Source of the DNA: Synergistaceae bacterium
GTDB lineage: Bacteria > Synergistota > Synergistia > Synergistales > Aminobacteriaceae
Reading direction: 5' to 3'
Assembly: GCA_017450125.1 (NCBI GenBank)
Contig: JAFSWZ010000009.1
Coordinates: 1 to 59,631, forward strand
DNA length: 59,631 nucleotides
Shown piece after piece: positions 1-59,631 of this stretch. Under the pieces are notes generated by a model. The model made no database searches and had not been told where the DNA came from. It saw only the letters and a program-made list of their open reading frames with translations. The position numbers and the translations under genes are program-made. Each line of letters opens with the position of its first letter. The first letter of the stretch is position 1.

Positions 1-1
1 C

Positions 2-160
2 TACCTGCAGGCTCTGCTGAAGATAAAGCGGTTTGCGAACCAGTTACCGAGAAGCAGGAGGTTCCGCCTGATGGATGAGCTGAACAAGACCGTAGACAGC
101 ATTGACCCAACGATATATGGTTTCGAGGAAAAGCTCGGGGAGATTGAGGCAGGAAGATAG
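2..160 (+). CDS. C-terminal end of an unidentified protein (truncated by window edge)
   Basis: An open frame runs from the window edge to a TAG stop at 158-160 and gives the last 52 residues of a protein. The tail is rich in basic residues and then in acidic ones (…LMDELNKTVDSID… then …FEEKLGEIEAGR). I do not recognise a family. It is taken as real because the frame is open from the edge, codon usage resembles the neighbouring genes, and promoter-like elements follow its stop. Its function cannot be stated from this fragment. Confidence 0.5.
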   Translation, partial: YLQALLKIKRFANQLPRSRRFRLMDELNKTVDSIDPTIYGFEEKLGEIEAGR

Positions 161-171
161 TGTGCTATAAT
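144..171 (+). promoter_or_regulatory. Candidate sigma70 promoter with extended -10
   Basis: TTGAGG at 144-149 is followed after 16 bases by TATAAT at 166-171, and the -10 is preceded by TGC (163-165), an extended -10. It overlaps the end of the upstream gene and points toward the methyltransferase. A second candidate promoter lies 50 bases further on. Confidence 0.4.
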
Positions 172-196
172 CTCGGAAAAATTTTGCAGAAAGGTG

Positions 197-225
197 TAGA
201 CAGAAATGCATGAACTGTGTATAAT
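197..225 (+). promoter_or_regulatory. Candidate sigma70 promoter running into the heptanucleotide repeat
   Basis: TAGACA at 197-202, a 17-base spacer, and a perfect TATAAT at 220-225. The predicted start of transcription falls near base 232, inside the ATCACGC repeat, so repeat copy number would change the 5' end or the initially transcribed sequence. Confidence 0.5.
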
Positions 226-272
226 CACGCATCACGCATCACGCATCACGCATCACGCAGCACGCATCACGC
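224..272. repeat. Heptanucleotide tandem repeat (ATCACGC)x7
   Basis: Seven head-to-tail copies of ATCACGC. Copy six reads AGCACGC and the others are perfect. The first copy overlaps the last two bases of a TATAAT box. Repeats of this unit length are prone to slipped-strand copy-number change. The tract is non-coding and lies between promoter and terminator upstream of the FkbM-type methyltransferase gene. Confidence 0.9.
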
Positions 273-310
273 TCATAGTCTGCCTGTAATTTCGCACAAA
301 GATAATTCCG

Positions 311-350
311 CGTCCTGCAGAACAAACAAAAATTCTGCGGGACGTTTTTT
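311..350 (+). terminator. Rho-independent terminator or attenuator before the methyltransferase
   Basis: CGTCCTGCAGAA pairs with TTCTGCGGGACG and is followed by six T at 345-350. It ends only 27 bases before the methyltransferase start, and no second promoter is obvious after it. It may act as an attenuator of a roughly 120-nt leader, or define a small RNA starting in the heptamer repeat. Confidence 0.7.
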
Positions 351-377
351 GTGTCTGTCTGTTTCGGAGGCCGGGCT

Positions 378-1334
378 ATGGGAATAATGAAAGCACTTGC
401 GCGCAAACTTACAGGCAACAACAAGCTGATTAAACAGATGGTGCGAAGACATTATGACAACGGACATTATATCCGTGCCGCCGCTGTAATGGCGTGGATG
501 TTCCCGCTCAGAAAGTCCGCTGTGCTCAACTCGGAACTGCGAACTCTCAGATTCATAAACTCGAAGGAATATTACTCGGAGCTTCATGATTTGTGGAAAG
601 TTGACATGCCCGAAGGCTATTCGCTCGTGCGCTTAGGCCGTGAACACGACGGAGGATATATTCTGCTGGATGATTTTGCTCCAGGCGGCACAGCCTACTC
701 CTTCGGAATAAGCACAGATGTTTCGTGGGATAAGGACATGGCGGGGCGCGGCTACGATGTCTTCATGTACGACCATACTATCGACGGCCTGCCCGAAGAG
801 AACCCGCGCTTCCACTGGAGCAAGCTGGGCATCGCTGACGGCATCGTTCAGGACGACAGGCTCAAGACACTTGATGAACTCATCAGGACCAACCATCACG
901 AGGATAAACGCAACATGATTCTGAAGATGGATGTTGAGGGCGCAGAATGGGGCTTCCTTGAGCGGGTGAACCCCGACACGCTACGGCAGTTTGGGCAGAT
1001 GACGTTCGAGTTCCACAACGTAACGGATCACCCGAACCCTGAACTGGTGCTCGAAGTTTTCAGGAAGATCAACAGGACTCACCAGCTTGTACACATTCAC
1101 GCAAACAACAACGGAATTTACGTCGAGGCCGGCGGAAAAAAATTCTGCTTTGTGACCGAGCTGTCATATGTTCTGCGCGACAAGTATACTTTCACGGGAA
1201 AGTATGATCCTGTTTTGCCGCTGGACATCGATTCGCCGAACATGTTGAACTTGCAGGATATTGAGCTTGGCCGCTGGAACGAGCGTATGAATCTTGCTGA
1301 CAACATGATGAGTGCTTCGATGGTCGTTAGATAA
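378..1334 (+). CDS. FkbM-type SAM-dependent methyltransferase
   Basis: The 318-residue product is a probable SAM-dependent methyltransferase of the FkbM / Methyltransf_21 type. Enzymes of this family often methylate sugars or small metabolites. Visible support is the segment LGREHDGGYIL near residue 86, which starts the Rossmann region, and KMDVEGAEWGFLE near residue 180, the family's conserved acidic motif. ATG 378 is chosen because GGAGG at 366-370 sits 7 bases upstream; the ATG at 351 lies against the terminator and has no ribosome site. It is flanked by a heptamer repeat and terminator upstream and a strong terminator downstream, so it is monocistronic. Because of the repeat-bearing leader and the glycan genes elsewhere in the window, a surface-glycan substrate is plausible but unproven. 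Confidence 0.7.
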   Translation: MGIMKALARKLTGNNKLIKQMVRRHYDNGHYIRAAAVMAWMFPLRKSAVLNSELRTLRFINSKEYYSELHDLWKVDMPEGYSLVRLGREHDGGYILLDDFAPGGTAYSFGISTDVSWDKDMAGRGYDVFMYDHTIDGLPEENPRFHWSKLGIADGIVQDDRLKTLDELIRTNHHEDKRNMILKMDVEGAEWGFLERVNPDTLRQFGQMTFEFHNVTDHPNPELVLEVFRKINRTHQLVHIHANNNGIYVEAGGKKFCFVTELSYVLRDKYTFTGKYDPVLPLDIDSPNMLNLQDIELGRWNERMNLADNMMSASMVVR

Positions 1335-1352
1335 TTATTCGCATTTCACGAA

Positions 1353-1387
1353 AGCTCCCCTTTAACATGAGGGGGGCTGTTTTTTTG
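1353..1387 (+). terminator. Terminator of the methyltransferase gene
   Basis: AGCTCCCC pairs with GGGGGGCT across a short loop and is followed by a run of seven T (1380-1386). The T-run then merges into the rpsB extended -10 promoter. Confidence 0.85.
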
Positions 1388-1396
1388 TGCTATACT
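1388..1396 (+). promoter_or_regulatory. Extended -10 promoter of the rpsB operon
   Basis: TGC followed by TATACT (1391-1396). No -35 match is visible, because the -35 position is occupied by the preceding terminator's hairpin and T-run. It would give a 5' leader of about 105 bases before rpsB. Confidence 0.5.
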
Positions 1397-1422
1397 TACC
1401 CCACACCAAAATAAATTTACTC

Positions 1423-1474
1423 GTTCATCTATCGCTAAAGGTGTCCTGCGCTCTGCTCAGGATTGCGGGTGAAC
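1423..1474 (+). promoter_or_regulatory. Structured rpsB leader, possible S2 autoregulatory site
   Basis: GTTCATC (1423-1429) can pair with GGTGAAC (1468-1474). Inside that helix TCCTG (1444-1448) pairs with CAGGA (1458-1462). Nested helices just upstream of the rpsB ribosome site are what an autogenously regulated ribosomal-protein leader would look like. Regulation by S2 is known in other bacteria; here it is inferred only from structure and position. Confidence 0.4.
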
Positions 1475-1508
1475 GTATACATCAACCTTTAGGAGGTATT
1501 TATTCTTT

Positions 1509-2324
1509 ATGGCAGTAGCTAGTATGAAGCAGTTGCTCGAGTGCGGAGTCCACTTCGGACATCAGACCCGCCGCTGGAACCCCAAAATGAAGCCCTACAT
1601 CTTCACCGAACGCAACGGTGTCTACATCATTGACCTGCAGAAGACCGTCAAAGGCCTCGACCGCGCTTATGACTTCATCCGCGAGACAGCCGCAGCCGGC
1701 GGACATATCCTCTTCGTCGGCACCAAGCGTCAGGCTCAGGAGACCATCCGCGACGAAGCAACAAGGTGCGGACAGTTCTACATCAACCAGAGGTGGCTCG
1801 GCGGTCTCATGACCAACTTCCCGACCATCAGGCGCAGGATTTCCCGTATGCTCGAACTCAGGAAGTACGACGAGGAAGGCACGTGGGAAGAGTTCACCAA
1901 GAAGGAAATCGCCATGATCAAGAAGGAACAGCTCAAGCTCGAGAAGTATCTGGGCGGCATCGCCAACATGACTTCCACGCCTGATGCAATCTTCCTGATT
2001 GACCCCCGCAGAGAAGAAAACGCAATCGCTGAAGCACGCAGGCTTCACATCCCGGTTGTCTCAATTGTCGACACCAACTGCGACCCCGAAATGATCGACT
2101 ACCCCATTCCCGGCAACGACGACGCAATACGCGCAATCCGCCTCATCACCGGCCTCATGGCTAATGCAGTCATCGAGGGCAGGCAGGGTGAAGACGCTGT
2201 GATTATCCCCGTTCAGGAGCTCGGAGCAGTTGACGTGATGAGCGACGAGGAACGCATGGCAGAGCGCGAGAGGCTGCACGAGGAGTACGAGGGCAACATT
2301 GACGACGAAGGGATGGAGGCATAA
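1509..2324 (+). CDS. rpsB: 30S ribosomal protein S2
   Basis: This 271-residue protein belongs to the small ribosomal subunit, where S2 binds late near the head and S1. The N-terminal [20 protein letters not shown] and later [20 protein letters not shown] segments are diagnostic, as is [13 protein letters not shown]. It is slightly longer than the usual 230-260 because of an acidic C-terminal tail ([14 protein letters not shown]). AGGAGG lies upstream of ATG 1509 with a rather long 12-base gap. It heads the operon rpsB-tsf, with tsf starting 3 bases after its stop. A structured leader suggests autogenous control. Confidence 0.97.
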
Positions 2325-2327
2325 CTG

Positions 2328-3200
2328 ATGGCAGAGATTACAGCCGCAAAGGTCAAGGAACTCCGCGAGCGTACGGGCTCGGGAATGATGGACTGCAAGA
2401 AGGCTCTTGCCGAGACCGGCGGAGACATGGAGAAAGCAATAGACTACCTCCGCGAGAAAGGCTTAGCGAAGGCGGCCAAGAAGGCAGAGCGCACGGCATC
2501 TGACGGAAGGGTCTTCCACGTTGTGAGCCCGGACGGAAAGCTCGGCGTAATGGTCGAGATCAACAGCGAGACGGACTTTGTCGCGAAAACGGACGAGTTC
2601 AACGGGCTCGGAGATAAGATAGTCGCACATCTTGCGGCCAAGAGCTACCCGGATGTTCCGGCACTCCTCGAGAGCGTACACGAATCCGGCTCAACGATCA
2701 GCGAGCTTGTTACGTCAATCATCGCGAAGCTCGGGGAAAATATCGTCCTCAAGAGGTTCGCGCGTTACGATGCGGAGAACGGAAAGGCTTTCTGCTACAT
2801 CCACAGCAATTACAAGGTCGGCGCGCTCGTCGAACTTGACGCAGAGGACAAATCCGCAGCAGATAAGGCAGAGTTCGCGGAGCTCGGACATGAAATCTGC
2901 ATGCAGATTGCCGCAGCAGCACCGCAGTACCTTGTGCCCGAAGACGTACCTGAAGACGTTATCGAGCGCGAAAAGGAAGTTTACCGCACCCAGCTTCTCG
3001 AAGAGGGCAAGCCCGAGAAGAAGATAGAGTTCATACTTCCCGGCAAGCTCAGGAAGTTCTACGAGACAGTGTGCCTTCTGGAGCAGGAATACATCCGCGA
3101 CGGCGACAAGAGGATAAAGCAGCTCCTCGAGGAAGCCGGAAAGAAGCTCGGCACGAAGATAACCGTCAGACGTTTTGAGCGTTTCGCTATAGGCGAGTAA
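2328..3200 (+). CDS. tsf: Elongation factor Ts
   Basis: EF-Ts is the guanine-nucleotide exchange factor that recycles EF-Tu-GDP in the cytoplasm. The 290-residue product opens with the UBA-like helix region AAKVKELRERTGSGMMDCKKAL, and MMDCKKAL is the family signature. It then has the EINSETDFVAK motif near residue 75 and two core dimerisation-type domains. Length is normal for the family. The ATG follows the rpsB stop after 3 bases, so the genes are translationally linked. A hairpin follows the stop. Confidence 0.96.
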   Translation: MAEITAAKVKELRERTGSGMMDCKKALAETGGDMEKAIDYLREKGLAKAAKKAERTASDGRVFHVVSPDGKLGVMVEINSETDFVAKTDEFNGLGDKIVAHLAAKSYPDVPALLESVHESGSTISELVTSIIAKLGENIVLKRFARYDAENGKAFCYIHSNYKVGALVELDAEDKSAADKAEFAELGHEICMQIAAAAPQYLVPEDVPEDVIEREKEVYRTQLLEEGKPEKKIEFILPGKLRKFYETVCLLEQEYIRDGDKRIKQLLEEAGKKLGTKITVRRFERFAIGE

Positions 3201-3213
3201 CGGAATACAGATT

Positions 3214-3247
3214 ATCCCCAGTGTGAATGAATGTTTGCGCTGGGGAT
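3214..3247 (+). terminator. Hairpin between tsf and pyrH (weak terminator or processing site)
   Basis: A 10-base-pair stem (ATCCCCAGTG with CGCTGGGGAT, allowing one G-U pair) surrounds a 14-base loop and is followed by ATTTCTAT rather than a clean U-run. It probably reduces read-through into pyrH and does not end the transcript fully. Confidence 0.5.
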
Positions 3248-3272
3248 ATTTCTATCAACGGAGGCTGATAAC

Positions 3273-3980
3273 GTGTACAAACGTATATTGCTGAAGCTGT
3301 CGGGCGAGGTCTTGGCCGGAGAAAAACGCACAGGGCTGGACTTTGCGGAAGTGAGGAAGTTCGCGGATTGCATGGCGGAAATCCAGCGCGCAGGCCTTGA
3401 ACTCTCCGTAGTTATTGGCGGAGGGAACATGATTCGCGGGCGCGACGCTCTGGACTACGGGCTCGAACATGCGCAGGTTGACGCTATAGGGATGCTCGGC
3501 ACGGTCATGAACGCCCTTGCGCTGAAATTCTCTCTGCAGAGTTTGGGCGTAAAGGCGGAAGTTCTCTCGGCTGTCGGAATGCCTCCCGTCGCGGAACTCT
3601 ACAGCCGCGAGCGCGCAAAAAGTCTTCTTGCGTCGGGTTACGTCGTAATCTTCGGGGCGGGTACGGGGCATCCGTTCTTCTCGACGGACACTGCGGCGGC
3701 ACTCAGGGCAGCAGAACTCGGGCTCGACTGCATAATCAAGGCTACTAAGGTCAACGGCATCTACACCAAAGACCCGGCCAAGTTCCCGGATGCTGAGTTT
3801 CTGCCGGAACTGACTTACAGCGAGGCCATAGCGCGCGGGATTGAGGTAATGGACACTGCGGCGTTCGCGCTGTGCAGGGAGAACAGGATACCCGTCCAGG
3901 TGATGAGCATTCACGAGGAAGGATGGGCAAGGAAGATTATTGACGGCGTAAAAACCGGAACAATCGTTAAGGAGGAGTAA
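3273..3980 (+). CDS. pyrH: UMP kinase
   Basis: PyrH phosphorylates UMP to UDP with ATP in pyrimidine nucleotide synthesis and is usually a GTP-activated hexamer. The 235-residue product starts YKRILLKLSGEVLAG, the amino-acid-kinase opening. It has GGGNMIRGRD near residue 50 and FGAGTGHPFFSTDTAAALRA near 130-150, all typical of bacterial UMP kinases. The GTG at 3273 is chosen because GGAGG at 3260-3264 lies 8 bases upstream and the protein start then matches the family; an ATG at 3231 would add 14 unrelated residues through the hairpin. frr follows after 5 bases. Confidence 0.95.
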   Translation: MYKRILLKLSGEVLAGEKRTGLDFAEVRKFADCMAEIQRAGLELSVVIGGGNMIRGRDALDYGLEHAQVDAIGMLGTVMNALALKFSLQSLGVKAEVLSAVGMPPVAELYSRERAKSLLASGYVVIFGAGTGHPFFSTDTAAALRAAELGLDCIIKATKVNGIYTKDPAKFPDAEFLPELTYSEAIARGIEVMDTAAFALCRENRIPVQVMSIHEEGWARKIIDGVKTGTIVKEE

Positions 3981-3985
3981 TTGTC

Positions 3986-4543
3986 ATGCCTAAGGATGAG
4001 CTGGTAACTCTGCGCGAGAACATGGACAAAGCTATAGCGTTTCTTCAGAGCGAGTACCTTTCGATACGGACAGGCCGCGCACATCCCGGACTTGTGAGCG
4101 ACATCAAGGCCGACTACTACGGAACACCGACTGCCATCAAACAATTAGCCAACATCACGATACCAGAAGGCCGCGTGATTCAGATTGCGCCTTTCGACAA
4201 GGGAGCGTTGAAGGCGATGGAGAAGGCAATCTTGGCCGCCAACATCGGAATGACCCCCCAGAGCGACGGCACGGTCATAAGATTAACCCTGCCGGAACTC
4301 ACGAAGCAGAGGCGCGTGGAACTCACGAAGATTCTCGCGAAGAAGGCAGAGGACGCAAAAGTCGTCATCAGGAACTACAGGCGGGACGCAATCGAGGCAC
4401 TCAAGAAGCAGGAGAAAGCCTCAGAGATAACTGAAGACGACCTCAAGAAGCTGACGAAGGAAGTTCAGGACATAACGGACAGCTACATCAAGAAGATAGA
4501 CGAGGTCTACGAAGTTAAGAAGAAGGAAGTATTGGAGGATTAG
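3986..4543 (+). CDS. frr: Ribosome recycling factor
   Basis: RRF works with EF-G to split post-termination ribosomes. The 185-residue length is exactly typical. Signature segments are FLQSEYLSIRTGRAHPGLV near residue 20, and ITIPEGRVIQIAPFDKGALKAMEKAI, where the family has the domain I/II hinge. The C-terminal helix carries EVQDITDSYIKKIDE. It lies in the conserved order rpsB-tsf-pyrH-frr and is followed by cheR with one base between stop and start. Confidence 0.96.
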   Translation: MPKDELVTLRENMDKAIAFLQSEYLSIRTGRAHPGLVSDIKADYYGTPTAIKQLANITIPEGRVIQIAPFDKGALKAMEKAILAANIGMTPQSDGTVIRLTLPELTKQRRVELTKILAKKAEDAKVVIRNYRRDAIEALKKQEKASEITEDDLKKLTKEVQDITDSYIKKIDEVYEVKKKEVLED

Positions 4544-4544
4544 C

Positions 4545-5348
4545 ATGGAAGAACGCAGTCAGTATAATTCACCGGGCTACACGACGTTCAAGATGAAGCT
4601 CAAGAAGTTAATCGGCATCGACCTGAACTCCTACAAGGAGCAGATTCACCGCCGTACTCATGAGCTTATGGCGCGCTGGGGCTGCAAGACATACGACGAA
4701 TACTACGACATGATGAGCAGGGACGAGAAGAAGCTCCGCGAGTTCCTTGACCACCTGACAATCAACGTCTCGGAGTTCTTCAGGAATGACTCGCAGTGGT
4801 GGAAGCTGAGGGACAAGATAATTCCCGAGCTCATCGAGAAGCGCAAGACGAAACGCCTCAAGCTGTGGAGTGCGGGCTGTGCAACGGGCGAAGAGCCTTA
4901 CTCGCTGGCGATACTCTCTGCAGTCTGCGGGCTCGACCAGATGAACCCCGTGCTTGCCGCCGACGTGGATGCCGGTGCGATAGCCGCCGCACAGAGAGCT
5001 AATTACCGCAAAGCCAACCTGCTGAACGTCCCGAAAGAGTATCTGGCAAAGTACTTCACGACGAAGGACGCGGGGCAGACTTATGACGTAGTGCCGGAAA
5101 TCAAGCGCAGAGTTTCTTTCAAGAAGATGAACATGATTGATGACGCGTTCGGGGGCGGGTTTGACCTGATACTCTGCCGGAACGTCGTAATCTACTTTAC
5201 TGCTGACACGAAGACGAAGCTCTACAAGAAGTTCTTTGACGCGCTTGCCCCCGGCGGGTATTTCCTTGTGGGTTCGACGGAACAGATATTCGGCTACCAG
5301 CAGATAGGCTTCGAGTCGGCCGGGCCGTTCCTGTACACGAAGAAGTAG
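4545..5348 (+). CDS. cheR: CheR-type chemoreceptor methyltransferase
   Basis: CheR transfers methyl groups from SAM to glutamates on chemoreceptors. This 267-residue product has the N-terminal helical CheR domain (residues 10-75, including VSEFFRN near 75) and the SAM-binding domain with the motif WSAGCATGEEPYSLA near residue 107, DLILCRNVVIYF near 206, and a family-type end, GGYFLVGSTEQI. It is an orphan here: no cheB, chemoreceptor or cheA is in the window, and it is embedded in a translation operon. Methylation of a non-chemotaxis target is possible. The start ATG lies one base after the frr stop. Confidence 0.88.
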   Translation: MEERSQYNSPGYTTFKMKLKKLIGIDLNSYKEQIHRRTHELMARWGCKTYDEYYDMMSRDEKKLREFLDHLTINVSEFFRNDSQWWKLRDKIIPELIEKRKTKRLKLWSAGCATGEEPYSLAILSAVCGLDQMNPVLAADVDAGAIAAAQRANYRKANLLNVPKEYLAKYFTTKDAGQTYDVVPEIKRRVSFKKMNMIDDAFGGGFDLILCRNVVIYFTADTKTKLYKKFFDALAPGGYFLVGSTEQIFGYQQIGFESAGPFLYTKK

Positions 5349-5353
5349 CTGGC

Positions 5354-5710
5354 ATGTACGAATTTCAGCTGACGAACAGACTGAATAACACTCTGCAGGA
5401 CTTGTGCTGGAGGTTATGCCTCAGCAAGGTGAGTAGGGTCATGATAAAGGTCGGAGGCTTCAGGAAGATTAACCCTGAGCTGATGGCCTTCATCTTTTCG
5501 TCGATCTCGCGGGGTACTCCTGCGGAAGGAGCAAACTTGTCCGTGATGATAGTTCCTGCGGCGTTCAGGTGCTACGAGTGCGGGAGGACATGGACGACGA
5601 CGGAGGACGCGGAGTTCCAGTGCCCATACTGCGCGGGCAGAAACGTTGACCTTCTGAGCGGGCTGGAGATGGCGATAGATTACCTTGAAGCAGAGGAAGC
5701 GCGTATATGA
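5354..5710 (+). CDS. HypA-like zinc-ribbon protein lacking the nickel-binding His2
   Basis: The 118-residue product has the length and layout of HypA/HybF, the nickel chaperone for hydrogenase or urease maturation. It has an N-terminal domain and then a zinc site CYECG…CPYCAG near residues 73-95, followed by the conserved ISGxEM-like end (LLSGLEMAIDYLE). The canonical HypA start MHE, whose His2 binds nickel, is here MYE, so a key ligand is missing. No hydrogenase genes are nearby. It may be a divergent or repurposed HypA. It sits 5 bases after cheR and its stop overlaps the helicase start by four bases (ATGA). Confidence 0.7.
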   Translation: MYEFQLTNRLNNTLQDLCWRLCLSKVSRVMIKVGGFRKINPELMAFIFSSISRGTPAEGANLSVMIVPAAFRCYECGRTWTTTEDAEFQCPYCAGRNVDLLSGLEMAIDYLEAEEARI

Positions 5711-7728
5711 CGGACATACTCAAAGGCTTGTCGCCTGAGCAGCAGGAAGCGGCGACGTACACTGACGGTCCGCTTCTGATTCTCGCGGGAGCAGGGAGCG
5801 GCAAGACGCGTGTACTTACGCACAAAATCGCATGGCTTATCGCTGAGGGCATAGCAGCACCGCAGGACATCATGGCCGTAACCTTCACGAACAAGGCCGC
5901 CGGAGAGATGCGGACGAGAATCGACGCGCTTGTTCCGGGCGGGACAGCAGGACGCATCCAGGTGAGCACGTTTCACGGTTACGGGCTGAGATTCCTCTTT
6001 CGGAACAGGGAAGCAGTCCAGAAGATGCTGAAGCTGAGGGAAGGCTTTGCTGTGTTCGACAGGGAGGACTCGCGCTCGCTGGTGAAAGAAATTCTCGAGA
6101 AGGCACAGCCTGAACGCGAGGTGTCTGCGGCAGAAGTGCTCGATATAATTTCGCGGGATTATACTATGTGGTCTCCTACGTCAGGGGACAGGTTCATTCA
6201 GGACGAATGGATGATGGACATTGCCGACACCTACAGGTCAACCCTGCGGGAGCTCAATGCCGTAGACTTCGACGACCTTATGATTCTGCCCCTCATTATG
6301 ATGGAGCAGGATACTGCACTGAGGCGCAGGGAACAGGAACGCATCAGCTGGCTTCTCGTTGATGAGTATCAGGACGTGAACAACGCACAGGACCTTCTTC
6401 TGCGACGCTACCTTGTCGGCCCGGAATGCACGATAAACGCCGTCGGAGACCCTGACCAGTCCATCTACGGCTGGCGTGGAGCGGACATCAACGTCATCCT
6501 GAACTTCACGCACGAATACCCGCGCGCAAAGACGATCCGGCTCGAGCAGAATTACCGTTCGACGAAGATGATACTTGACGCGTCGAATGCCCTCATCCGC
6601 AACAACGTCAAACGTCTCAAGAAGGAGCTCTACACTGCCCAGAGAGCGGGCGACAGAATCTACTCGCTCATAGCTGGCAGCGACTGGCAGGAGGCAGACT
6701 TCCTCGTGAGGGAGATAGACCGGCTTCACAGGGTAAAGTATTTCCCCTACGGACACATAGCAGTGCTTTACCGGCAGAACGCGATGAGCCGTGTAATCGA
6801 GAAGTGTTTTTTGGAGAACGACGTGCCCTACAGGATAATTCGCGGGGTATCGTTCTATGAGCGTATGGAGGTCAAGGACGTTCTGGCGATACTGAAGCTC
6901 GCGCTCAACCCGTTGGACAGCGTGTCGCTCGAACGTGTCGCGAAGATAAAGAGCATCTTCGAGGGCATGGGCGCGAAGTCCCTGCAGAGCTGGAACGAGT
7001 GGCTGTCGTCGCAGTTAATCGGCATCATCAACAACCCGTTACAGCTTTGGTCATCAGTAGCTGGCGGAGCGTGGAACGTCAAGGGCAAGGCCGGAGCGTC
7101 AATGAAGAAGTTCGCTGCCCACATGTGCGCGCTCCACGAGCTTGCTGACGGCGGAATAAGCGCGGCGGTTGACTACGTGCTCAACGACATGGGTTACGCC
7201 GGACACCTCCAGAACTACGACAAGGAATCGTACAACGACAGGATCGACAACGTCAGGGAGCTGAAGTCCATCGTTCCTGACGGAGACCTGCGGGAGACGC
7301 TCGCTGAGGCGGCACTCTTTACGGACGCTGACACTGCCCGCGACGACAGGGACTCCGTTAATCTCATGACACTTCACGCGTCGAAGGGGCTGGAGTTCCC
7401 GATAGTGTTCATGGTCGGGCTTGAGGAAGGAATTTTCCCGCACAACCCGCGCGCTGACTGCACAGACCCTGATGCCGACATTGAGGAGGAACGCAGGCTC
7501 TGCTACGTCGGAATGACCAGAGCAGAAGTGAAGCTGTACATGACCTGTGCGCGTTCGAGGAGGCTTTACGGCGGGCATCAGGAAAACGACATGTCGCGCT
7601 TCCTGCTGGAGATTCCCGACGAGTGCAAGGAAGTTGACGACAGAGGGATATTCAGGAGCGGTACATTCACGGACAGGGGACGGGGCTATGGCGGTTACGG
7701 CAATAACAGGGGAAATCGGCTCTGGTAA
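5707..7728 (+). CDS. UvrD/PcrA/Rep-family superfamily 1 DNA helicase
   Basis: A 3'-5' DNA helicase of the UvrD/PcrA/Rep group acting in repair and replication-fork maintenance. The 673-residue protein has Walker A AGAGSGKT (about 28-35), TFTNKAAGEM (motif Ia), DEYQDVNNAQ (motif II, about 220), GDPDQSIYGWRGA (motif III, about 245), NYRS (motif IV), NLMTLHASKGLEF (motif V) and YVGMTRA (motif VI, about 597). It is somewhat shorter than PcrA (about 720), and the C-terminus is a glycine/asparagine-rich tail (GGYGNNRGN). The start overlaps the upstream gene by ATGA and its last 41 bases overlap coaE in another frame. Confidence 0.92.
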   Translation: MTDILKGLSPEQQEAATYTDGPLLILAGAGSGKTRVLTHKIAWLIAEGIAAPQDIMAVTFTNKAAGEMRTRIDALVPGGTAGRIQVSTFHGYGLRFLFRNREAVQKMLKLREGFAVFDREDSRSLVKEILEKAQPEREVSAAEVLDIISRDYTMWSPTSGDRFIQDEWMMDIADTYRSTLRELNAVDFDDLMILPLIMMEQDTALRRREQERISWLLVDEYQDVNNAQDLLLRRYLVGPECTINAVGDPDQSIYGWRGADINVILNFTHEYPRAKTIRLEQNYRSTKMILDASNALIRNNVKRLKKELYTAQRAGDRIYSLIAGSDWQEADFLVREIDRLHRVKYFPYGHIAVLYRQNAMSRVIEKCFLENDVPYRIIRGVSFYERMEVKDVLAILKLALNPLDSVSLERVAKIKSIFEGMGAKSLQSWNEWLSSQLIGIINNPLQLWSSVAGGAWNVKGKAGASMKKFAAHMCALHELADGGISAAVDYVLNDMGYAGHLQNYDKESYNDRIDNVRELKSIVPDGDLRETLAEAALFTDADTARDDRDSVNLMTLHASKGLEFPIVFMVGLEEGIFPHNPRADCTDPDADIEEERRLCYVGMTRAEVKLYMTCARSRRLYGGHQENDMSRFLLEIPDECKEVDDRGIFRSGTFTDRGRGYGGYGNNRGNRLW

Positions 7729-8245
7729 GTCAACGGCATCGCATATCTTGGCCGGACTTCTGGGGTGCGAATACATCAACGCTGACAGCATCGCCAAATC
7801 CCTTTGGGAACGTTCGGATGTTAAGGCACGCGCAGCCGGACGCTGGGGCAGAGGGATTCTCGACGCGTCGGGCAGGATAATTCTTGCTCTTGCCGCAGAA
7901 CGAATCTTCTCCTCGAAGGCCGAGCACGACTTCTGCAACGCCCTGCTTCATCCGCTCGTGATGTCCGAGCTTCAGGAGATGGTGCAGGGACGTGATGCTG
8001 TGCTGGAGATTCCGTTATTGCCCGAAGCAGGACGGCCGAAATGGATAGACAGAGTGATCTACGTTGCGGCCAAGTTCGAGACAAGAGCTGAACGCGTCAG
8101 GGCGAGAGGCTGGGACGCGGAGGAACTCAGGAGGCGTGAGAGCTTCCTTCTGCCGGAACGCGAGAGAATAGCGGTGTGCAACATAGTGATACGCAACGAC
8201 GGCGGAACAGACGAATTACAGCGACAACTTGAGGAGGCAAAATGA
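7688..8245 (+). CDS. coaE: Dephospho-CoA kinase
   Basis: CoaE catalyses the last step of coenzyme A synthesis, phosphorylating dephospho-CoA. The 185-residue product begins with the P-loop GEIGSGKST (residues 8-16), then CEYINADSIAKSLWE, which matches the family's DAD-type acceptor region, and a lid-type segment RAEALRRRESF… near 130-150. The start at ATG 7688 puts the P-loop at the usual distance from the N-terminus and makes the gene overlap the helicase by 41 bases out of frame. The ribosome site is weak, so translational coupling is likely. Its TGA overlaps the pepF ATG. Confidence 0.85.
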   Translation: MAVTAITGEIGSGKSTASHILAGLLGCEYINADSIAKSLWERSDVKARAAGRWGRGILDASGRIILALAAERIFSSKAEHDFCNALLHPLVMSELQEMVQGRDAVLEIPLLPEAGRPKWIDRVIYVAAKFETRAERVRARGWDAEELRRRESFLLPERERIAVCNIVIRNDGGTDELQRQLEEAK

Positions 8246-10056
8246 CGACAAACGAAGTGCCGGAGAGAAGCAGTATTCCGGCAAAAGACAAGTGGAACTT
8301 AGAGGCAATATACTCAACGTTTGAGGACTGGCAGAAGGCTTATGACCTCACAGCAGAAAGCATCGAGGCTTTGAAGGCTTATGCAGGAAGGCTCGGCGAA
8401 GGTTCTGACGTGCTGCTCGAGTTCATCAGGAAGGACGAGGAAGTCTCACTCGAGCTGGGCAAGCTCTACGCCTACGCGAACATGAAGAGCCACGAGGATC
8501 TGCGCGAGTCCAAGCCGATGGAGATGGCGAGAATGAGTGAGAGCCTGCTGGTGAAGTACACTGCGGCGGTGTCATTCTTTGAGCCGGAGATTCTTGCTCT
8601 GCCACACGAATACATCAACGACTGCATAAAGAACGAGCACGAACTTACGCGCTATGAGTTCTTCTTCAGGAAGTTACTGCGCGAACGTGAGCACATTCTT
8701 CCTCGTGAACAGGAGGAGTTATTGGCGAAGGCTGGAGAGATGCGCGCAGTCCCGGAAAACGCGTTTGCCCTGCTGACTGATGCTGATATGCCGTTCCCGA
8801 ACATCACTGACGAGGACGGCAACACTGCGGAGCTCACGGAGGAACGCTGGTACAGGTTCAGCCGGAGCAAGGACAGGCGGGTAAGACATGATGCCTTCAT
8901 GGGAATCTACGGGACTTACGCGAAGTTCCGCCACGCAATCAGCGCACTCTATGCCGGCTCGGTGAAGGGAGACGTGTTCTACGCGCGCGCAAGGCACTAC
9001 AAGGACAGCCTCAGCATGGCATTGTTCGGCGAGAACGTGCCCGAAGAAGTCTATTCCAACGTTGTGGACACAGCCCGCGAACACTCAGCTTCATTGATGC
9101 ACAAGCTGGTCTCCCTGCGCAAGAAAGTGCTGGGGCTGGATGAGTTCCACTTCTACGACCTCAACGCCCCGATCTCCCGCGAACCTGAGAGAAGGTACAC
9201 GTTCGACGAAGCAGTCAGCCTCGCGGTGAAGGCACTCGCTCCGCTGGGAGAAGAGTACTGCGCTGACTTCATGAAGGGAATCTCCGAACGCTGGATAGAC
9301 ATCTACGAGAACAAGGGCAAGCGCAAGGGAGCATACTCTTGGGGCTCATACGGCACGAATCCCTACGTACTGCTGAACTTCGACGGAACGCTTCACGATG
9401 TCTTCACGCTCGTGCACGAGATGGGGCACAGCCTGCACAGCTACTATTCCCGAAAGCACCAGCCGCAGGTCTACGCGGATTACACGATACTTCTTGCTGA
9501 GGTTGCCTCGACGACGAATGAAGCACTGCTCCTCGAGTACCTTCTCCGCACCAACGATGACCCGGAAGCGAGAAAGTGGCTTCTGTCGTACTATTATGAC
9601 ATGGTGCGGGCGACGTTCTTCCGCCAGGCGATGTTCGCGGACTTCGAGCGCGAGACGCACACCTACAGCGAATCCGGCGGTGTCCTTACCCCCGAATACC
9701 TCGACGGCTTGTGGCGGAAGCTCAACGCACAGTGCTACGGCCCGGACATGGTCATTGATGACGAGCTTTGCGCGGAATGGGCACGAATACCGCACTTCTA
9801 CACGGCGTTCTACGTCTACAAGTACGTTACGGGCTTCACGTCGGCAAATGCTTTCGCGTCGGCGATACTCAGCGGCACGGACGGAGCAGTCGACCGCTAC
9901 CTGAAGTTCCTGAAGAGCGGAGGCAGCGACTACAGCCTGAATATTTTGCGCCGTGCAGGAGTTGACCTTACCGAGAAAGCACCGTTTGAACGCACGATGC
10001 AGACTTTCTCCGAGAGGCTCGATGAGGGCATGAAGGCTTGGGGGATATCTGAATGA
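8242..10056 (+). CDS. pepF: Oligoendopeptidase F (M3 family)
   Basis: PepF is a cytoplasmic zinc metallopeptidase that degrades medium-length peptides. The 604-residue length fits the family. The zinc motif HEMGH is at residues 392-396, followed by SYYSRKHQPQVYADYTILLAEVAS, where the downstream Glu of AEVAS is the third ligand. The C-terminal FYVYKYVTGFTSANAFA is typical of PepF. It overlaps coaE by ATGA and the following HAD gene by ATGA. Its context has no peptide transporter, so a housekeeping peptide-recycling role is most likely. Confidence 0.94.
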   Translation: MTTNEVPERSSIPAKDKWNLEAIYSTFEDWQKAYDLTAESIEALKAYAGRLGEGSDVLLEFIRKDEEVSLELGKLYAYANMKSHEDLRESKPMEMARMSESLLVKYTAAVSFFEPEILALPHEYINDCIKNEHELTRYEFFFRKLLREREHILPREQEELLAKAGEMRAVPENAFALLTDADMPFPNITDEDGNTAELTEERWYRFSRSKDRRVRHDAFMGIYGTYAKFRHAISALYAGSVKGDVFYARARHYKDSLSMALFGENVPEEVYSNVVDTAREHSASLMHKLVSLRKKVLGLDEFHFYDLNAPISREPERRYTFDEAVSLAVKALAPLGEEYCADFMKGISERWIDIYENKGKRKGAYSWGSYGTNPYVLLNFDGTLHDVFTLVHEMGHSLHSYYSRKHQPQVYADYTILLAEVASTTNEALLLEYLLRTNDDPEARKWLLSYYYDMVRATFFRQAMFADFERETHTYSESGGVLTPEYLDGLWRKLNAQCYGPDMVIDDELCAEWARIPHFYTAFYVYKYVTGFTSANAFASAILSGTDGAVDRYLKFLKSGGSDYSLNILRRAGVDLTEKAPFERTMQTFSERLDEGMKAWGISE

Positions 10057-10895
10057 CGAAGCTGATTGCGTTTGACCTCGATTTTACCCTCCTGAACGCG
10101 AAGAAGGAAGTTACGCCTGAGACGATGCGCGTCCTGAAACGTGCGGCTTCTCTGGGGATAGAGATTGTCCCTGTAACCGGCAGGGCGTGGGGCGCAGTAC
10201 CTGAGGCCGTGAAGTCGATGGAGTTCGTGCGCTACGCGGTAACCCTCAACGGAGCAGAAATCTACGACGTGAAGAACGGGAAAACTCTTCATGAAGCATT
10301 GATGCCCGTAGAGCTGGGAATAACGCTGTGCCGTGTCATTGACGGCTTGGGCACTGTGTATGACTGCATAGCCGGAGGGCAGAGGTACATGCGCCGCGAG
10401 AACTACGACAGGATAGAGACCATCTCTGACGGCGAATGGCAGACGAACATAATACGCGGCTCGTCGCTTCCCGTTGACGACATAGAGGCCGCAATAGCCG
10501 GGACAAACGGCATCCAGAAGATGCAGATCTACACGAAGGATAAAGCCTTAAGGGAGAACCTGCTTTCTGCTCTGCCTGTGGTGTTTCCTCATGCGCTGTT
10601 CACGTCGTCAGTCCCGAACAACATCGAGATTAACGACCCGAAAGCGAACAAGGGCGAGGGCTTGAGGTTTATTGCTGGGCATCTTGGCCTGCCGATGAGC
10701 TCAACAATGGCATTCGGGGACGGCCTTAACGACCTCGAGATGATCCGCGCGGCAGGAATAGGCGTAGCGATGGGCAACGCGTGCAACGAGCTGCTTGAAG
10801 TCGCTGACCATGTTACGAGCGACTGTGAACATGACGGAGTTGCTGAGGGGATAAAGACCTTTACCAGCCTGCGTGGGGGTGGACGACGATGCTGA
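10053..10895 (+). CDS. HAD-superfamily Cof-type sugar phosphatase
   Basis: A 280-residue Cof/YidA-like HAD hydrolase, probably a cytosolic phosphatase of sugar phosphates or nucleotides. Motif I is DLDFTLL at residues 8-14 (usually DLDGTLL, with Phe replacing Gly here), with both aspartates present. Motif II is PVTGRAW near 47, the C2 cap follows, Lys lies in NDPKANKGEGL near 198, and motif IV is GDGLNDLEMI near 230. It overlaps pepF by 4 bases and lspA by 7. The substrate cannot be deduced. Confidence 0.86.
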   Translation: MTKLIAFDLDFTLLNAKKEVTPETMRVLKRAASLGIEIVPVTGRAWGAVPEAVKSMEFVRYAVTLNGAEIYDVKNGKTLHEALMPVELGITLCRVIDGLGTVYDCIAGGQRYMRRENYDRIETISDGEWQTNIIRGSSLPVDDIEAAIAGTNGIQKMQIYTKDKALRENLLSALPVVFPHALFTSSVPNNIEINDPKANKGEGLRFIAGHLGLPMSSTMAFGDGLNDLEMIRAAGIGVAMGNACNELLEVADHVTSDCEHDGVAEGIKTFTSLRGGGRRC

Positions 10896-11281
10896 TTAGC
10901 GTCAGTGTGATACTGTTCTGCGTTCTGGCCGAGCTGTTCGGGAGGTCTGCGGTTCGGCGGTTCGTGTCGTACAGCTACAACAGCGGGGCGGCGTTCGGGT
11001 TTCTTCGGGACAGTCCGGCAATTCTCCTGAACCTCGAAATCGCGATGAATATTATTGTGGTTCTGCTCCTAATTTTCGGGAAGATGCGGACGATGACACG
11101 CGTAGGACTGTCGATGATGCTCGGCGGTGCAGTCTCTAACCTCGTTGAACGTCTAGTTTGGGGGCACGTAATCGACTGGATACCCGTGCCGCTTCTGCCC
11201 TTGAAGTTCAACCTGTCGGATGCGTTCATTGCGCTCGGTGCAGTGATAGTGTTCATTATGTTAAATTCCCCCCGAAGATAA
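10889..11281 (+). CDS. lspA: Short lipoprotein signal peptidase (signal peptidase II)
   Basis: LspA is an inner-membrane aspartic protease that removes lipoprotein signal peptides. The 130-residue product keeps NSGAAFGFL near residue 31, GGAVSNLVERLVWGHVIDW near 80-98 and FNLSDAFIALG near 110; the aspartates of IDW and LSD are the catalytic pair. It is shorter than the usual 150-170. The N-terminal region between helix 1 and NSGAAF lacks the common DQxTK-like motif (here AELFGRSAVRRF) and looks compacted. About three to four membrane segments are predictable by eye. It overlaps the HAD gene by 7 bases and closes the plus-strand operon. Confidence 0.8.
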   Translation: MLISVSVILFCVLAELFGRSAVRRFVSYSYNSGAAFGFLRDSPAILLNLEIAMNIIVVLLLIFGKMRTMTRVGLSMMLGGAVSNLVERLVWGHVIDWIPVPLLPLKFNLSDAFIALGAVIVFIMLNSPRR

Positions 11282-11293
11282 CCTCAGGGGGAA
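11266..11293. terminator. Hairpin between convergent lspA and rrf2 genes
   Basis: TTCCCCC pairs with GGGGGAA around the lspA stop codon. Neither side has a clean U-run, so termination would be weak, but the position between convergent operons fits a bidirectional stop. Confidence 0.45.
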
Positions 11294-11299
11294 CATTCA

Positions 11300-11704
11300 T
11301 TATTTCTTCATCAAATCAGCAAGGGTCAAGCCGTCAAAGAAGTCATTAATCACTTTCCCGAGCCTTTGCCACATCGGAAGTGTCCTGCAAGTTCCGGCTC
11401 TCGGGCAGCTGTTGGGCTCGCAGGTCATGCACTCGACCGGCGCAAGTTCCTCGTTCATCGCACGAAGAACATCACTGACTCTGACATTCTCGGGGCTTCG
11501 GCCAAGACGGTAGCCGCCCTTCTTGCCGTGAGCAGTCTCTACGAACTTTCCGCGCGACAAGGAGGCCATGAGACGCTCAGCGTATTTCCGCGAGACCTGC
11601 TGACGTTCAGCGAGCTCATGAGTGGTGATGAAGCCAGAGCCCTGATTTTCCGCGAGGTCAACCAGAAACCTTAACGCGTACCTTCCGCGCGTCGAGACTA
11701 GCAT
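11300..11704 (-). CDS. Rrf2-family transcriptional regulator
   Basis: A 134-residue winged-helix regulator of the Rrf2 (IscR/CymR/NsrR) family. The DNA-binding part is at residues 1-75, with TTHELAERQQVSRKYAERLM as the helix-turn-helix. A cysteine cluster, C-MT-C-EPNS-C-PRAGT-C near 90-107, could hold an iron-sulfur cluster as in IscR. Its ATG overlaps the metY stop (TAATG), so it is cotranscribed with and probably downstream-coupled to the sulfhydrylase. The CymR precedent in Bacillus, also Rrf2, makes control of cysteine/methionine sulfur metabolism an attractive inference. Confidence 0.88.
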   Translation of the reverse strand: MLVSTRGRYALRFLVDLAENQGSGFITTHELAERQQVSRKYAERLMASLSRGKFVETAHGKKGGYRLGRSPENVRVSDVLRAMNEELAPVECMTCEPNSCPRAGTCRTLPMWQRLGKVINDFFDGLTLADLMKK

Positions 11705-12990
11705 TACTGCTTCACAGCCTCAAAGCCGTGCCTGAGGTCGTCAAGGATGTCGTCAATGTGCTCCGTGCCTATCGACAGCCTTACGGTAGTCGGACGTATT
11801 CCCGCAGCAAGAAGCTCCTTCTCGTCGAGCTGTGAATGTGTCGTCGACGCAGGATGAATCACGAGGGATTTCACGTCCGCAACGTTGGCGAGCAGTGAGA
11901 ACAGCTGGAGGCTCTCAGTGAACTTCTTGGCCGTCTCCGCTGTGCCCTTGATGTCGAACGTGAAGATTGAGCCCGCACCTCTCGGGAAGTATTTTGCGTA
12001 CAGCGCGGCCTGTTTGCCTTCTTCAAGCGACGGATGGTTCACGCGCTCAACCTGCCTGTGATCCCGCAGGAACTCCACAACCTTTAAGGCGTTCTCTACG
12101 TGGCGTTCAACCCTGAGCGACAATGTCTCCAGCCCCTGAATCAGCAGGAACGAGTTGAACGGCGACAAGCACGCTCCCTGATCTCTCATCAACGTAGTGC
12201 GGAGCTTGATGATGTATGCGAGATTCCCCACAGCCTCCGTGAACACAACGCCGTGATACGAGGGGTTAGGCTTCGAGAGGCCGGGAAACTTGTCGTTCTG
12301 TGCCCAGTCGAAATTTCCGCCGTCTACAACAACTCCTCCCATCACTGAGCCGTGCCCGCCGATGAACTTTGTCGCCGAGTGCACAACTATATCTGCTCCG
12401 TACTCGATGGGTCTGCAGAGGTACGGTGTCGCAAACGTGTTGTCGACAACTAACGGTATTCCGTGCTTGTGCGCGATTTTGGCGACTGCCTCGATGTCCA
12501 CAACGTCAGAATTAGGGTTGCCGAGCGTCTCCGCGTAAAGAAGTTTGGTGTTGGGCTGTATGGCCTTCTCGAAGTTCTGCGGGTCTGACGGGTCAACGAA
12601 CGTCGTTGTAACTCCCTGCTCGGGAAGCGTATTCGCGAAGAGGTTGACCGTTCCGCCGTAAAGGTTCGTCGATGCAACTACGTGGCTTCCTGCTGTGGCG
12701 ATGTTCTGTACGGCGTAAGTTATTGCCGCCGAGCCCGAAGCCGTAGCCAGTGCGGCAGCACCTGACTCGAGAGCCGCTATTCTCTTCTCGAACACGTCAT
12801 TAGTCGGGTTCATCAGGCGTGTGTATATGTTGCCCGGCACTGTCAGGCCGAATCTTCCTGCCGCAGTCGCAGAATCCTTGAAGACGTATGATGTCGTCGC
12901 GTAAATCGGTACTGCCCTTGCGTCTGTCGTAGGGTCTGCAGTTTCCTGCCCCACGTGGAGCTGTAATGTCTCGAATCTATATTTGCTCAT
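11704..12990 (-). CDS. metY: O-acetylhomoserine sulfhydrylase
   Basis: A PLP enzyme of the Cys/Met metabolism family that makes homocysteine from O-acetylhomoserine and sulfide, or uses O-acetylserine in some members. The 428-residue length and start FETLQLHVGQETADPTTDARAVPIYATTSY are typical of MetY, not of MetB/MetC. The PLP lysine lies in HSATKFIGGHG near residue 208, with LVVDNTFATPYLCRP ahead of it. The C-terminus ends in VRLSIGTEHIDDILDDL, the family's closing motif. A strong promoter precedes it, and the Rrf2 regulator gene follows with a one-base overlap. Confidence 0.93.
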   Translation of the reverse strand: MSKYRFETLQLHVGQETADPTTDARAVPIYATTSYVFKDSATAAGRFGLTVPGNIYTRLMNPTNDVFEKRIAALESGAAALATASGSAAITYAVQNIATAGSHVVASTNLYGGTVNLFANTLPEQGVTTTFVDPSDPQNFEKAIQPNTKLLYAETLGNPNSDVVDIEAVAKIAHKHGIPLVVDNTFATPYLCRPIEYGADIVVHSATKFIGGHGSVMGGVVVDGGNFDWAQNDKFPGLSKPNPSYHGVVFTEAVGNLAYIIKLRTTLMRDQGACLSPFNSFLLIQGLETLSLRVERHVENALKVVEFLRDHRQVERVNHPSLEEGKQAALYAKYFPRGAGSIFTFDIKGTAETAKKFTESLQLFSLLANVADVKSLVIHPASTTHSQLDEKELLAAGIRPTTVRLSIGTEHIDDILDDLRHGFEAVKQ

Positions 12991-13049
12991 TGCGTATCAT
13001 ACCCTTTCACGATAAACATACTTTGTGGGTGTGTGAAGAATTGCGGGAA

Positions 13050-13078
13050 ATTGTACACGCTGATTCTGCAGAGGTCAA
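13050..13078 (-). promoter_or_regulatory. Sigma70 promoter of metY-rrf2
   Basis: On the minus strand TTGACC (13078-13073), a 17-base spacer and TACAAT (13055-13050). It gives a leader of about 50 bases before metY. The -35 overlaps the end of the upstream adenosyltransferase-like gene. The leader between promoter and start is the place to look for an Rrf2 operator. Confidence 0.6.
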
Positions 13079-13536
13079 GCCTTCCTGAACGTCAGCCTGT
13101 GTCCGTAGCCCTCAGGAAGGTATTTGAACATCAGGACGTAGACGGCACTGCTGAGCCTGTTGAGAGTGTGAGAGATTCGCAGAGTGTCTTCATGGGGGAA
13201 AGCCCTGCACGATGCAAGCTCCGTCTCCCGCACAAGCGTACGCAGAAGGTTCAAGCCCGCAGATTCACGCTTCATGTCCATGTGAGGCATGATGTGCCCG
13301 CCGTCCGGGTTGTGGGAGAGCTCGTGAAGTTCGTCCGCAGTTTTCCCCCACAGGACAAAATCTTCCTTGAAGGGTGTGCTGGATGCCTCGCAGTGCTGTA
13401 ACTGCCTCACGATTCCTCTGAGTTCTTCGAGGTCAGCGATGTACTCTTCATTGTCCGAGCACGTCTGCAGAAAGATTATCTGTGCGTTGAGGCTGTCGAG
13501 CTTTCCCCTGAGAATGAATCGTTCTCCACTCTTCAT
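13075..13536 (-). CDS. Cobalamin adenosyltransferase-like protein (EutT/PduO superfamily)
   Basis: A 153-residue helical protein resembling the cobalamin adenosyltransferase domain, which converts cob(I)alamin to adenosylcobalamin. Supporting segments are [16 protein letters not shown] near residue 9 and the C-terminal [19 protein letters not shown]…[16 protein letters not shown] near 95-140, the arginine/asparagine pattern of the ATP-binding helices. It lacks the N-terminal extension of full EutT. Its ATG overlaps the argF stop (ATGA), so it is expressed with arginine synthesis, an odd pairing. Family assignment is by pattern only. Confidence 0.6.
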
Positions 13537-14471
13537 GCACCTAACGTGGCGACCATTACGGCCTTGATGGTGTGCATTCTGTTTTCTGCTTCGTCGAAAA
13601 CCTTTGATTGTTCGGACTCGAAGACTTCTTCCGTAACCTCGCAGCCCTTAACCGCAGGCAGGCAGTGCAGGAAAATCGTTGTGTCCTTGCCCGTTGCGCG
13701 CATAATCTCCGCGTTGACCTGCCAGCCCCCGAGCAGTGCATAACGTTCCTCCTTAAGTGCCTCTTCTCCCATCGACACCCAAACATCCGTGTAGATTGCG
13801 TCCGCTCCTTTGACGGTTTCCTTCGGGTCATTGATGACGGTGATTGTACTGTGTGCGGCAATGCTCCTGCACTTGGCCAGAAGCTCGGGGTTAGGCTCTA
13901 ACTCTTTCGGTGAGCTGACGACGTAATCTATTCCCATCTTCGCACAGCCTATCATCAGTGCGTTGCTCATGTTGTTGCGTCCGTCGCCGAGATACACCAG
14001 CTTTAACCCGCGTAAACGGGAAAAATTCTCCCGCAATGTCAGGAAGTCGGCCAAGACCTGCGTAGGGTGGTCAATGTCCGTGAGGCCGTTCCACACGGGC
14101 ACGCCGGAATACTGCGCCAGCGTCTCTACTGTCTCCTGCTTGAAGCCCCTAAACTCTATACCGTCGAACATCCTGCCTAGTACGCGGGCGGTGTCTTTCG
14201 CGTCTTCCTTTGCGCCGAGCTGTATGTCGTTCTTGTTCAGGTACTCGGGGAATGCCCCTTCATCGTTGCAGGCGACCGTGAAAGCACAGCGTGTCCGTGT
14301 CGATGACTTCTCGAAGATTAACGCAATGTTCTTGCCTGCTAGAGACGTTCCGCGAATGCCCGCGCGCTTCTTTGCCTTGAGGTCTGCTGCCAGTGTGATA
14401 AGGTAATCTATTTCTGCCGGAGAAAAATCCATGAGCGTAAGGAAATTCCTGCCTCTGAGATTTACTGCCAT
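13533..14471 (-). CDS. argF: Ornithine carbamoyltransferase
   Basis: OTCase forms citrulline from ornithine and carbamoyl phosphate in the cytosol. The 312-residue product has the carbamoyl-phosphate motif EKSSTRTR near residue 55, [12 protein letters not shown] near 135, DVWVSMGEE, whose SMG loop binds ornithine and separates it from aspartate transcarbamoylase, and [10 protein letters not shown] near 267. The biosynthetic (argF) and catabolic (arcB) forms cannot be separated by sequence here. No arc genes are nearby, so argF is preferred. It has its own extended -10 promoter and is followed by the adenosyltransferase-like gene. Confidence 0.94.
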
Positions 14472-14506
14472 GATGTTAATGAACCTCCTGTGTTGGGATG
14501 AAGGCG

Positions 14507-14515
14507 ATTATATCA
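14507..14515 (-). promoter_or_regulatory. Extended -10 promoter of argF
   Basis: On the minus strand TGA followed by TATAAT. There is no recognisable -35; that region holds the T-run of the lytR terminator. The leader to the argF ATG is about 30 bases and contains GGAGG. Confidence 0.5.
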
Positions 14516-14519
14516 CGGC

Positions 14520-14552
14520 AAAAAATTTACCCCGCACACTCTCTGCACGGGG
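14520..14552 (-). terminator. Terminator of the rplU-to-lytR operon
   Basis: A 9-bp stem (CCCCGTGCA with TGTGCGGGG, two G-U pairs) with a GAGAG loop, followed by TAAATTTTTT on the minus strand. It directly abuts the argF promoter. Confidence 0.85.
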
Positions 14553-14558
14553 CGTGTC

Positions 14559-15956
14559 CTATGAGTTCATGTTCTCTAGGCGGCTGAACAATTGCTCCTT
14601 GTCGTGCCCTAGTATCAGCGTCAGTGATGTTGCGCGCCTGTCCTCCTGCACAAGGCGTTCATTGGTGATCCCGCAGAGTTCCGCAAGTGCCATCGCGCTC
14701 TGCCGTACCGTCTCGTCTCCGTTCGGCGGGTAAATTATGCTCGAAGCCTTGTAGTCGTAGTGCCTCGCGTTGCCCGTGTACGGAACCTCAATGCCTATGC
14801 GCTGGAATATCTGCGCCGCACGTTTGCCGATGCCCTTTTCGCCGTCGCCGTTGAGGATTCTGATGCTCATTATCTGGTCTCTGAGCTCCGCTATCTTCTC
14901 GTTGTCGAAGCCCGAAGACGAATCGCTGGCTTCCCTCTCGTCGAGGTTGATGCTCTCCGTGCTCTCAAGCAGCGTGTCATCAGCAGGCGGGAGCTTGGCC
15001 GCAAGCTGGAGCGAGAACGCGTTGTTGTCCAGAATCCAATAGCTTACGTTCTTGCTGAAGCCCGTTTTGCCCGGTGCCATGAACATCTTTATACGGTCGG
15101 GCGGGAGTGAGTTCGCGAACTGCAGGAGCTTCAAGGCCTCCAGCGGCGCAAGGTCGGTGTCTATCGCGTCCATGACTTCATTGAGGATAGCAGGAAGTTT
15201 CGTGATTATCGTCGGAGTCTTTATCTTCTTCATCATGATGTCGATGAACTTCTGCTGTCTCCTCACGCGGCCGATGTCGCCCAGCGGGTCATGCCTGAAC
15301 CTCACGTAACCCAGCGCAGTCTTGCCGTTCATGTGCTGCTGTCCCGCCGGGATGTTGATGAACAGTTTGCCCGAGTAGTCGTTGTAGACCATGCGCTTAT
15401 CAACGTAAATATCAATTCCGCCGAGTATGTCGACGATGCGCGGAAAGCTCTTGTAGCTTATTTTCACGAAGTAGTCTATCGGCATCCCCGTGAGGTTCAC
15501 CAGAGTTTCGCGCAGAAGCCTTATTCCGCCGTAAACGTAGGCGTGATTAATCTTGTCCCAGCCCCGCGAAGGAATGTACACCCTCGAGTCTCTGGGTATC
15601 GACGCAATCCTGAGGCCGGGATTCTGCGCGTCGAAGATAGCCAGTGCTATCGCGTCAGTCCGTGAGCCTCCCTCGACGTTGTCCAGTCCCACAACAAGAA
15701 CGTTCACCGTTCCGCGCGCCGTGCTGTCCTTCTGCGACGAAGGCTCTGCTACGGCAAGCTCTGTCTCCTCACCCTGAGGCTGAGGCTGCTCGTCCTGAGG
15801 CTGGGCAGTCTGTGATGTGGCGGCGGCTTTGGGCTGAGCTTTCGGCACGGGCAGAGGGTTGGGGTCGTTGAGGAGCTCGGCAAGGCGGAAGGCTGCTCCA
15901 CCGACCATTGACGACGCTATCACGAAAATTATTCCCAGAATCTTAAGCACTCTCAT
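14559..15956 (-). CDS. LytR-CpsA-Psr family protein with LytR_C domain
   Basis: A 465-residue membrane-anchored LCP protein. The family transfers lipid-linked glycopolymers to the cell wall or other acceptors outside the cytoplasmic membrane. There is an N-terminal membrane segment at 4-27 and a Pro/Gln/Glu-rich linker at 30-75. The catalytic LCP domain spans about 85-240, with GGSRTDAIALAIFD, PRDSRVYIP and VRFRHDPLGDIGRVRRQQKF supplying the conserved arginines and aspartates. A C-terminal LytR_C domain covers about 365-460. LCP proteins are less usual in diderms but occur in several diderm phyla. It follows nadD by 9 bases and ends the operon. It could attach one of the surface glycans encoded in the window. 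Confidence 0.87.
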   Translation of the reverse strand: MRVLKILGIIFVIASSMVGGAAFRLAELLNDPNPLPVPKAQPKAAATSQTAQPQDEQPQPQGEETELAVAEPSSQKDSTARGTVNVLVVGLDNVEGGSRTDAIALAIFDAQNPGLRIASIPRDSRVYIPSRGWDKINHAYVYGGIRLLRETLVNLTGMPIDYFVKISYKSFPRIVDILGGIDIYVDKRMVYNDYSGKLFINIPAGQQHMNGKTALGYVRFRHDPLGDIGRVRRQQKFIDIMMKKIKTPTIITKLPAILNEVMDAIDTDLAPLEALKLLQFANSLPPDRIKMFMAPGKTGFSKNVSYWILDNNAFSLQLAAKLPPADDTLLESTESINLDEREASDSSSGFDNEKIAELRDQIMSIRILNGDGEKGIGKRAAQIFQRIGIEVPYTGNARHYDYKASSIIYPPNGDETVRQSAMALAELCGITNERLVQEDRRATSLTLILGHDKEQLFSRLENMNS

Positions 15957-15965
15957 AAATTCAAA

Positions 15966-17908
<1,943 letters not shown>

Positions 17909-18190
17909 CTATTCTGCGGGCACAACTGATACATACTTGCGGCCAAGTTTCTTGTGGTAGTTCACTTTGCCGGGCACGAGCGCAAACAGCGTAAAATCCC
18001 TGCCGATTCCGACGTGCTTCCCCGCGTGAACCTGAGTCCCGCACTGCCTCACAAGGATGCTCCCTGCTGTTACGTCCTGCCCCGCGAAAACCTTGATCCC
18101 GCGATACTTGGGCTGGCTGTCGCGTCCGTTGGTGGAGCTTCCCTGCCCCTTCTTGTGCGCAAAAAACTGAAGGTTGAATCTCTTTGTCAT
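17909..18190 (-). CDS. rpmA: 50S ribosomal protein L27 with cleavable N-terminal extension
   Basis: L27 lies at the peptidyl-transferase centre. The 93-residue product has the extension [10 protein letters not shown] before the mature [14 protein letters not shown] start. This matches the LQLFA-type motif that the protease Prp removes in Firmicutes, Fusobacteria and Synergistota-like groups. The ATG at 18190 is chosen because GGAGG lies about 10 bases upstream; a TTG two codons earlier is too close. prp is immediately upstream and their coding ends overlap or abut, so protease and substrate are coexpressed. Confidence 0.95.
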
Positions 18191-18192
18191 CG

Positions 18193-18519
18193 TCAAATTT
18201 CCTCCGTTGTAAGTCTAATGTACTTGGGATTCTCTAGAGCTATCTGCCTGAGCGAACGTGCAGCTGTTTCTGTGAGGAGTGATAACCTCTCCTGCTCGGA
18301 ACTTGGCCACACTGCCCGAATTACGGGGACTCGTTCGTCTGCCTCGACGTTCAGGCCTTGAACCTTCGCGATGTCCTCAAGCCCCAGAATAAGCGACTGC
18401 ATCAGCGTGCTCACTGCCGCACATATCACGTCGTTTCCGCTCCAGCCGAAGCCGGAATGTCCCCTGCTCTCAATCCCTGTTAATGTTCCCCCGCTGTAGT
18501 AGAGAGTTACGCGCGTCAA
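18193..18519 (-). CDS. prp: Ribosomal-processing cysteine protease Prp
   Basis: Prp (formerly YsxB/DUF464) cleaves the N-terminal extension of L27, which is needed for ribosome function. The 108-residue product has the catalytic dyad region [20 protein letters not shown] near residues 18-37, with His21 and Cys34 as the expected pair by family precedent. The start is a TTG one base after the rplU stop. The order rplU-prp-rpmA is conserved in bacteria that use this processing. Confidence 0.93.
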
Positions 18520-18520
18520 G

Positions 18521-18835
18521 CTAGCCTTCGATGTTCCTGATGACTACCTCAGTAAAGTACTGCCTGTGTCCGCGCATCTTCCTGTAGTTCTTCTTGCTCT
18601 TGTACTTGAACACAAGAACTTTGTCCGCGCGTCCCTGCTTCACGATTTCCGCCGTAACCCTTGCGCCGGTTACGTAGGGATTCCCGAAGCGGGCTTCCGT
18701 GCCTTCTCCTCCGACTGCTATAACCTTGTCGAAGATGATTTCTGTGCTGGTCTCGCCCCCGAGACGCTCTACCCTGAACTTGTCGCCGACGTTTACGCGG
18801 TACTGTTTTCCGCCGGTCTCGATAACTGCAAACAT
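18521..18835 (-). CDS. rplU: 50S ribosomal protein L21
   Basis: L21 binds 23S rRNA and L20 in the large subunit. The 104-residue product starts MFAVIETGGKQYRVNVGDKF and has KVLVFKYKSKKNYRKMRGHRQYFTEV near the end, both diagnostic. The ATG at 18835 is chosen because AAGGAGG lies 8 bases upstream; an in-frame ATG two codons earlier is only two bases from the ribosome site. It heads rplU-prp-rpmA-(terminator)-obg-nadD-lytR. Confidence 0.96.
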   Translation of the reverse strand: MFAVIETGGKQYRVNVGDKFRVERLGGETSTEIIFDKVIAVGGEGTEARFGNPYVTGARVTAEIVKQGRADKVLVFKYKSKKNYRKMRGHRQYFTEVVIRNIEG

Positions 18836-18928
18836 ATACATTTCCTCCTTACGCCGGACAAAGGCCCGCAAATGGCGCGGTTAAGCCTGAGCCGTGCGAG
18901 AATGTGTGCGATGCGGAGAATTATAGCA
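18836..18928 (-). promoter_or_regulatory. Extended -10 promoter and leader of the rplU operon
   Basis: On the minus strand TGC-TATAAT is at 18928-18920, just after the stop of the upstream glycosyltransferase. The leader of about 75 bases is GC-rich and can fold (for example GGCTCAGG with neighbouring CC/GC segments). Known L21 leaders regulate this operon in Firmicutes; whether this one does is unknown. Confidence 0.45.
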
Positions 18929-18933
18929 TACGG

Positions 18934-19897
18934 CTACACGTGGGAGAGTATTTCTGTGTCGTGCACTTCATTGCGGTCATGGTCTGTGAAGTCGCTCATT
19001 GGCCGCATGCCGCTGAGGTGGTCTGCCATGCCGCGTATCCTTTTTTCCTGATACTCCTCGAGGGATTTGCTGAAGTAGTGGTTGACGCGTATCTTGCTGA
19101 AGTGTACTTGTTCGGTGATGGGGCCGCGAACTATCCGGCCGTCTTCATCCAAGTTATGGAAGCCTCTGCGGTATGTCGGGAAGTGTACATGTCCGTAAAA
19201 AAATACCTTAGTCGGGTCGCATATAGTCTTGATGTGCTGGTTAGCAGGGAAGTCATCTTCTGCGCGCATCGTGTAATTCTCGAGGACTCCGCCTTCCGGC
19301 TTCGTGATGTGTCCGCTTGAACCGAATATGCACCAGTTCACGGCGAGGCCTCCGGCGTTCGGGTGAGAGGTCATGAACTCATCAACGAACTCGTATAGAT
19401 TGCTTAGTCCCCCCCCCCCCATTCGTAGAATTACGTACAAACATAAACTCATCCGCGTCAATGAAGCCCATGTACTTGAACTTGTGTCCGTAATCGTGAA
19501 GAGCCATGTTGTACGCATCAATCTGGCGAGCCTTGCCTCTTATTGCGTGATAGGTTACAAGTCCCGCATCGATGTACGGACTAAGGACTTCGCGGAAATT
19601 ATCCGTGCTCTCGTTGTCGTAGATTATGAAGTGCGAGACTCCCTGTTTGCGGTGAAACCCTATCCACTCTGCAATATACGGTGCTTCATTCTTTGCGATC
19701 AGGACGAACGCCAGACCTTTGCGCCCGGGCATGTTCTTGGCGCGGAAATATCCCAGCATCTTAATCATCATGAAAGGCGAGATAAGAATCTCCAGCAGGC
19801 GTAAAATCTTCTTGTCTGAAGTCAGATTACGGCATCTGTAGAGAAGCACATTGTACGCGCATAAATTATGCAGAACCCGCAAGCACTTTGCAAACAT
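18934..19897 (-). CDS. Phase-variable glycosyltransferase (present sequence frameshifted, OFF)
   Basis: The gene encodes a GT92/DUF23-like, GT-A-fold glycosyltransferase: FVLIAKNEAPYIAEWIGFH near residue 55, FIIYDNESTDN, the KARQIDAYNMAL segment and the DxD motif FIDADEFMF near 155. Right after the DxD lies a run of 12 G on the coding strand. With 12 the frame ends at codon 171. With 11 or 14 it continues into GGGLSNLYEFVDEF… to the stop at 18934, giving about 320 residues. The downstream half is clearly coding (VNWCIFGSSGH, MRAEDDFPANQH, GHVHFP). The ATG has a GGGGAGAG ribosome site. It likely adds a sugar to a surface glycan. The frameshift could also be an assembly error, but the tract type argues for slippage. 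Confidence 0.8.
19409..19420. repeat. Homopolymer tract C12 (G12 on coding strand) in a glycosyltransferase gene
   Basis: Twelve C on the plus strand. ON requires a length of 2 modulo 3 (11 or 14); the present 12 is OFF by one. On the plus strand ten bases follow the tract and then TTACGTA (19431-19437). Confidence 0.95.
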
Positions 19898-19916
19898 AAT
19901 ATTTTCTCTCCCCAGA

Positions 19917-19952
19917 AAAATAAAACAGGCCGCGCATTTTCAGCACAGCCCG
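19917..19952 (-). terminator. Terminator of cstA-copZ-like operon
   Basis: CGGGCTGTGC pairs with GCGCGGCCTG (10 bp including G-U pairs) across TGAAAAT, followed by TTTTATTTTT on the minus strand. It separates copZ from the phase-variable glycosyltransferase. Confidence 0.75.
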
Positions 19953-19968
19953 TGAAATCATAAAGTCT

Positions 19969-20184
19969 TTATGCCGCTTCTATCTTCGCGACATCGTAGC
20001 CCGCCTCGTCGATGGCTGACCTTATCGCCTCGTCAGCAACATCCTTCGCGAGCGTGATTACCGCCGTCCCGGCATCAAGGCTCACATCAGCCCCCGTAAC
20101 GCCGTCAAGTCCCTCTAATGCTTCCTTGACGTGCTTCACGCAGTTCTGGCAGCCCATGCCTTCAACGTGTACAACCTTCTTCAT
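19969..20184 (-). CDS. Heavy-metal-associated (HMA/CopZ-like) protein
   Basis: A 71-residue soluble metal chaperone of the ferredoxin-like HMA fold. VEGMGCQNCVKHVKEAL at residues 8-24 carries the CxxC metal site (GMxCxxC), and the end YDVAKIEAA is typical. It would bind Cu(I) or a similar soft metal, but no copper ATPase is adjacent. It starts 3 bases after the cstA stop, so it is coupled to a carbon-starvation transporter, an unusual partner. Confidence 0.88.
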   Translation of the reverse strand: MKKVVHVEGMGCQNCVKHVKEALEGLDGVTGADVSLDAGTAVITLAKDVADEAIRSAIDEAGYDVAKIEAA

Positions 20185-20187
20185 GCG

Positions 20188-21714
20188 TTATGCCGCCTTC
20201 TGAGCTTTCGACGCAGGCACAAACGTCGTGAACCAGTAGATCGCGAAGAACAGCATAGCCGCGATTATGCCGATTCCGTAAGCCACATTGCGCTCAAGCA
20301 TGAGGTAGCACTCTGGCGCAATGCAGAAGTACGTGATGCTTACTGCACTCATGAACATTGCAGGGATAGCCGCGATGAAGCCCTTGCCTGCTCCGACGTT
20401 GCGCGCGAGGTACACAGCACCTGCCCACAGCGCAATCATCGCAAGCGTCTGGTTCGACCACGAGAAGTAACGCCACACTATGCCGTAATCGAGGAAGGAG
20501 ATTGCGTAACCTGCCGCCAGCAACGGAACAGCCAGCATCAGTCTCGGGGCAAAACCCTTCTGTTCAATGCCGAACCAGTCAGCGAGTGTTAAACGTGCGC
20601 TCCTGAATGCCGTATCGCCTGACGTAATCGGGCACGCAACAACGCCGAGCAGTGCAAGAATGCTCCCTATCGGCCCGAGAAGCCCAACGGAAATCTGATA
20701 GACGCTCGTTGAGTTTCCGCCTCCGACAGCAAGAAGCCCCGCCGTCGAGAACCCGCCGTCCGTTCCGTTGTAGAACGCGATACCGGCCGAAGCCCAGATG
20801 AGCGCGATGATTCCTTCAGCGACCATTGCGCCATAGAACACGAAGCGTCCCTGACGCTCGCTCGTGAGGCAGCGTGCCATCATCGGGGACTGCGTCGCGT
20901 GGAAGCCGGAAATTGCTCCGCAGGCAACCGTGATGAACATCAACGGCCAGATAGGCATTGTGTCAGCCTTCGGGTGCATGTTGTACAGGCCTTCCCACAG
21001 CTCAATCATCGGCTTCGTTCCCTGAATGTGGTTGTAGACGGTCATTCCGCCGATGCCGATTGCCATGAAGATAAGGCACAGACCGAACACGGGATAGATT
21101 TTGCCGATGACCTTATCGATGGGAAGAAGTGTCGCAAGGAAGTAATACACGAGGATTACGACCGTGAGAATCTTCGTCCAGTCAGCCGCACCGTAGCCCA
21201 TGAACATAGCAGGAGCACCGCCAGCCGCACCTACAGCACCGCTCGTGCCCTGAGTGAGCATCAGCGCGAGAAGTCCTGCCGGTCCTACCATGAAGACAAC
21301 GCCGACCATTACGAGCAGGACGACAGAGAACAGCCTCATAACCTGAAGCATGAAGCCGCCGAGATATTTTCCCGTAATCTCCGAGACGCTTGCTCCGTCG
21401 TTCCTCATCGAAAGCATTCCGACAAGGTAATCATGAACTGCTCCGGCAAAAATTGTCCCGAAGACTATCCACAGATAAACCTGAGGCCCCCAGATTGCGC
21501 CGGTAAGTGCACCGAATATCGGCCCGAGCCCCGCGATGTTGAGGAGCTGAATCAGGAAAGCACGTCCCGGAGTTATGGGCACGAAGTCAACTCCGTCCTC
21601 TTTCCTAGTGCAAGGAGTTTCCCTATCGTCAGGCCCGAAAATAGCGTTGACGATTGCACCATAAATACAGTAGCCCAGCACGAGAAGCACCAAGCCGCCA
21701 AGAAATGAATACAT
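20188..21714 (-). CDS. cstA: CstA-family transporter (peptide/pyruvate)
   Basis: A 508-residue integral membrane protein with about 13-15 hydrophobic segments. The CstA family imports peptides or pyruvate during carbon limitation. Family segments include PGRAFLIQLLNIAGLGPIFGALTGAIWGP near residue 45 and GTIFAGAVHDYLVGMLSMRNDGASVSEI near 85, then GFHATQSPMMARCL and ITSGDTAFRSARL. It is shorter than E. coli CstA (about 700) but matches the short form of many anaerobes. ATG 21714 is preferred because GGGAG lies upstream and the longer frame adds unrelated residues. A promoter with TTGATT-N16-TAAAAT precedes it, divergent from the racemase gene. Confidence 0.92.
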   Translation of the reverse strand: MYSFLGGLVLLVLGYCIYGAIVNAIFGPDDRETPCTRKEDGVDFVPITPGRAFLIQLLNIAGLGPIFGALTGAIWGPQVYLWIVFGTIFAGAVHDYLVGMLSMRNDGASVSEITGKYLGGFMLQVMRLFSVVLLVMVGVVFMVGPAGLLALMLTQGTSGAVGAAGGAPAMFMGYGAADWTKILTVVILVYYFLATLLPIDKVIGKIYPVFGLCLIFMAIGIGGMTVYNHIQGTKPMIELWEGLYNMHPKADTMPIWPLMFITVACGAISGFHATQSPMMARCLTSERQGRFVFYGAMVAEGIIALIWASAGIAFYNGTDGGFSTAGLLAVGGGNSTSVYQISVGLLGPIGSILALLGVVACPITSGDTAFRSARLTLADWFGIEQKGFAPRLMLAVPLLAAGYAISFLDYGIVWRYFSWSNQTLAMIALWAGAVYLARNVGAGKGFIAAIPAMFMSAVSITYFCIAPECYLMLERNVAYGIGIIAAMLFFAIYWFTTFVPASKAQKAA

Positions 21715-21758
21715 TAAACGTTTCTCCCTTCTTAAGTTGTGGTAGTATGGATAGCAGA

Positions 21759-21786
21759 ATTTTAGTCCGTTCATGAATAAAATCAA
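21759..21786 (-). promoter_or_regulatory. Candidate promoter of cstA
   Basis: On the minus strand TTGATT (21786-21781), a 16-base spacer and TAAAAT (21764-21759), 45 bases before the cstA ATG. Confidence 0.4.
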
Positions 21787-21810
21787 GCATTCACAAAGGA
21801 GGTTATCATT

Positions 21811-22500
21811 ATGCAGACGTTAGGAGTACTCGGCGGAATGGGACCTGCGGCATGTGCTGAGTTCCTGCGAATCTTCGCGCGCGACTGCCCGGCTAAGGAC
21901 GACTCGCAGCACCCGAAAATTATCATGCTCTCTGACCCCGAAACGCCCGACCGCAGCAATGGCATCATGGGTCTCGGCCCTGACCCTCTGCCGGTAATCA
22001 GGAAGAATCTTCTTCAGCTCGCACAGTGGGGCGCGGATGTCTTGGCCGTTCCGTGCAACACAGCACACTACTTCATCGACAGGTTCAGGGACGAGCTTCC
22101 CGTGCCGCTGATACACATCGTTGAAGCGACGGTAGAGGCCGCGAAGGAACTTAGTCAGGGGAACTGCTCGTGGCTTCTTGCGACTGACGGGACGCAGAAG
22201 AGCCTGATTTACCCTGCGTGCGCCGAGAAGATGCATTATCACTTCCTGAAGCCTTCGCCTTCACAGCAGGAGAAGATTCAGCACTGCGTACGTCTGGTGA
22301 AGGCAGGAGACATGGCTTCAGCAGGAGAGACAATGCGCGACGTGGTGAATGAGCTTTGGGGAGAACGTAACGTGCCGGTAACTATGGGCTGTACGGAGCT
22401 CCCGCTGGCGTATGAGGCATCCGGGCTTCCGCTTGAACGCCAGGTGTCGAGCCTCAAGGCACTCAGCGACGCGTGTATCCGTGTCCTGTATCAGCAGTAA
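21811..22500 (+). CDS. Aspartate/glutamate racemase family protein
   Basis: A 229-residue cofactor-independent amino-acid racemase of the Asp/Glu family, most similar in pattern to aspartate racemase. GVLGGMGPAACAEFL is at residues 5-19, the first catalytic cysteine lies in VPCNTAHYF near 81-89 and the second in MGCTELPLAY near 194-203. It would interconvert L- and D-aspartate or a related acid, possibly for envelope use. AAAGGAGG precedes the ATG. It is divergent from cstA and followed by the Wzz gene's own promoter. Confidence 0.88.
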   Translation: MQTLGVLGGMGPAACAEFLRIFARDCPAKDDSQHPKIIMLSDPETPDRSNGIMGLGPDPLPVIRKNLLQLAQWGADVLAVPCNTAHYFIDRFRDELPVPLIHIVEATVEAAKELSQGNCSWLLATDGTQKSLIYPACAEKMHYHFLKPSPSQQEKIQHCVRLVKAGDMASAGETMRDVVNELWGERNVPVTMGCTELPLAYEASGLPLERQVSSLKALSDACIRVLYQQ

Positions 22501-22509
22501 TGTTATAAT
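22501..22509 (+). promoter_or_regulatory. Extended -10 promoter of the Wzz gene
   Basis: TGT followed by TATAAT at 22504-22509, starting right after the racemase stop. There is no clear -35. Confidence 0.5.
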
Positions 22510-22547
22510 CAGGCGCAAAAAATTGACCAGAAAGGATTGATTTGCTC

Positions 22548-23723
22548 ATGCCTTATGATGACATGAACGACGAAGAAGAACTATCATTGCTCGACATATT
22601 CACTATATTGTGGCGGAGGAAAGGGCTGATAATCTTCCTGACTGTGGTGTTCGGAGGAGCGGCGGCATTCTACGCGTTCACTGCTCCGTTCATCTACAGG
22701 GGAGAGTGCAGGATACTTCCTTCCGGAAGCGGAGGTGCCAGCGGACTTATGGCACAGCTCGGAGGACTTGCCGGCCTCGTAGGACTTCCCAGCACAGCGA
22801 CCAACGGGCAGATGATGATCGGCATACTTCAGGGAGACACGGTTGTTGATGCGATAATCGACAAGTTCAACCTCATGGAGGAGTACGAGCAGGAGATTCG
22901 CCTTCATGCACGGACGGCAACCCTCAAGAATCTCGAGGTCAACGAGGACACGAAGAGCGGTATCATCAGCGTGGCCTTCCTGAACAAAGACCCGCAGAGA
23001 GCCTCCGACATCGCCAACGCGTTTGTTTATGAGCTGCAGAAGAAGGTGCAGGATCTTTCGGTGAAGGACGCACAGCAGAAGCGCGAGTTCTTCGAGAATC
23101 AGTTACTGCAGGCACAGCAGGAGCTCAACACTGCGGAGGCTGACATGATGAAGTACCAGCAGGACAGCGGTGTCATCGAGCTTGGTTCGCAGACGGGCGC
23201 AATACTTGCATCAATCAACAGCCTGCGCAACAGGATTGCGGCCAAGAACGTCGAGATTTCCACCCTGAGCAGCTACGCCCGCAAGGACAACCCGCGCCTG
23301 AAGCTGCTGCAGTCGGAGCTTGAAGCCATGACGAAGGAGCTCCGCAGTCTCGAGGAACAGCAGAGCAGGCAAGGACGGAGCTCAAACAGCGACCTCTTGG
23401 CCTCAGTCGGGCAGGTGCCTGAGCTCGGGATAGAGTATCAGCGTTACATGAGGAATCTGCAGTTCGCAACGGCGAAGTACGAGCTGATGATGAGGCAGTA
23501 CGAGAGCGCGCGTCTCAGCGAAGCCAGCGACATTTCGACGATACAGATCGTTGACCCTGCGACACCGCCGGACTACAAGTACAAGCCCAAGCGTGCAACG
23601 ATAACCCTTGCCGGAGGGCTTGGAGGCATGTTGCTCGGTGTGTTCTGGGCATTCCTCACCGAACATATCAACGAACTCCGCAAGACCAGAAGACAGCGCG
23701 ATGATGACGACGACGACTATTAG
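22548..23723 (+). CDS. Wzz-type polysaccharide chain-length / co-polymerase protein
   Basis: A 391-residue inner-membrane protein that sets polysaccharide chain length or aids export. It has a short cytosolic N-terminus with LSLLDIFTILWRRKG, membrane segment one at about 28-50, and a periplasmic domain with long coiled coils (about 145-290, Lys/Gln/Glu-rich). A conserved VDPATPPDYKYKPKR segment comes just before the second membrane segment at about 350-370. The C-terminus is strikingly acidic, six aspartates then tyrosine, possibly a phosphorylatable or interaction tail. It has no tyrosine-kinase domain. ATG 22548 follows AAAGGA. The gene stands alone between its promoter and a terminator but fits the glycan genes elsewhere in the window. 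Confidence 0.88.
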   Translation: MPYDDMNDEEELSLLDIFTILWRRKGLIIFLTVVFGGAAAFYAFTAPFIYRGECRILPSGSGGASGLMAQLGGLAGLVGLPSTATNGQMMIGILQGDTVVDAIIDKFNLMEEYEQEIRLHARTATLKNLEVNEDTKSGIISVAFLNKDPQRASDIANAFVYELQKKVQDLSVKDAQQKREFFENQLLQAQQELNTAEADMMKYQQDSGVIELGSQTGAILASINSLRNRIAAKNVEISTLSSYARKDNPRLKLLQSELEAMTKELRSLEEQQSRQGRSSNSDLLASVGQVPELGIEYQRYMRNLQFATAKYELMMRQYESARLSEASDISTIQIVDPATPPDYKYKPKRATITLAGGLGGMLLGVFWAFLTEHINELRKTRRQRDDDDDDY

Positions 23724-23733
23724 CACCAGCAGA

Positions 23734-23763
23734 AGCTCTCCTTCACGGGGGAGCTTTTCTTTT
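23734..23763 (+). terminator. Terminator of the Wzz gene
   Basis: AGCTCTCC pairs with GGGGAGCT and is followed by TTTTCTTTT. It overlaps the comM stop on the other strand. Confidence 0.8.
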
Positions 23764-25270
23764 ACCCTCTGCCGTAACCCTGACGGTACATCAATGCTTC
23801 AGCCAGATGCTTCTTCCCGATGCGTTCATCGCCGGACAAGTCCGCAATAGTACGCGAGACCTTTAGCACCCTGCTCATTCCGCGCCCGGAAAGGTTGAGC
23901 TTGGCCGCCATAAGAGCAAGGTAGTCGCGTTCTGCATCCTGCAGGATCAGGCATCTCTTCACCAGCTTCTCGGGAATCTCTGCGTTGCACGTGTAACCGT
24001 ACTCACGCCACCTGTCCTGCTGAATCTTCCTTGCACTGATTACGCGCTTGCGGATTGACGCGCTGGACTCGGGAGGGTTGTCCTTGTCGGTGAAGGATAA
24101 CAGCTCGTCGGGCGTGAGCTTCGGGACGTGAATCTGCAGGTCTATCCTGTCCATGATGGGCCCGGAAAGTTTCCGCTTGTAGCGTTCGAGGTCTCCGGCG
24201 GTGCACTTGCAGGGAGTTACGGGATCTCCGGCGTAACCGCACGCACAGGGGTTAGCGGCCAAGACCAACAGCACGCGCGACGGGTAAACCACGCTTCCTG
24301 CTGCCCTGCTGACCGTGATGAACCCGTCCTCAATCGGTGCTCTGAGGCTCTCCGTGAGGTCTCTGCGGAACTCCGTATACTCGTCGAGGAACAGCACTCC
24401 CCTGTGAGCCCGCGAAACTTCTCCCGGCCTAAGGTCGCTTCCTCCTCCGCAGACTGACACGGTGCTCGCGGTGAAGTGTACGGTTCTGAACGGACGCTCT
24501 CTCGTGGGCTTGCTGTCGTCTCCGAGAGTACTGCGGATTAACAGCGTCTCGACGAGTTCATCATCGGTGAGGGGCGGGAGAATCCCTGCGATTGCGCGGG
24601 CAATGAGTGTCTTTCCGCTTCCCGGCGACCCCACAAGAAGGAGGTTGTGATGTCCTGCGGCGGCGATCTCTGCGGCACGTCGGGCGGCAATCTGCCCCTT
24701 GATGTCCGAGAAGTCAGGATCAGCGTTTTCTGGCACATCAGGCACGAACGCCGGAGGAACAGGACGCGGCTTCTCCTCGCCAGACAGCATCATGAACAGT
24801 TCGCTGAGGCTGTCAGCGCAGTACGCTTCAACTCCCTGAACCAGCGCGACTTCTTCAGCGTTTCCGCCCGGAACGTACAGCGGGATACCCATCTCGCGCG
24901 CAAGGAACGCCGCAGGTACTGCACCCCTCACCCTCCGAAGCCGTCCGTCCAGCGCAAGTTCACCCATGTATAACGCTTTGGGTGCGTCTTTGAGGTGGCC
25001 GGTGGCCTGCATCATTCCGAGTGCTATCGGCAAATCCAGAAGCGCGCCTTCTTTCGGGATGTCAGCGGGCGCAAGGTTGACGGAGATTCTGCCCTTGAGG
25101 TTCAGGCCAAGAGAACGCAGAGCCGCCCTCACGCGCTCCTTCGACTCGCGAACCGCAACATCAGGCATCCCCACAATATTTATCGTGAACAGCCCGCCGG
25201 TTATCTCAACCTCGACTTCAACCGACAGCCCCTCAATTCCCTTGAGAGTTACGCCGAGAATCCCGCTCAT
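23762..25270 (-). CDS. comM: ComM/YifB-family Mg-chelatase-like AAA ATPase
   Basis: A 502-residue AAA+ ATPase; ComM is a helicase that promotes branch migration of DNA taken up in natural transformation. It has an N-terminal Lon-protease-like domain (1-160: [41 protein letters not shown]). The AAA domain has [15 protein letters not shown] near 215 and LFLDEYTEF near 285, and there is a zinc-like cysteine group, [17 protein letters not shown], near 345-361. ATG 25270 overlaps the dedA stop (ATGA). Together with the type IV pilus genes it would fit competence, but no com uptake genes are in the window. Confidence 0.93.
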
Positions 25271-25878
25271 GGCTTCTTCTTCATCCGCAGGAAGAGCACG
25301 TACCCTCCCGCAATCAGCACAGCCAGCCCGACGCACGCAATTGTGATAACGTGAAGGTACTCCTTCAGCAAGTCCTGATGCTCGCCGAGAAGATACCCCG
25401 CGAACGTCAGCACCACAACCCACGCTCCTGCCCCTATCGACGTGTAGAGGGTAAAGGTCTTCATGGGCATTCGTGCTATCCCTGCAGGAAGCGAGATGTA
25501 CTGCCTTATGACGGGGAGCAAACGCCCGACGAGCGTGCTGATGTGCCCGTGCTTGAGGAAGAACTCATCGGCTTTGTTGACGCTCTCGGGGGACACGAAG
25601 AAGTATTTTCCCCACTTCAGCAGGAACGGGCGGCCGAATTTTACCGCTATCCAGTAATTGAACAGCGCGCCCAAGAGACTGCCGGCGATTCCTGAGAGCA
25701 GGACTAGAGAGAGGGACATTTCACCTTTCCACGCGAGATAACCCGCCGGAGGCATGACCACTTCACTCGGAAAAGGGAAGAACGATGATTCGAGGAACAT
25801 CAGGGAGACTATCCCTGTGTAGCCCATCCTGCCGATTGTGTCGACAAGCCACGCTGTGAGTGCGCTGATGATGTGCAT
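25267..25878 (-). CDS. DedA-family membrane protein
   Basis: A 203-residue integral membrane protein of the DedA/SNARE-associated family. Some members are undecaprenyl-phosphate or phosphatidylethanolamine flippases. The conserved [22 protein letters not shown] segment (near 25-46) and [20 protein letters not shown] (near 113-132) are family hallmarks, including the acidic residue in the first and the arginine-proline motif in the second. About five hydrophobic stretches are visible. The start at 25878 overlaps the glpX stop (TAATG), making the operon glpX-dedA-comM. Confidence 0.9.
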
Positions 25879-26900
25879 TACAGGCCGAGATCCTCTTTGA
25901 CGGTCGGATCGTAGGCGATGTTTCCGCCCATCTCCTCGAGCTTCTTCTGTGAGTGTGTTGCAGAGATGAAGCGGATTGTCCCGGAGCTGCTTCTCATGCA
26001 CAGGGAGTTTGTCTCGATGTGAGCACCGTGATAGTGCACTCCCTTCAGCAGGTCTCCGTCAGAACCTCCTGCCGCCGCAAAGAACACGTTGTCGCTCTTC
26101 ACGAGGTCGTCGATAGTCAGGACAGTGTCCTTCGTGAGGCCGCGTTCTTTCGCCCGTGCTTCGTCCTCGTCGTTGCGGAAATAGGGCTGGCACTGCATAT
26201 TAGCGTCAAGGCACTTCATTGCGCACGCGGTGATTACGGCTTCAGGACTCCCGCCGATGCCCAGAAGAATATCTGCCGACTCGTGGCCGGGAAGGCTCGT
26301 CATCAGTGCACCAGCAACGTCGCCGTCTCCGATGAGCCTAACTCGTGCTCCCATTGCACGGACGCGTTCGAGAATCTCTCCGTTGCGAGGACGGTCAAGC
26401 ATTACCACTGTGGTTTCCTCGATCTTCTTGCCCTTAGCCTTCGCGACTATCCTTACGTTGAACTCTACGGGTGCTTGAATGTCTATGTACCCTGCGGCTT
26501 CCGGGCCGGTAACTATTTTGTTGAGGTAGAACAGGTTGTCCGGGCTGAACATCGTTCCTCTGGGTGCGGCGGCTATTACGCTGATTGCCCCGTCCTGACC
26601 CTGCGCGACGAGACGCGTTCCGTCGATGGGGTCAACCGCGATGTCAACTTCAGGGCCATCACCCGTCCCTACTTCCTCGCCGTTGAAGAGCATCGGTGCT
26701 TCATCCTTCTCGCCCTCGCCGATGACTACGACTCCCTTCATCGCAACACCGTGAAGAACGTAGCGCATTGCCTCAACGGCGGCGCGGTCAACCTCGTTCT
26801 TGTTGCCGAGCCCGAACCAGCGGCCGGAGGCCATTACGGCGGCTTCTGCAGAACGTACGAGCTCCATAGCAAGATTCTTGTCCTGTGCGAATAGTGCCAT
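25878..26900 (-). CDS. glpX: Class II fructose-1,6-bisphosphatase
   Basis: GlpX dephosphorylates fructose-1,6-bisphosphate in gluconeogenesis. The 340-residue product has [18 protein letters not shown] near residue 57, with [12 protein letters not shown] near 86-97 as the metal and phosphate motif, plus GDGDVAGAL and [10 protein letters not shown] further on. It is led by an extended -10 promoter, heads glpX-dedA-comM, and its stop overlaps the dedA start. Confidence 0.94.
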
Positions 26901-26960
26901 TAAGAACTTCCTCCCTCGAAAAATTTTGTGTGTGTGATTATTGTGAGTGGTATTGCTGAG

Positions 26961-26969
26961 ATTATAGCA
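26961..26969 (-). promoter_or_regulatory. Extended -10 promoter of glpX-dedA-comM
   Basis: On the minus strand TGC-TATAAT. Its upstream side is the U-run of the preceding terminator, with one base between. Confidence 0.5.
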
Positions 26970-26970
26970 G

Positions 26971-27001
26971 AAAAAATCCCCCCCGATTGCTCAGGAGGGA
27001 T
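26971..27001 (-). terminator. Terminator of the exported ACT-domain gene
   Basis: On the minus strand ATCCCTCC pairs with GGGGGGAT (one mismatch) and is followed by TTTTTT. The run of seven C here is part of the hairpin and not a slippage tract in a gene. Confidence 0.8.
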
Positions 27002-27020
27002 GCTCGTCAAGATTCTGCGG

Positions 27021-27509
27021 CTACTTTATCTCTGCTCCGGCTTCCTTCAGAACAGATACTGCCTTCTCGATGTCAGTGATGTTGAAGATGAAGTAGACTT
27101 CATTGCCGTTCTGATCGAACATGTACAGATGATCGATGTTCACGCCCGCCTCAGCAAAAACCTTGAGCACCGAGTTCAAGCCGCCGGGAACGTTAGGAAT
27201 CTCAATCGCAAGCACGTCCTCGATTGTCGGGGCGAATCCCGCCTCTTTCAGGACAGCCGCCGTTGCTTCAGCGTCGTCCGCCATGAACAGAGCATGTGTG
27301 TCGTTCCTGATTGTTACGCCGTTGAGGTTGATTTTGTGGTCAGCTATTACCTGCGTCATCTTCTGTACGCTGCCCGGCTCGTTCGGAGAGGGGACGACAA
27401 CCTGCTTCAGCCTGAGCACCTTTTCGCCGTTGAGAGCATACGCCGACGCACACGCAAGAACGACCAGCACCAGAGCCAGCCACAACACCGCTAAACGCTT
27501 TGTCTTCAT
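27021..27509 (-). CDS. Exported ACT-domain protein of unknown ligand
   Basis: A 162-residue protein with a clear signal peptide (residues 1-23: basic MKTKR, a hydrophobic Leu/Val core, then ASA-YA) followed by two ACT-like halves. The second contains IPNVPGGLNSVLKVFAEAGVNIDHLYMF near 105-132, the usual ACT ligand-binding loop (PGGL), and NGNEVYFIFNITD. ACT domains normally bind amino acids inside the cytoplasm, so a secreted or periplasmic one is unusual and could sense or bind an external amino acid. ATG 27509 is chosen for the AGGAG site and the signal peptide. The promoter contains an (AT)9 spacer. Confidence 0.75.
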   Translation of the reverse strand: MKTKRLAVLWLALVLVVLACASAYALNGEKVLRLKQVVVPSPNEPGSVQKMTQVIADHKINLNGVTIRNDTHALFMADDAEATAAVLKEAGFAPTIEDVLAIEIPNVPGGLNSVLKVFAEAGVNIDHLYMFDQNGNEVYFIFNITDIEKAVSVLKEAGAEIK

Positions 27510-27549
27510 GATGATAACTCCTTTGTTGGTTGGGATAAAACTCACCCAG

Positions 27550-27576
27550 TTTATATATATATATATATATTGTCAA
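27550..27576 (-). promoter_or_regulatory. Promoter with (AT)9 spacer, candidate phase-variable promoter
   Basis: On the minus strand TTGACA (27576-27571) is followed by (AT)9 and AAA. The best -10 is TATAAA at 27555-27550, giving a 15-base spacer, two short of optimal. One added AT unit would give 17, so gain or loss of one dinucleotide should change promoter strength. It lies 41 bases before the ACT-domain start codon and directly after the PBP1A stop. Confidence 0.7.
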
Positions 27577-27589
27577 GCGTTGATACCAA

Positions 27590-30022
27590 CTAATTCAGTC
27601 CGTATTGCCTCAGCAGCTGCTGGTAACGCTGTTCGACCTCGTTCATCTTGGGCTCCTGCCTCTTAGGTGCAGGCGGGTTCGGTCTGGGAATCGCCGCGCG
27701 TGTCTCCTGCGCAGTAACCTGCTGTGCCGCCTGTGCTTCACGCTCCTGCCTCTGTGCCTCCTTCTTGGCCGAAGCCTCGCGTTCCTTCCTCTGCATGTTC
27801 GCATAGTACGTGTCATCCTGCTCAACGAGGAACAGTCTCGGGCCTCTCGGGTCACTGTCCGCCGCCTTGTAGCTCCCGCCGTGAATAGGGCATGACGCAG
27901 TAGGTGATTTGCCCTTCGGGAAGAACAGCGGCACACTCTGACAGCCTCCCCTTGCGCGGTAGCCCGAAGCCCTGCAGATAGACACCTTGTCGACTTCAAC
28001 CCACGACGGAGGAGGCGCGAAGTTCGCGGGAGTCTTCATCTCCTGCACTGCGTACTGCATGAACTTCCTCCACACCGGCGCGGCCATCGTTCCGCCGAAA
28101 GCACGTTTGCCCATCGACTTGTGGTCATCACGGCCAACGTATACCGCCGTAGTCAGTCCCGGGACTCCTCCGCAGAACCACGCATCAATGAAGTCGTTTG
28201 ACGTTCCAGTCTTGCCGAAAACGTTGACGTTCTTGATTGCGGCGGGCTTGCCCGTGCCGGATCTCACCGCGTCCTGAAGCATCGAACGTATCGCGTACGC
28301 TGTCTCGGGACGGAGTGCCTGCGAACTCGCAGTGTCTCTGTGCTCGAGGATGTTGCCGTCCCTGTCCTTAATCTCGCGTATCATCTGCGGGACTATCCTC
28401 TTGCCGCCGTTGTTGAAGCAGTTGAACGCCACAGCCATTTCCAGCGGAGTAAGGCTCGCTGAACCCAGCGCAACAGACAAATCATTCGGCAGGTACTTGG
28501 TCTCAATGCCCATGTTGCGTGCCATCTGAACGATAGCGTCCGTCCCGATGTATGCCGCTACCCTGACTGCAACGGTGTTGTATGACTGCACGAGCGCGCG
28601 CTGTAGCGTAACTTCTCCCGCGTAACCGTTGCTGGAGTTGTGGGGAGACCAGCCCTTGTTGCCCGCCCCCTTCTTCTTGAAGGTTATCGGCGCGTCAAGG
28701 AAGTGGTCACTGGGCATTACGTCTTCTTCGATTGCGGCGGCGTAAACTATCGGCTTGAAGCTCGAGCCAGGCTGACGGACTGCCTGCGTAGCACGGTTGA
28801 ACTTGCTCTCCTTGAAGTCCTTTCCCCCGACGAGCGCGAGAACCTCTCCCGTATCTGCCTCTATGCAGACAAGTGCTCCCATCACGTTCTTGTTGAGCCC
28901 CTGAATGCACTCACGGGCTTTGTCCTGAAGATTAACGTCAAGAGTTGTGTATATCTGCATTCCTCCGCTGTAGACCTCATCCTTCCCGTACTTTGGGAGC
29001 AAGTCATTGAACAGCAGGTGCGACACGAAATACGGCGCGCGGTTGAACTCCTCTATCTTGTTGGCGGGCTTGGTGTTGAGGACGAGTTCCTCGTCATAAG
29101 CCTCCTGCCTCTGCTCAGCCGTAATCCACCCCAGCGTCTCCATTCGCGACAGTACGTAATTCCGGCGTGCCTTGTTGTTGCTCTCGCTGGAGATGGGGTT
29201 GTAGCGTCCCGGGTTGGCGATTAATCCCGCAAGTGCCGCCGACTCCGCCAAGTCCAGATCTCGTGCTGACTTGTCGAAGTATGTGTGTGCGGCTGTCTCT
29301 GCTCCCCATGCTCCGTGCCCGAAGTTTATCGTGTTGAGGTAGAGCTCCAGAATCTTGTCCTTCGGGAAAAGTTTCTCCAGCCTCATCGCGATGATGATTT
29401 CTTTCGCCTTCCTCGTTACGCTCTTTTCGTGGGACAGGAACAGGTTGCGTGCCAGCTGCTGTGTTATCGTGCTTGCACCCTGAACCTTCCCGCCCTCGAC
29501 AACGTCAGTCCACAGTGCGCGCATTATCGAGCCGATGCGTATGCCTCCGTGTTGGTAGAACGCAGAGTCCTCTGCCGCGAGCACTGCACGCACAAGATGA
29601 GGAGAGATTTCGGCCAAGTCTTTCGGTGTCCTGTTCTCAATGAAGAGACGCGCTATGACCTCGCCGTTCCTGTCGTAGAGGATTGACGGGAGGCTGTTCT
29701 TGGGGTTGGCGAGCTCGAGCATACTCGGCAGGTCTTCGGAGATCTTGACGACGTACCATGCTACTCCTGCGCTGAGTGCTCCCGTCGCTAGAAGCACAAC
29801 TAACAGAAGCGACATCATTATCAGCTTCAGGACGGAGATGCCTTTCTTCTTCTTGCGCGGTTTGACCGGCTTTCTCTGCTGCGGCTGTGATGGTTTAGGG
29901 GATGCTTGCGGTTTTGTCTGCTGTCTCGGCCTCTGCTGGCTCATGAACAATATCTCGTCCGGGTCTATGCGGAAATTTCTGCCCTGTCCGTTCGGCGGGC
30001 GGTGCGAACTGCTTCCGTTCAT
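27590..30022 (-). CDS. Class A penicillin-binding protein 1A (bifunctional)
   Basis: An 810-residue PBP1A/PonA/MrcA-type enzyme that polymerises and crosslinks peptidoglycan in the periplasm. A Lys/Gln/Pro-rich cytosolic tail of about 60 residues precedes the membrane anchor (about 65-90). The GT51 domain has EDSAFYQHGGIRIG near 152, GASTITQQLARNL near 180 and RKAKEIIIAMRLE near 202. The transpeptidase domain has PGSSFKPIVYA (SxxK) near 423, SYNT (SxN) near 483 and FGKTGTSNDFIDAWFCG near 605. The C-terminus is Lys/Glu/Gln/Ala-rich. AAGGAG precedes the ATG. Confidence 0.95.
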   Translation of the reverse strand: MNGSSSHRPPNGQGRNFRIDPDEILFMSQQRPRQQTKPQASPKPSQPQQRKPVKPRKKKKGISVLKLIMMSLLLVVLLATGALSAGVAWYVVKISEDLPSMLELANPKNSLPSILYDRNGEVIARLFIENRTPKDLAEISPHLVRAVLAAEDSAFYQHGGIRIGSIMRALWTDVVEGGKVQGASTITQQLARNLFLSHEKSVTRKAKEIIIAMRLEKLFPKDKILELYLNTINFGHGAWGAETAAHTYFDKSARDLDLAESAALAGLIANPGRYNPISSESNNKARRNYVLSRMETLGWITAEQRQEAYDEELVLNTKPANKIEEFNRAPYFVSHLLFNDLLPKYGKDEVYSGGMQIYTTLDVNLQDKARECIQGLNKNVMGALVCIEADTGEVLALVGGKDFKESKFNRATQAVRQPGSSFKPIVYAAAIEEDVMPSDHFLDAPITFKKKGAGNKGWSPHNSSNGYAGEVTLQRALVQSYNTVAVRVAAYIGTDAIVQMARNMGIETKYLPNDLSVALGSASLTPLEMAVAFNCFNNGGKRIVPQMIREIKDRDGNILEHRDTASSQALRPETAYAIRSMLQDAVRSGTGKPAAIKNVNVFGKTGTSNDFIDAWFCGGVPGLTTAVYVGRDDHKSMGKRAFGGTMAAPVWRKFMQYAVQEMKTPANFAPPPSWVEVDKVSICRASGYRARGGCQSVPLFFPKGKSPTASCPIHGGSYKAADSDPRGPRLFLVEQDDTYYANMQRKEREASAKKEAQRQEREAQAAQQVTAQETRAAIPRPNPPAPKRQEPKMNEVEQRYQQLLRQYGLN

Positions 30023-30066
30023 GCAGATTGATTGCTCCTTTCTGTCTCTGTATGGCTCAAATCATA

Positions 30067-30693
30067 TCACACACGCTCAAAGATTCGGATTATTCCGCCC
30101 TTGCGCCTGTGCCCTGTGTCCCACATGTTGCGGAGGCCGAACCACAAGAACTCCCCGTAAGTTACCGTCATCACGCGGAGTTCGCCGCCTCTGTCCTCGT
30201 AACCCGCGAGGTTGAACCAGTGCCAGTTGAAGTCGTCGAGCGCGGGGTCTTGGTGCATCAGCATGAGGTACGACACGGGAAACCCCCTGTCTATCTGGCT
30301 GGTTACTGCCTCAGCGAACACCTCATAACTCACGCTCCCGGAAAGTCCCTCGAGAACCAGCGAGGAACATTTCACGCTGGCGAGGTAGTCGGAGAAGCCG
30401 CAGATGTACGTCTCGAGGAAGTCTATCCCGTGATAGCGCGGGTAAAGGTACGGCTTCATCATCGAGGAGAAGTTCAGGAAGTCCGCGCGCGAAATGCTGG
30501 AAGGGTCAAACGGGTAAAGCCTACGGAATCTGTCGTGCTTCCCCGCCAAGTACATGCAGACATCGCACGCCGTAACAGCTCCGCAGCCGCCCTTGTTCAT
30601 GTCCCACTCGACGAGGTCGTCCTGATTCCCGCCGGGAAGGCCGTCAATCATGAAGTAGTCGAGAATTTTTCTGTGTTCCAACTCGTTATACAC
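30067..30693 (-). CDS. Unidentified protein with papain/C39-like cysteine-histidine pattern
   Basis: A 208-residue product, or slightly shorter if a TTG a few codons later is the start, since the GTG at 30693 touches its AGAAGG site. I do not recognise a named family. MNKGGCGAVTACDVCMYLAG near residues 32-51 resembles the catalytic-cysteine helix of C39-like or papain-fold proteins (GCG, then a helix). HWFNLAGYED near 159-168 could supply the histidine and its acidic partner. There is no signal peptide or membrane segment. It sits between PBP1A and the divergent rpmG. A cysteine peptidase or transpeptidase role is an inference. Confidence 0.6.
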   Translation of the reverse strand: MYNELEHRKILDYFMIDGLPGGNQDDLVEWDMNKGGCGAVTACDVCMYLAGKHDRFRRLYPFDPSSISRADFLNFSSMMKPYLYPRYHGIDFLETYICGFSDYLASVKCSSLVLEGLSGSVSYEVFAEAVTSQIDRGFPVSYLMLMHQDPALDDFNWHWFNLAGYEDRGGELRVMTVTYGEFLWFGLRNMWDTGHRRKGGIIRIFERV

Positions 30694-30756
30694 CTTCTGA
30701 GAAAATTTGTACTATTCTACAGCATGATAATCACCTCCGCGCTCATTGGAATACTG

Positions 30757-30765
30757 TGCTACAAT
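30757..30765 (+). promoter_or_regulatory. Extended -10 promoter of rpmG-trnW-secE
   Basis: TGC followed by TACAAT at 30760-30765, about 40 bases before rpmG. No -35 match at 17 bases. Confidence 0.4.
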
Positions 30766-30807
30766 ACTCCCCGTTTTCACACTCAACGACGAAAGGAATA
30801 ATTTTGC

Positions 30808-30957
30808 ATGGCAGACATCATCGGACTTACGTGCACACAGTGCAAGAGGCGCAATTACACCACGACCGTCAACAAGAAGAAGCAGGCCAAGAAACTCGAG
30901 CTCAAGAAATACTGCAGGTGGTGCAACGCCCCTACGGTACACAAAGAGTCGAAGTAG
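30808..30957 (+). CDS. rpmG: 50S ribosomal protein L33 (zinc form)
   Basis: A 49-residue ribosomal protein: IIGLTCTQCKRRNYTTTVNK at the start and KYCRWCNAPTVHKE at the end. The two CxxC pairs make it the zinc-binding C+ form. GAAAGGA lies 13 bases before the ATG. It is followed by tRNA-Trp, secE and nusG, the order typical of many bacteria where rpmG begins the sec-nus-rpl cluster. Confidence 0.93.
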   Translation: MADIIGLTCTQCKRRNYTTTVNKKKQAKKLELKKYCRWCNAPTVHKESK

Positions 30958-31012
30958 CAGGTTGCTAAAACAAGAGGCCTGTTGTAGAATTTAGCCCGTT
31001 AATTTTTGACGC

Positions 31013-31088
31013 AGGTCCGTGGCTCAATTGGCAGAGCACTGGTCTCCAAAACCGGGGGCTGCAGGTTCGAGTCCTGCCGGGCCTGCCA
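31013..31088 (+). tRNA. trnW: tRNA-Trp (anticodon CCA)
   Basis: 76 bases folding as a standard cloverleaf. The acceptor AGGTCCG pairs with CGGGCCT, the D arm is GCTC…GAGC, the anticodon stem CTGGT/ACCGG has loop CTCCAAA (anticodon CCA), and the T arm is GCAGG-TTCGAGT-CCTGC. Discriminator G and an encoded CCA end follow. It lies between rpmG and secE, as expected. Confidence 0.97.
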
Positions 31089-31112
31089 TTTCTTTATGAG
31101 GACACCAATATA

Positions 31113-31328
31113 ATGGCAAAGACAACCGCAGAGAAAAAGACCAAGCTGGCCGCGCTTAAAGACTTCATCCGTGAAGCCAAAGCCGAGCTCAAGAAAGTAA
31201 CTTGGCCGACGCGCCGCCAGATATGGTACTGGACAATAATCGTGATAGTGTTCACGCTTTGTGTGTCGCTGTATCTGGGGCTGATAGACTTCGTTCTTGC
31301 GTGGCTGTTCCGCACGCTCTTAGGTTAA
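31113..31328 (+). CDS. secE: Preprotein translocase subunit SecE
   Basis: A 71-residue single-span membrane protein stabilising the SecYEG channel. The amphipathic helix FIREAKAELKKVTWPTRRQ (about 18-36) and the following hydrophobic span are diagnostic. It starts 24 bases after tRNA-Trp and nusG begins one base after its stop. Confidence 0.95.
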   Translation: MAKTTAEKKTKLAALKDFIREAKAELKKVTWPTRRQIWYWTIIVIVFTLCVSLYLGLIDFVLAWLFRTLLG

Positions 31329-31329
31329 T

Positions 31330-31866
31330 ATGCCGGAAGAACGCCGCTGGTACGTCGTACAGACCTACGCAGGCTACGAGAAGAGAGTAGAAGCCGATCT
31401 GCGTCAGCGCATCAAAGCGATGAAGATGCAGGATAAGATCTTCGACGTTCTTATACCTACAGAGACTCACATTGAGATCAAGGATGGCAAGAGCCGCGAG
31501 GTTACCCGCAAGCTTTACCCCAGCTATGTGATGGTAGAGATGATCTTTGATGCTCAGTCATGGTACGCAGTCCGCCACACCGAAGGCGTAACGGGTTTCG
31601 TCGGTGCAGGAACGTATCCTATTCCTCTGTCTCAGGAGGAAGTCGACCGCGTAATGTCTGGCATGAAGAGCAGCAAGGAAGACCCCAAAGTCCAGATAGA
31701 CCTGAAGATCGGCGACGTGGTGAGGGTAACCGAAGACGGCAACATGAAGGGTTACACCGGGCCGGTCGTGCAGATAGACGCGAAGAGGGGCAAGGTGAAG
31801 TTCCGCACGGAGATGCTGGGCGGAGCAGAAGTAGAGACCGACTACAAGTCCTTAGAGAAAATCTGA
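31330..31866 (+). CDS. nusG: Transcription termination/antitermination factor NusG
   Basis: NusG binds RNA polymerase and links transcription to Rho or the ribosome. The 178-residue product has the NGN domain (RRWYVVQTYAGYEKRVEADL at 5-24; YPSYVMVEMIF near 64; RHTEGVTGFVG near 84) and a C-terminal KOW domain (GDVVRVTEDGNMKGYTGPVVQID near 127). Length is typical. It lies directly after secE and before rplK. Confidence 0.96.
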   Translation: MPEERRWYVVQTYAGYEKRVEADLRQRIKAMKMQDKIFDVLIPTETHIEIKDGKSREVTRKLYPSYVMVEMIFDAQSWYAVRHTEGVTGFVGAGTYPIPLSQEEVDRVMSGMKSSKEDPKVQIDLKIGDVVRVTEDGNMKGYTGPVVQIDAKRGKVKFRTEMLGGAEVETDYKSLEKI

Positions 31867-31905
31867 GGAAGTAGCACGTAGATACAGAAAGGAAAAATTT
31901 TTATC

Positions 31906-32331
31906 ATGGCTAAGAAGGTAGTAGGGCAGATAAAGCTGCAGCTTCCTGCCGGAAAGGCAACTCCCGCGCCCCCTGTAGGTCCGGCACTCGGACAGCACGG
32001 CGTGAACATCATGGAGTTCTGCAAGCAGTTCAACGCCAAAACTCAGGATCAGGCGGGGCTGATTATCCCTGCAGTGATTACGGTCTACGCGGACAGGAGC
32101 TTCACGTTCGAGCTGAAGACTCCTCCTGCGGCGGTACTGCTGAAGAAGGCGGCGGGCATAGAGTCCGGCTCAGGCGTGCCCAACAAGACGAAGGTAGGCA
32201 AGATTGCGCGCGCGAAGGTGAAGGAGATCGCCGAAATGAAGATGAAGGATCTCAACGCCAACGACGTGGAAGGCGCAATGAGGATGATCGAAGGCACAGC
32301 CCGTTCAATGGGGCTTGAAGTCGTCGACTAA
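31906..32331 (+). CDS. rplK: 50S ribosomal protein L11
   Basis: L11 forms the GTPase-associated centre with 23S rRNA. The 141-residue product shows [31 protein letters not shown] at 8-38 and the C-terminal RNA-binding domain with [39 protein letters not shown] precedes the ATG. rplA follows. Confidence 0.97.
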
Positions 32332-32380
32332 GAACAATTGCGGGAGAGTAACTTACTCGCGATTACCGCAGGAGGCAGAC

Positions 32381-33085
32381 ATGAAGAGAAGCAAGAGATA
32401 CCGTGAAGCCGCAGAGAAAGTAGAAGCCGGAAAGCTGTACGGTCTCCGCGAAGCTGTGGAGCTGTTCAAGACCATAGCGACGGCCAAGTTCAACGAGAGC
32501 ATAGAAGTCCACGTGAGGCTGGGGATAGACCCGCGCCACGCCGACCAGCAGGTCAGGAGCACGGTGAGCCTTCCGCACGGGACGGGCGTAACCAAGAAGG
32601 TGCTCGTCATCACGCAGGGCGAGAAGATCAAGGAAGCACAGGATGCCGGAGCAGACATCGTGGGCGGAGACGACATCGTCCAGCAGATTCAGGGCGGGTT
32701 CATGGACTTCGACGCGGTTATAGCCACGCCGGATATGATGAAGTCAGTCGGCCGTCTGGGAAAAGTTCTCGGGCCCCGCGGACTGATGCCCAGCGCAAAG
32801 ACAGGGACAGTAACGTTCGAGCTCGCCAGCGCGGTCAAGGAGATCAAGGCCGGACGTGTGGAGTTCCGTGCGGACAAGACGGGCATCACCCACAACGCCG
32901 CAGGAAGGCGTGATTTCAGCGTTGATGACCTGTACGACAACGTCAAGGCACTGCTTCAGGCTATCTACCGCGCACGTCCCGCATCGGTCAAAGGCACGTA
33001 CGTCAGAAGCATAGCCATCGCGCCGACGATGGGGCCCGGAATTGCAGTAGACCCCGCGCTGGCACAGAAAGAATTAGCACTGTAA
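32381..33085 (+). CDS. rplA: 50S ribosomal protein L1
   Basis: L1 forms the ribosome's L1 stalk and often represses its own operon. The 234-residue product begins [20 protein letters not shown], the usual L1 start, with [25 protein letters not shown] near 125-150 and [16 protein letters not shown] further on. ATG 32381 is chosen for the GGAGG 8 bases upstream; an earlier in-frame ATG overlaps rplK and gives unrelated residues. Confidence 0.96.
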
Positions 33086-33094
33086 AAATTTTTC

Positions 33095-33206
33095 CCGCAA
33101 TCCGCAGACAACAGGGGCAGAAATGCTTAATCATCCTGTCGAGGAGAGAGAGTTACTGAATAGAGAATAACGCTCCTCCTGTGATGTATAATGGGGGAGC
33201 TTTTTT
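33095..33206 (+). promoter_or_regulatory. L10 leader with attenuator hairpin
   Basis: The segment CGCAGACAACAGG followed by TGCTTAATCATCCTG and CGAGGAGAG resembles the conserved L10(L12)4-binding leader. It ends in a terminator hairpin (GCTCCTCC…GGGGGAGC, then six T at 33201-33206). Known L10 leaders regulate rplJ-rplL by binding of excess L10-L12. An A/T-rich TGTATAAT inside the hairpin loop could also start transcription. Confidence 0.75.
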
Positions 33207-33233
33207 GCGGACTTAAGGAGGTGAACACAAAGA

Positions 33234-33773
33234 ATGCCGGCACAAATCAAGTATGAGTTAGTAGACGGTCTCAGAGAGAAGCTGTCGAGGACAAAAGCAG
33301 TATTCGTAGGCGAGTATCGCGGAATGACGGTAGAGCAGAGCACAATGCTCCGCCACAAGGTACGCGAGGCAGGCGGTGAGCTCAAGGTTGCGAAGAACAC
33401 GCTGTTTGCGATCGCCATGAAGGAAGCAGGCCTCGAGGCACTTCCCGAGAGCATGATGAAGGGGCCCAACATCTTTGCGCTGTGCTATGACGACCCAGTA
33501 GCAGTCGCTAAGGTGCTCAAGGAGTACGCGAACGACAAGACGCAGAAGGCCTTTATCCTCAAGGGAGGACTTCTCGAGACGCAGCAGCTTGACCTTGCAC
33601 AGCTGATGGCACTCGCGGATCTCCCGCCGAAGGAAGTCATGCGCGGACAGGTTGTCAGGACAATCGCCGCACCGTTATCGGGGCTGGTCAACGTTCTTGC
33701 TGGTACGATGCGGAATTTCGTTACCTGCCTCGACCAGATACGCGCAAAGAAGGAAGAAGGAACAGCCGCGTAG
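33234..33773 (+). CDS. rplJ: 50S ribosomal protein L10
   Basis: L10 anchors L7/L12 dimers on the ribosome stalk. The 179-residue product has KAVFVGEYRGMTVEQ near 21 and LKVAKNTLFAIAMKEAGLE near 52, and its long C-terminal helix binds L12. AAGGAGGTG precedes the ATG. The conserved L10 leader precedes it and rplL follows. Confidence 0.96.
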   Translation: MPAQIKYELVDGLREKLSRTKAVFVGEYRGMTVEQSTMLRHKVREAGGELKVAKNTLFAIAMKEAGLEALPESMMKGPNIFALCYDDPVAVAKVLKEYANDKTQKAFILKGGLLETQQLDLAQLMALADLPPKEVMRGQVVRTIAAPLSGLVNVLAGTMRNFVTCLDQIRAKKEEGTAA

Positions 33774-33818
33774 TTTTTTGGCTGTCGAACATTACAATTT
33801 TACGGAGGAAAAATTATT

Positions 33819-34196
33819 ATGACCAAAGAAGAAATCATCCAGGCTATCGAGACAATGTCAGTGCTTGAGCTTTCGGAACTCGTGAAGGCTCTCGAGGAGA
33901 AGTTCGGAGTGAGCGCATCAGCCGCCCCCATGATGATGGCAGCAATGCCCGGCGCAGCAGCACCCGCCGCCGCAGCTGAGGAGAAGACAGAGTTCGACGT
34001 GGTCTACAAGGGGCCCGGCGCGAACAAGATCGGTGTCATTAAGGTAGTCCGCGAGATCACCGGGCTCGGCCTGAAGGAAGCGAAGGAGCTTGTTGACAAC
34101 CCGCCGAAGAACATCAAGGAAGGCGTGTCGAAGGAAGAGGCAGAGGAGCTCCAGAAGAAGCTGGCTGAGGCCGGAGCAGAAGTCGAGGTCAAGTAG
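33819..34196 (+). CDS. rplL: 50S ribosomal protein L7/L12
   Basis: The flexible stalk protein that recruits translation factors. The 125-residue product has the N-terminal dimer domain ([17 protein letters not shown]), an Ala/Met/Pro-rich hinge (about 35-52) and the C-terminal factor-binding domain ([35 protein letters not shown]). ACGGAGGAAAA precedes the ATG. A terminator follows. Confidence 0.97.
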
Positions 34197-34212
34197 CACA
34201 GGTGAAAATTGC

Positions 34213-34244
34213 AGAGGCTCAGGCATTAACGGGCCTCTTTTTGT
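34213..34244 (+). terminator. Terminator of rplJ-rplL
   Basis: AGAGGCTC pairs with GGGCCTCT (near-perfect) and is followed by TTTTTGTT. It closes the rpmG-to-rplL transcription unit. Confidence 0.8.
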
Positions 34245-34267
34245 TATGTGAACGGAGGTTTTGACGA

Positions 34268-34636
34268 ATGAGCGCAAATAACACCCCGAAACCCGCAGAC
34301 AGGAAGAAACAGATAATCATCGGAGTAATCGTCGCAATTCTCCTGCTGAACATCATGTGGACGGTTATGCAGAACAAGTTCACGCCCAAGCTCGACGGCG
34401 TAAAGACCGACGTAGCAGGGATAGAGCAGAGGCTGGCCAGGATCGAGCAGGGAGGCCTGTCCGATTTCGCGAGCCTTAAGGAAGATTTCGAGACACTCAA
34501 GGCAGTATCAGCGAAGTTCTCCGAGCAGGCTAAGGCGATGCTGAAGGCCGAAGAGGAGCAGCTTGCGTACCTTGAAGCTCAGGTTGAGGCGCAGAAGGCA
34601 CGCGTCGAGGAGCTCAGGAAGTTAGCGGCAGAGTAG
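34268..34636 (+). CDS. Small single-span membrane protein with coiled coil, unknown function
   Basis: A 122-residue protein that I do not recognise. It has a short basic cytosolic N-terminus, one hydrophobic segment at about 16-32 (IIIGVIVAILLLNIMW), and then a long heptad-rich, Lys/Glu/Ala-rich region (about 45-120) that should form a coiled coil outside the membrane. CGGAGG lies 10 bases before the ATG. It follows the rplL terminator and precedes a zinc-ribbon membrane protein in the same orientation. Confidence 0.7.
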   Translation: MSANNTPKPADRKKQIIIGVIVAILLLNIMWTVMQNKFTPKLDGVKTDVAGIEQRLARIEQGGLSDFASLKEDFETLKAVSAKFSEQAKAMLKAEEEQLAYLEAQVEAQKARVEELRKLAAE

Positions 34637-34704
34637 CACGAACACAGACCATCGATGCCCCGGCGGATTGACCTGCTGGGGTATTCTTGTAAGGGGGAGC
34701 AATC

Positions 34705-35289
34705 ATGAACTGTACGAAATGCGGAGCACCGATCGATGCTCAGGATGAAGTCTGCGAGTACTGCGGGACACGAACGCCTTACGGTGAACGTATGCTCGAG
34801 GAACACAGGAGGCAGGAGGAAGAGGCCGCCCGCCGTCAGGCACTGGACAATCTGCCGAAGATGAAGCATGTCTCTGTGGCGTTTGCAGTTTTCCTGCAGA
34901 TAATAACTATCGGAGGGTATGCAGCTTACTGGTACGCGACAAGAATACAGTCTCTCAACGCGCTGGGGACATCGAAGAAGTTTCCGGCATGGTGTGCGGG
35001 GATACTGGGTCTGGCGTGGTGCGCAATGATTCTCTTGCCGGGCGGCGGTAATGCTGCGGGGCAGGAACTCTTCAACTACGCGTCAGGTATCGTGTTCGTC
35101 GCGTCGATATATCTTGCGTTCTCTGTGAGGGGGATGCTTCAGGAATACGCGTCCGGCTTCATGGAGAGGAGTGTTGCTGTGGCGACTGTCGCTCCGTCGG
35201 GAATGATGCTCGTGCTGTTCGGGCCGCTGTACCTTCAGGCGTGCGTGAACCGTATGATAGCGATGAGGTATCTAGCTCCGAAGATATAA
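34705..35289 (+). CDS. Zinc-ribbon membrane protein (DUF4234-like)
   Basis: A 194-residue protein with an N-terminal zinc ribbon, MNCTKCGAPIDAQDEVCEYCGTR (two CxxC pairs, residues 3-21), a charged helix, and about four hydrophobic segments (roughly 57-75, 93-110, 120-140, 155-175). VFLQIITIGGYAAYWYATR resembles DUF4234-type membrane proteins. The function is unknown. GGGGGAG precedes the ATG and a terminator follows the stop. The zinc-ribbon-plus-membrane layout recalls proteins near YdjI/PspA systems, and a YdjI-like gene is convergent nearby. Confidence 0.7.
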   Translation: MNCTKCGAPIDAQDEVCEYCGTRTPYGERMLEEHRRQEEEAARRQALDNLPKMKHVSVAFAVFLQIITIGGYAAYWYATRIQSLNALGTSKKFPAWCAGILGLAWCAMILLPGGGNAAGQELFNYASGIVFVASIYLAFSVRGMLQEYASGFMERSVAVATVAPSGMMLVLFGPLYLQACVNRMIAMRYLAPKI

Positions 35290-35295
35290 GAGTGT

Positions 35296-35326
35296 CCCCT
35301 CCTTGCTCGGGAGGGGATTTATTTAT
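35296..35326. terminator. Terminator between convergent membrane-protein genes
   Basis: TCCCCTCC pairs with GGAGGGGA around TTGCTCG and is followed by TTTATTTAT on the plus strand. It may serve both strands. Confidence 0.75.
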
Positions 35327-35331
35327 GCGTG

Positions 35332-36048
35332 CTATTTCGCGTGAAGTACTGCCTCGTTGCGTTCCCTGAGGGCACGTTCCGCCAAAGTGCAGGCACGCTG
35401 AACTTCCGCAGTGTCCTTACCCTTAGCCGCGTCCTCGAGAGCCTCTACAGCCTCCTCAAGAGCGCGCTCGATCTTTCTGCCTGCCGGTGTCGGGTCAGAG
35501 TAGAGTATAGACTCCGAGAACCTCATGACCTGAGAGATTATCTGTGCCGCAGCGTCAGAGGCCTTGAGGTCGTCGGCGATGTAGCCTACTTTTGCGGCCA
35601 AGTGAGCGAGGTGCTCGCGTCCCTCTGCCTGCTGGCGGGTCGTAGCGTCAGAGAGCTTCAGCTCCGCCATGTTCATCAGCACCATAGGCACAAGGAACAC
35701 CGCCAGTCCGGCGACGTGAATCAGCAGGTATTTGACTGTGGTGAAGGGATAAAGTGCGTTCCCGACGGCCATAACGATGACGAACAGGAAGTACACGAAC
35801 CCCAGAATGAGCTTGCTGAAGCCTACGGGGATATTCTTGCCGCCGTTGCTGCGCCACGCGATGCCCATAGCCTGCAGGGTCTGGAGCACGAACGCAACTC
35901 CCAAGAACGCGACGGAGATCCAGAAGGTAGTACCGCGCTGCTCAGGAGTCGTGAGGAAGTAGATGAAGAGTGCCGCGACCGCCGCGATGAGTGCCGAGAG
36001 AAGGAAGATGTTGAATACCTGACGGAGTTTGCTGAAAAACTTACCCAT
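35332..36048 (-). CDS. Four-span membrane protein with C-terminal helical domain, unknown function
   Basis: A 238-residue protein not recognised by name. Four hydrophobic segments lie at about 13-32, 41-60, 79-99 and 106-127. A cytosolic, charged and helical C-terminal half follows (140-238, Ala/Glu/Lys/Arg-rich, likely coiled coil). It begins 26 bases after the SPFH gene and is clearly in that operon, so a joint role at the membrane is likely. No catalytic motif is visible. Confidence 0.7.
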   Translation of the reverse strand: MGKFFSKLRQVFNIFLLSALIAAVAALFIYFLTTPEQRGTTFWISVAFLGVAFVLQTLQAMGIAWRSNGGKNIPVGFSKLILGFVYFLFVIVMAVGNALYPFTTVKYLLIHVAGLAVFLVPMVLMNMAELKLSDATTRQQAEGREHLAHLAAKVGYIADDLKASDAAAQIISQVMRFSESILYSDPTPAGRKIERALEEAVEALEDAAKGKDTAEVQRACTLAERALRERNEAVLHAK

Positions 36049-36074
36049 GATAATACTTCACCCTTTCGAGAAAA

Positions 36075-37196
36075 TTAGAGCTGATGTCCGCAGTTCATGC
36101 AGAACTTTGCGCCCGGAATCAGCTGGCTTCCGCAGTTCGGACAGACCGCCGCCATCTTTGCCCCGCAGTTCATGCAGAACTTTGCGCCTGCCGGTACTGC
36201 CTGCCCGCATGACGGACACACGGTGTTGCTCGGGTTCTGCGGGATCGGAGGTGTCGGCTGTGCTTGCGGCTGTGGCTGGGGCGTGCCCTGAGGGTTGATG
36301 TACTGCCCCATCTGCGAGGCCATCTGCCCGAAAGCTCCTCCCATTCCCATGCCCGCACCGAGACCTACGCCTGCGCCGAGAAGTCCTGCTCCGCCCTCGT
36401 TCTTGGCCGCGCTCTCCATTACGTCGAACGAACGCTTCTGCTGGTAGTTGTAGCCCATGACGTTCATCGTCGCACGTTCCGCCATTGCCGCCTTGAGTTT
36501 CTTGATGCCTTCGTCGTCGTCAACAACGTTCACCGAGCCGAAGTAGAAATTTAGCGGCTCAATCCCGAACTCCTGGAACTCCGCGCGTATCTTCCCGACT
36601 GCTTCATTGGACATGTCCTCGAGGTACGCGCTTATCTCGAAGATGTTGACCTTCTTCTGTGCAATGTACGTTGAGATCATGTCGCCCATGCGAGAGAGTA
36701 TCAGCCCCTTGAAGTACGCCTCAACGTCCGCGCGGGTGAGGCTGGACTTGTTGCCCGCGAGTTTCAGGACGAACTTCCGGCTGTCGTCTACCCTGATGCC
36801 AAACTGTCCGTATGCCCGCACGTAAATCGGTATCTGGTACTCCGGGTCTCTGAGGAGAATCGGTGTCGGAGTTCCCCACTTGATGTCGAGGAGGCTGGCT
36901 TTGTTGATGAACCAGACAGCTGCCTTGAAGGGGCTCTCACGGCCGGTCGCGAGCTTGAGCAGTCCTCCGAGAAGAGGGATGTTGTTCGTCGAGAGGGTGT
37001 GCCTTCCTGCGCCGAAGAGGTCGAGAGCCTGACCGTCAGTGAAGAGTATTGCTTCCTGTGCTTCGCGCACCACTAACTGCGTCCAGTTGCCGAGCTCGTC
37101 GCTCTTGGCGGGGTTCTTCTTGTCGACGTAACGCCACGCGAGGATGTCGTTGGTGTTGATGCTGTCGTCCCACTGCACTACCTGAATTATTGCCAT
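36075..37196 (-). CDS. YdjI-like SPFH-domain protein with two C-terminal zinc ribbons
   Basis: A 373-residue protein. The SPFH/band-7 region covers about 30-240 (WTQLVVREAQEAILFTDGQ, FGAGRHTLSTNNIPL, AYGQFGIRVDD), then a Gly/Met/Ala-rich stretch (about 270-300), a Pro/Gln linker and two near-duplicate zinc ribbons (CPSCGQAVPAGAKFCMNCGAK and CPNCGSQLIPGAKFCMNCGHQ). This matches B. subtilis YdjI, which with YdjGH recruits the PspA-like YdjF to membranes. No PspA is in this window. Its good promoter lies at 37235-37263, and the four-span protein follows in the operon. Confidence 0.85.
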   Translation of the reverse strand: MAIIQVVQWDDSINTNDILAWRYVDKKNPAKSDELGNWTQLVVREAQEAILFTDGQALDLFGAGRHTLSTNNIPLLGGLLKLATGRESPFKAAVWFINKASLLDIKWGTPTPILLRDPEYQIPIYVRAYGQFGIRVDDSRKFVLKLAGNKSSLTRADVEAYFKGLILSRMGDMISTYIAQKKVNIFEISAYLEDMSNEAVGKIRAEFQEFGIEPLNFYFGSVNVVDDDEGIKKLKAAMAERATMNVMGYNYQQKRSFDVMESAAKNEGGAGLLGAGVGLGAGMGMGGAFGQMASQMGQYINPQGTPQPQPQAQPTPPIPQNPSNTVCPSCGQAVPAGAKFCMNCGAKMAAVCPNCGSQLIPGAKFCMNCGHQL

Positions 37197-37234
37197 GTTA
37201 TCACGCTCCGTTATATAGTTCTGTATCTGCCTCT

Positions 37235-37263
37235 ATCATAGAGACTATTTCGCCCGCGTTCAA
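37235..37263 (-). promoter_or_regulatory. Sigma70 promoter of the SPFH operon
   Basis: On the minus strand TTGAAC (37263-37258), a 17-base spacer and TATGAT (37240-37235), about 40 bases before the ATG. It is one of the best -35/-10 pairs in the window. Confidence 0.65.
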
Positions 37264-37374
37264 GTGTATTGTGTCCAAGCTTGACGGTGCAGGAACACCC
37301 AGTCTCTGCGTTCCTGCATGGATTACCCCTCCTGTGAGAGTCTGTGCACAGAAAATTATACTGCATGAAAGCAC

Positions 37375-37408
37375 AAAAAAACGCCCTCCCTGACGAGAAG
37401 GAAGAGCG
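37375..37408 (-). terminator. Terminator of the pilin cluster
   Basis: CGCTCTTCCT pairs fully (with G-U) with AGGGAGGGCG and is followed by TTTTTTT on the minus strand, 15 bases after the last pilin stop. Confidence 0.85.
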
Positions 37409-37422
37409 CAACGATCCGAATG

Positions 37423-38007
37423 TTACTGCTCCAAGTCCAGAACGAGCATTGCAGGATACCTAGAACCTGTAGCAGAAGCCGAATAGTCGCCGCGGTTAGC
37501 CGTACCCGGCTGAGAATACAGAAGACCTATGGACTTTGCACGCGATGCCAGCTTCTCCTTCACCCGCGTGTCGTTGTCATTGGGCATCTGGTACACTACG
37601 TACCACTGTTTACCGTTATTGGCATAATCAAGAGCGTACAACCCTCCCGAGCTGTCCTTAGCACCTCGTTGCTGAGAGTTGAGAGACTTGTCGCCTTTCT
37701 CAAGCCCTGTGTTGCCGAGATATGGCAGGATATCCATTATCGTTACTACATCGTCCTGTCCAAACTTGCCGTATTTGCCGTCCGCTTTGAGTACTTCTCC
37801 GTTGCTGTTAACTTTGTCTATGTTGTCCGCGTACCACGCAAGAGTAGCTGTCTTCAGGTTGCGAAGGTTGCTGATTATGTCATTTGCCCTCGCCGAACTC
37901 ACAGCTTCCGTGCTGGACAGCATCATCATCGCCGCAAGAATACCTATCACCACAATTACGATCAACAATTCCACAAGCGTGAAACCTTTCCGCTTAATAC
38001 TCTTCAT
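37423..38007 (-). CDS. Type IV pilin / pseudopilin (A)
   Basis: A 194-residue prepilin. The short basic leader MKSIKRKG is cut before FTLVELLIVIVVIGILAAMMML, the class III prepilin signature with Glu at mature position 5. The conserved SSTEAVSSARANDIISNLRNLKTA helix follows, then a variable globular part rich in Gly/Ser/Asp and ending LVLDLEQ. ATG 38007 is chosen for the leader and AGGAGGAGG upstream. Its first 43 residues are almost the same as those of the pilin at 39185-39688, though many codons differ. It is the last gene of the pil cluster. Confidence 0.9.
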   Translation of the reverse strand: MKSIKRKGFTLVELLIVIVVIGILAAMMMLSSTEAVSSARANDIISNLRNLKTATLAWYADNIDKVNSNGEVLKADGKYGKFGQDDVVTIMDILPYLGNTGLEKGDKSLNSQQRGAKDSSGGLYALDYANNGKQWYVVYQMPNDNDTRVKEKLASRAKSIGLLYSQPGTANRGDYSASATGSRYPAMLVLDLEQ

Positions 38008-38044
38008 TGTTCTTCCTCCTCCTAAAACTTCTGCCGCAACGGCT

Positions 38045-38545
38045 CTAGCGTACCCTGAACCACACACCGTCAGTACCGCCGTTATACGGCAGGGCAGCAT
38101 CCCCGTCTTTGCCCTTGCCTCTCTGAAGCCCAGAAGCTCCAGCACGGCTCGCCAGCTTCTGCCTAACCGCTGAATCAGAGAGCATACCTCCCGTGTATTT
38201 CACATACCATTCGCAGGGGAAAGTCCCGGATACAGGGTCTATGTCATAACCTTCAAGGTTTTCCCTTCTCTGGCTGGCAGACAAGTATCTTACGACATCC
38301 GCACTAACGGGCTTGCCAGGATTCGCGAGTGCTTTCGTCTTGTTCCCGAAGACGTCCAGACTGTCCGTGTAGAGCATCAGTGCCGCCTGCTTCCAGCTCA
38401 TGAGGTTGGTGATGATGTTGCTGGCGTTCGCGCTGGAAACGGACTCTGAGCTTGAGAGCATCATCATTGACGCGAGGATGCCCATCACAGTAATCACTAT
38501 GAGAACCTCAACCAGCGTGAAGCCTTTCCGCACAAAAACGCTCAT
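38045..38545 (-). CDS. Type IV pilin / pseudopilin (B)
   Basis: A 166-residue prepilin with leader MSVFVRKG and core FTLVEVLIVITVMGILASMMML, then SSSESVSSANASNIITNLMSWKQAALMLYTDSLDVF. It pairs with the pilin at 38556-39050, sharing the helix and the CEWYVKYTGG/PYEWYVKYTGG segment near residue 110. The ribosome site is weak, and the ATG lies 10 bases after the stop of the upstream pilin, so translational coupling is likely. Confidence 0.88.
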   Translation of the reverse strand: MSVFVRKGFTLVEVLIVITVMGILASMMMLSSSESVSSANASNIITNLMSWKQAALMLYTDSLDVFGNKTKALANPGKPVSADVVRYLSASQRRENLEGYDIDPVSGTFPCEWYVKYTGGMLSDSAVRQKLASRAGASGLQRGKGKDGDAALPYNGGTDGVWFRVR

Positions 38546-38555
38546 CGCACCGGCC

Positions 38556-39050
38556 TTACCGCACCCGCAGGTACACGGTGTTCTGATCCTTGTAGACATC
38601 ATTCGTCTTCGTTGAATCTGATGTAGACTTCAGGCCTACGGATGATGCTCTTGCCGCCAGCTTCTGCTTCACCGCAGGGTCAGCAAGGTAGCCGCCGGTG
38701 TATTTCACGTACCACTCGTAAGGGAAGCTGCTTGTTGCACGCTCGATGTCGTACCCTTCAAAGTTATCCGTTACCTTGTTGTTGGCGAGGTATCTTATCA
38801 CGTCAGCACTCTTCGGCTCGTTCCCGGCAAGGCTGGCCTTCGCTGGGTTGTTGAAGACATCGAGGCTGTCCGTGTAGTACATCAACGCCGCCTGCTTCCA
38901 GTTTACGAGGTTGCTGATGATGTTATTGGCGTTCGCGCTGGAGACGGACTCAGAACTCGACAGCATAATCATTGACGCGAGAATGCCTATCACTGCAATC
39001 ACTATGAGAATCTCTACCAGCGTGAAACCTTTGCGCATAAATCTCTTCAC
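38556..39050 (-). CDS. Type IV pilin / pseudopilin (C)
   Basis: A 164-residue prepilin with leader VKRFMRKG (GTG start at 39050, 9 bases after GGAGG; an internal ATG at 39038 is an alternative) and core FTLVEILIVIAVIGILASMIML. It is a close paralogue of pilin B (SSSESVSSANANNIISNLVNWKQAALMYYTDSLDVF). A strong terminator lies between it and pilin D, so its expression must come from read-through or an unrecognised promoter. Confidence 0.88.
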   Translation of the reverse strand: MKRFMRKGFTLVEILIVIAVIGILASMIMLSSSESVSSANANNIISNLVNWKQAALMYYTDSLDVFNNPAKASLAGNEPKSADVIRYLANNKVTDNFEGYDIERATSSFPYEWYVKYTGGYLADPAVKQKLAARASSVGLKSTSDSTKTNDVYKDQNTVYLRVR

Positions 39051-39070
39051 CTCATGTTTCCTCCTTTCGT

Positions 39071-39108
39071 AAAAAAACCCCGTCCCCATTTTGGAGCTGG
39101 AGACGGGG
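39071..39108 (-). terminator. Terminator between pilins D and C
   Basis: CCCCGTCTCC pairs with GGGGACGGGG and is followed by TTTTTTT on the minus strand. Such a terminator after the first pilin would let it be made in excess over the downstream pilins. Confidence 0.85.
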
Positions 39109-39184
39109 AAAATCGTTCTTTACCAGCTGACTCCTCCGGCTGAGGCCTTCAGAAGTTCAGCTGGACTTCCGTGCAATGTCGCGA

Positions 39185-39688
39185 CTAGGGCTTGACCACA
39201 AACATACCTGCATGACTCTCAGCGACATAGACATCCGAAGACTTCAGGGTGTTCGTTGCAGTATCGCCGCAAAGACCTACAGACGCGGCGCGCGCAGCAA
39301 GTTTCTTCTTCACGTTTGTGTCGGAGACCTCGCAGTACACGTACCATTCATTGTTGTTGCACTTCTTGATGCCGTACCCTCTGTAGCTCGTCTTGTCGTT
39401 ACCACCGGTATTGAGATAGCTCAGCACGAGGTCGAACGAACCTGTCGCTGTTGTTGCATTGGAAGCTACGAGACCGTCTGTCATAGCACCAGCAGAGTCC
39501 AGCCTGTCGACGTACATTGCCGTCGCCGCAGTCTTCAGGTTGCGCAGGTTGCTGATGATGTTGTTCGCGCGCGCTGAACTCACTGCCTCAGTGCTCGACA
39601 GCATCATCATTGCCGCCAGAATGCCGATTACCACGATGACAATCAGCAGCTCCACAAGGGTGAAACCCTTACGCTTAATACTCTTCAT
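39185..39688 (-). CDS. Type IV pilin, likely major subunit (D)
   Basis: A 167-residue prepilin, leader MKSIKRKG and core FTLVELLIVIVVIGILAAMMML, then SSTEAVSSARANNIISNLRNLKTAATAMYVDRLD. It is the best candidate for the major subunit: it has its own -10 promoter, a strong AAGGAGGAAC ribosome site and a following terminator that isolates it from the minor pilins. Its upstream region holds a 12-base homopolymer covering the -35 position, so its level may be phase-variable. Confidence 0.9.
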   Translation of the reverse strand: MKSIKRKGFTLVELLIVIVVIGILAAMMMLSSTEAVSSARANNIISNLRNLKTAATAMYVDRLDSAGAMTDGLVASNATTATGSFDLVLSYLNTGGNDKTSYRGYGIKKCNNNEWYVYCEVSDTNVKKKLAARAASVGLCGDTATNTLKSSDVYVAESHAGMFVVKP

Positions 39689-39785
39689 TGTTTGTTCCTC
39701 CTTAATGTTTGTACAGAGTGTTTCCATCTTACAGCCCACAAGCGCGTGTAGTTTGTGATGTACATTCCTCCTCCACAGCCACCCC

Positions 39786-39791
39786 ATTATA
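39786..39791 (-). promoter_or_regulatory. -10 element of the pilin D promoter beside a homopolymer tract
   Basis: TATAAT on the minus strand. Counting back the usual 17 bases places the -35 on the last C residues of the C12 run and one A, so no normal -35 exists. The TTACGTAA palindrome (39792-39799) touches the -10. The leader to the pilin ATG is about 90 bases. Confidence 0.55.
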
Positions 39792-39809
39792 TTACGTAAA
39801 TTACCTAAT

Positions 39810-39821
39810 GGGGGGGGGGGG
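39810..39821. repeat. Homopolymer tract G12 (C12 toward pilin D) upstream of pilin gene
   Basis: Twelve G on the plus strand in the 151-base gap between pilC and pilin D, 122 bases from the pilin start codon. Toward the pilin, C12 is followed by ten bases and then TTACGTAA and TATAAT. Length changes would alter the region around -35 and anything bound upstream. Confidence 0.93.
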
Positions 39822-39839
39822 CAAAAATACTTACTTTTC

Positions 39840-41096
39840 CTACGACAGCTGGACTATCGATGATGTTATCGGCGCAAATATTGAGATCGCTATTATAGCA
39901 ATTATTCCGCCAACAAACACTATCATCATCGGTTCAAGCAGTGATGTCGTTGCCTTCACCTGCTCGTCCAGCTCCTGGTCATACCACACCGCAACACGCT
40001 CGAGCATCGTGTCGAGGTGTCCCGTCTCTTCGCCGATCCTCATCATCTGCGACACAAGTACCGGGAAAATCCCCGCCTGCTTTGAGGCCTCGCCGAGCGA
40101 TATTCCCCTCATGACTCCCGTCCTCAGATGCTGGTAGCCCTCGCGAACCGCCTCGTTGCCCGCAGTCCCTTCCGCCATCTCGAGCCCTCTCACGATGGGT
40201 ACACCAGAGCTCGTCAGAGCCGACAGCGTACGGCTTGAACGTGCCATCGCGGACTTCAGCAGCAAGTCCTTCAACACAGGAATCTTCAGCTTCAGCTTGT
40301 CCATGAAGGGACGGGTTGCCTTGTTCCTGCTCAGTGCCTGCCAGCCCAGAACAATACCTATCGTTACGAGAGCTATCACGTACCAGTACTGCCCGAACCA
40401 GTCCCCAGCGTTGAACATCGCCGTCGTTATCGCGGGAAGCTCGATGTTCAGCGTCGCGAAGACCTCCTTGAACTTCGGCACGAGGAACATGAAGAAGAAC
40501 ACCAGAATCACCACCGCGAACGTCATCACGAACGCAGGATAGAACAACGCGCTACGAATCTTCGCCCTCAGTGCCTCCTGCTTCTCGAGGAGTATCGCCG
40601 ACTGTTCCAGAGCATCACCGAGCATTCCGCCTTCCTCTCCTGCCTCCACTAGGGACACAAGCAATGCGTTAAATGCCTTCTGTCTGCTCATTGCCTGGCT
40701 GAGCGGCATTCCTCTGTCAAGCATGTTCTTGATGTCCTGAAGTGCCTTGCGCAACGAGTAATTCTTCTCGGACTCGGAGATGATGTTTATCGCGCTCGAC
40801 AGTGCAAGCCCCGCATTCTCCATCGTCGCAAGCTGGCGGAAGAACACCATCAGGTTCTTCAGCGGAACTTTGCCGCTGCTGAAGATTGCTCCCAAGTCCA
40901 TGCTGAGGATTGACTTCAGGCCTCCGCCGCCCGTCTTCTTCTTGTCCGAGCCGGTCAATGAACCGTGTGCGTTGAGGCTGATTACTATCATTCCGCGCTC
41001 TCTCAGCGTCTTGAGGGCTGACTTCTGGTCATCAGCTTCGGCATAACCCTCGATGATCTGGCCGTCAGCAGTCCTGGCACGATACCTGAAGTTCAT
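39840..41096 (-). CDS. pilC: Type IV pilus inner-membrane platform protein PilC
   Basis: A 418-residue T2SF/GspF-family platform protein that couples the pilus ATPases to pilin assembly. It has a short N-terminal region (NFRYRARTADGQIIEGYAEADD) and two T2SF repeats, one around 70-190 (FFRQLATMENAGLALSSAI) and one around 275-400 (SRTLSALTSSGVPIVRGLEMAEG). Membrane segments lie near 170-190, 220-240 and 385-405. It lies downstream of pilT and upstream of the C-tract and pilin D. Confidence 0.93.
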   Translation of the reverse strand: MNFRYRARTADGQIIEGYAEADDQKSALKTLRERGMIVISLNAHGSLTGSDKKKTGGGGLKSILSMDLGAIFSSGKVPLKNLMVFFRQLATMENAGLALSSAINIISESEKNYSLRKALQDIKNMLDRGMPLSQAMSRQKAFNALLVSLVEAGEEGGMLGDALEQSAILLEKQEALRAKIRSALFYPAFVMTFAVVILVFFFMFLVPKFKEVFATLNIELPAITTAMFNAGDWFGQYWYVIALVTIGIVLGWQALSRNKATRPFMDKLKLKIPVLKDLLLKSAMARSSRTLSALTSSGVPIVRGLEMAEGTAGNEAVREGYQHLRTGVMRGISLGEASKQAGIFPVLVSQMMRIGEETGHLDTMLERVAVWYDQELDEQVKATTSLLEPMMIVFVGGIIAIIAISIFAPITSSIVQLS

Positions 41097-41171
41097 TGCT
41101 CCGCCTCCTCGCTAAACTTTAGGATTCATTGTCCATTGTACACGTTATTCTGCTTATTGCAAACCATAATG

Positions 41172-42263
41172 CTACATACCCGACGATAGCATTCGCTCAA
41201 GTTCCGGCTGGTCGTACGCGAAGTCCTTAGCGGTTGCCCGCGAGATCCTGCCTTCCCTGAACAGCCTCACCAGATCCTGCTCCATCGTGTGCATTCCCTG
41301 AGCAAGGCCGGTCATGAGTGCGTTGCGGATGCTGCTGGTCTTGCCTTCTCTTATGCTCGCTCGAATTGCGGGGGTCATGATAAGAATCTCGGTTGCGCAG
41401 ACCCTTCCCTTTACGTCCGACGTTGGGATGAGCTGCTGAGAACATATCCCCAGCAACGTATACGCAAGCTGAAGGCGAATTTGGTTCTGCTGGTGCGGCG
41501 GAAAAACGTCAACGATGCGTTCGATTGACTGTGAGGCATCCTGTGTGTGCAGTGTGCCGAATACCAGGTGTCCTGTCTCTGCCGCAGTGATTGCCGCGCT
41601 GATGGTCTCGAGGTCGCGCATTTCTCCGATCATTATCACGTCCGGGTCCTGCCTCAAGACGTGCCTGATGCCCGACGCGAAATTCTCCGTGTCGTGCCCG
41701 ACTTCACGCTGATGAATCACTGACTTGGCCGGAGTGTGGATGTACTCTATCGGGTCCTCGATAGTAACGATGTGTGCCTTCCTCTGCTGGTTAATCTCGC
41801 CGATTATTGCCGCGAGGGTTGAGCTCTTGCCGTGCCCGGTCGGTCCTGTCGCTAGGAACAAGCCTCTGTGCTTTGCGGACATGGTCTTGAGGACTTCGGG
41901 GAGGCCAAGTTCATCGAGCGAGCGGATCTCCGACGGAACGAGCCTGAAGGTGAAGCCCACGCCGTTCATTTCGCGGTAGAGGCTGCCCCTGAACCTCTGC
42001 TTGTCGAACGTGTAGGCAAAGTCGAGGTCGCCGGTCTCGTTGAAGCGTTCCCACTGGCTCTCATCTAGGATTGAGTGCGCAAAGTCCCTGAGTGCTTCGC
42101 GCGAAAAGATTCCCGTCTCGTCGATGTAGTTCAGTTCGCCGTGAACCCTGAGTGCCGCGCGGTGTCCTGAGCTCAGGTGAATGTCGCTTGCGCCGGAACT
42201 TATCGCCAGCCTGATTAGTGTCTCGAGGTTATTGTCCTGGTCGGTTGTGTGGAACTTGTGCAT
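41172..42263 (-). CDS. pilT: Type IV pilus retraction ATPase PilT
   Basis: A 363-residue hexameric ATPase that depolymerises pili for twitching or DNA uptake. SGASDIHLSSG is near 18, Walker A LATGPTGHGKSS is near 128-139 (His replaces the usual Ser in GxxGSGKS), the Asp box VTIEDPIEY is near 158, IGEMRDLETI is near 203 and AETGHLVFGTLHT near 222. It lies 11 bases after pilB. Presence of a retraction ATPase favours a true type IV pilus over a type II secretion system. Confidence 0.94.
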   Translation of the reverse strand: MHKFHTTDQDNNLETLIRLAISSGASDIHLSSGHRAALRVHGELNYIDETGIFSREALRDFAHSILDESQWERFNETGDLDFAYTFDKQRFRGSLYREMNGVGFTFRLVPSEIRSLDELGLPEVLKTMSAKHRGLFLATGPTGHGKSSTLAAIIGEINQQRKAHIVTIEDPIEYIHTPAKSVIHQREVGHDTENFASGIRHVLRQDPDVIMIGEMRDLETISAAITAAETGHLVFGTLHTQDASQSIERIVDVFPPHQQNQIRLQLAYTLLGICSQQLIPTSDVKGRVCATEILIMTPAIRASIREGKTSSIRNALMTGLAQGMHTMEQDLVRLFREGRISRATAKDFAYDQPELERMLSSGM

Positions 42264-42274
42264 GAATCTTCCTC

Positions 42275-43957
42275 CTATAATGTAGCTGTAAGTACTTCCT
42301 CTAGTGATGTGTAGCCCTGAAGAGCTGCGTTTATCCCTGCTCTGCGCAGTGTCTTCATGCCGTTGTTGATTGCTGCCTCGCGGAGCTCCATGTCGTCAGC
42401 TCCCTTGAGAATCATCTCGCGCAAGTTGTCGTTGAGCACCATAAGCTCATAGATTCCGCGCCTGCCTCTGTAGCCGTTCCTGCAGTGCTGGCAGCCTACC
42501 GCACGGAAAGCTGTGCTCCCTTCAGGAAGGCCGAGCTTCTCGCAGGTTGCTTCGTCGACAGAGTATTCTTCCCTGCAGTTAGGGCAAAGGCAGCGGACGA
42601 GCCTCTGCGCGATTATCCCCGCAAGCGAAGCCGACAGAAGGAAGGGCTGAACTCCCATGTCAATGATTCGCGTTGCCGCGCTGGGTGCGTCGTTTGTGTG
42701 GAGCGTCGACAGTACAAAGTGCCCCGTCAATGCCGAACGTATTGCGATCTGTGCGGTGTTGGTGTCGCGTATCTCTCCGATCATGATCTTGTCCGGGTCT
42801 TGGCGCAATATCGAGCGTAATGCGCTGTCGAAGGTCAGTCCGGCTTTCTCGTTGACGTTGACCTGATTTATGCCGGGAATGTAGAACTCTACGGGGTCTT
42901 CTACGGTGATGATATTAATGTCGGGATGGCTGATTCTCCTCAGCATTGAGTAGAGGGTTGTGGACTTGCCGCTTCCTGTCGGGCCTGTTGCGAGGAGGAT
43001 GCCCCACGGCATTGTGCAGAATTTCTCGATCTGTGCCATGTCGTCATCCTCAAAGCCCAGCTGTTCTAGCTCAACAAAAGAGTGATCTCTGTCGAGGATA
43101 CGCATGACTATTTTTTCGCCGCTCATTGTGGGCAGGGAGCTTACGCGCAAGTCTATGTGCCGTCCGTCAATCGTGGTGAGGATTCGTCCGTCCTGAGGCC
43201 TGCGCTTCTCAGCGATGTCCATTCCGCTCATGATCTTGATACGTGATATGACCGTCGGGTGAAGGCTTGCAGGGTACTCAAAGTGAATGTAGAGCTGGCC
43301 GTCAACACGGTAACGTATTCTGCTCATCTGCTCGTATGCTTCTACGTGGATGTCCGACGCTCCTTCGCGGACTGCCTGAGAGATCATGTCGTTGACGAGT
43401 TCGATCAACGGAGCGTCGTCGGGGCTGGCGGTTGCGGTTGTTGCGGACAGGGGAGTGTACACGTCGCCCTGAATGTCAACGTCGGTGAGTGCGCTTGCGA
43501 GGTTTGTGCTGAAGTCGTAGAGGCGCGAGAGGTTTCGCAGGATGTCGTCGCTGCCGGAAGTTGCTATGCGGAGGTCGTGGCCTGTCAGAAGCCTGACTTC
43601 GTCCTGAGCCGGTAGGTCGAGGGGGTCGGACATGGCGATCAGGAGAGTGCCGTCGTCATCGAGAGAGAGGGGAATAACCTTCAGGCGTTCGGCGACGTGC
43701 TTGGGAATGAGCTTGATTGCGTCGTCCTGAGCCTGGTAGCGGTCAAGGGAGATGAACTGAAGCTCGAGCTGTACGGCCAGAGTCTCGGCGACTTGGGTCG
43801 GTGTCATGGCGTTGATGGAGACGAGGATTTCGCCCAAGCGTTTGTCGGAAGTCAGCTGAATCTTGAGGGCGGCATCAAGCTGGTCTTGGCTGACGAGGTC
43901 GTATTCGCGCAAGATTTCGCCGAAGCGTTTCCGCTGGGTGAAGACAAGGTCCTGCAA
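42275..43957 (-). CDS. pilB: Type IV pilus assembly ATPase PilB
   Basis: A 560-residue extension ATPase. The N-terminal MshEN/GspE_N domain (1-150) has RFGEILREYDLVSQDQLDAALKIQ and KRLGEILVSINAM repeats, which in relatives bind cyclic-di-GMP. The ATPase domain has DIHVEAYEQ, LLATGPTGSGKSTTLYSM near 320, TVEDPVEFYIPGINQV, IGEIRDTNTA and LSTLHTNDAP. A zinc site, CLCPNC…CQHCRNGYRGRRGIYE, is near 463-495. It follows the EpsG-type gene by 33 bases and begins the pilus genes. Confidence 0.94.
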   Translation of the reverse strand: MQDLVFTQRKRFGEILREYDLVSQDQLDAALKIQLTSDKRLGEILVSINAMTPTQVAETLAVQLELQFISLDRYQAQDDAIKLIPKHVAERLKVIPLSLDDDGTLLIAMSDPLDLPAQDEVRLLTGHDLRIATSGSDDILRNLSRLYDFSTNLASALTDVDIQGDVYTPLSATTATASPDDAPLIELVNDMISQAVREGASDIHVEAYEQMSRIRYRVDGQLYIHFEYPASLHPTVISRIKIMSGMDIAEKRRPQDGRILTTIDGRHIDLRVSSLPTMSGEKIVMRILDRDHSFVELEQLGFEDDDMAQIEKFCTMPWGILLATGPTGSGKSTTLYSMLRRISHPDINIITVEDPVEFYIPGINQVNVNEKAGLTFDSALRSILRQDPDKIMIGEIRDTNTAQIAIRSALTGHFVLSTLHTNDAPSAATRIIDMGVQPFLLSASLAGIIAQRLVRCLCPNCREEYSVDEATCEKLGLPEGSTAFRAVGCQHCRNGYRGRRGIYELMVLNDNLREMILKGADDMELREAAINNGMKTLRRAGINAALQGYTSLEEVLTATL

Positions 43958-43990
43958 GTGTGTGAGTCCTCCTTCTGTCAGTGTATCGTG

Positions 43991-45085
43991 CTAAAAGATT
44001 ATGGATCTGTACGGCAATGTCCCGTTAAATTGCACTCTTATAACATACACGGTGTACCAGTATACCAGCGACACGAAGACTACGATGATGCAGTAAAGAG
44101 CCTTCATGCTCTTTTCCCGTACTATGGACGGTATGGAGGCAACAAGCATAACGTTAGCGAAGCTGAAGTAAAACAGCAGACGTGTCGCGGAAATGCTGAC
44201 CATCAGCCTGTACAGCAGGTTGAAGGCAAGATTGTACGTGTAGAACCTGTACACCTCGTCCCCGAATACGCATTGAGCTCCGTGCTTGTAGATCGAGAAC
44301 ATCAAGAGACTGCCGAAGACGAGCCCTGATGTTGCGTAGCTGCCTATGTCGACATAACGCTCAAAGCCTTGATAGACAGACAATAACGGTATCGTGGTCG
44401 TAATGAAAGCTATCATGTACTTTGCCGTAAAAATCCCCAGAAGGATTCCGTACAGGGATATGTTCCTGAGGCGGTCGGGCATCTTCGTGGTTATGAGCCA
44501 GTGAAACCCCAGAAAATAGATCAACGCTATCAGTGCCGACGTGTGAAACATCGAGGCTATAACAACGCAGATGATGAAGCGTTTGTAGCGTCTGTGCTCC
44601 AGGTCAGGGAGGACCATGAAGATGATTGACGAAGCTATGCACTGCCGCATGAAGTTGTACGTCTGGTTGTAATACACTAGGAAGAACAGCAGCAGGATGA
44701 ACGGGAACGGAGCATATTTTCTGTGCCTGTACGCTCCGATGTAGACGCACGTGATGGTGATGAGCTGGTAGATGAAGAAGTTCACGTTGAGGGATCTGAA
44801 CAGTTTCGTTGATGCGTAGGTAATGAATGACCAGCCGAGTTCTCGGGAGAGCTTGTTATCCCCAGCGACGAAGCCCCAGAAGGTACTGGCGTTGAGAGCC
44901 TTCTTAAAGTGCGGGAACGCGTAAGTTACAGTATCGTTACCTACTCCATACGCGCGAAGCCCGCCCATCACGCATGGAATCATGATGCTTATCACGGAAA
45001 AGAAGATCATGACATCCCTGTTCTTTGCGCGGGATGCCCAGTAAGCAAAAAACGTCGACATTGTGAACATTACCATGTATGCCAT
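43991..45085 (-). CDS. EpsG-like polysaccharide polymerase (intact copy)
   Basis: A 364-residue membrane protein with about 9-11 hydrophobic segments, resembling EpsG/Wzy polymerases of exopolysaccharides. IMIPCVMGGLRAYGVGNDTVTY near 35-56 (GGLRxxxVGxDT) and YNQTYNFMRQCIASSIIF near 140-157 are family hallmarks. It is a paralogue of the neighbouring gene at 45143-46272, with matching spacing throughout, but has no homopolymer tract and an intact frame. It lies just upstream of pilB and may be cotranscribed, pairing glycan polymerisation with pilus assembly. Confidence 0.82.
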   Translation of the reverse strand: MAYMVMFTMSTFFAYWASRAKNRDVMIFFSVISIMIPCVMGGLRAYGVGNDTVTYAFPHFKKALNASTFWGFVAGDNKLSRELGWSFITYASTKLFRSLNVNFFIYQLITITCVYIGAYRHRKYAPFPFILLLFFLVYYNQTYNFMRQCIASSIIFMVLPDLEHRRYKRFIICVVIASMFHTSALIALIYFLGFHWLITTKMPDRLRNISLYGILLGIFTAKYMIAFITTTIPLLSVYQGFERYVDIGSYATSGLVFGSLLMFSIYKHGAQCVFGDEVYRFYTYNLAFNLLYRLMVSISATRLLFYFSFANVMLVASIPSIVREKSMKALYCIIVVFVSLVYWYTVYVIRVQFNGTLPYRSIIF

Positions 45086-45123
45086 TGTCCGATTCCTCCA
45101 CGAGGGAAAATTTCTAGGATGCG

Positions 45124-45146
45124 ATTATATTCTGATATTTTATCAG
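45124..45146 (-). promoter_or_regulatory. -10 element and inverted repeat before the intact EpsG-like gene
   Basis: On the minus strand TATAAT at 45129-45124 lies about 40 bases before the ATG. Just upstream, CTGATA-TTT-TATCAG (45132-45146) is a perfect inverted repeat that covers the upstream gene's stop codon. It could be an operator in the promoter spacer or a weak hairpin. Confidence 0.4.
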
Positions 45147-46272
45147 CTGAAGATAGAGTGGTACGGCCAAGTTTGGTGAGCTGGGAAACCCAAAGCTGAT
45201 TTCGCCAAGAGGTATTCCCGATACCAGTAAAGCACCACCACAGAGATAGTTACTGCCAAGAAAATCGCCCTCAAGTACTTGTCTTTAACCAGACGATGAA
45301 GTGAGGCAAGTGCATAAAGGTTGATGTAGTCCAAGTAGTCAAGCAGCCTCCAGATTGTGTATCCTCCTATAGTTGAGTACATGGCGCAGGCCAGCAGAGC
45401 ATTGATCTTGTAGTATTCGTCCTGCTTTGCCGGGAATAACCTGCTCGCATTCTTGCCATAGACGAACAGCATGATTATTACGGCTATGTTCTGGAAGATA
45501 TTGGCACGGAACTCCTGCGTGTTGCCGATCTGCATGAACATCAGGCTGTATTGCGGCGGAAGGAATGACATGCTCTCGACGACAGACAGAATCAGGTTCT
45601 GCAGGAAGAACATGGCAATAATTATCACGTAAGGAATCCACGAGACACCGCGCCCGGCATGAAGCGACGAGTTCACTTTTATGGTGAACCAGTACACGCA
45701 CATGATCGACACGACGGCCAGCAGAGCCGAATAGTGGAAGAGCGAAGCTATCAAGACATACATCATGAACTTCTTGTAGTCCTCGCGTCTGAGACAGTAG
45801 AATCCCGCGAAGATAATAGCTTCTGCCATGCTCTGCCGCATCTGGTTATACGTACGCTGATAGTGTATGAAGTAAAACATCATGAGTGCCAGGGGGGGGG
45901 GGCAACTTTCCTGAACCTCCAGCAACCCACATACACGCAGGCTACTGTGATAAGCTGATACGCAAACAGTGCGCCGTTCGGATGCTGGAAGAGATTGGCG
46001 AAAGTATAGCACACGATTTTATAGAGCGGCTCCCGGATTGTGGCATCGTGCGTCATGAAATCGTAAAAACTTATGGAATATATAGCGTCCAGTGCATCGC
46101 GGTAACCGTATCCTCCAGTATCAGTCCCGACGCTCTTTGCCCGCAGTCCGCCGAGAAAGACAGGTATCATGATGCTTATGATTGAGTAGAGGATAATGGT
46201 GCTTTTCCTCTTGGAGCGCGATGCCAGATAAGCAAAGTACAAGGAAGCCGCGTAACAGACCAGATATATCAA
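45143..46272 (-). CDS. Phase-variable EpsG-like polysaccharide polymerase (present sequence frameshifted, OFF)
   Basis: A second EpsG/Wzy-type polymerase gene, with TTG start at 46272 (AAGGAG about 10 bases upstream). It carries IMIPVFLGGLRAKSVGTDTGGY near 35-56. At codon 125 a run of 11 C on the coding strand shifts the frame and ends the product at 130 residues. With 12 C (or 9) the frame joins to LALMMFYFIHYQRTYNQMRQ and runs to 45143, about 376 residues. At 12 the proline loop aligns without gaps to RKYAPFPFILLLFF of the intact paralogue. Many membrane segments follow. It is probably the head of the EpsG-EpsG-pil gene run. A sequencing error in the tract is the alternative. Confidence 0.78.
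45892..45902. repeat. Homopolymer tract G11 (C11 on coding strand) in EpsG-like gene
   Basis: Eleven G on the plus strand. ON requires a multiple of three (9 or 12). Unlike the other three tracts, the exact TTACGTA flank is absent; on the C-strand side only a weaker TTTTACTTCA appears, 14 bases after the run. Confidence 0.93.
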
Positions 46273-46367
46273 GTAAAAATCTCCTTCCGCAGAAGTTATA
46301 GTGGATTATAGTTTGGTATCATTAATCGGTATATTCTAGCATTACTGCAAAGGAGTTGGTGTACTGT

Positions 46368-47624
46368 ATGGCTGTTATAACTGCACCAAGAGGAACGCGC
46401 GATATTCTGCCGTCCGAATCATGGAAGTGGGCATACATCATAAAGACTGCCTCAGAGACAATGAGGGACTTTGGCTTCAGCGAGATTCACCTGCCGGTCT
46501 TTGAGCACACGGAACTGTTTGCGCGCGGAGTAGGAGAGACGACGGACATTGTCGAGAAGGAGATGTACACCTTCGAGGACAGGGGAGGCCGGAGCATAAC
46601 CCTCCGTCCCGAAGCGACCGCCGGAGTAATGCGCTGTGCCCTCGAGAACAACCTGTGCGCTCAGGGTGCAAGCGCGAAGCTCTGGAACTGGGGGCCGATG
46701 TTCCGGCACGAGAGGCCGCAGAAGGGACGTTACAGGCAGTTCTACCAGATTGACGCGGAGTTTCTGGGCGTTGCCGGACCGATGGCTGATGTTGAGGTTA
46801 TCTCGCTGAGCCTTGAGCTCTTCAGGAGGCTGGGGCTGAAGAACCTCGAGGTCGTCATTAACTCCGTAGGCTGTGAGAAGTGCAGGCCTGTCTACCGTCA
46901 GAAGCTCGTAGAGTACTTCACGGCTCACAAGGACTCGCTGTGTGAAACATGCCTTGACCGCCTCGACAGGAATCCCCTCCGCATCCTCGACTGCAAGAAA
47001 GAGTCGTGCGGCCAAGTTGCGGACGGAGCACCCGACATCTTCGATTCATTGTGTGAGGAATGCCGCGAGCACTTTGCTGAAGTCCGTGCGGGGCTCGAAC
47101 GTTTAGGGTTCACGTACAGAATGAGCAAGAGACTCGTTCGCGGGCTGGACTACTACACAAAGACGGCGTACGAGATTCTTTCGGGCGACTTGGGGGCACA
47201 GAACGCAGTCGCTGGAGGAGGACGCTACGATAACCTTGCGAGCGCAGTCGGCGGCGGAAAAGTTCCCGGCGTTGGGTTCGCGTGCGGGCTCGACAGGATT
47301 GCTCTCGTGATGGAGGAACAGGGCTGCAGCTTCGGGGAAGCTCCGGCGGTCTCGGTGTACTGCGCGGCTCTGGACGATGAATCGCGGGGAAGTGTTCAGG
47401 CCTTGACGTACGAACTCAGGAAGGCGGGAATCTCTGCGGAGTGCGACACTGCGGGACGGAGCTTCAAGGTTCAGATGAGGAATGCCGGTGCGTGCAGGTT
47501 TGCGTGCATAATCGGGCAGGAGGAACGCGAGAAGAATTGTGTTGCCGTCAAGGACCTGCAGAGCGGCGAACAGGTGAGCGTGAAACTTGAGGAAGCAGCG
47601 AACTTCGTGAGGGCTCGCCTGTAG
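46368..47624 (+). CDS. hisS: Histidyl-tRNA synthetase
   Basis: Charges tRNA-His. The 418-residue class II synthetase has APRGTRDILP at 5-14, motif 1 around EIHLPVFEHTELFARGVGETTDIVEKEMY, motif 2 MFRHERPQKGRYRQFYQID near 110-128, the histidine-specific LVRGLDYYTKTAYEI near 255, and motif 3 GVGFACGLDRIALVM near 305. The anticodon-binding domain ends the protein. A CxxC…CxxC-like cysteine group (SVGCEKCRP, CETCLDR, ESCGQ, CEECREH, about 168-230) suggests a metal-binding insertion. ATG 46368 is preferred for AAGGAG 13 bases upstream and the usual N-terminus. Confidence 0.94.
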   Translation: MAVITAPRGTRDILPSESWKWAYIIKTASETMRDFGFSEIHLPVFEHTELFARGVGETTDIVEKEMYTFEDRGGRSITLRPEATAGVMRCALENNLCAQGASAKLWNWGPMFRHERPQKGRYRQFYQIDAEFLGVAGPMADVEVISLSLELFRRLGLKNLEVVINSVGCEKCRPVYRQKLVEYFTAHKDSLCETCLDRLDRNPLRILDCKKESCGQVADGAPDIFDSLCEECREHFAEVRAGLERLGFTYRMSKRLVRGLDYYTKTAYEILSGDLGAQNAVAGGGRYDNLASAVGGGKVPGVGFACGLDRIALVMEEQGCSFGEAPAVSVYCAALDDESRGSVQALTYELRKAGISAECDTAGRSFKVQMRNAGACRFACIIGQEEREKNCVAVKDLQSGEQVSVKLEEAANFVRARL

Positions 47625-47672
47625 AGAGAACATTCCCCTCAGCGCATCTCTGGGGGGAAGTTGTCTGATCAA

Positions 47673-48555
47673 TCAACGCGAATTAGCGATATGCTGGTAG
47701 ATACTTCGAGGCGACGGAGGCTCTTTCTCAGTCTTCCAAGTGAGTTTATGAAAATCGCAGGCCTTAGCACAAATTTTCACTCTTTCCTCAGAGTAATCCT
47801 CGCGCATGATTCTCTGCAAGTTATGGTTAACGTAATCTGATATGAATGGAACTCTGCTCCACTCTTCATAGTATTGTTCTGCCGCCATCAGGAAAAACAT
47901 ATGGAAAATGTAGTAGTGCAGCATGTAGTCATACTTTCTCCAGTACTCGAAATGCAAGTCCCTTACGAGTGTGAGTATAGGATCATGAGCGTCAGAGACT
48001 ATGAACCAATTTGAGGGGACATCGGCGAACTCAAATAACCTGAAGACGAACAGCGGCAAGTGCATAAGGTATTCTGTTTCTCTGCCTGTGCAGAAGACTG
48101 TAGAGTCAATCCATGTGCCGCCATGTTCAATGAGGAGCTGAAGCCTCAAGAGATTGGCGTATTTTGTGTTGTCGATGATGCCTTTGCGGTGCTTGTCGTT
48201 GATGAAGCCGGGAAGGGTTACGTAGTCAGAGATGTTATGCTGGTCGAGGGTGATAATTTCCTTGTCGGGATGCCAGCGTCTCAGTGATGCCAAGCAGGCC
48301 TTGCAGATGTCCGGAGTCTCGTTAATACCTTGCAGCCACAACCACCAGATTACGTTACGCCCCCCCCCCTGCTAGTGGTTTTACGTAATCGTAATTCGCC
48401 ACGAACGAGCTGAATTTTCGGCGAAGGTAATAATACTTTGGGTAGAAATCTAGACTAAGGGGAAGTACATTCACGCAAGTCCTTCTTAAAAACTCTCCAT
48501 ATTGCCCGCTGAGAATCAGATTCTTTGCGGCCGTCAGCTTTTTCTTAATGCTCAT
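47673..48555 (-). CDS. Phase-variable capsular-polysaccharide-synthesis-type glycosyltransferase (frameshifted, OFF)
   Basis: The gene resembles Caps_synth (PF05704)-type and DXD-sugar-type transferases. After the start MSIKKKLTAAKNL (ATG 48555, GAGGAG upstream) a run of 10 G on the coding strand follows DYVKPLA, and the frame stops at 66 residues. With 9 or 12 G it continues as RNVIWWLWLQGINETPDICKAC… to 47673, about 293 residues. Later hallmarks are IDNTKYANLLRLQLLIEHGGTWIDSTVF near 140 (GG-WID-type DxD equivalent). It would transfer a sugar to a surface glycan. The frameshift may be population-variable or an assembly error. Confidence 0.78.
48360..48369. repeat. Homopolymer tract C10 (G10 on coding strand) in glycosyltransferase gene
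   Basis: Ten C on the plus strand. ON requires a multiple of three (9 or 12). On the plus strand 11 bases follow the run and then TTACGTAA (48381-48388); ATTACGTTACG precedes it. Confidence 0.93.
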
Positions 48556-48659
48556 ACTCTCCTCCTCAAGGCTTTTACCAATCATGAAGCCGCAGGTAAA
48601 AATTGATATTGGTTCATTGTACCACATCAGGATAGGAAACCGTATTAATTTCCCAGCAC

Positions 48660-48689
48660 AAAAAATCCTCCCTGCAAGTGCAAGGAGGA
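48660..48689 (-). terminator. Terminator of fprA-speE
   Basis: TCCTCCTTGCA pairs with TGCAGGGAGGA (one mismatch) around CT and is followed by TTTTTT on the minus strand, 8 bases after the speE stop. Confidence 0.85.
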
Positions 48690-48696
48690 GTAATCC

Positions 48697-49548
48697 TTAC
48701 TGCAACATCTCTTCTAGGAACGGCGGCAGAACAAACGAGGCTCTGTGTATTGCGTTCGTGTAGTAGCGTGTCGGTGCAACGTCCCTCACAGGCTCTGCAG
48801 GGTCATCCTTCATTGACGCAAGCCCGTACGTCCACATTCCGCCCGGGTACGTCGGAACTGCTCCCCAGTACATACGCACGACAGGAAACACCTTCCGCAT
48901 CTCCCGTATCGCCTGCGCCATAAGTGCCGCATCAACAAACGGCGACTCCGTTAATTCCGAGAGCATAGCTTCAGGAGTCATGACGCGCTTAACGTCGTCG
49001 TAGAAGCCCGACTGGAACAATCCCGCCGCAAAGTCCACAGGGTCAGTGCTGTCGATAATCACAACATCATAGCGTTCCTCTGTCTCGCGGATGAACTTCA
49101 TTGCGTCCATGCACCTGACATCCGCCCTCTCGTCCGCGAACGAGCACCCCGCAAACGGTAAATACTTCTTCGAGCACTCTATGACTCTCTCGTCAATGTC
49201 TATCAGCGTGCACTTCTTCACGCAGTCATGCTTCAGGACTTCGCGCATTATTGCCCCGTCTCCTCCGCCGATGATTAGCACGTTCGAGGGGTTATTGTGT
49301 GCGCACAGCGGAACGTGAGCCATCATCTCGGAGTACGTGAACTCGTCCTTCTCCGTGAGCTGGTATGCTCCGTCAAGCATCAGCACCCTGCCGTATTCCT
49401 GTGTATCCGCAATAAGCAGCTCCTGGTACGGTGTCTGCTCGACGTGAAGGATGTCCTTTGCCCGCATGGACAGTATGAGGTTGTCCGAGCTGTACTCGCT
49501 GAGCCAGAGTTCATTGCGGCGTTTGGGGTAGGTTACGTAGTCCGTCAT
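48697..49548 (-). CDS. speE: Spermidine (polyamine) synthase
   Basis: Transfers aminopropyl from decarboxylated SAM to putrescine or a related amine. The 283-residue product has the N-terminal beta domain (ELWLSEYSSDNLILSMRAKDILH), QELLIADTQEYGRVLMLDG near 42-60, the SAM-binding VLIIGGGDGAIMREVLKH near 92-109 and YDVVIIDSTDPV near 162, typical of SpeE. ATG 49548 overlaps the fprA stop (ATGA). No speD or arginine decarboxylase is in the window. Confidence 0.92.
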   Translation of the reverse strand: MTDYVTYPKRRNELWLSEYSSDNLILSMRAKDILHVEQTPYQELLIADTQEYGRVLMLDGAYQLTEKDEFTYSEMMAHVPLCAHNNPSNVLIIGGGDGAIMREVLKHDCVKKCTLIDIDERVIECSKKYLPFAGCSFADERADVRCMDAMKFIRETEERYDVVIIDSTDPVDFAAGLFQSGFYDDVKRVMTPEAMLSELTESPFVDAALMAQAIREMRKVFPVVRMYWGAVPTYPGGMWTYGLASMKDDPAEPVRDVAPTRYYTNAIHRASFVLPPFLEEMLQ

Positions 49549-50735
49549 GCAATCGCCGCCCCGAGATTCTTCCCGAGCTCCTCGCACTGCGCAAGGTCTT
49601 CGTCCGTCGCTGAAGCGTAAACCTCAACCGCAGGCCCGACAACTTCCAGCTTGCTCTTGGCCGCGTAGTCCTGCAGTGCCGTCAATGCTCCCTTGCTCCA
49701 TGAATAGCTCCCCGCAACTCCGACGACCTTGTTCTTGGGCATACGGTTAAGGAGCTTAGAGCACAGAGCATCCATCGGCGGGAAAAGAAGCGTGTTGTAC
49801 GTGCAGGCCATCAGCGCAAAGGCCTTGAACCTCCAGATGTCGCGCAGAATATATGACGGGTCAGAGCGTGAGACATCGTAAAGCCTCACGTCCTTAATGC
49901 CAGATTCAGCAAGTCCTGTGCTCACTGCCTCAGCCATCATTCTTGTGTGCCCGTACATTGAGCCGTAAACCACAACTGCGCCGGTCTCGCCTTCACACCT
50001 GCTCCACTTGTCATAGAGCGAGATTACCTTCTTGGGGTCATCACGGAACAGCGTACCGTGCGACGGGAAAATCTTTGCGATTGGGAGTCCTCCGAGCTTC
50101 TTCAAGGCAGCCTGCACAATGTTGGAATACTTGGCCACAATGCACGCATAGTACCTCAGCATCTCGTCCTCCCAGCGCGCAGGGTTCTTCTGGTCGTCGA
50201 AGATTCCGCCCTCGTGTGCTCCGAAGCCTCCGAACGAGTCATTAGAGAACAGAACACCGGTAGTTGTGTCGAAAGTTACCATGCTTTCCGGCCAGTGAAG
50301 CATCGGAACAGTCGCGAACTTCAGCACGTGCCCGCCCAAATCCAGAGTGTCGCCGTCCTTCATGGCTATGATGTTCTCGTCGATGCCGTGATAACCTTTC
50401 AGCATCGGGACAGTCTTTGCGTTGCCGATGAACTTCAGCCCGGGCCAGCGCGTCAGGAGCTGTGAGATCAGTCCTGCGTGGTCAGGCTCCATGTGGTTCA
50501 CGACGAGGTAGTTCAGCGGACGGCCTCCCAGTGCCTGCGTGAGCTTGATGATGTATTCGTCGAGGTACGGGCCCTTGACCGTGTCGATTGCCGCAGTTGC
50601 CGTCGAACCTAAGACAACGTAAGCATTGTAGGCGACTCCCTGAGGCAGAGGCCAGAGAGACTCGAACATGTCGGTCTCGTAATCGTTTACGCCCGTCCAC
50701 CATGTATCTTTGTCAGCAAGAATTGCCTTGTACAT
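49545..50735 (-). CDS. fprA: Flavodiiron protein (A-type flavoprotein, O2/NO reductase)
   Basis: A 396-residue protein that reduces O2 to water or NO to N2O, protecting anaerobes. The metallo-beta-lactamase-like domain (1-250) has the diiron ligands HMEPDH near 81-86 and further histidines (MLHWPESM, FPSHGTLF). The flavodoxin domain (255-396) has VVVYGSMYGHTRMMAE near 253-268 for FMN. Its presence supports an anaerobic lifestyle. speE is coupled downstream by ATGA overlap, an unusual pairing, and the promoter region is divergent with the alcohol dehydrogenase. Confidence 0.95.
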   Translation of the reverse strand: MYKAILADKDTWWTGVNDYETDMFESLWPLPQGVAYNAYVVLGSTATAAIDTVKGPYLDEYIIKLTQALGGRPLNYLVVNHMEPDHAGLISQLLTRWPGLKFIGNAKTVPMLKGYHGIDENIIAMKDGDTLDLGGHVLKFATVPMLHWPESMVTFDTTTGVLFSNDSFGGFGAHEGGIFDDQKNPARWEDEMLRYYACIVAKYSNIVQAALKKLGGLPIAKIFPSHGTLFRDDPKKVISLYDKWSRCEGETGAVVVYGSMYGHTRMMAEAVSTGLAESGIKDVRLYDVSRSDPSYILRDIWRFKAFALMACTYNTLLFPPMDALCSKLLNRMPKNKVVGVAGSYSWSKGALTALQDYAAKSKLEVVGPAVEVYASATDEDLAQCEELGKNLGAAIA

Positions 50736-50789
50736 GAATTATCAATCTCCTTTGCTGCAATTGAACTCAGTTATTGTAGTATAAACCTG

Positions 50790-50795
50790 TATAAT
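50790..50795 (+). promoter_or_regulatory. -10 element of the alcohol dehydrogenase, divergent with fprA
   Basis: TATAAT at 50790-50795, about 38 bases before the ATG at 50833. On the minus strand of the same 100-base gap a TATACT serves as a candidate -10 for fprA, so the two promoters overlap back to back. -35 matches are poor on both sides. Confidence 0.45.
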
Positions 50796-50832
50796 TTGCA
50801 GATACCGTAAAAATTTTTCAGGAGGGCAAAGC

Positions 50833-51999
50833 ATGAACAATTTTGTGTGGCACAATCCGACAGAATTAATCTTCGGCAAAGACACCGTGAAGGAACTCGG
50901 GCCGAGACTCAAAGCTGACGGCATCAAGGGAGTGCTGTTGGTGTACGGAGGCAAGGGGACATTCAGGAGCGGAGCATACGAGCAGGTTACGGACATGCTC
51001 AGCAAGAACGGAATACGCTTCTCCGACGTGAACGACGTGAAGCCCAACCCGTTAATCAGCAAGGTACGCGAGGGAATCGCGCGCGTGAAGGCCGGAGGGA
51101 TAGACGCGATACTTCCCATCGGCGGGGGGAGCGCGTTCGACACGGCGAAAGCAATTGCGGCGGGAGCATGTTACGGTGGCGACATCTGGGACTTCTACGC
51201 GAGCAAAGGCAAAATCACGAAGGCTCTGCCGGTTTACGGAGTGCTTACGGCTTCGGCATCATCGAGCGAGGTCAACTGCATTTCCGTAATCAGCAACCCC
51301 GAAACTCAGGACAAAATCTCGATGTCCGCACCGTGCCTGTATCCTGTCGTGTCGGTGATTGACCCGTCGTTTCAGGTAACACTTCCCCAGAAGCAGACGG
51401 TCTACGGCGGAGTAGACATAATAGCCCACGTTCTGGAGAGAGTGCTTGACGGCGATGAAGCCAGCGAACTTATGGACGCTCAGGGTTACGCACTGATACG
51501 GACGATGATGCGTGTAATCCCTCAGCTCATCGATGACCCGAAAGATTACGACGCGAGGGCAGAATACGCCCTGGCGGGGGCAATGGCACACTGCGGATTC
51601 TTGTCGATGGGAAGGAAGACGCGCGGAGACTTCTCCTCACACAAGCTGGGACACTCAATCAGCCTGCTTTACGGAGCACCGCACGGAGCTAGCTTGTCGG
51701 TGGTTATGCCTGCGTGGTCAAGGTATCTCTGCGAGGAGAACCCTGATCCGTTCATCAGGCTGGGCGAAGAAGTTTTCGGGATTTACGACGGTTCTGACGA
51801 GGACAGGGCGAACGAGGCTATCGACTCCCTCGAGGACTTCTTCAAGGAGATCAACGCTCCGACGACGCTGCGCGAACTTGGCCTGAAGGAAGAAGACATC
51901 CAGAAGCTCGCGGATAATGCCGGGAAGCTGCTGCCTTACGGGAGCTTGAAGGTGCTCACAGCGGAGGACATACTGGAGATCTACAAGCTGGCGTATTAA
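50833..51999 (+). CDS. Iron-containing alcohol dehydrogenase (YugJ/butanol dehydrogenase type)
   Basis: A 388-residue group III, NAD(P)H-dependent alcohol dehydrogenase that probably reduces aldehydes in fermentation. It starts FVWHNPTELIFGKDTVKELG, with VYGGKGTFRSG near 37 and the GGGSAFDTAKAIA nucleotide motif near 97. Metal ligands are the family aspartate and histidines, seen around DIIAHVLERV, SSHKLGHSIS near 268 and YGAPHGASLSVVMP near 281. AGGAGGGCAAAGC precedes the ATG. It stands alone and is divergent from fprA. The substrate cannot be stated. Confidence 0.92.
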   Translation: MNNFVWHNPTELIFGKDTVKELGPRLKADGIKGVLLVYGGKGTFRSGAYEQVTDMLSKNGIRFSDVNDVKPNPLISKVREGIARVKAGGIDAILPIGGGSAFDTAKAIAAGACYGGDIWDFYASKGKITKALPVYGVLTASASSSEVNCISVISNPETQDKISMSAPCLYPVVSVIDPSFQVTLPQKQTVYGGVDIIAHVLERVLDGDEASELMDAQGYALIRTMMRVIPQLIDDPKDYDARAEYALAGAMAHCGFLSMGRKTRGDFSSHKLGHSISLLYGAPHGASLSVVMPAWSRYLCEENPDPFIRLGEEVFGIYDGSDEDRANEAIDSLEDFFKEINAPTTLRELGLKEEDIQKLADNAGKLLPYGSLKVLTAEDILEIYKLAY

Positions 52000-52006
52000 G
52001 GCAAAG

Positions 52007-52231
52007 CTAGGGGTGATTGTTCTTCCGTCCCTTAGTGAGGAACAGCCACCCCTGCCACATCCCGAACGCCGTAACTACCGGCACGGCACACAGCGCGGCC
52101 AGCACCGGCCATCCGTTCTTCGCGAGCCAGTCCGACAGCCACACTCCCAGAAACGCATACCCCGCCACAACCAGCCCCGCAGACAGCACGCGTCCGAACA
52201 TCATAACCTCACGCAAACCCTTCAGCTTCAT
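52007..52231 (-). CDS. AtpZ/AtpI-like small membrane protein
   Basis: A 74-residue two-span membrane protein (segments about 12-34 and 42-62) with the pattern AGYAFLGVWLSDWLAKNGWPVLAALCAVPVVTAFGMWQ. It resembles AtpZ/AtpI-type proteins that lie near F-type ATPase operons and help c-ring or ion handling, but no atp gene is here. ATG 52231 with GGGAG upstream is preferred. It follows rsmG by 4 bases and ends the hisC-hisB-rsmG operon. Confidence 0.65.
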   Translation of the reverse strand: MKLKGLREVMMFGRVLSAGLVVAGYAFLGVWLSDWLAKNGWPVLAALCAVPVVTAFGMWQGWLFLTKGRKNNHP

Positions 52232-52235
52232 CGTC

Positions 52236-52886
52236 TCACTCCCAGAAATGATCTGTACCAGCAAGTCCTTCGCGTCTCGGAAAAACTGCAGGGCACTTCT
52301 TCTGCTTCTTCCAGAGGACTATACACTTCGACGTGCCGCCGTAAAAGTGCAGTGCCGGTTTGCTCAGGCCGAGCATTCCCCATTTGTCCGCAACCTCCGA
52401 GACTTCCTCATGAACCTTCTCGCCCTTGAACGTCAGGACGTGCCCGCCAACCTCCACCAGAGGCGACAGCAATTCCGCGCACACTCCGGCGGACGCAAGA
52501 GCACGCGCTCCCGCAAGGCTGAAACTCTCTCTGTGTTTGCGCGCAAACTCCTCGCTACGTGAACACACAACCTCAATATTGGAGAGCCCCAGCTCAGCGA
52601 TTATACTTCTCACGGCCTCGCACTTCTTGGCCACGCTGTCGAGAAGTGTAACGCTCAGGTCAGGACGGTACACAGCCCACACAATGCCGGGCAGTCCGCC
52701 GCCGCTCCCAACATCAATTACTCTTCCTTCTTTCGGAAGGTACTCCAGCGAGAGCAGACAGTCCTGAACCTGAAGGGCGTAGATGTCGTCAGCTCCTCGA
52801 GTTCCCGTCAGGCGTGCGCGCGTGCAGGAGGCCAAGAGACCGGCGAACTTGCGGAGCACAGTCTCCTGCGCAGAGTTCTCCACCAC
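52236..52886 (-). CDS. rsmG: 16S rRNA (guanine-527-N7) methyltransferase RsmG
   Basis: RsmG (GidB) methylates G527 of 16S rRNA. The 216-residue product has VIDVGSGGGLPGIVWAVYRPDLSVTLLDSVAKKC near 58-91, the SAM motif, and GARALASAGVCAELLSPLV near 130. Loss of RsmG gives low-level streptomycin resistance in other bacteria. It starts right after the hisB stop, an uncommon location since rsmG usually sits by mnmG or parAB. Confidence 0.93.
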   Translation of the reverse strand: MVENSAQETVLRKFAGLLASCTRARLTGTRGADDIYALQVQDCLLSLEYLPKEGRVIDVGSGGGLPGIVWAVYRPDLSVTLLDSVAKKCEAVRSIIAELGLSNIEVVCSRSEEFARKHRESFSLAGARALASAGVCAELLSPLVEVGGHVLTFKGEKVHEEVSEVADKWGMLGLSKPALHFYGGTSKCIVLWKKQKKCPAVFPRREGLAGTDHFWE

Positions 52887-53474
52887 CTACAGCACTCCCT
52901 TTGTCGACGGAACCTCGTCCTCGCTGTCAGGGTTGATGCTCACTGCATGAGCTATCGACCGTGCCGCAGACTTGAACGCTCCCTCGATGATGTGATGTGC
53001 GTTTGTCCCAGCCATCTGCCGGAAGTGCAGCGTACATTGTGCGTTCCTCACAAAGCCCAGCCAGAACTCCTGCGCAAGTTCCGTGTCAAAGTCCCCGACC
53101 TTCGGTGAGGTTATGTTCATGTCCCAGCCGAGATATGCCCTTCCCGAAAAGTCTACCGCCGTGAGAATCAGTGCCTCGTCCATAGGCAGGATATAGCTCC
53201 CGTAGCGGTTGATGCCCCTCTTGCTCCCAAGTGCCTTCGCGAACGCCTGCCCGAGACTTATCCCCACATCCTCAACCGTGTGGTGATAGTCCACCTCGTA
53301 ATCTCCCTTGCACTTCAAGAAGAGGCCGAAGCCCCCGTGTGCCGCAAACAGCGTCAGCATGTGGTCAAGGAAGCCGCACCCCGTCTTTATCTCACTCTTC
53401 TTGCGCTCGTCAAGCATCAGGTTGAGTGCTATCGTCGTCTCTTTCGTCTCCCTGAAAATATCACCGGCTCTCAC
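52887..53474 (-). CDS. hisB: Imidazoleglycerol-phosphate dehydratase
   Basis: HisB (dehydratase form) removes water from imidazole glycerol phosphate in histidine synthesis. The 195-residue product has GFLDHMLTLFAAHGGF near 35-50, DYHHTVEDVGI near 62-72, FSGRAYLGW, and GTNAHHIIEGAFKS near 158-171, the histidine-rich manganese sites. The GTG start at 53474 is chosen because AAGGAG lies 9 bases upstream; the TTG at 53483 is too close. It overlaps the end of hisC by 14 bases. Confidence 0.93.
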   Translation of the reverse strand: MRAGDIFRETKETTIALNLMLDERKKSEIKTGCGFLDHMLTLFAAHGGFGLFLKCKGDYEVDYHHTVEDVGISLGQAFAKALGSKRGINRYGSYILPMDEALILTAVDFSGRAYLGWDMNITSPKVGDFDTELAQEFWLGFVRNAQCTLHFRQMAGTNAHHIIEGAFKSAARSIAHAVSINPDSEDEVPSTKGVL

Positions 53475-54528
53475 GTTCAACAACTCCTTTCACAACTTCC
53501 AGAAATACCTGCATCTGTTCCGCAGTGCCGATAGTGATTCTGTTCCAGTCATCCAGCACAAGGGGTGAGCTGAAATGACGGATGATTATCTTGTACTTCT
53601 TCAAGGCCTCGTAGATCTTTACGCCCGCAGCTCTGCTGTGTTTCGCAAACAGGAAATTAGTGCTCGAGTCCAGCACCTCAAAGCCCATCTCGCGAAGCCT
53701 GCTCGCCGTGTTGTCGCGAACCTTGCAGATCATCGCGATGTTCCGGCGGGTGTAGTCTTCGTCCTCGAGCGAACCCAGAGCAGCCGCCTGCGTCATTGCG
53801 TTGACGTTGTAGGGAGCGATGGCGTTCTTGACGGCGCGGATGTCAGCAGCTAGTTCATCGCAGCACATGCACCAGCCTAATCTTGCGCCTGCGAGAGAAC
53901 GGGACTTCGAGAATGTCCTTACCACTATGAGATTGTCGTACTTGCGGATGAACCTCACAGCAGACTTTGCGCCGAAATCAACGTACGCTTCATCAACCAC
54001 GATGAGGCTGTCGGGGTTAGAGGAGATTATCAGCTCGAGTTCCCCCGTGTCGAGTGCGAGGCTTGTCGGAGCGTTGGGGTTGGCGATGAAGACTGTCCGC
54101 CCCTCAAGGTTAGTGTAGTCCTCCGTGAGAATCTTGAAGCCTCTCAGCGGAATTGTCGTGAAGTTCACGCCGTGAAGCCCGGCAAGTATCTTGTAGAAGG
54201 AGTAGGTGATGTCGGGGAAGGCAGCTCCTTTCTCGCAGAGTGCCATAAAGATGAAGCTGAGTATCTCGTCAGAACCGTTACCGAAGACGATGTTTGAGGG
54301 CTTTATGCCGTTGCGTCCGGCGATGGTTTCTGCGAGTCGTCGGCAGTCAGGGTCAGGGTAGTAGTTGAGGCCTTCTGCGGCCTTGTAGGCGTAGGCTATG
54401 GCTATTGGCGAGGGCGGGAAGGGGGACTCGTTGGTGTTGAGGCGGATGTAGCCCTTCATGCTCTCGACTTCTTCGGAAGTGTCGTAAGGCGTGAGCGAGG
54501 TGAACTTAGAGTGCAAGAACTTGCTCAT
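53461..54528 (-). CDS. hisC: Histidinol-phosphate aminotransferase
   Basis: A PLP-dependent class I aminotransferase in histidine synthesis. The 355-residue product has IRLNTNESPFPPSP near 29, FGNGSDEILSFI near 82, VVDEAYVDFGAKSAV near 175 and the lysine motif TFSKSRSLAGARLGW near 205-219. The end is YKIIIRHFSSPLVLDDWNRITIGT. It overlaps hisB and opens hisC-hisB-rsmG-atpZ. Other his genes are not in the window. Confidence 0.93.
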   Translation of the reverse strand: MSKFLHSKFTSLTPYDTSEEVESMKGYIRLNTNESPFPPSPIAIAYAYKAAEGLNYYPDPDCRRLAETIAGRNGIKPSNIVFGNGSDEILSFIFMALCEKGAAFPDITYSFYKILAGLHGVNFTTIPLRGFKILTEDYTNLEGRTVFIANPNAPTSLALDTGELELIISSNPDSLIVVDEAYVDFGAKSAVRFIRKYDNLIVVRTFSKSRSLAGARLGWCMCCDELAADIRAVKNAIAPYNVNAMTQAAALGSLEDEDYTRRNIAMICKVRDNTASRLREMGFEVLDSSTNFLFAKHSRAAGVKIYEALKKYKIIIRHFSSPLVLDDWNRITIGTAEQMQVFLEVVKGVVERESR

Positions 54529-54583
54529 AGGTCAATAAGGATTCCCTTCATGGAAAATTTTTGCGTAATCATAGCACAGAGAG

Positions 54584-54611
54584 TTGACGGCGGAACAAAT
54601 TGCGTTATGAT
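54584..54611 (+). promoter_or_regulatory. Sigma70 promoter of the DHH-CBS-CCA gene
   Basis: TTGACG (54584-54589), a 16-base spacer and TATGAT (54606-54611), about 37 bases before the ATG. Confidence 0.55.
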
Positions 54612-54647
54612 TTTGTCTATCCCAACCATAAAGAGAGAATACAGACC

Positions 54648-57275
54648 ATGCACTTAATAACAAGCCATCTCAATACAGACTTTGACTCCCTCGCCAGCAT
54701 GATAGCCATCCAGAAGCTCTACCCTGACGCTGTCATCTGTCCTCCGGGCTCAATGAACCGCAAAGTCCGGGACTTCATGTCCAAGCACGGCCGACAGTGG
54801 GCCGCAAAAATCCTCAAGCCCAAGAAAATACCCCTCGATGAAGTTACCCTCATGATCGTTGTCGACACACGCTCGCGTTCGCGCATCGGACCTTTCGCCG
54901 CACTCGCAGGCAGGCAGGACGTAGCAGTCCACGTCTACGACCACCATCCAGCAACACCCGACGATATTCCTGCAGAAGAGTTTGTGTACGAGCCCATAGG
55001 CGCGGCAACAACCATGATCCTCGAGCACCTCCTCAACGAACGCAAGGACATCACTCCCGACGAAGCAACCCTGTTCGCACTGGGAATCTACGACGACACC
55101 GGCGCAATGACCTACGAGACTACGACAGAGCGCGACATTGCGGCGATAAGCTACCTGCGGGAACTCGGGGCAGACTTGTCGGGAATCCTCGCTCAGGTCG
55201 AGAACGATGTCTCCCAAGAAGACCGCAAGCTCCTCGACAGCTTGGCCGAGAACGCCCGCGAAATCTACATCAACGGCGCGAAAGTCTACCTCACTTGGGC
55301 AGAGACAGACGATTACGTTCAAGGTCTGGCAGTCTTCGTGAACAGGCTCAAGGAGTACGCGGACTCCCACGTAACAATAGCTGTTGTCAATAACGGCGGC
55401 AAGAAGATAAACATCATCGCCCGAAGCACCGAAGGAGTCCTGAACGTCAAGGAGTTCCTCGCGCCATACGGAGGAAGCGGGCACTACCAGGCAGGAAGCG
55501 CGACACTCGCTGACCGGGACGCAAAAGAACTTCTCGACGAGATAGAGTCCCGGCTTCACGGAGCAATCACCCCGATGATGAAGGTCTCTGACATCATGGC
55601 CTCGCCCGTCATCGCCGTAAGCCCCGACGCAAGAGTCGATGAAGGCTACCGCACAATGCTGCGTTTTGGCCTGAAGTCCCTTCCTGTCGCCAACGCTGAA
55701 GGTGAAGTCGTCGGAATGATGACCCGCAACGACCTCGACAAAGCCCACCTTCACGGCCTTGACCGCGCGGGAATATCTGACTTCATGACGCAGGGAGTAA
55801 TCAGCCTCGCAAGTGAAGCCTCAATCGACGAAGCTCATCGTATGATGGCGACTTACGGCTTCGAGAAAATGCCCGTCCTTGACGAGAACGGAAAGCTCGT
55901 AGGTACGCTTACGCGCGGAGACTTATTGAAGGCGTTGTACCACTCGGGACAGTTCGCGGACGAGGACACTTCGCGGGATTCTACCGGCTTCCTGTGGGTC
56001 GAGAACGTCTCTGCTCTGATGGAGGAGTCCTTCAGCCTCAAGACGTTGTCGCTACTGCGACGTGTCGGGGCGAAAGCTCAGGAGCTCGGAATGCGCGCTT
56101 ACCTTGTCGGCGGAACGGTGCGGGATATCCTCATGGGCGTGAGCAACACCGACATAGACATCTCCGTCGAGGGCGACGCGGAAAAGCTCGTGAGTTCGTG
56201 GAATGAGCCGGGCTGCAAGTCAACTCTTCACGGACGCTACAAAACCGGCACGATAACTTTCCCGGACGGCGAGAAGGTGGATGTTGCGACGGCAAGGAGA
56301 GAGTTCTACGAGTACGCGGCGGCAGTCCCTACGGTGCAGAACAGCTCATTGAAGCAGGATTTGAGCCGCAGGGATTTCACCGTAAATGCAATGTCAATCT
56401 CACTCAGCGAGGACGACTGGGGAACGCTGACCGACAACTTCGGCGGACGTGCTGACCTCAAGGACAAGCAGCTTAAGATTCTCCACAACCTCAGCTTCGT
56501 TGAAGATCCGTCGCGTGTTCTCAGGGGAATACGTCTCGAACAGAGGCTCGGCATGACGTTCGAGGACAACACATTCAGGCTTCTGCAGAGTGCCGTGAAG
56601 GGCGGGCTGCTTGAGCTGCTCTCGACGACAAGGATTCGTGCGGAGCTGGAACTTGACCTCAAGGAGGCAGGCTTCCGCAAAATCGTGATGAGGATGCAGG
56701 ACTTGGGAGTGTGGGAGTCCCTCTTCGCCGGAATGCACGTGAGCAAGTCGATGAACCAGCGGCTTCACATCCTCGAGCACTTCATGAGGCAGACCTCGAA
56801 GCACAGCATCGACTTCAAGGGTATGGAATGGCTCGTGAAGATGGCAGTTATCCTCACGGACTCGAAGCCGGAAGTGAGGTTCTCCGCAATGGACAGGATG
56901 AACCTTAACCCCAACGAGCGCGAACAGCTCACACGTTGCTTCATGAAGTGGCCGGAAGTCGAGAAGTTCTGCTCCTCACATAAGGACATCAGGAACAGTG
57001 AGGCCTACACGTTCTTCAAGGATTACGGGCCTGTTCAGCTGGTATACTGGCTGACGTGCCTCAAGTCCCGCGAAGCCCGGCGGCTGATTGTCGAGCACAT
57101 GGAGCTGTGGATGGGCTACAAGGGAGAACTCACCGGCAAAGACCTTCAGGCGATGGGCTTGAAGGGGAAGGCGATCGGTGAGGCACTGAGCGCAATAAAA
57201 CTTGCGGTGATTGACGGTGAAATCAACAGCCGCGAGGAAGAAGAGGACTTCGTGAGAAGCCTCACAAACCAATAG
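54648..57275 (+). CDS. DHH/CBS/tRNA nucleotidyltransferase fusion (CCA- or A-adding type)
   Basis: An 875-residue fusion. A DHH phosphoesterase domain (about 1-160: HLNTDFDSLASM, VVDTRSRSR, VYDHHPATP) and DHHA1 (about 210-305, GGSGHYQAG) come first, then two CBS repeats (about 315-435, VSDIMASPVIAVSP and ISDFMTQGVISLAS). A class II nucleotidyltransferase/poly(A) head follows (about 480-640: YLVGGTVRDILMG, NTDIDISVEGD, LSRRDFTVNAMSISL), then RNA-binding helices. Such fusions in other bacteria add A or CC to tRNA, and CBS may sense an adenine nucleotide. ATG 54648 is chosen because it puts the DHH start at the N-terminus and follows the promoter. PAP2 follows. Confidence 0.9.
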   Translation: MHLITSHLNTDFDSLASMIAIQKLYPDAVICPPGSMNRKVRDFMSKHGRQWAAKILKPKKIPLDEVTLMIVVDTRSRSRIGPFAALAGRQDVAVHVYDHHPATPDDIPAEEFVYEPIGAATTMILEHLLNERKDITPDEATLFALGIYDDTGAMTYETTTERDIAAISYLRELGADLSGILAQVENDVSQEDRKLLDSLAENAREIYINGAKVYLTWAETDDYVQGLAVFVNRLKEYADSHVTIAVVNNGGKKINIIARSTEGVLNVKEFLAPYGGSGHYQAGSATLADRDAKELLDEIESRLHGAITPMMKVSDIMASPVIAVSPDARVDEGYRTMLRFGLKSLPVANAEGEVVGMMTRNDLDKAHLHGLDRAGISDFMTQGVISLASEASIDEAHRMMATYGFEKMPVLDENGKLVGTLTRGDLLKALYHSGQFADEDTSRDSTGFLWVENVSALMEESFSLKTLSLLRRVGAKAQELGMRAYLVGGTVRDILMGVSNTDIDISVEGDAEKLVSSWNEPGCKSTLHGRYKTGTITFPDGEKVDVATARREFYEYAAAVPTVQNSSLKQDLSRRDFTVNAMSISLSEDDWGTLTDNFGGRADLKDKQLKILHNLSFVEDPSRVLRGIRLEQRLGMTFEDNTFRLLQSAVKGGLLELLSTTRIRAELELDLKEAGFRKIVMRMQDLGVWESLFAGMHVSKSMNQRLHILEHFMRQTSKHSIDFKGMEWLVKMAVILTDSKPEVRFSAMDRMNLNPNEREQLTRCFMKWPEVEKFCSSHKDIRNSEAYTFFKDYGPVQLVYWLTCLKSREARRLIVEHMELWMGYKGELTGKDLQAMGLKGKAIGEALSAIKLAVIDGEINSREEEEDFVRSLTNQ

Positions 57276-57287
57276 GAGGAGTTATTG

Positions 57288-58223
57288 ATGGACATAACAT
57301 ACTTGCTGTGGCTTCAGGATTTCCGCAACAGCATCAACGGCGTGCTTGATCCGTTCATGGAATGGATTTCGCTTTTCGGCGTGAGGCACATAGTATTGTT
57401 GCCTGTGTTCGTGTACTGGTGCCTGAACAAGAAGAAGGGGCTGTTCATAATGTTTGCGTGGAAGCTCAGCCAGACCATCAACGCAATCGTGAAGCTCACG
57501 GCGTGCGTATACCGCCCGTGGATTCGTGATGCGCGCATTGTTCCGGCGGGCGACTCGATAAGGACAGCAGGAGGCTACTCATTCCCGAGCGGCCATACAA
57601 TGATGGCAGTACCGATTTACGGCGGGCTTGCCACGTGCACGAAGAACAAGCTGGCGCGTCTGTTCTGGGTTGTGATGATTCTGGTTCTCATGTTCTCCCG
57701 CAACTATCTGGGCGTTCACACCCCGCAGGATGTTGTCGTGGGATGCATTCTCGGCCTCGCGTCGATCTGGATTGCGCAGAAAGCCTTTGACTACCTCGAG
57801 CTTCACCCGGAGAAAGACGCGCTGATCATGATTCTCTGCGCGCTCGCAGGAATCCTCACTCTGGTCTACGTAACCTACAAGCCATACCCGATGGATTACG
57901 TTGACGGAAAGCTGCTCGTTGACCCCGTGAAGATGCAGATAGACTCTTGGGGGGATGCCGGAGGTTTCGCGTCGTTCGCGCTGATGTGGTACATCGAGAG
58001 CCGCTTCATCAAGTTCGAACCCACAGGCTGGAACGTCAAAGGAGTAATTATCTGCGTGATCGGAATGCTTCCGCTCTGCTGGGTAATCTCGGACTTGGGC
58101 GGGTACACTGCCGGCTTCTTCGGAGCACACGTCGGGAAGCTGGTCGCGAAAACCCTGCTGTTCTTCTACGTGATGATAGTGTGGCCTCTGGTGATTAAGC
58201 TCTTCACCAGCCGTAAACAGTAA
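57288..58223 (+). CDS. PAP2-family membrane phosphatase
   Basis: A 311-residue membrane protein of the PAP2 superfamily, with seven to nine hydrophobic segments. The three phosphatase motifs are present: KLTACVYRPW near 67-76 (KxxxxxxRP), SFPSGHTMMAVP near 100-111 (PSGH) and SRNYLGVHTPQDVVVG near 143-158 (SRxxxxxHxxxD). It could act on undecaprenyl pyrophosphate or phosphatidic acid in envelope metabolism. AGGAGG lies about 10 bases before ATG 57288, 12 bases after the CCA gene's stop. rplY has its own promoter after it. Confidence 0.88.
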   Translation: MDITYLLWLQDFRNSINGVLDPFMEWISLFGVRHIVLLPVFVYWCLNKKKGLFIMFAWKLSQTINAIVKLTACVYRPWIRDARIVPAGDSIRTAGGYSFPSGHTMMAVPIYGGLATCTKNKLARLFWVVMILVLMFSRNYLGVHTPQDVVVGCILGLASIWIAQKAFDYLELHPEKDALIMILCALAGILTLVYVTYKPYPMDYVDGKLLVDPVKMQIDSWGDAGGFASFALMWYIESRFIKFEPTGWNVKGVIICVIGMLPLCWVISDLGGYTAGFFGAHVGKLVAKTLLFFYVMIVWPLVIKLFTSRKQ

Positions 58224-58231
58224 CAGGGTTT

Positions 58232-58240
58232 GCTATAATT
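58232..58240 (+). promoter_or_regulatory. Extended -10 promoter of rplY-pth
   Basis: TGC followed by TATAAT at 58235-58240, 34 bases before the rplY TTG, directly after the PAP2 stop. Confidence 0.55.
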
Positions 58241-58274
58241 ACCCTATCCATAACATTATAAGGAGAGATTCATT

Positions 58275-58943
58275 TTGGCGGACATAGTAACGTTAGTGAT
58301 GGAGTCCCGTGATAAGACGGGCAAAGGCGAGAACGGACGCATTAGGCGTTCAGGGTACACCCCCTGTGTAATCTACGGCCCGGAAATCAGCCCGAACATT
58401 CTCGGCAAGGTCAACACCCGCGAGATCGAGCGCATCTTGGCCGGACGCTGGGAGTCAACGCGCCTTAACGTCAAACTTCCCGACGGACGCGAGGAGCTCT
58501 GCATTATCCGCGAGGCACAGAGGCATCCTCTGACCGACCTTCCGCTTCACATCGACTTCCTGCACCTCGTGAGAGGCCGCAAGATCACTGTCAACATTCC
58601 TGTTGAGGTTACTGGCAGAGACGAGTCTCAGGGCATCAAGGACGGCGGAGTCCTCGAGGCAGTACACGAGCTCGAGGTTGAGACCCTGCCGATGAGCATT
58701 CCTGACGTAATCACCGTAGACGTTTCCGGCCTGAACGTCGGAGACGCGATCCACGTGAAAGACCTTGTGCTGGGCGAGAACGTTACGGCACTTGCTGACC
58801 CTGACGAGGTAGTTGCGATTATCGTAACTTCGCGCGGAGTTGAGGACGCTGAACCTGAGACGGAGGAGACCGCCGCCGCTGACGTTGAAGTCGTGGCGAA
58901 GGGCAAGGCCGCTAAGGAAGGCGAAGAAGAGGAGAAGAAGTAA
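58275..58943 (+). CDS. rplY: 50S ribosomal protein L25 (general stress protein Ctc form)
   Basis: L25/Ctc binds 5S rRNA. The 222-residue long form has the N-terminal L25 domain (1-95: MESRDKTGKGENGRIRRSGYTPCVIYGPE), the C-terminal TL5 domain (100-190: GRKITVNIPVEVTGRDESQGIKDGGVLEAVHELEVETLP) and an acidic tail (EEEEKK). The start is TTG 58275, 8 bases after AAGGAGAG, because no ATG or GTG fits the family's N-terminus. pth follows by 6 bases. Confidence 0.93.
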   Translation: MADIVTLVMESRDKTGKGENGRIRRSGYTPCVIYGPEISPNILGKVNTREIERILAGRWESTRLNVKLPDGREELCIIREAQRHPLTDLPLHIDFLHLVRGRKITVNIPVEVTGRDESQGIKDGGVLEAVHELEVETLPMSIPDVITVDVSGLNVGDAIHVKDLVLGENVTALADPDEVVAIIVTSRGVEDAEPETEETAAADVEVVAKGKAAKEGEEEEKK

Positions 58944-58949
58944 CCCATC

Positions 58950-59504
58950 ATGCGCATCGTGGCCGGTCTGGGTAATCCGGGAGAACAATACGCTTTCACC
59001 CGTCATAACATGGGCTGGCTTTGCGCTGACTTTATCGCGGTCAACAATAATCTTGGCCGTCCGCAGGAGAAATTCCGCGCTGAGTTCTGGAAGATGGGCG
59101 ATGTGATTCTAATGAAGCCCCTAACCTTCATGAACGCTAGCGGAATATCCCTCGCTGAGGCAGTGAACTTCTACAAGGCTGAGCTGTCTGACGTGCTGAT
59201 AGTCTACGACGACAAAGCATTACCCTTCGGGAAGCTCAGGCTTCGTGCTCAGGGCACAGCAGGAGGACATAACGGCCTCGCGTCAATTCTCGGAGCACTG
59301 GGAGACCTTCACGTCCCCCGTCTGCGAATAGGCATAGGCAGCCCCACAGGGAACATGATAGATTACGTTCTGGGGCACTTCCCGCCCGATGAACGGGAAC
59401 AGCTCCCCGAAGTGATAAAACGTGCGGCCTCTGCTGTGGACGTGTGGCTGAAGAATGACATTCAGCGCGCAATGACGATTGTTAATCGAGACCCTTCCGT
59501 GTGA
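58950..59504 (+). CDS. pth: Peptidyl-tRNA hydrolase
   Basis: Pth recycles tRNA from stalled peptidyl-tRNA. The 184-residue product starts MRIVAGLGNPGEQYAFTRHNMGW, with catalytic His at 20, KPLTFMNASGISLAE near 55, and VYDDKALPFGKLRLRAQGTAGGHNGLASI near 92-121, where the family aspartate and GGHNGL are seen. It is the usual partner of rplY. Its stop lies inside the loop of the following terminator. Confidence 0.95.
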   Translation: MRIVAGLGNPGEQYAFTRHNMGWLCADFIAVNNNLGRPQEKFRAEFWKMGDVILMKPLTFMNASGISLAEAVNFYKAELSDVLIVYDDKALPFGKLRLRAQGTAGGHNGLASILGALGDLHVPRLRIGIGSPTGNMIDYVLGHFPPDEREQLPEVIKRAASAVDVWLKNDIQRAMTIVNRDPSV

Positions 59505-59525
59505 AAGCGGGAGGGTTTAATTTTT
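59491..59525 (+). terminator. Terminator of rplY-pth
   Basis: ACCCTTCC pairs with GGGAGGGT (allowing one mismatch or bulge) and is followed by TTAATTTTT. The stem includes the end of the pth coding region. Confidence 0.75.
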
Positions 59526-59539
59526 CTGGAGGTGTATTA

Positions 59540-59631
59540 ATGATGCAGAAACGGCGCAAGTCTTCAAATGTATTGCTTGATACGGCACTTCAGGAGTTTT
59601 ACGGTGCGGCTGACGAAATGGGATTGAGCGA
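59540..59631 (+). CDS. N-terminal fragment of a probable glutamate dehydrogenase (truncated by window edge)
   Basis: An ATG at 59540 with GGAGG 7 bases upstream opens a frame to the window edge (30 residues). SSNVLLDTALQEFYGAADEMGLS resembles the start of bacterial hexameric glutamate dehydrogenases (…NLLENALKQFDEAAELLGLD type). The assignment rests on this short stretch only. The catalytic lysine region lies outside the window. Confidence 0.45.
   Translation, partial: MMQKRRKSSNVLLDTALQEFYGAADEMGLS

Follow-up and report, generated by a model that had tools for sequence, protein, structure and literature searches.

An AT-rich DNA motif beside long G tracts in a genus of rumen-type Synergistales, with a possible role in phase variation

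Homopolymer tracts as contingency loci

The usual account of homopolymer phase variation invokes tract length together with general repair. The closest described systems are the poly-G/poly-C contingency loci of Campylobacter jejuni, Neisseria and Helicobacter, and the tracts considered here resemble them in several ways: runs of G8-16 lie in surface-glycan, pilin-associated and restriction-specificity-like genes, tract length opens or shuts the reading frame, and some tracts occupy promoter spacers. Localised hypermutation can in general involve trans-acting factors (review, PMC4235727). At a single locus, pilE of Neisseria gonorrhoeae, a G4 element works in cis for programmed variation, and transcription of the associated small RNA opens the G-rich DNA (PMC3547852).

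Long G tracts and their flanking sequence

The window, meaning the whole stretch of 59,631 nucleotides that was analysed, is contig 9 of a genome of 2,164,598 bases in 43 contigs from a Synergistaceae bacterium. Three of its tracts are followed, on the strand where they read as C, by TTACGTA after 10, 10 and 11 bases, respectively, with both tracts and heptamers lying exactly where the earlier note had placed them. The relevant features are as follows.

19409..19420, minus strand: G12 tract (C12 on plus), within a glycosyltransferase gene (GT92 / Glyco_tranf_2_4) on the minus strand
19422..19437, minus strand: tag TACGTA-ATTC-TACGAA, 1 base 5' of the tract in G-strand sense
39185-39787, minus strand: pilin-like gene with N_methyl motif, one neighbour of the intergenic tract
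39793..39807, plus strand: tag TACGTA-AAT-TACCTA, 2 bases 5' of the G12 tract
39810..39821, plus strand: G12 tract, intergenic, between the pilin-like gene and a T2SSF gene (39840-41096, minus)
45892..45902, plus strand: G11 tract (C11 when read on the coding strand), within an EpsG gene on the minus strand
48360..48369, minus strand: G10 tract (C10 on plus), near the 5' end of a minus-strand gene for capsular polysaccharide synthesis (Caps_synth, PF05704), which continues at 47673-48341
48370..48387, minus strand: degenerate tag TACGTAAAACCACTAGCA abutting the G10 tract, with a good left arm and a poor right arm

TTACGTA extends to TTACGTAA at the intergenic and capsular sites, and the partial match ATTnnGTAnn claimed between the first two sites is recovered only after a one-base shift (ATTCGTAGAA vs ATTAGGTAAT). 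The heptamer was said to occur roughly 7-10 times in the window, and 10 copies were counted on both strands; about 0.005 tract-linked copies would be expected by chance, giving a Poisson p of ~2e-8 for three. The fourth tract, in EpsG, carries neither TTACGTA nor a recognisable tag (PWM score 3.5).

The excess beside tracts extends to the whole 2.16 Mb genome, the opposite of the outcome that the earlier note named as refuting; this genome holds 35 C/G runs of at least 9 bases, tracts well beyond the length that chance would give, and 120 copies of TTACGTA: nine distinct runs have the heptamer 0-14 bases downstream on the C strand against 0.015 expected, and none has it within 14 bases in the reversed control, ruling out chance as the cause of the linkage. 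The fixed spacing proposed from the window sites does not hold genome-wide, where it spans 0 to 11 bases, since the heptamer is the reverse complement of the left arm of a motif that is longer and degenerate.

This motif was defined by aligning flanks on the G strand, first for all 35 tracts of the source genome and then for 153 distinct tracts drawn from about 30 genomes of its genus. Most of the information falls within the 17 bases 5' of the G-run, with little 3' of it, and the tag reads T-N-N-GTA-(3-5 mostly A/T)-TAC-N-N-A, then 0-6 bases, then G8-16. The strict pseudo-palindrome is present at 92/153 tracts vs 2/153 control positions, with a gap to the tract of mostly 0-2 and up to 6 bases. 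An expectation-maximisation (EM) fit recovered T-R-M-G-T-A-A-W-W-T-W-M in 83% of the 153 tracts, mostly ending 3-7 bases before the run (log-likelihood 507, vs 81 for a shifted control). Overall, the tag accompanies 60-75% of tracts vs 2% of shorter G-runs or random places, and about 30% of tracts lack it. Broken down by run length, it is found at ~50-80% of G9-G15 runs vs 2% of G3-G5, 2/57 G6 and 0/7 G7; its frequency at G3-G7 runs is no higher than at random places, while the few G8-G9 and at least 10-base runs do carry it. Among the fetched loci, for which a run of 9-10 or more was the selection criterion, runs of 7-9 are few and those of 10-13 many. A minority flank class, TACGTAATTCAC, abuts the run in several unrelated genes. 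A hairpin beside the tract was rejected, as the arms do not covary (pairing 0.21 vs 0.30 expected, and 0.40 vs 0.32).

Genes carrying tracts

In the window, one tract each is located in a GT92-like glycosyltransferase gene, in EpsG and in a gene for capsular polysaccharide, and one lies upstream of a pilin-like gene. Elsewhere in the genome, the translated halves of tract-bearing genes look, by inspection, like sugar epimerases/dehydrogenases, short-chain dehydrogenases, polysaccharide pyruvyl transferases, asparagine-synthase-like proteins, methyltransferases and a type I restriction specificity subunit. This set is the classic contingency-locus repertoire. Some intergenic tracts have TTGACA on one side and TATAAT on the other, the classic promoter-spacer design. 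Tract length sets the frame, with coding sequence continuing on both sides for one length class and assembled lengths falling both in and out of frame; across the 19409..19420 tract, for example, 11 G (mod 3) leave the frame open, whereas 12 G shift it. Between assemblies, near-identical orthologs of two species differ in length, G9 vs G12. From these frame shifts and assembly differences, the kinds of change seen, we infer that long G-runs probably switch surface-sugar genes, among others, on and off.

Two further groups of loci were observed. Three HsdS-like type I restriction specificity genes (L027, L126 and L152, identified by inspection), coded on the C strand, are interrupted by tagged tracts, which suggests that DNA methylation may be switchable. 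At L021-L022 (G000 contig 23, ~62000-64100), three adjacent glycosyltransferase paralogs all terminate in a G tract that carries the tag, with TTGTTGTTGC-type repeats 3' of each.

Distribution and species-specific spacing

The strict motif with G10 was found in 21/43 genomes of the genus and in 0/145 other genomes of the phylum, a joint count of motif and tract, not a share of existing G tracts. The relatives that carry a name are goat, red deer and reindeer assemblies assigned to Synergistales/Synergistaceae. A search of viral contigs gave no exact match, and viral carriers of the tag were rejected on this ground. Most tracts used to train the position weight matrix (PWM) came from G000, G017, G005, G044 and G003, with single loci from other genomes added; in the largely held-out genomes G042, G010, G046, G012 and G004, the motif is present at 47-73% of tracts vs 4-9% in shuffled flanks. 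Tag frequency is high in G017, G051, G000 and G042. G041 and G009 have tracts almost without the tag, and in G041 many untagged G tracts lie a few bases 3' of TTGACA, that is, as promoter-spacer switches.

The distance between motif and tract is tight within most genomes and differs between species (permutation p ~5e-5), averaging 4.2 in G042, 4.4 in G017, 5.2 in G000 and 6.7 in both G004 and G046. The consensus drifts as well: the right arm is often GTGTAA or GCGTAA in G042, and G004 has TCAGCAGAATTAC and prefers TCAGCAGAATTACTCTTGC-like flanks. Species-specific spacing and consensus drift look like the product of co-evolution with a recognising factor. All genomes are draft, apparently metagenome assemblies, and tract lengths are consensus values. 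Some contigs start or end at a G tract (e.g. L163 at the start of G043 contig 189, and bases 3-27 of G000 contig 23), so tract counts in such genomes are probably underestimates.

Proposed role of the motif

It is proposed, with a probability of roughly 45%, that the flank is a cis-acting DNA site that sets the positions at which phase-variable G tracts form and/or their degree of instability, probably via a trans-acting factor. The site T-N-N-GTA-W3-5-TAC-N-N-A, a few bases 5' of the tract, would determine tract placement and/or instability; a trans-acting DNA-binding factor of the genus' own would most likely recognise it, and this factor, presumably a protein, would bias slippage, repair or growth of the G-run immediately 3' of the site. 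The range of 3-5 bases in the core counts against this site, being loose for a rigid dimer. The wider idea, that the genus has a dedicated system installing or maintaining hypermutable G tracts at recognised sites, with contingency loci placed and tuned by a trans-acting factor and not by undirected slippage, is possible yet doubtful.

Candidate enzymes were compared across 31 genomes. Loss of MutS was rejected as a cause, MutS being present in 31/31, and templating by reverse transcriptase was rejected since the enzyme is found in 12/31 and is absent from tract-rich G017. With MutS everywhere and reverse transcriptase not, no obvious enzyme correlates, and no responsible factor was found among the enzymes compared. 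One reverse transcriptase frame of ~370 aa (L220, G000 contig 40, 127856-128479) has an upstream part that reads through a repeated VTEPSLEELK peptide, which is a CRISPR-like DNA repeat, and a Cas6-like frame follows; it is probably a CRISPR-associated reverse transcriptase.

Alternative explanations

An intrinsic effect of the DNA itself is a reading that we consider unlikely but worth keeping in view. An AT-rich, flexible flank with TA steps might melt or pause the polymerase and raise slippage with no dedicated factor, and such flanks could be enriched by selection for switching or by mutation bias. The AT-rich core, its conserved TA steps, the tolerance of 3-5 bases and the partial presence of the flank in tract-free orthologs all agree with this, but the fixed G and C positions within the arms (G 0.86), the species-specific spacing and consensus, and the restriction to a single genus would be unexpected from physics alone.

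Less probable still is a promoter on the G strand, with TAAWWT as a -10 element and transcription starting in the G-run, as for the gonococcal pilE G4-associated small RNA, its precedent (PMC3547852). TAAWWT lies ~5-8 bases before the run, the correct distance for a start inside it, and the first two positions of the hexamer are well conserved (T1 0.83, A2 0.95); the sixth, however, is T in just 58% of sites, not above the A/T background in N4 cores, which weakens a sigma-70-like -10 as a candidate, and the flank alignment holds no -35 signal upstream. A sigma-70 -10 was therefore rejected as a general explanation. The C-strand (antisense) promoter suggested in the earlier note holds for a few intergenic tracts in TTGACA...TATAAT spacers, but not for tracts elsewhere.

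It is very unlikely that a tiny mobile or templated element (~35 bp) inserts into genes and that tract and flanks are its copies. In its favour, most orthologs of a UDP-sugar dehydrogenase in the genus have, relative to outgroups, an insertion of 7-12 residues holding tract and tag, and a direct-repeat score across the tract of 5.20 vs 4.94 +/- 0.08 for permuted pairs gives a weak hint of target-site duplication. Other genes point the other way. Tract-bearing (G000, G055, G005, G051) and tract-free orthologs of an FAD-dependent gene differ by about one codon, tract-free G017 having TATGAAATTTTACGCA / TATGAAATTTTACGCAAGGCCGGAG, and so the tag with no tract, where G051 has TACGAAATTTTACGCA / TACGAAATTTTACGCAGGGGGGGGGG plus G10; the gene tree implies 3 changes by parsimony, with poor support. 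A short-chain dehydrogenase compared with its own adjacent paralog also changes by about one codon, and in the FAD, short-chain dehydrogenase and glycosyltransferase-region genes the net change is -1 to +2 codons, the tag consisting of substituted native codons. No fixed unit is thus present or absent between orthologs, net changes ranging from -1 to ~+12 codons, and reverse transcriptase is missing from tract-rich G017; these comparisons imply that no cassette moves. A fixed-length insertion was accordingly rejected, the shared insertion origin raised earlier is not supported, given the same length changes and in-place flank substitutions, and the empty-site comparisons largely refute the mini-element. 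Instead, the tract grows in place, at a site already resembling, or coming to resemble, the motif. Two loci may be partial cases: the UDP-sugar dehydrogenase L167 (G056) has the tag (TTCGGTAAAAATACAGA) and after it no more than GGG, a tract either decayed or incipient, and the short-chain dehydrogenase L243 (G046) has TACGTAATTCAG with a G7 run and a shifted frame, possibly an intermediate tract.

A constraint at the coding level, such as residues favoured before a Gly run or stops for the off frames, is hardly credible. Most tracts are intragenic and the bases 3' of them often form stops, but the motif occurs at much the same rate among tracts with a coding G strand (73% of 91), a coding C strand (71% of 14) or no long frame crossing them (64% of 22), and the tag is found in two codon frames, the third of which has a stop. 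Because it is equally common in all three contexts, the tag is a DNA-level feature, and a coding-level cause of it is refuted. The earlier suggestion of a site tied to tract instability and indifferent to coding needs is supported to this extent: the motif is genus-wide and oriented with the G strand, whatever the orientation of the gene.

A poly-G sequencing or assembly artefact of two-colour chemistry is just as improbable, for although some tracts lie at contig ends and the genomes are apparently metagenome assemblies, protein homology runs on past the tract both ways, the same gene positions recur across goat, deer and reindeer assemblies, and the tag consists of ordinary sequence.

Comparison with known systems

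As a pseudo-palindrome with outer T..A and inner GTA..TAC, the proposed cis-acting site is reminiscent of dimeric operators or recombinase half-sites; here, however, the core varies from 3 to 5 bases, the arms do not covary and the G-run is always on one side. It shares with the gonococcal pilE G4 element and its cis-acting small RNA a G-rich run, an adjoining element and a fixed orientation (PMC3547852), but pilE G4 is one locus driving gene conversion, whereas many loci with a single homopolymer, known from sequence alone, are found here. The poly-G/poly-C loci of other bacteria have been described by tract length and repair background, and the literature searched, with most subscription papers outside the search, contains no report of a common motif beside homopolymeric phase-variable tracts. 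In this genus, by contrast, a common DNA motif adjoins them, and the same AT-rich tag 5' of G-runs, whatever the gene, suggests that switch placing or instability is guided by a DNA signal and not by chance. A genus-wide, orientation-specific motif makes it testable whether contingency loci are programmed by cis sites plus a trans-acting factor, and provides a sequence signature for finding both the tracts and the factor.
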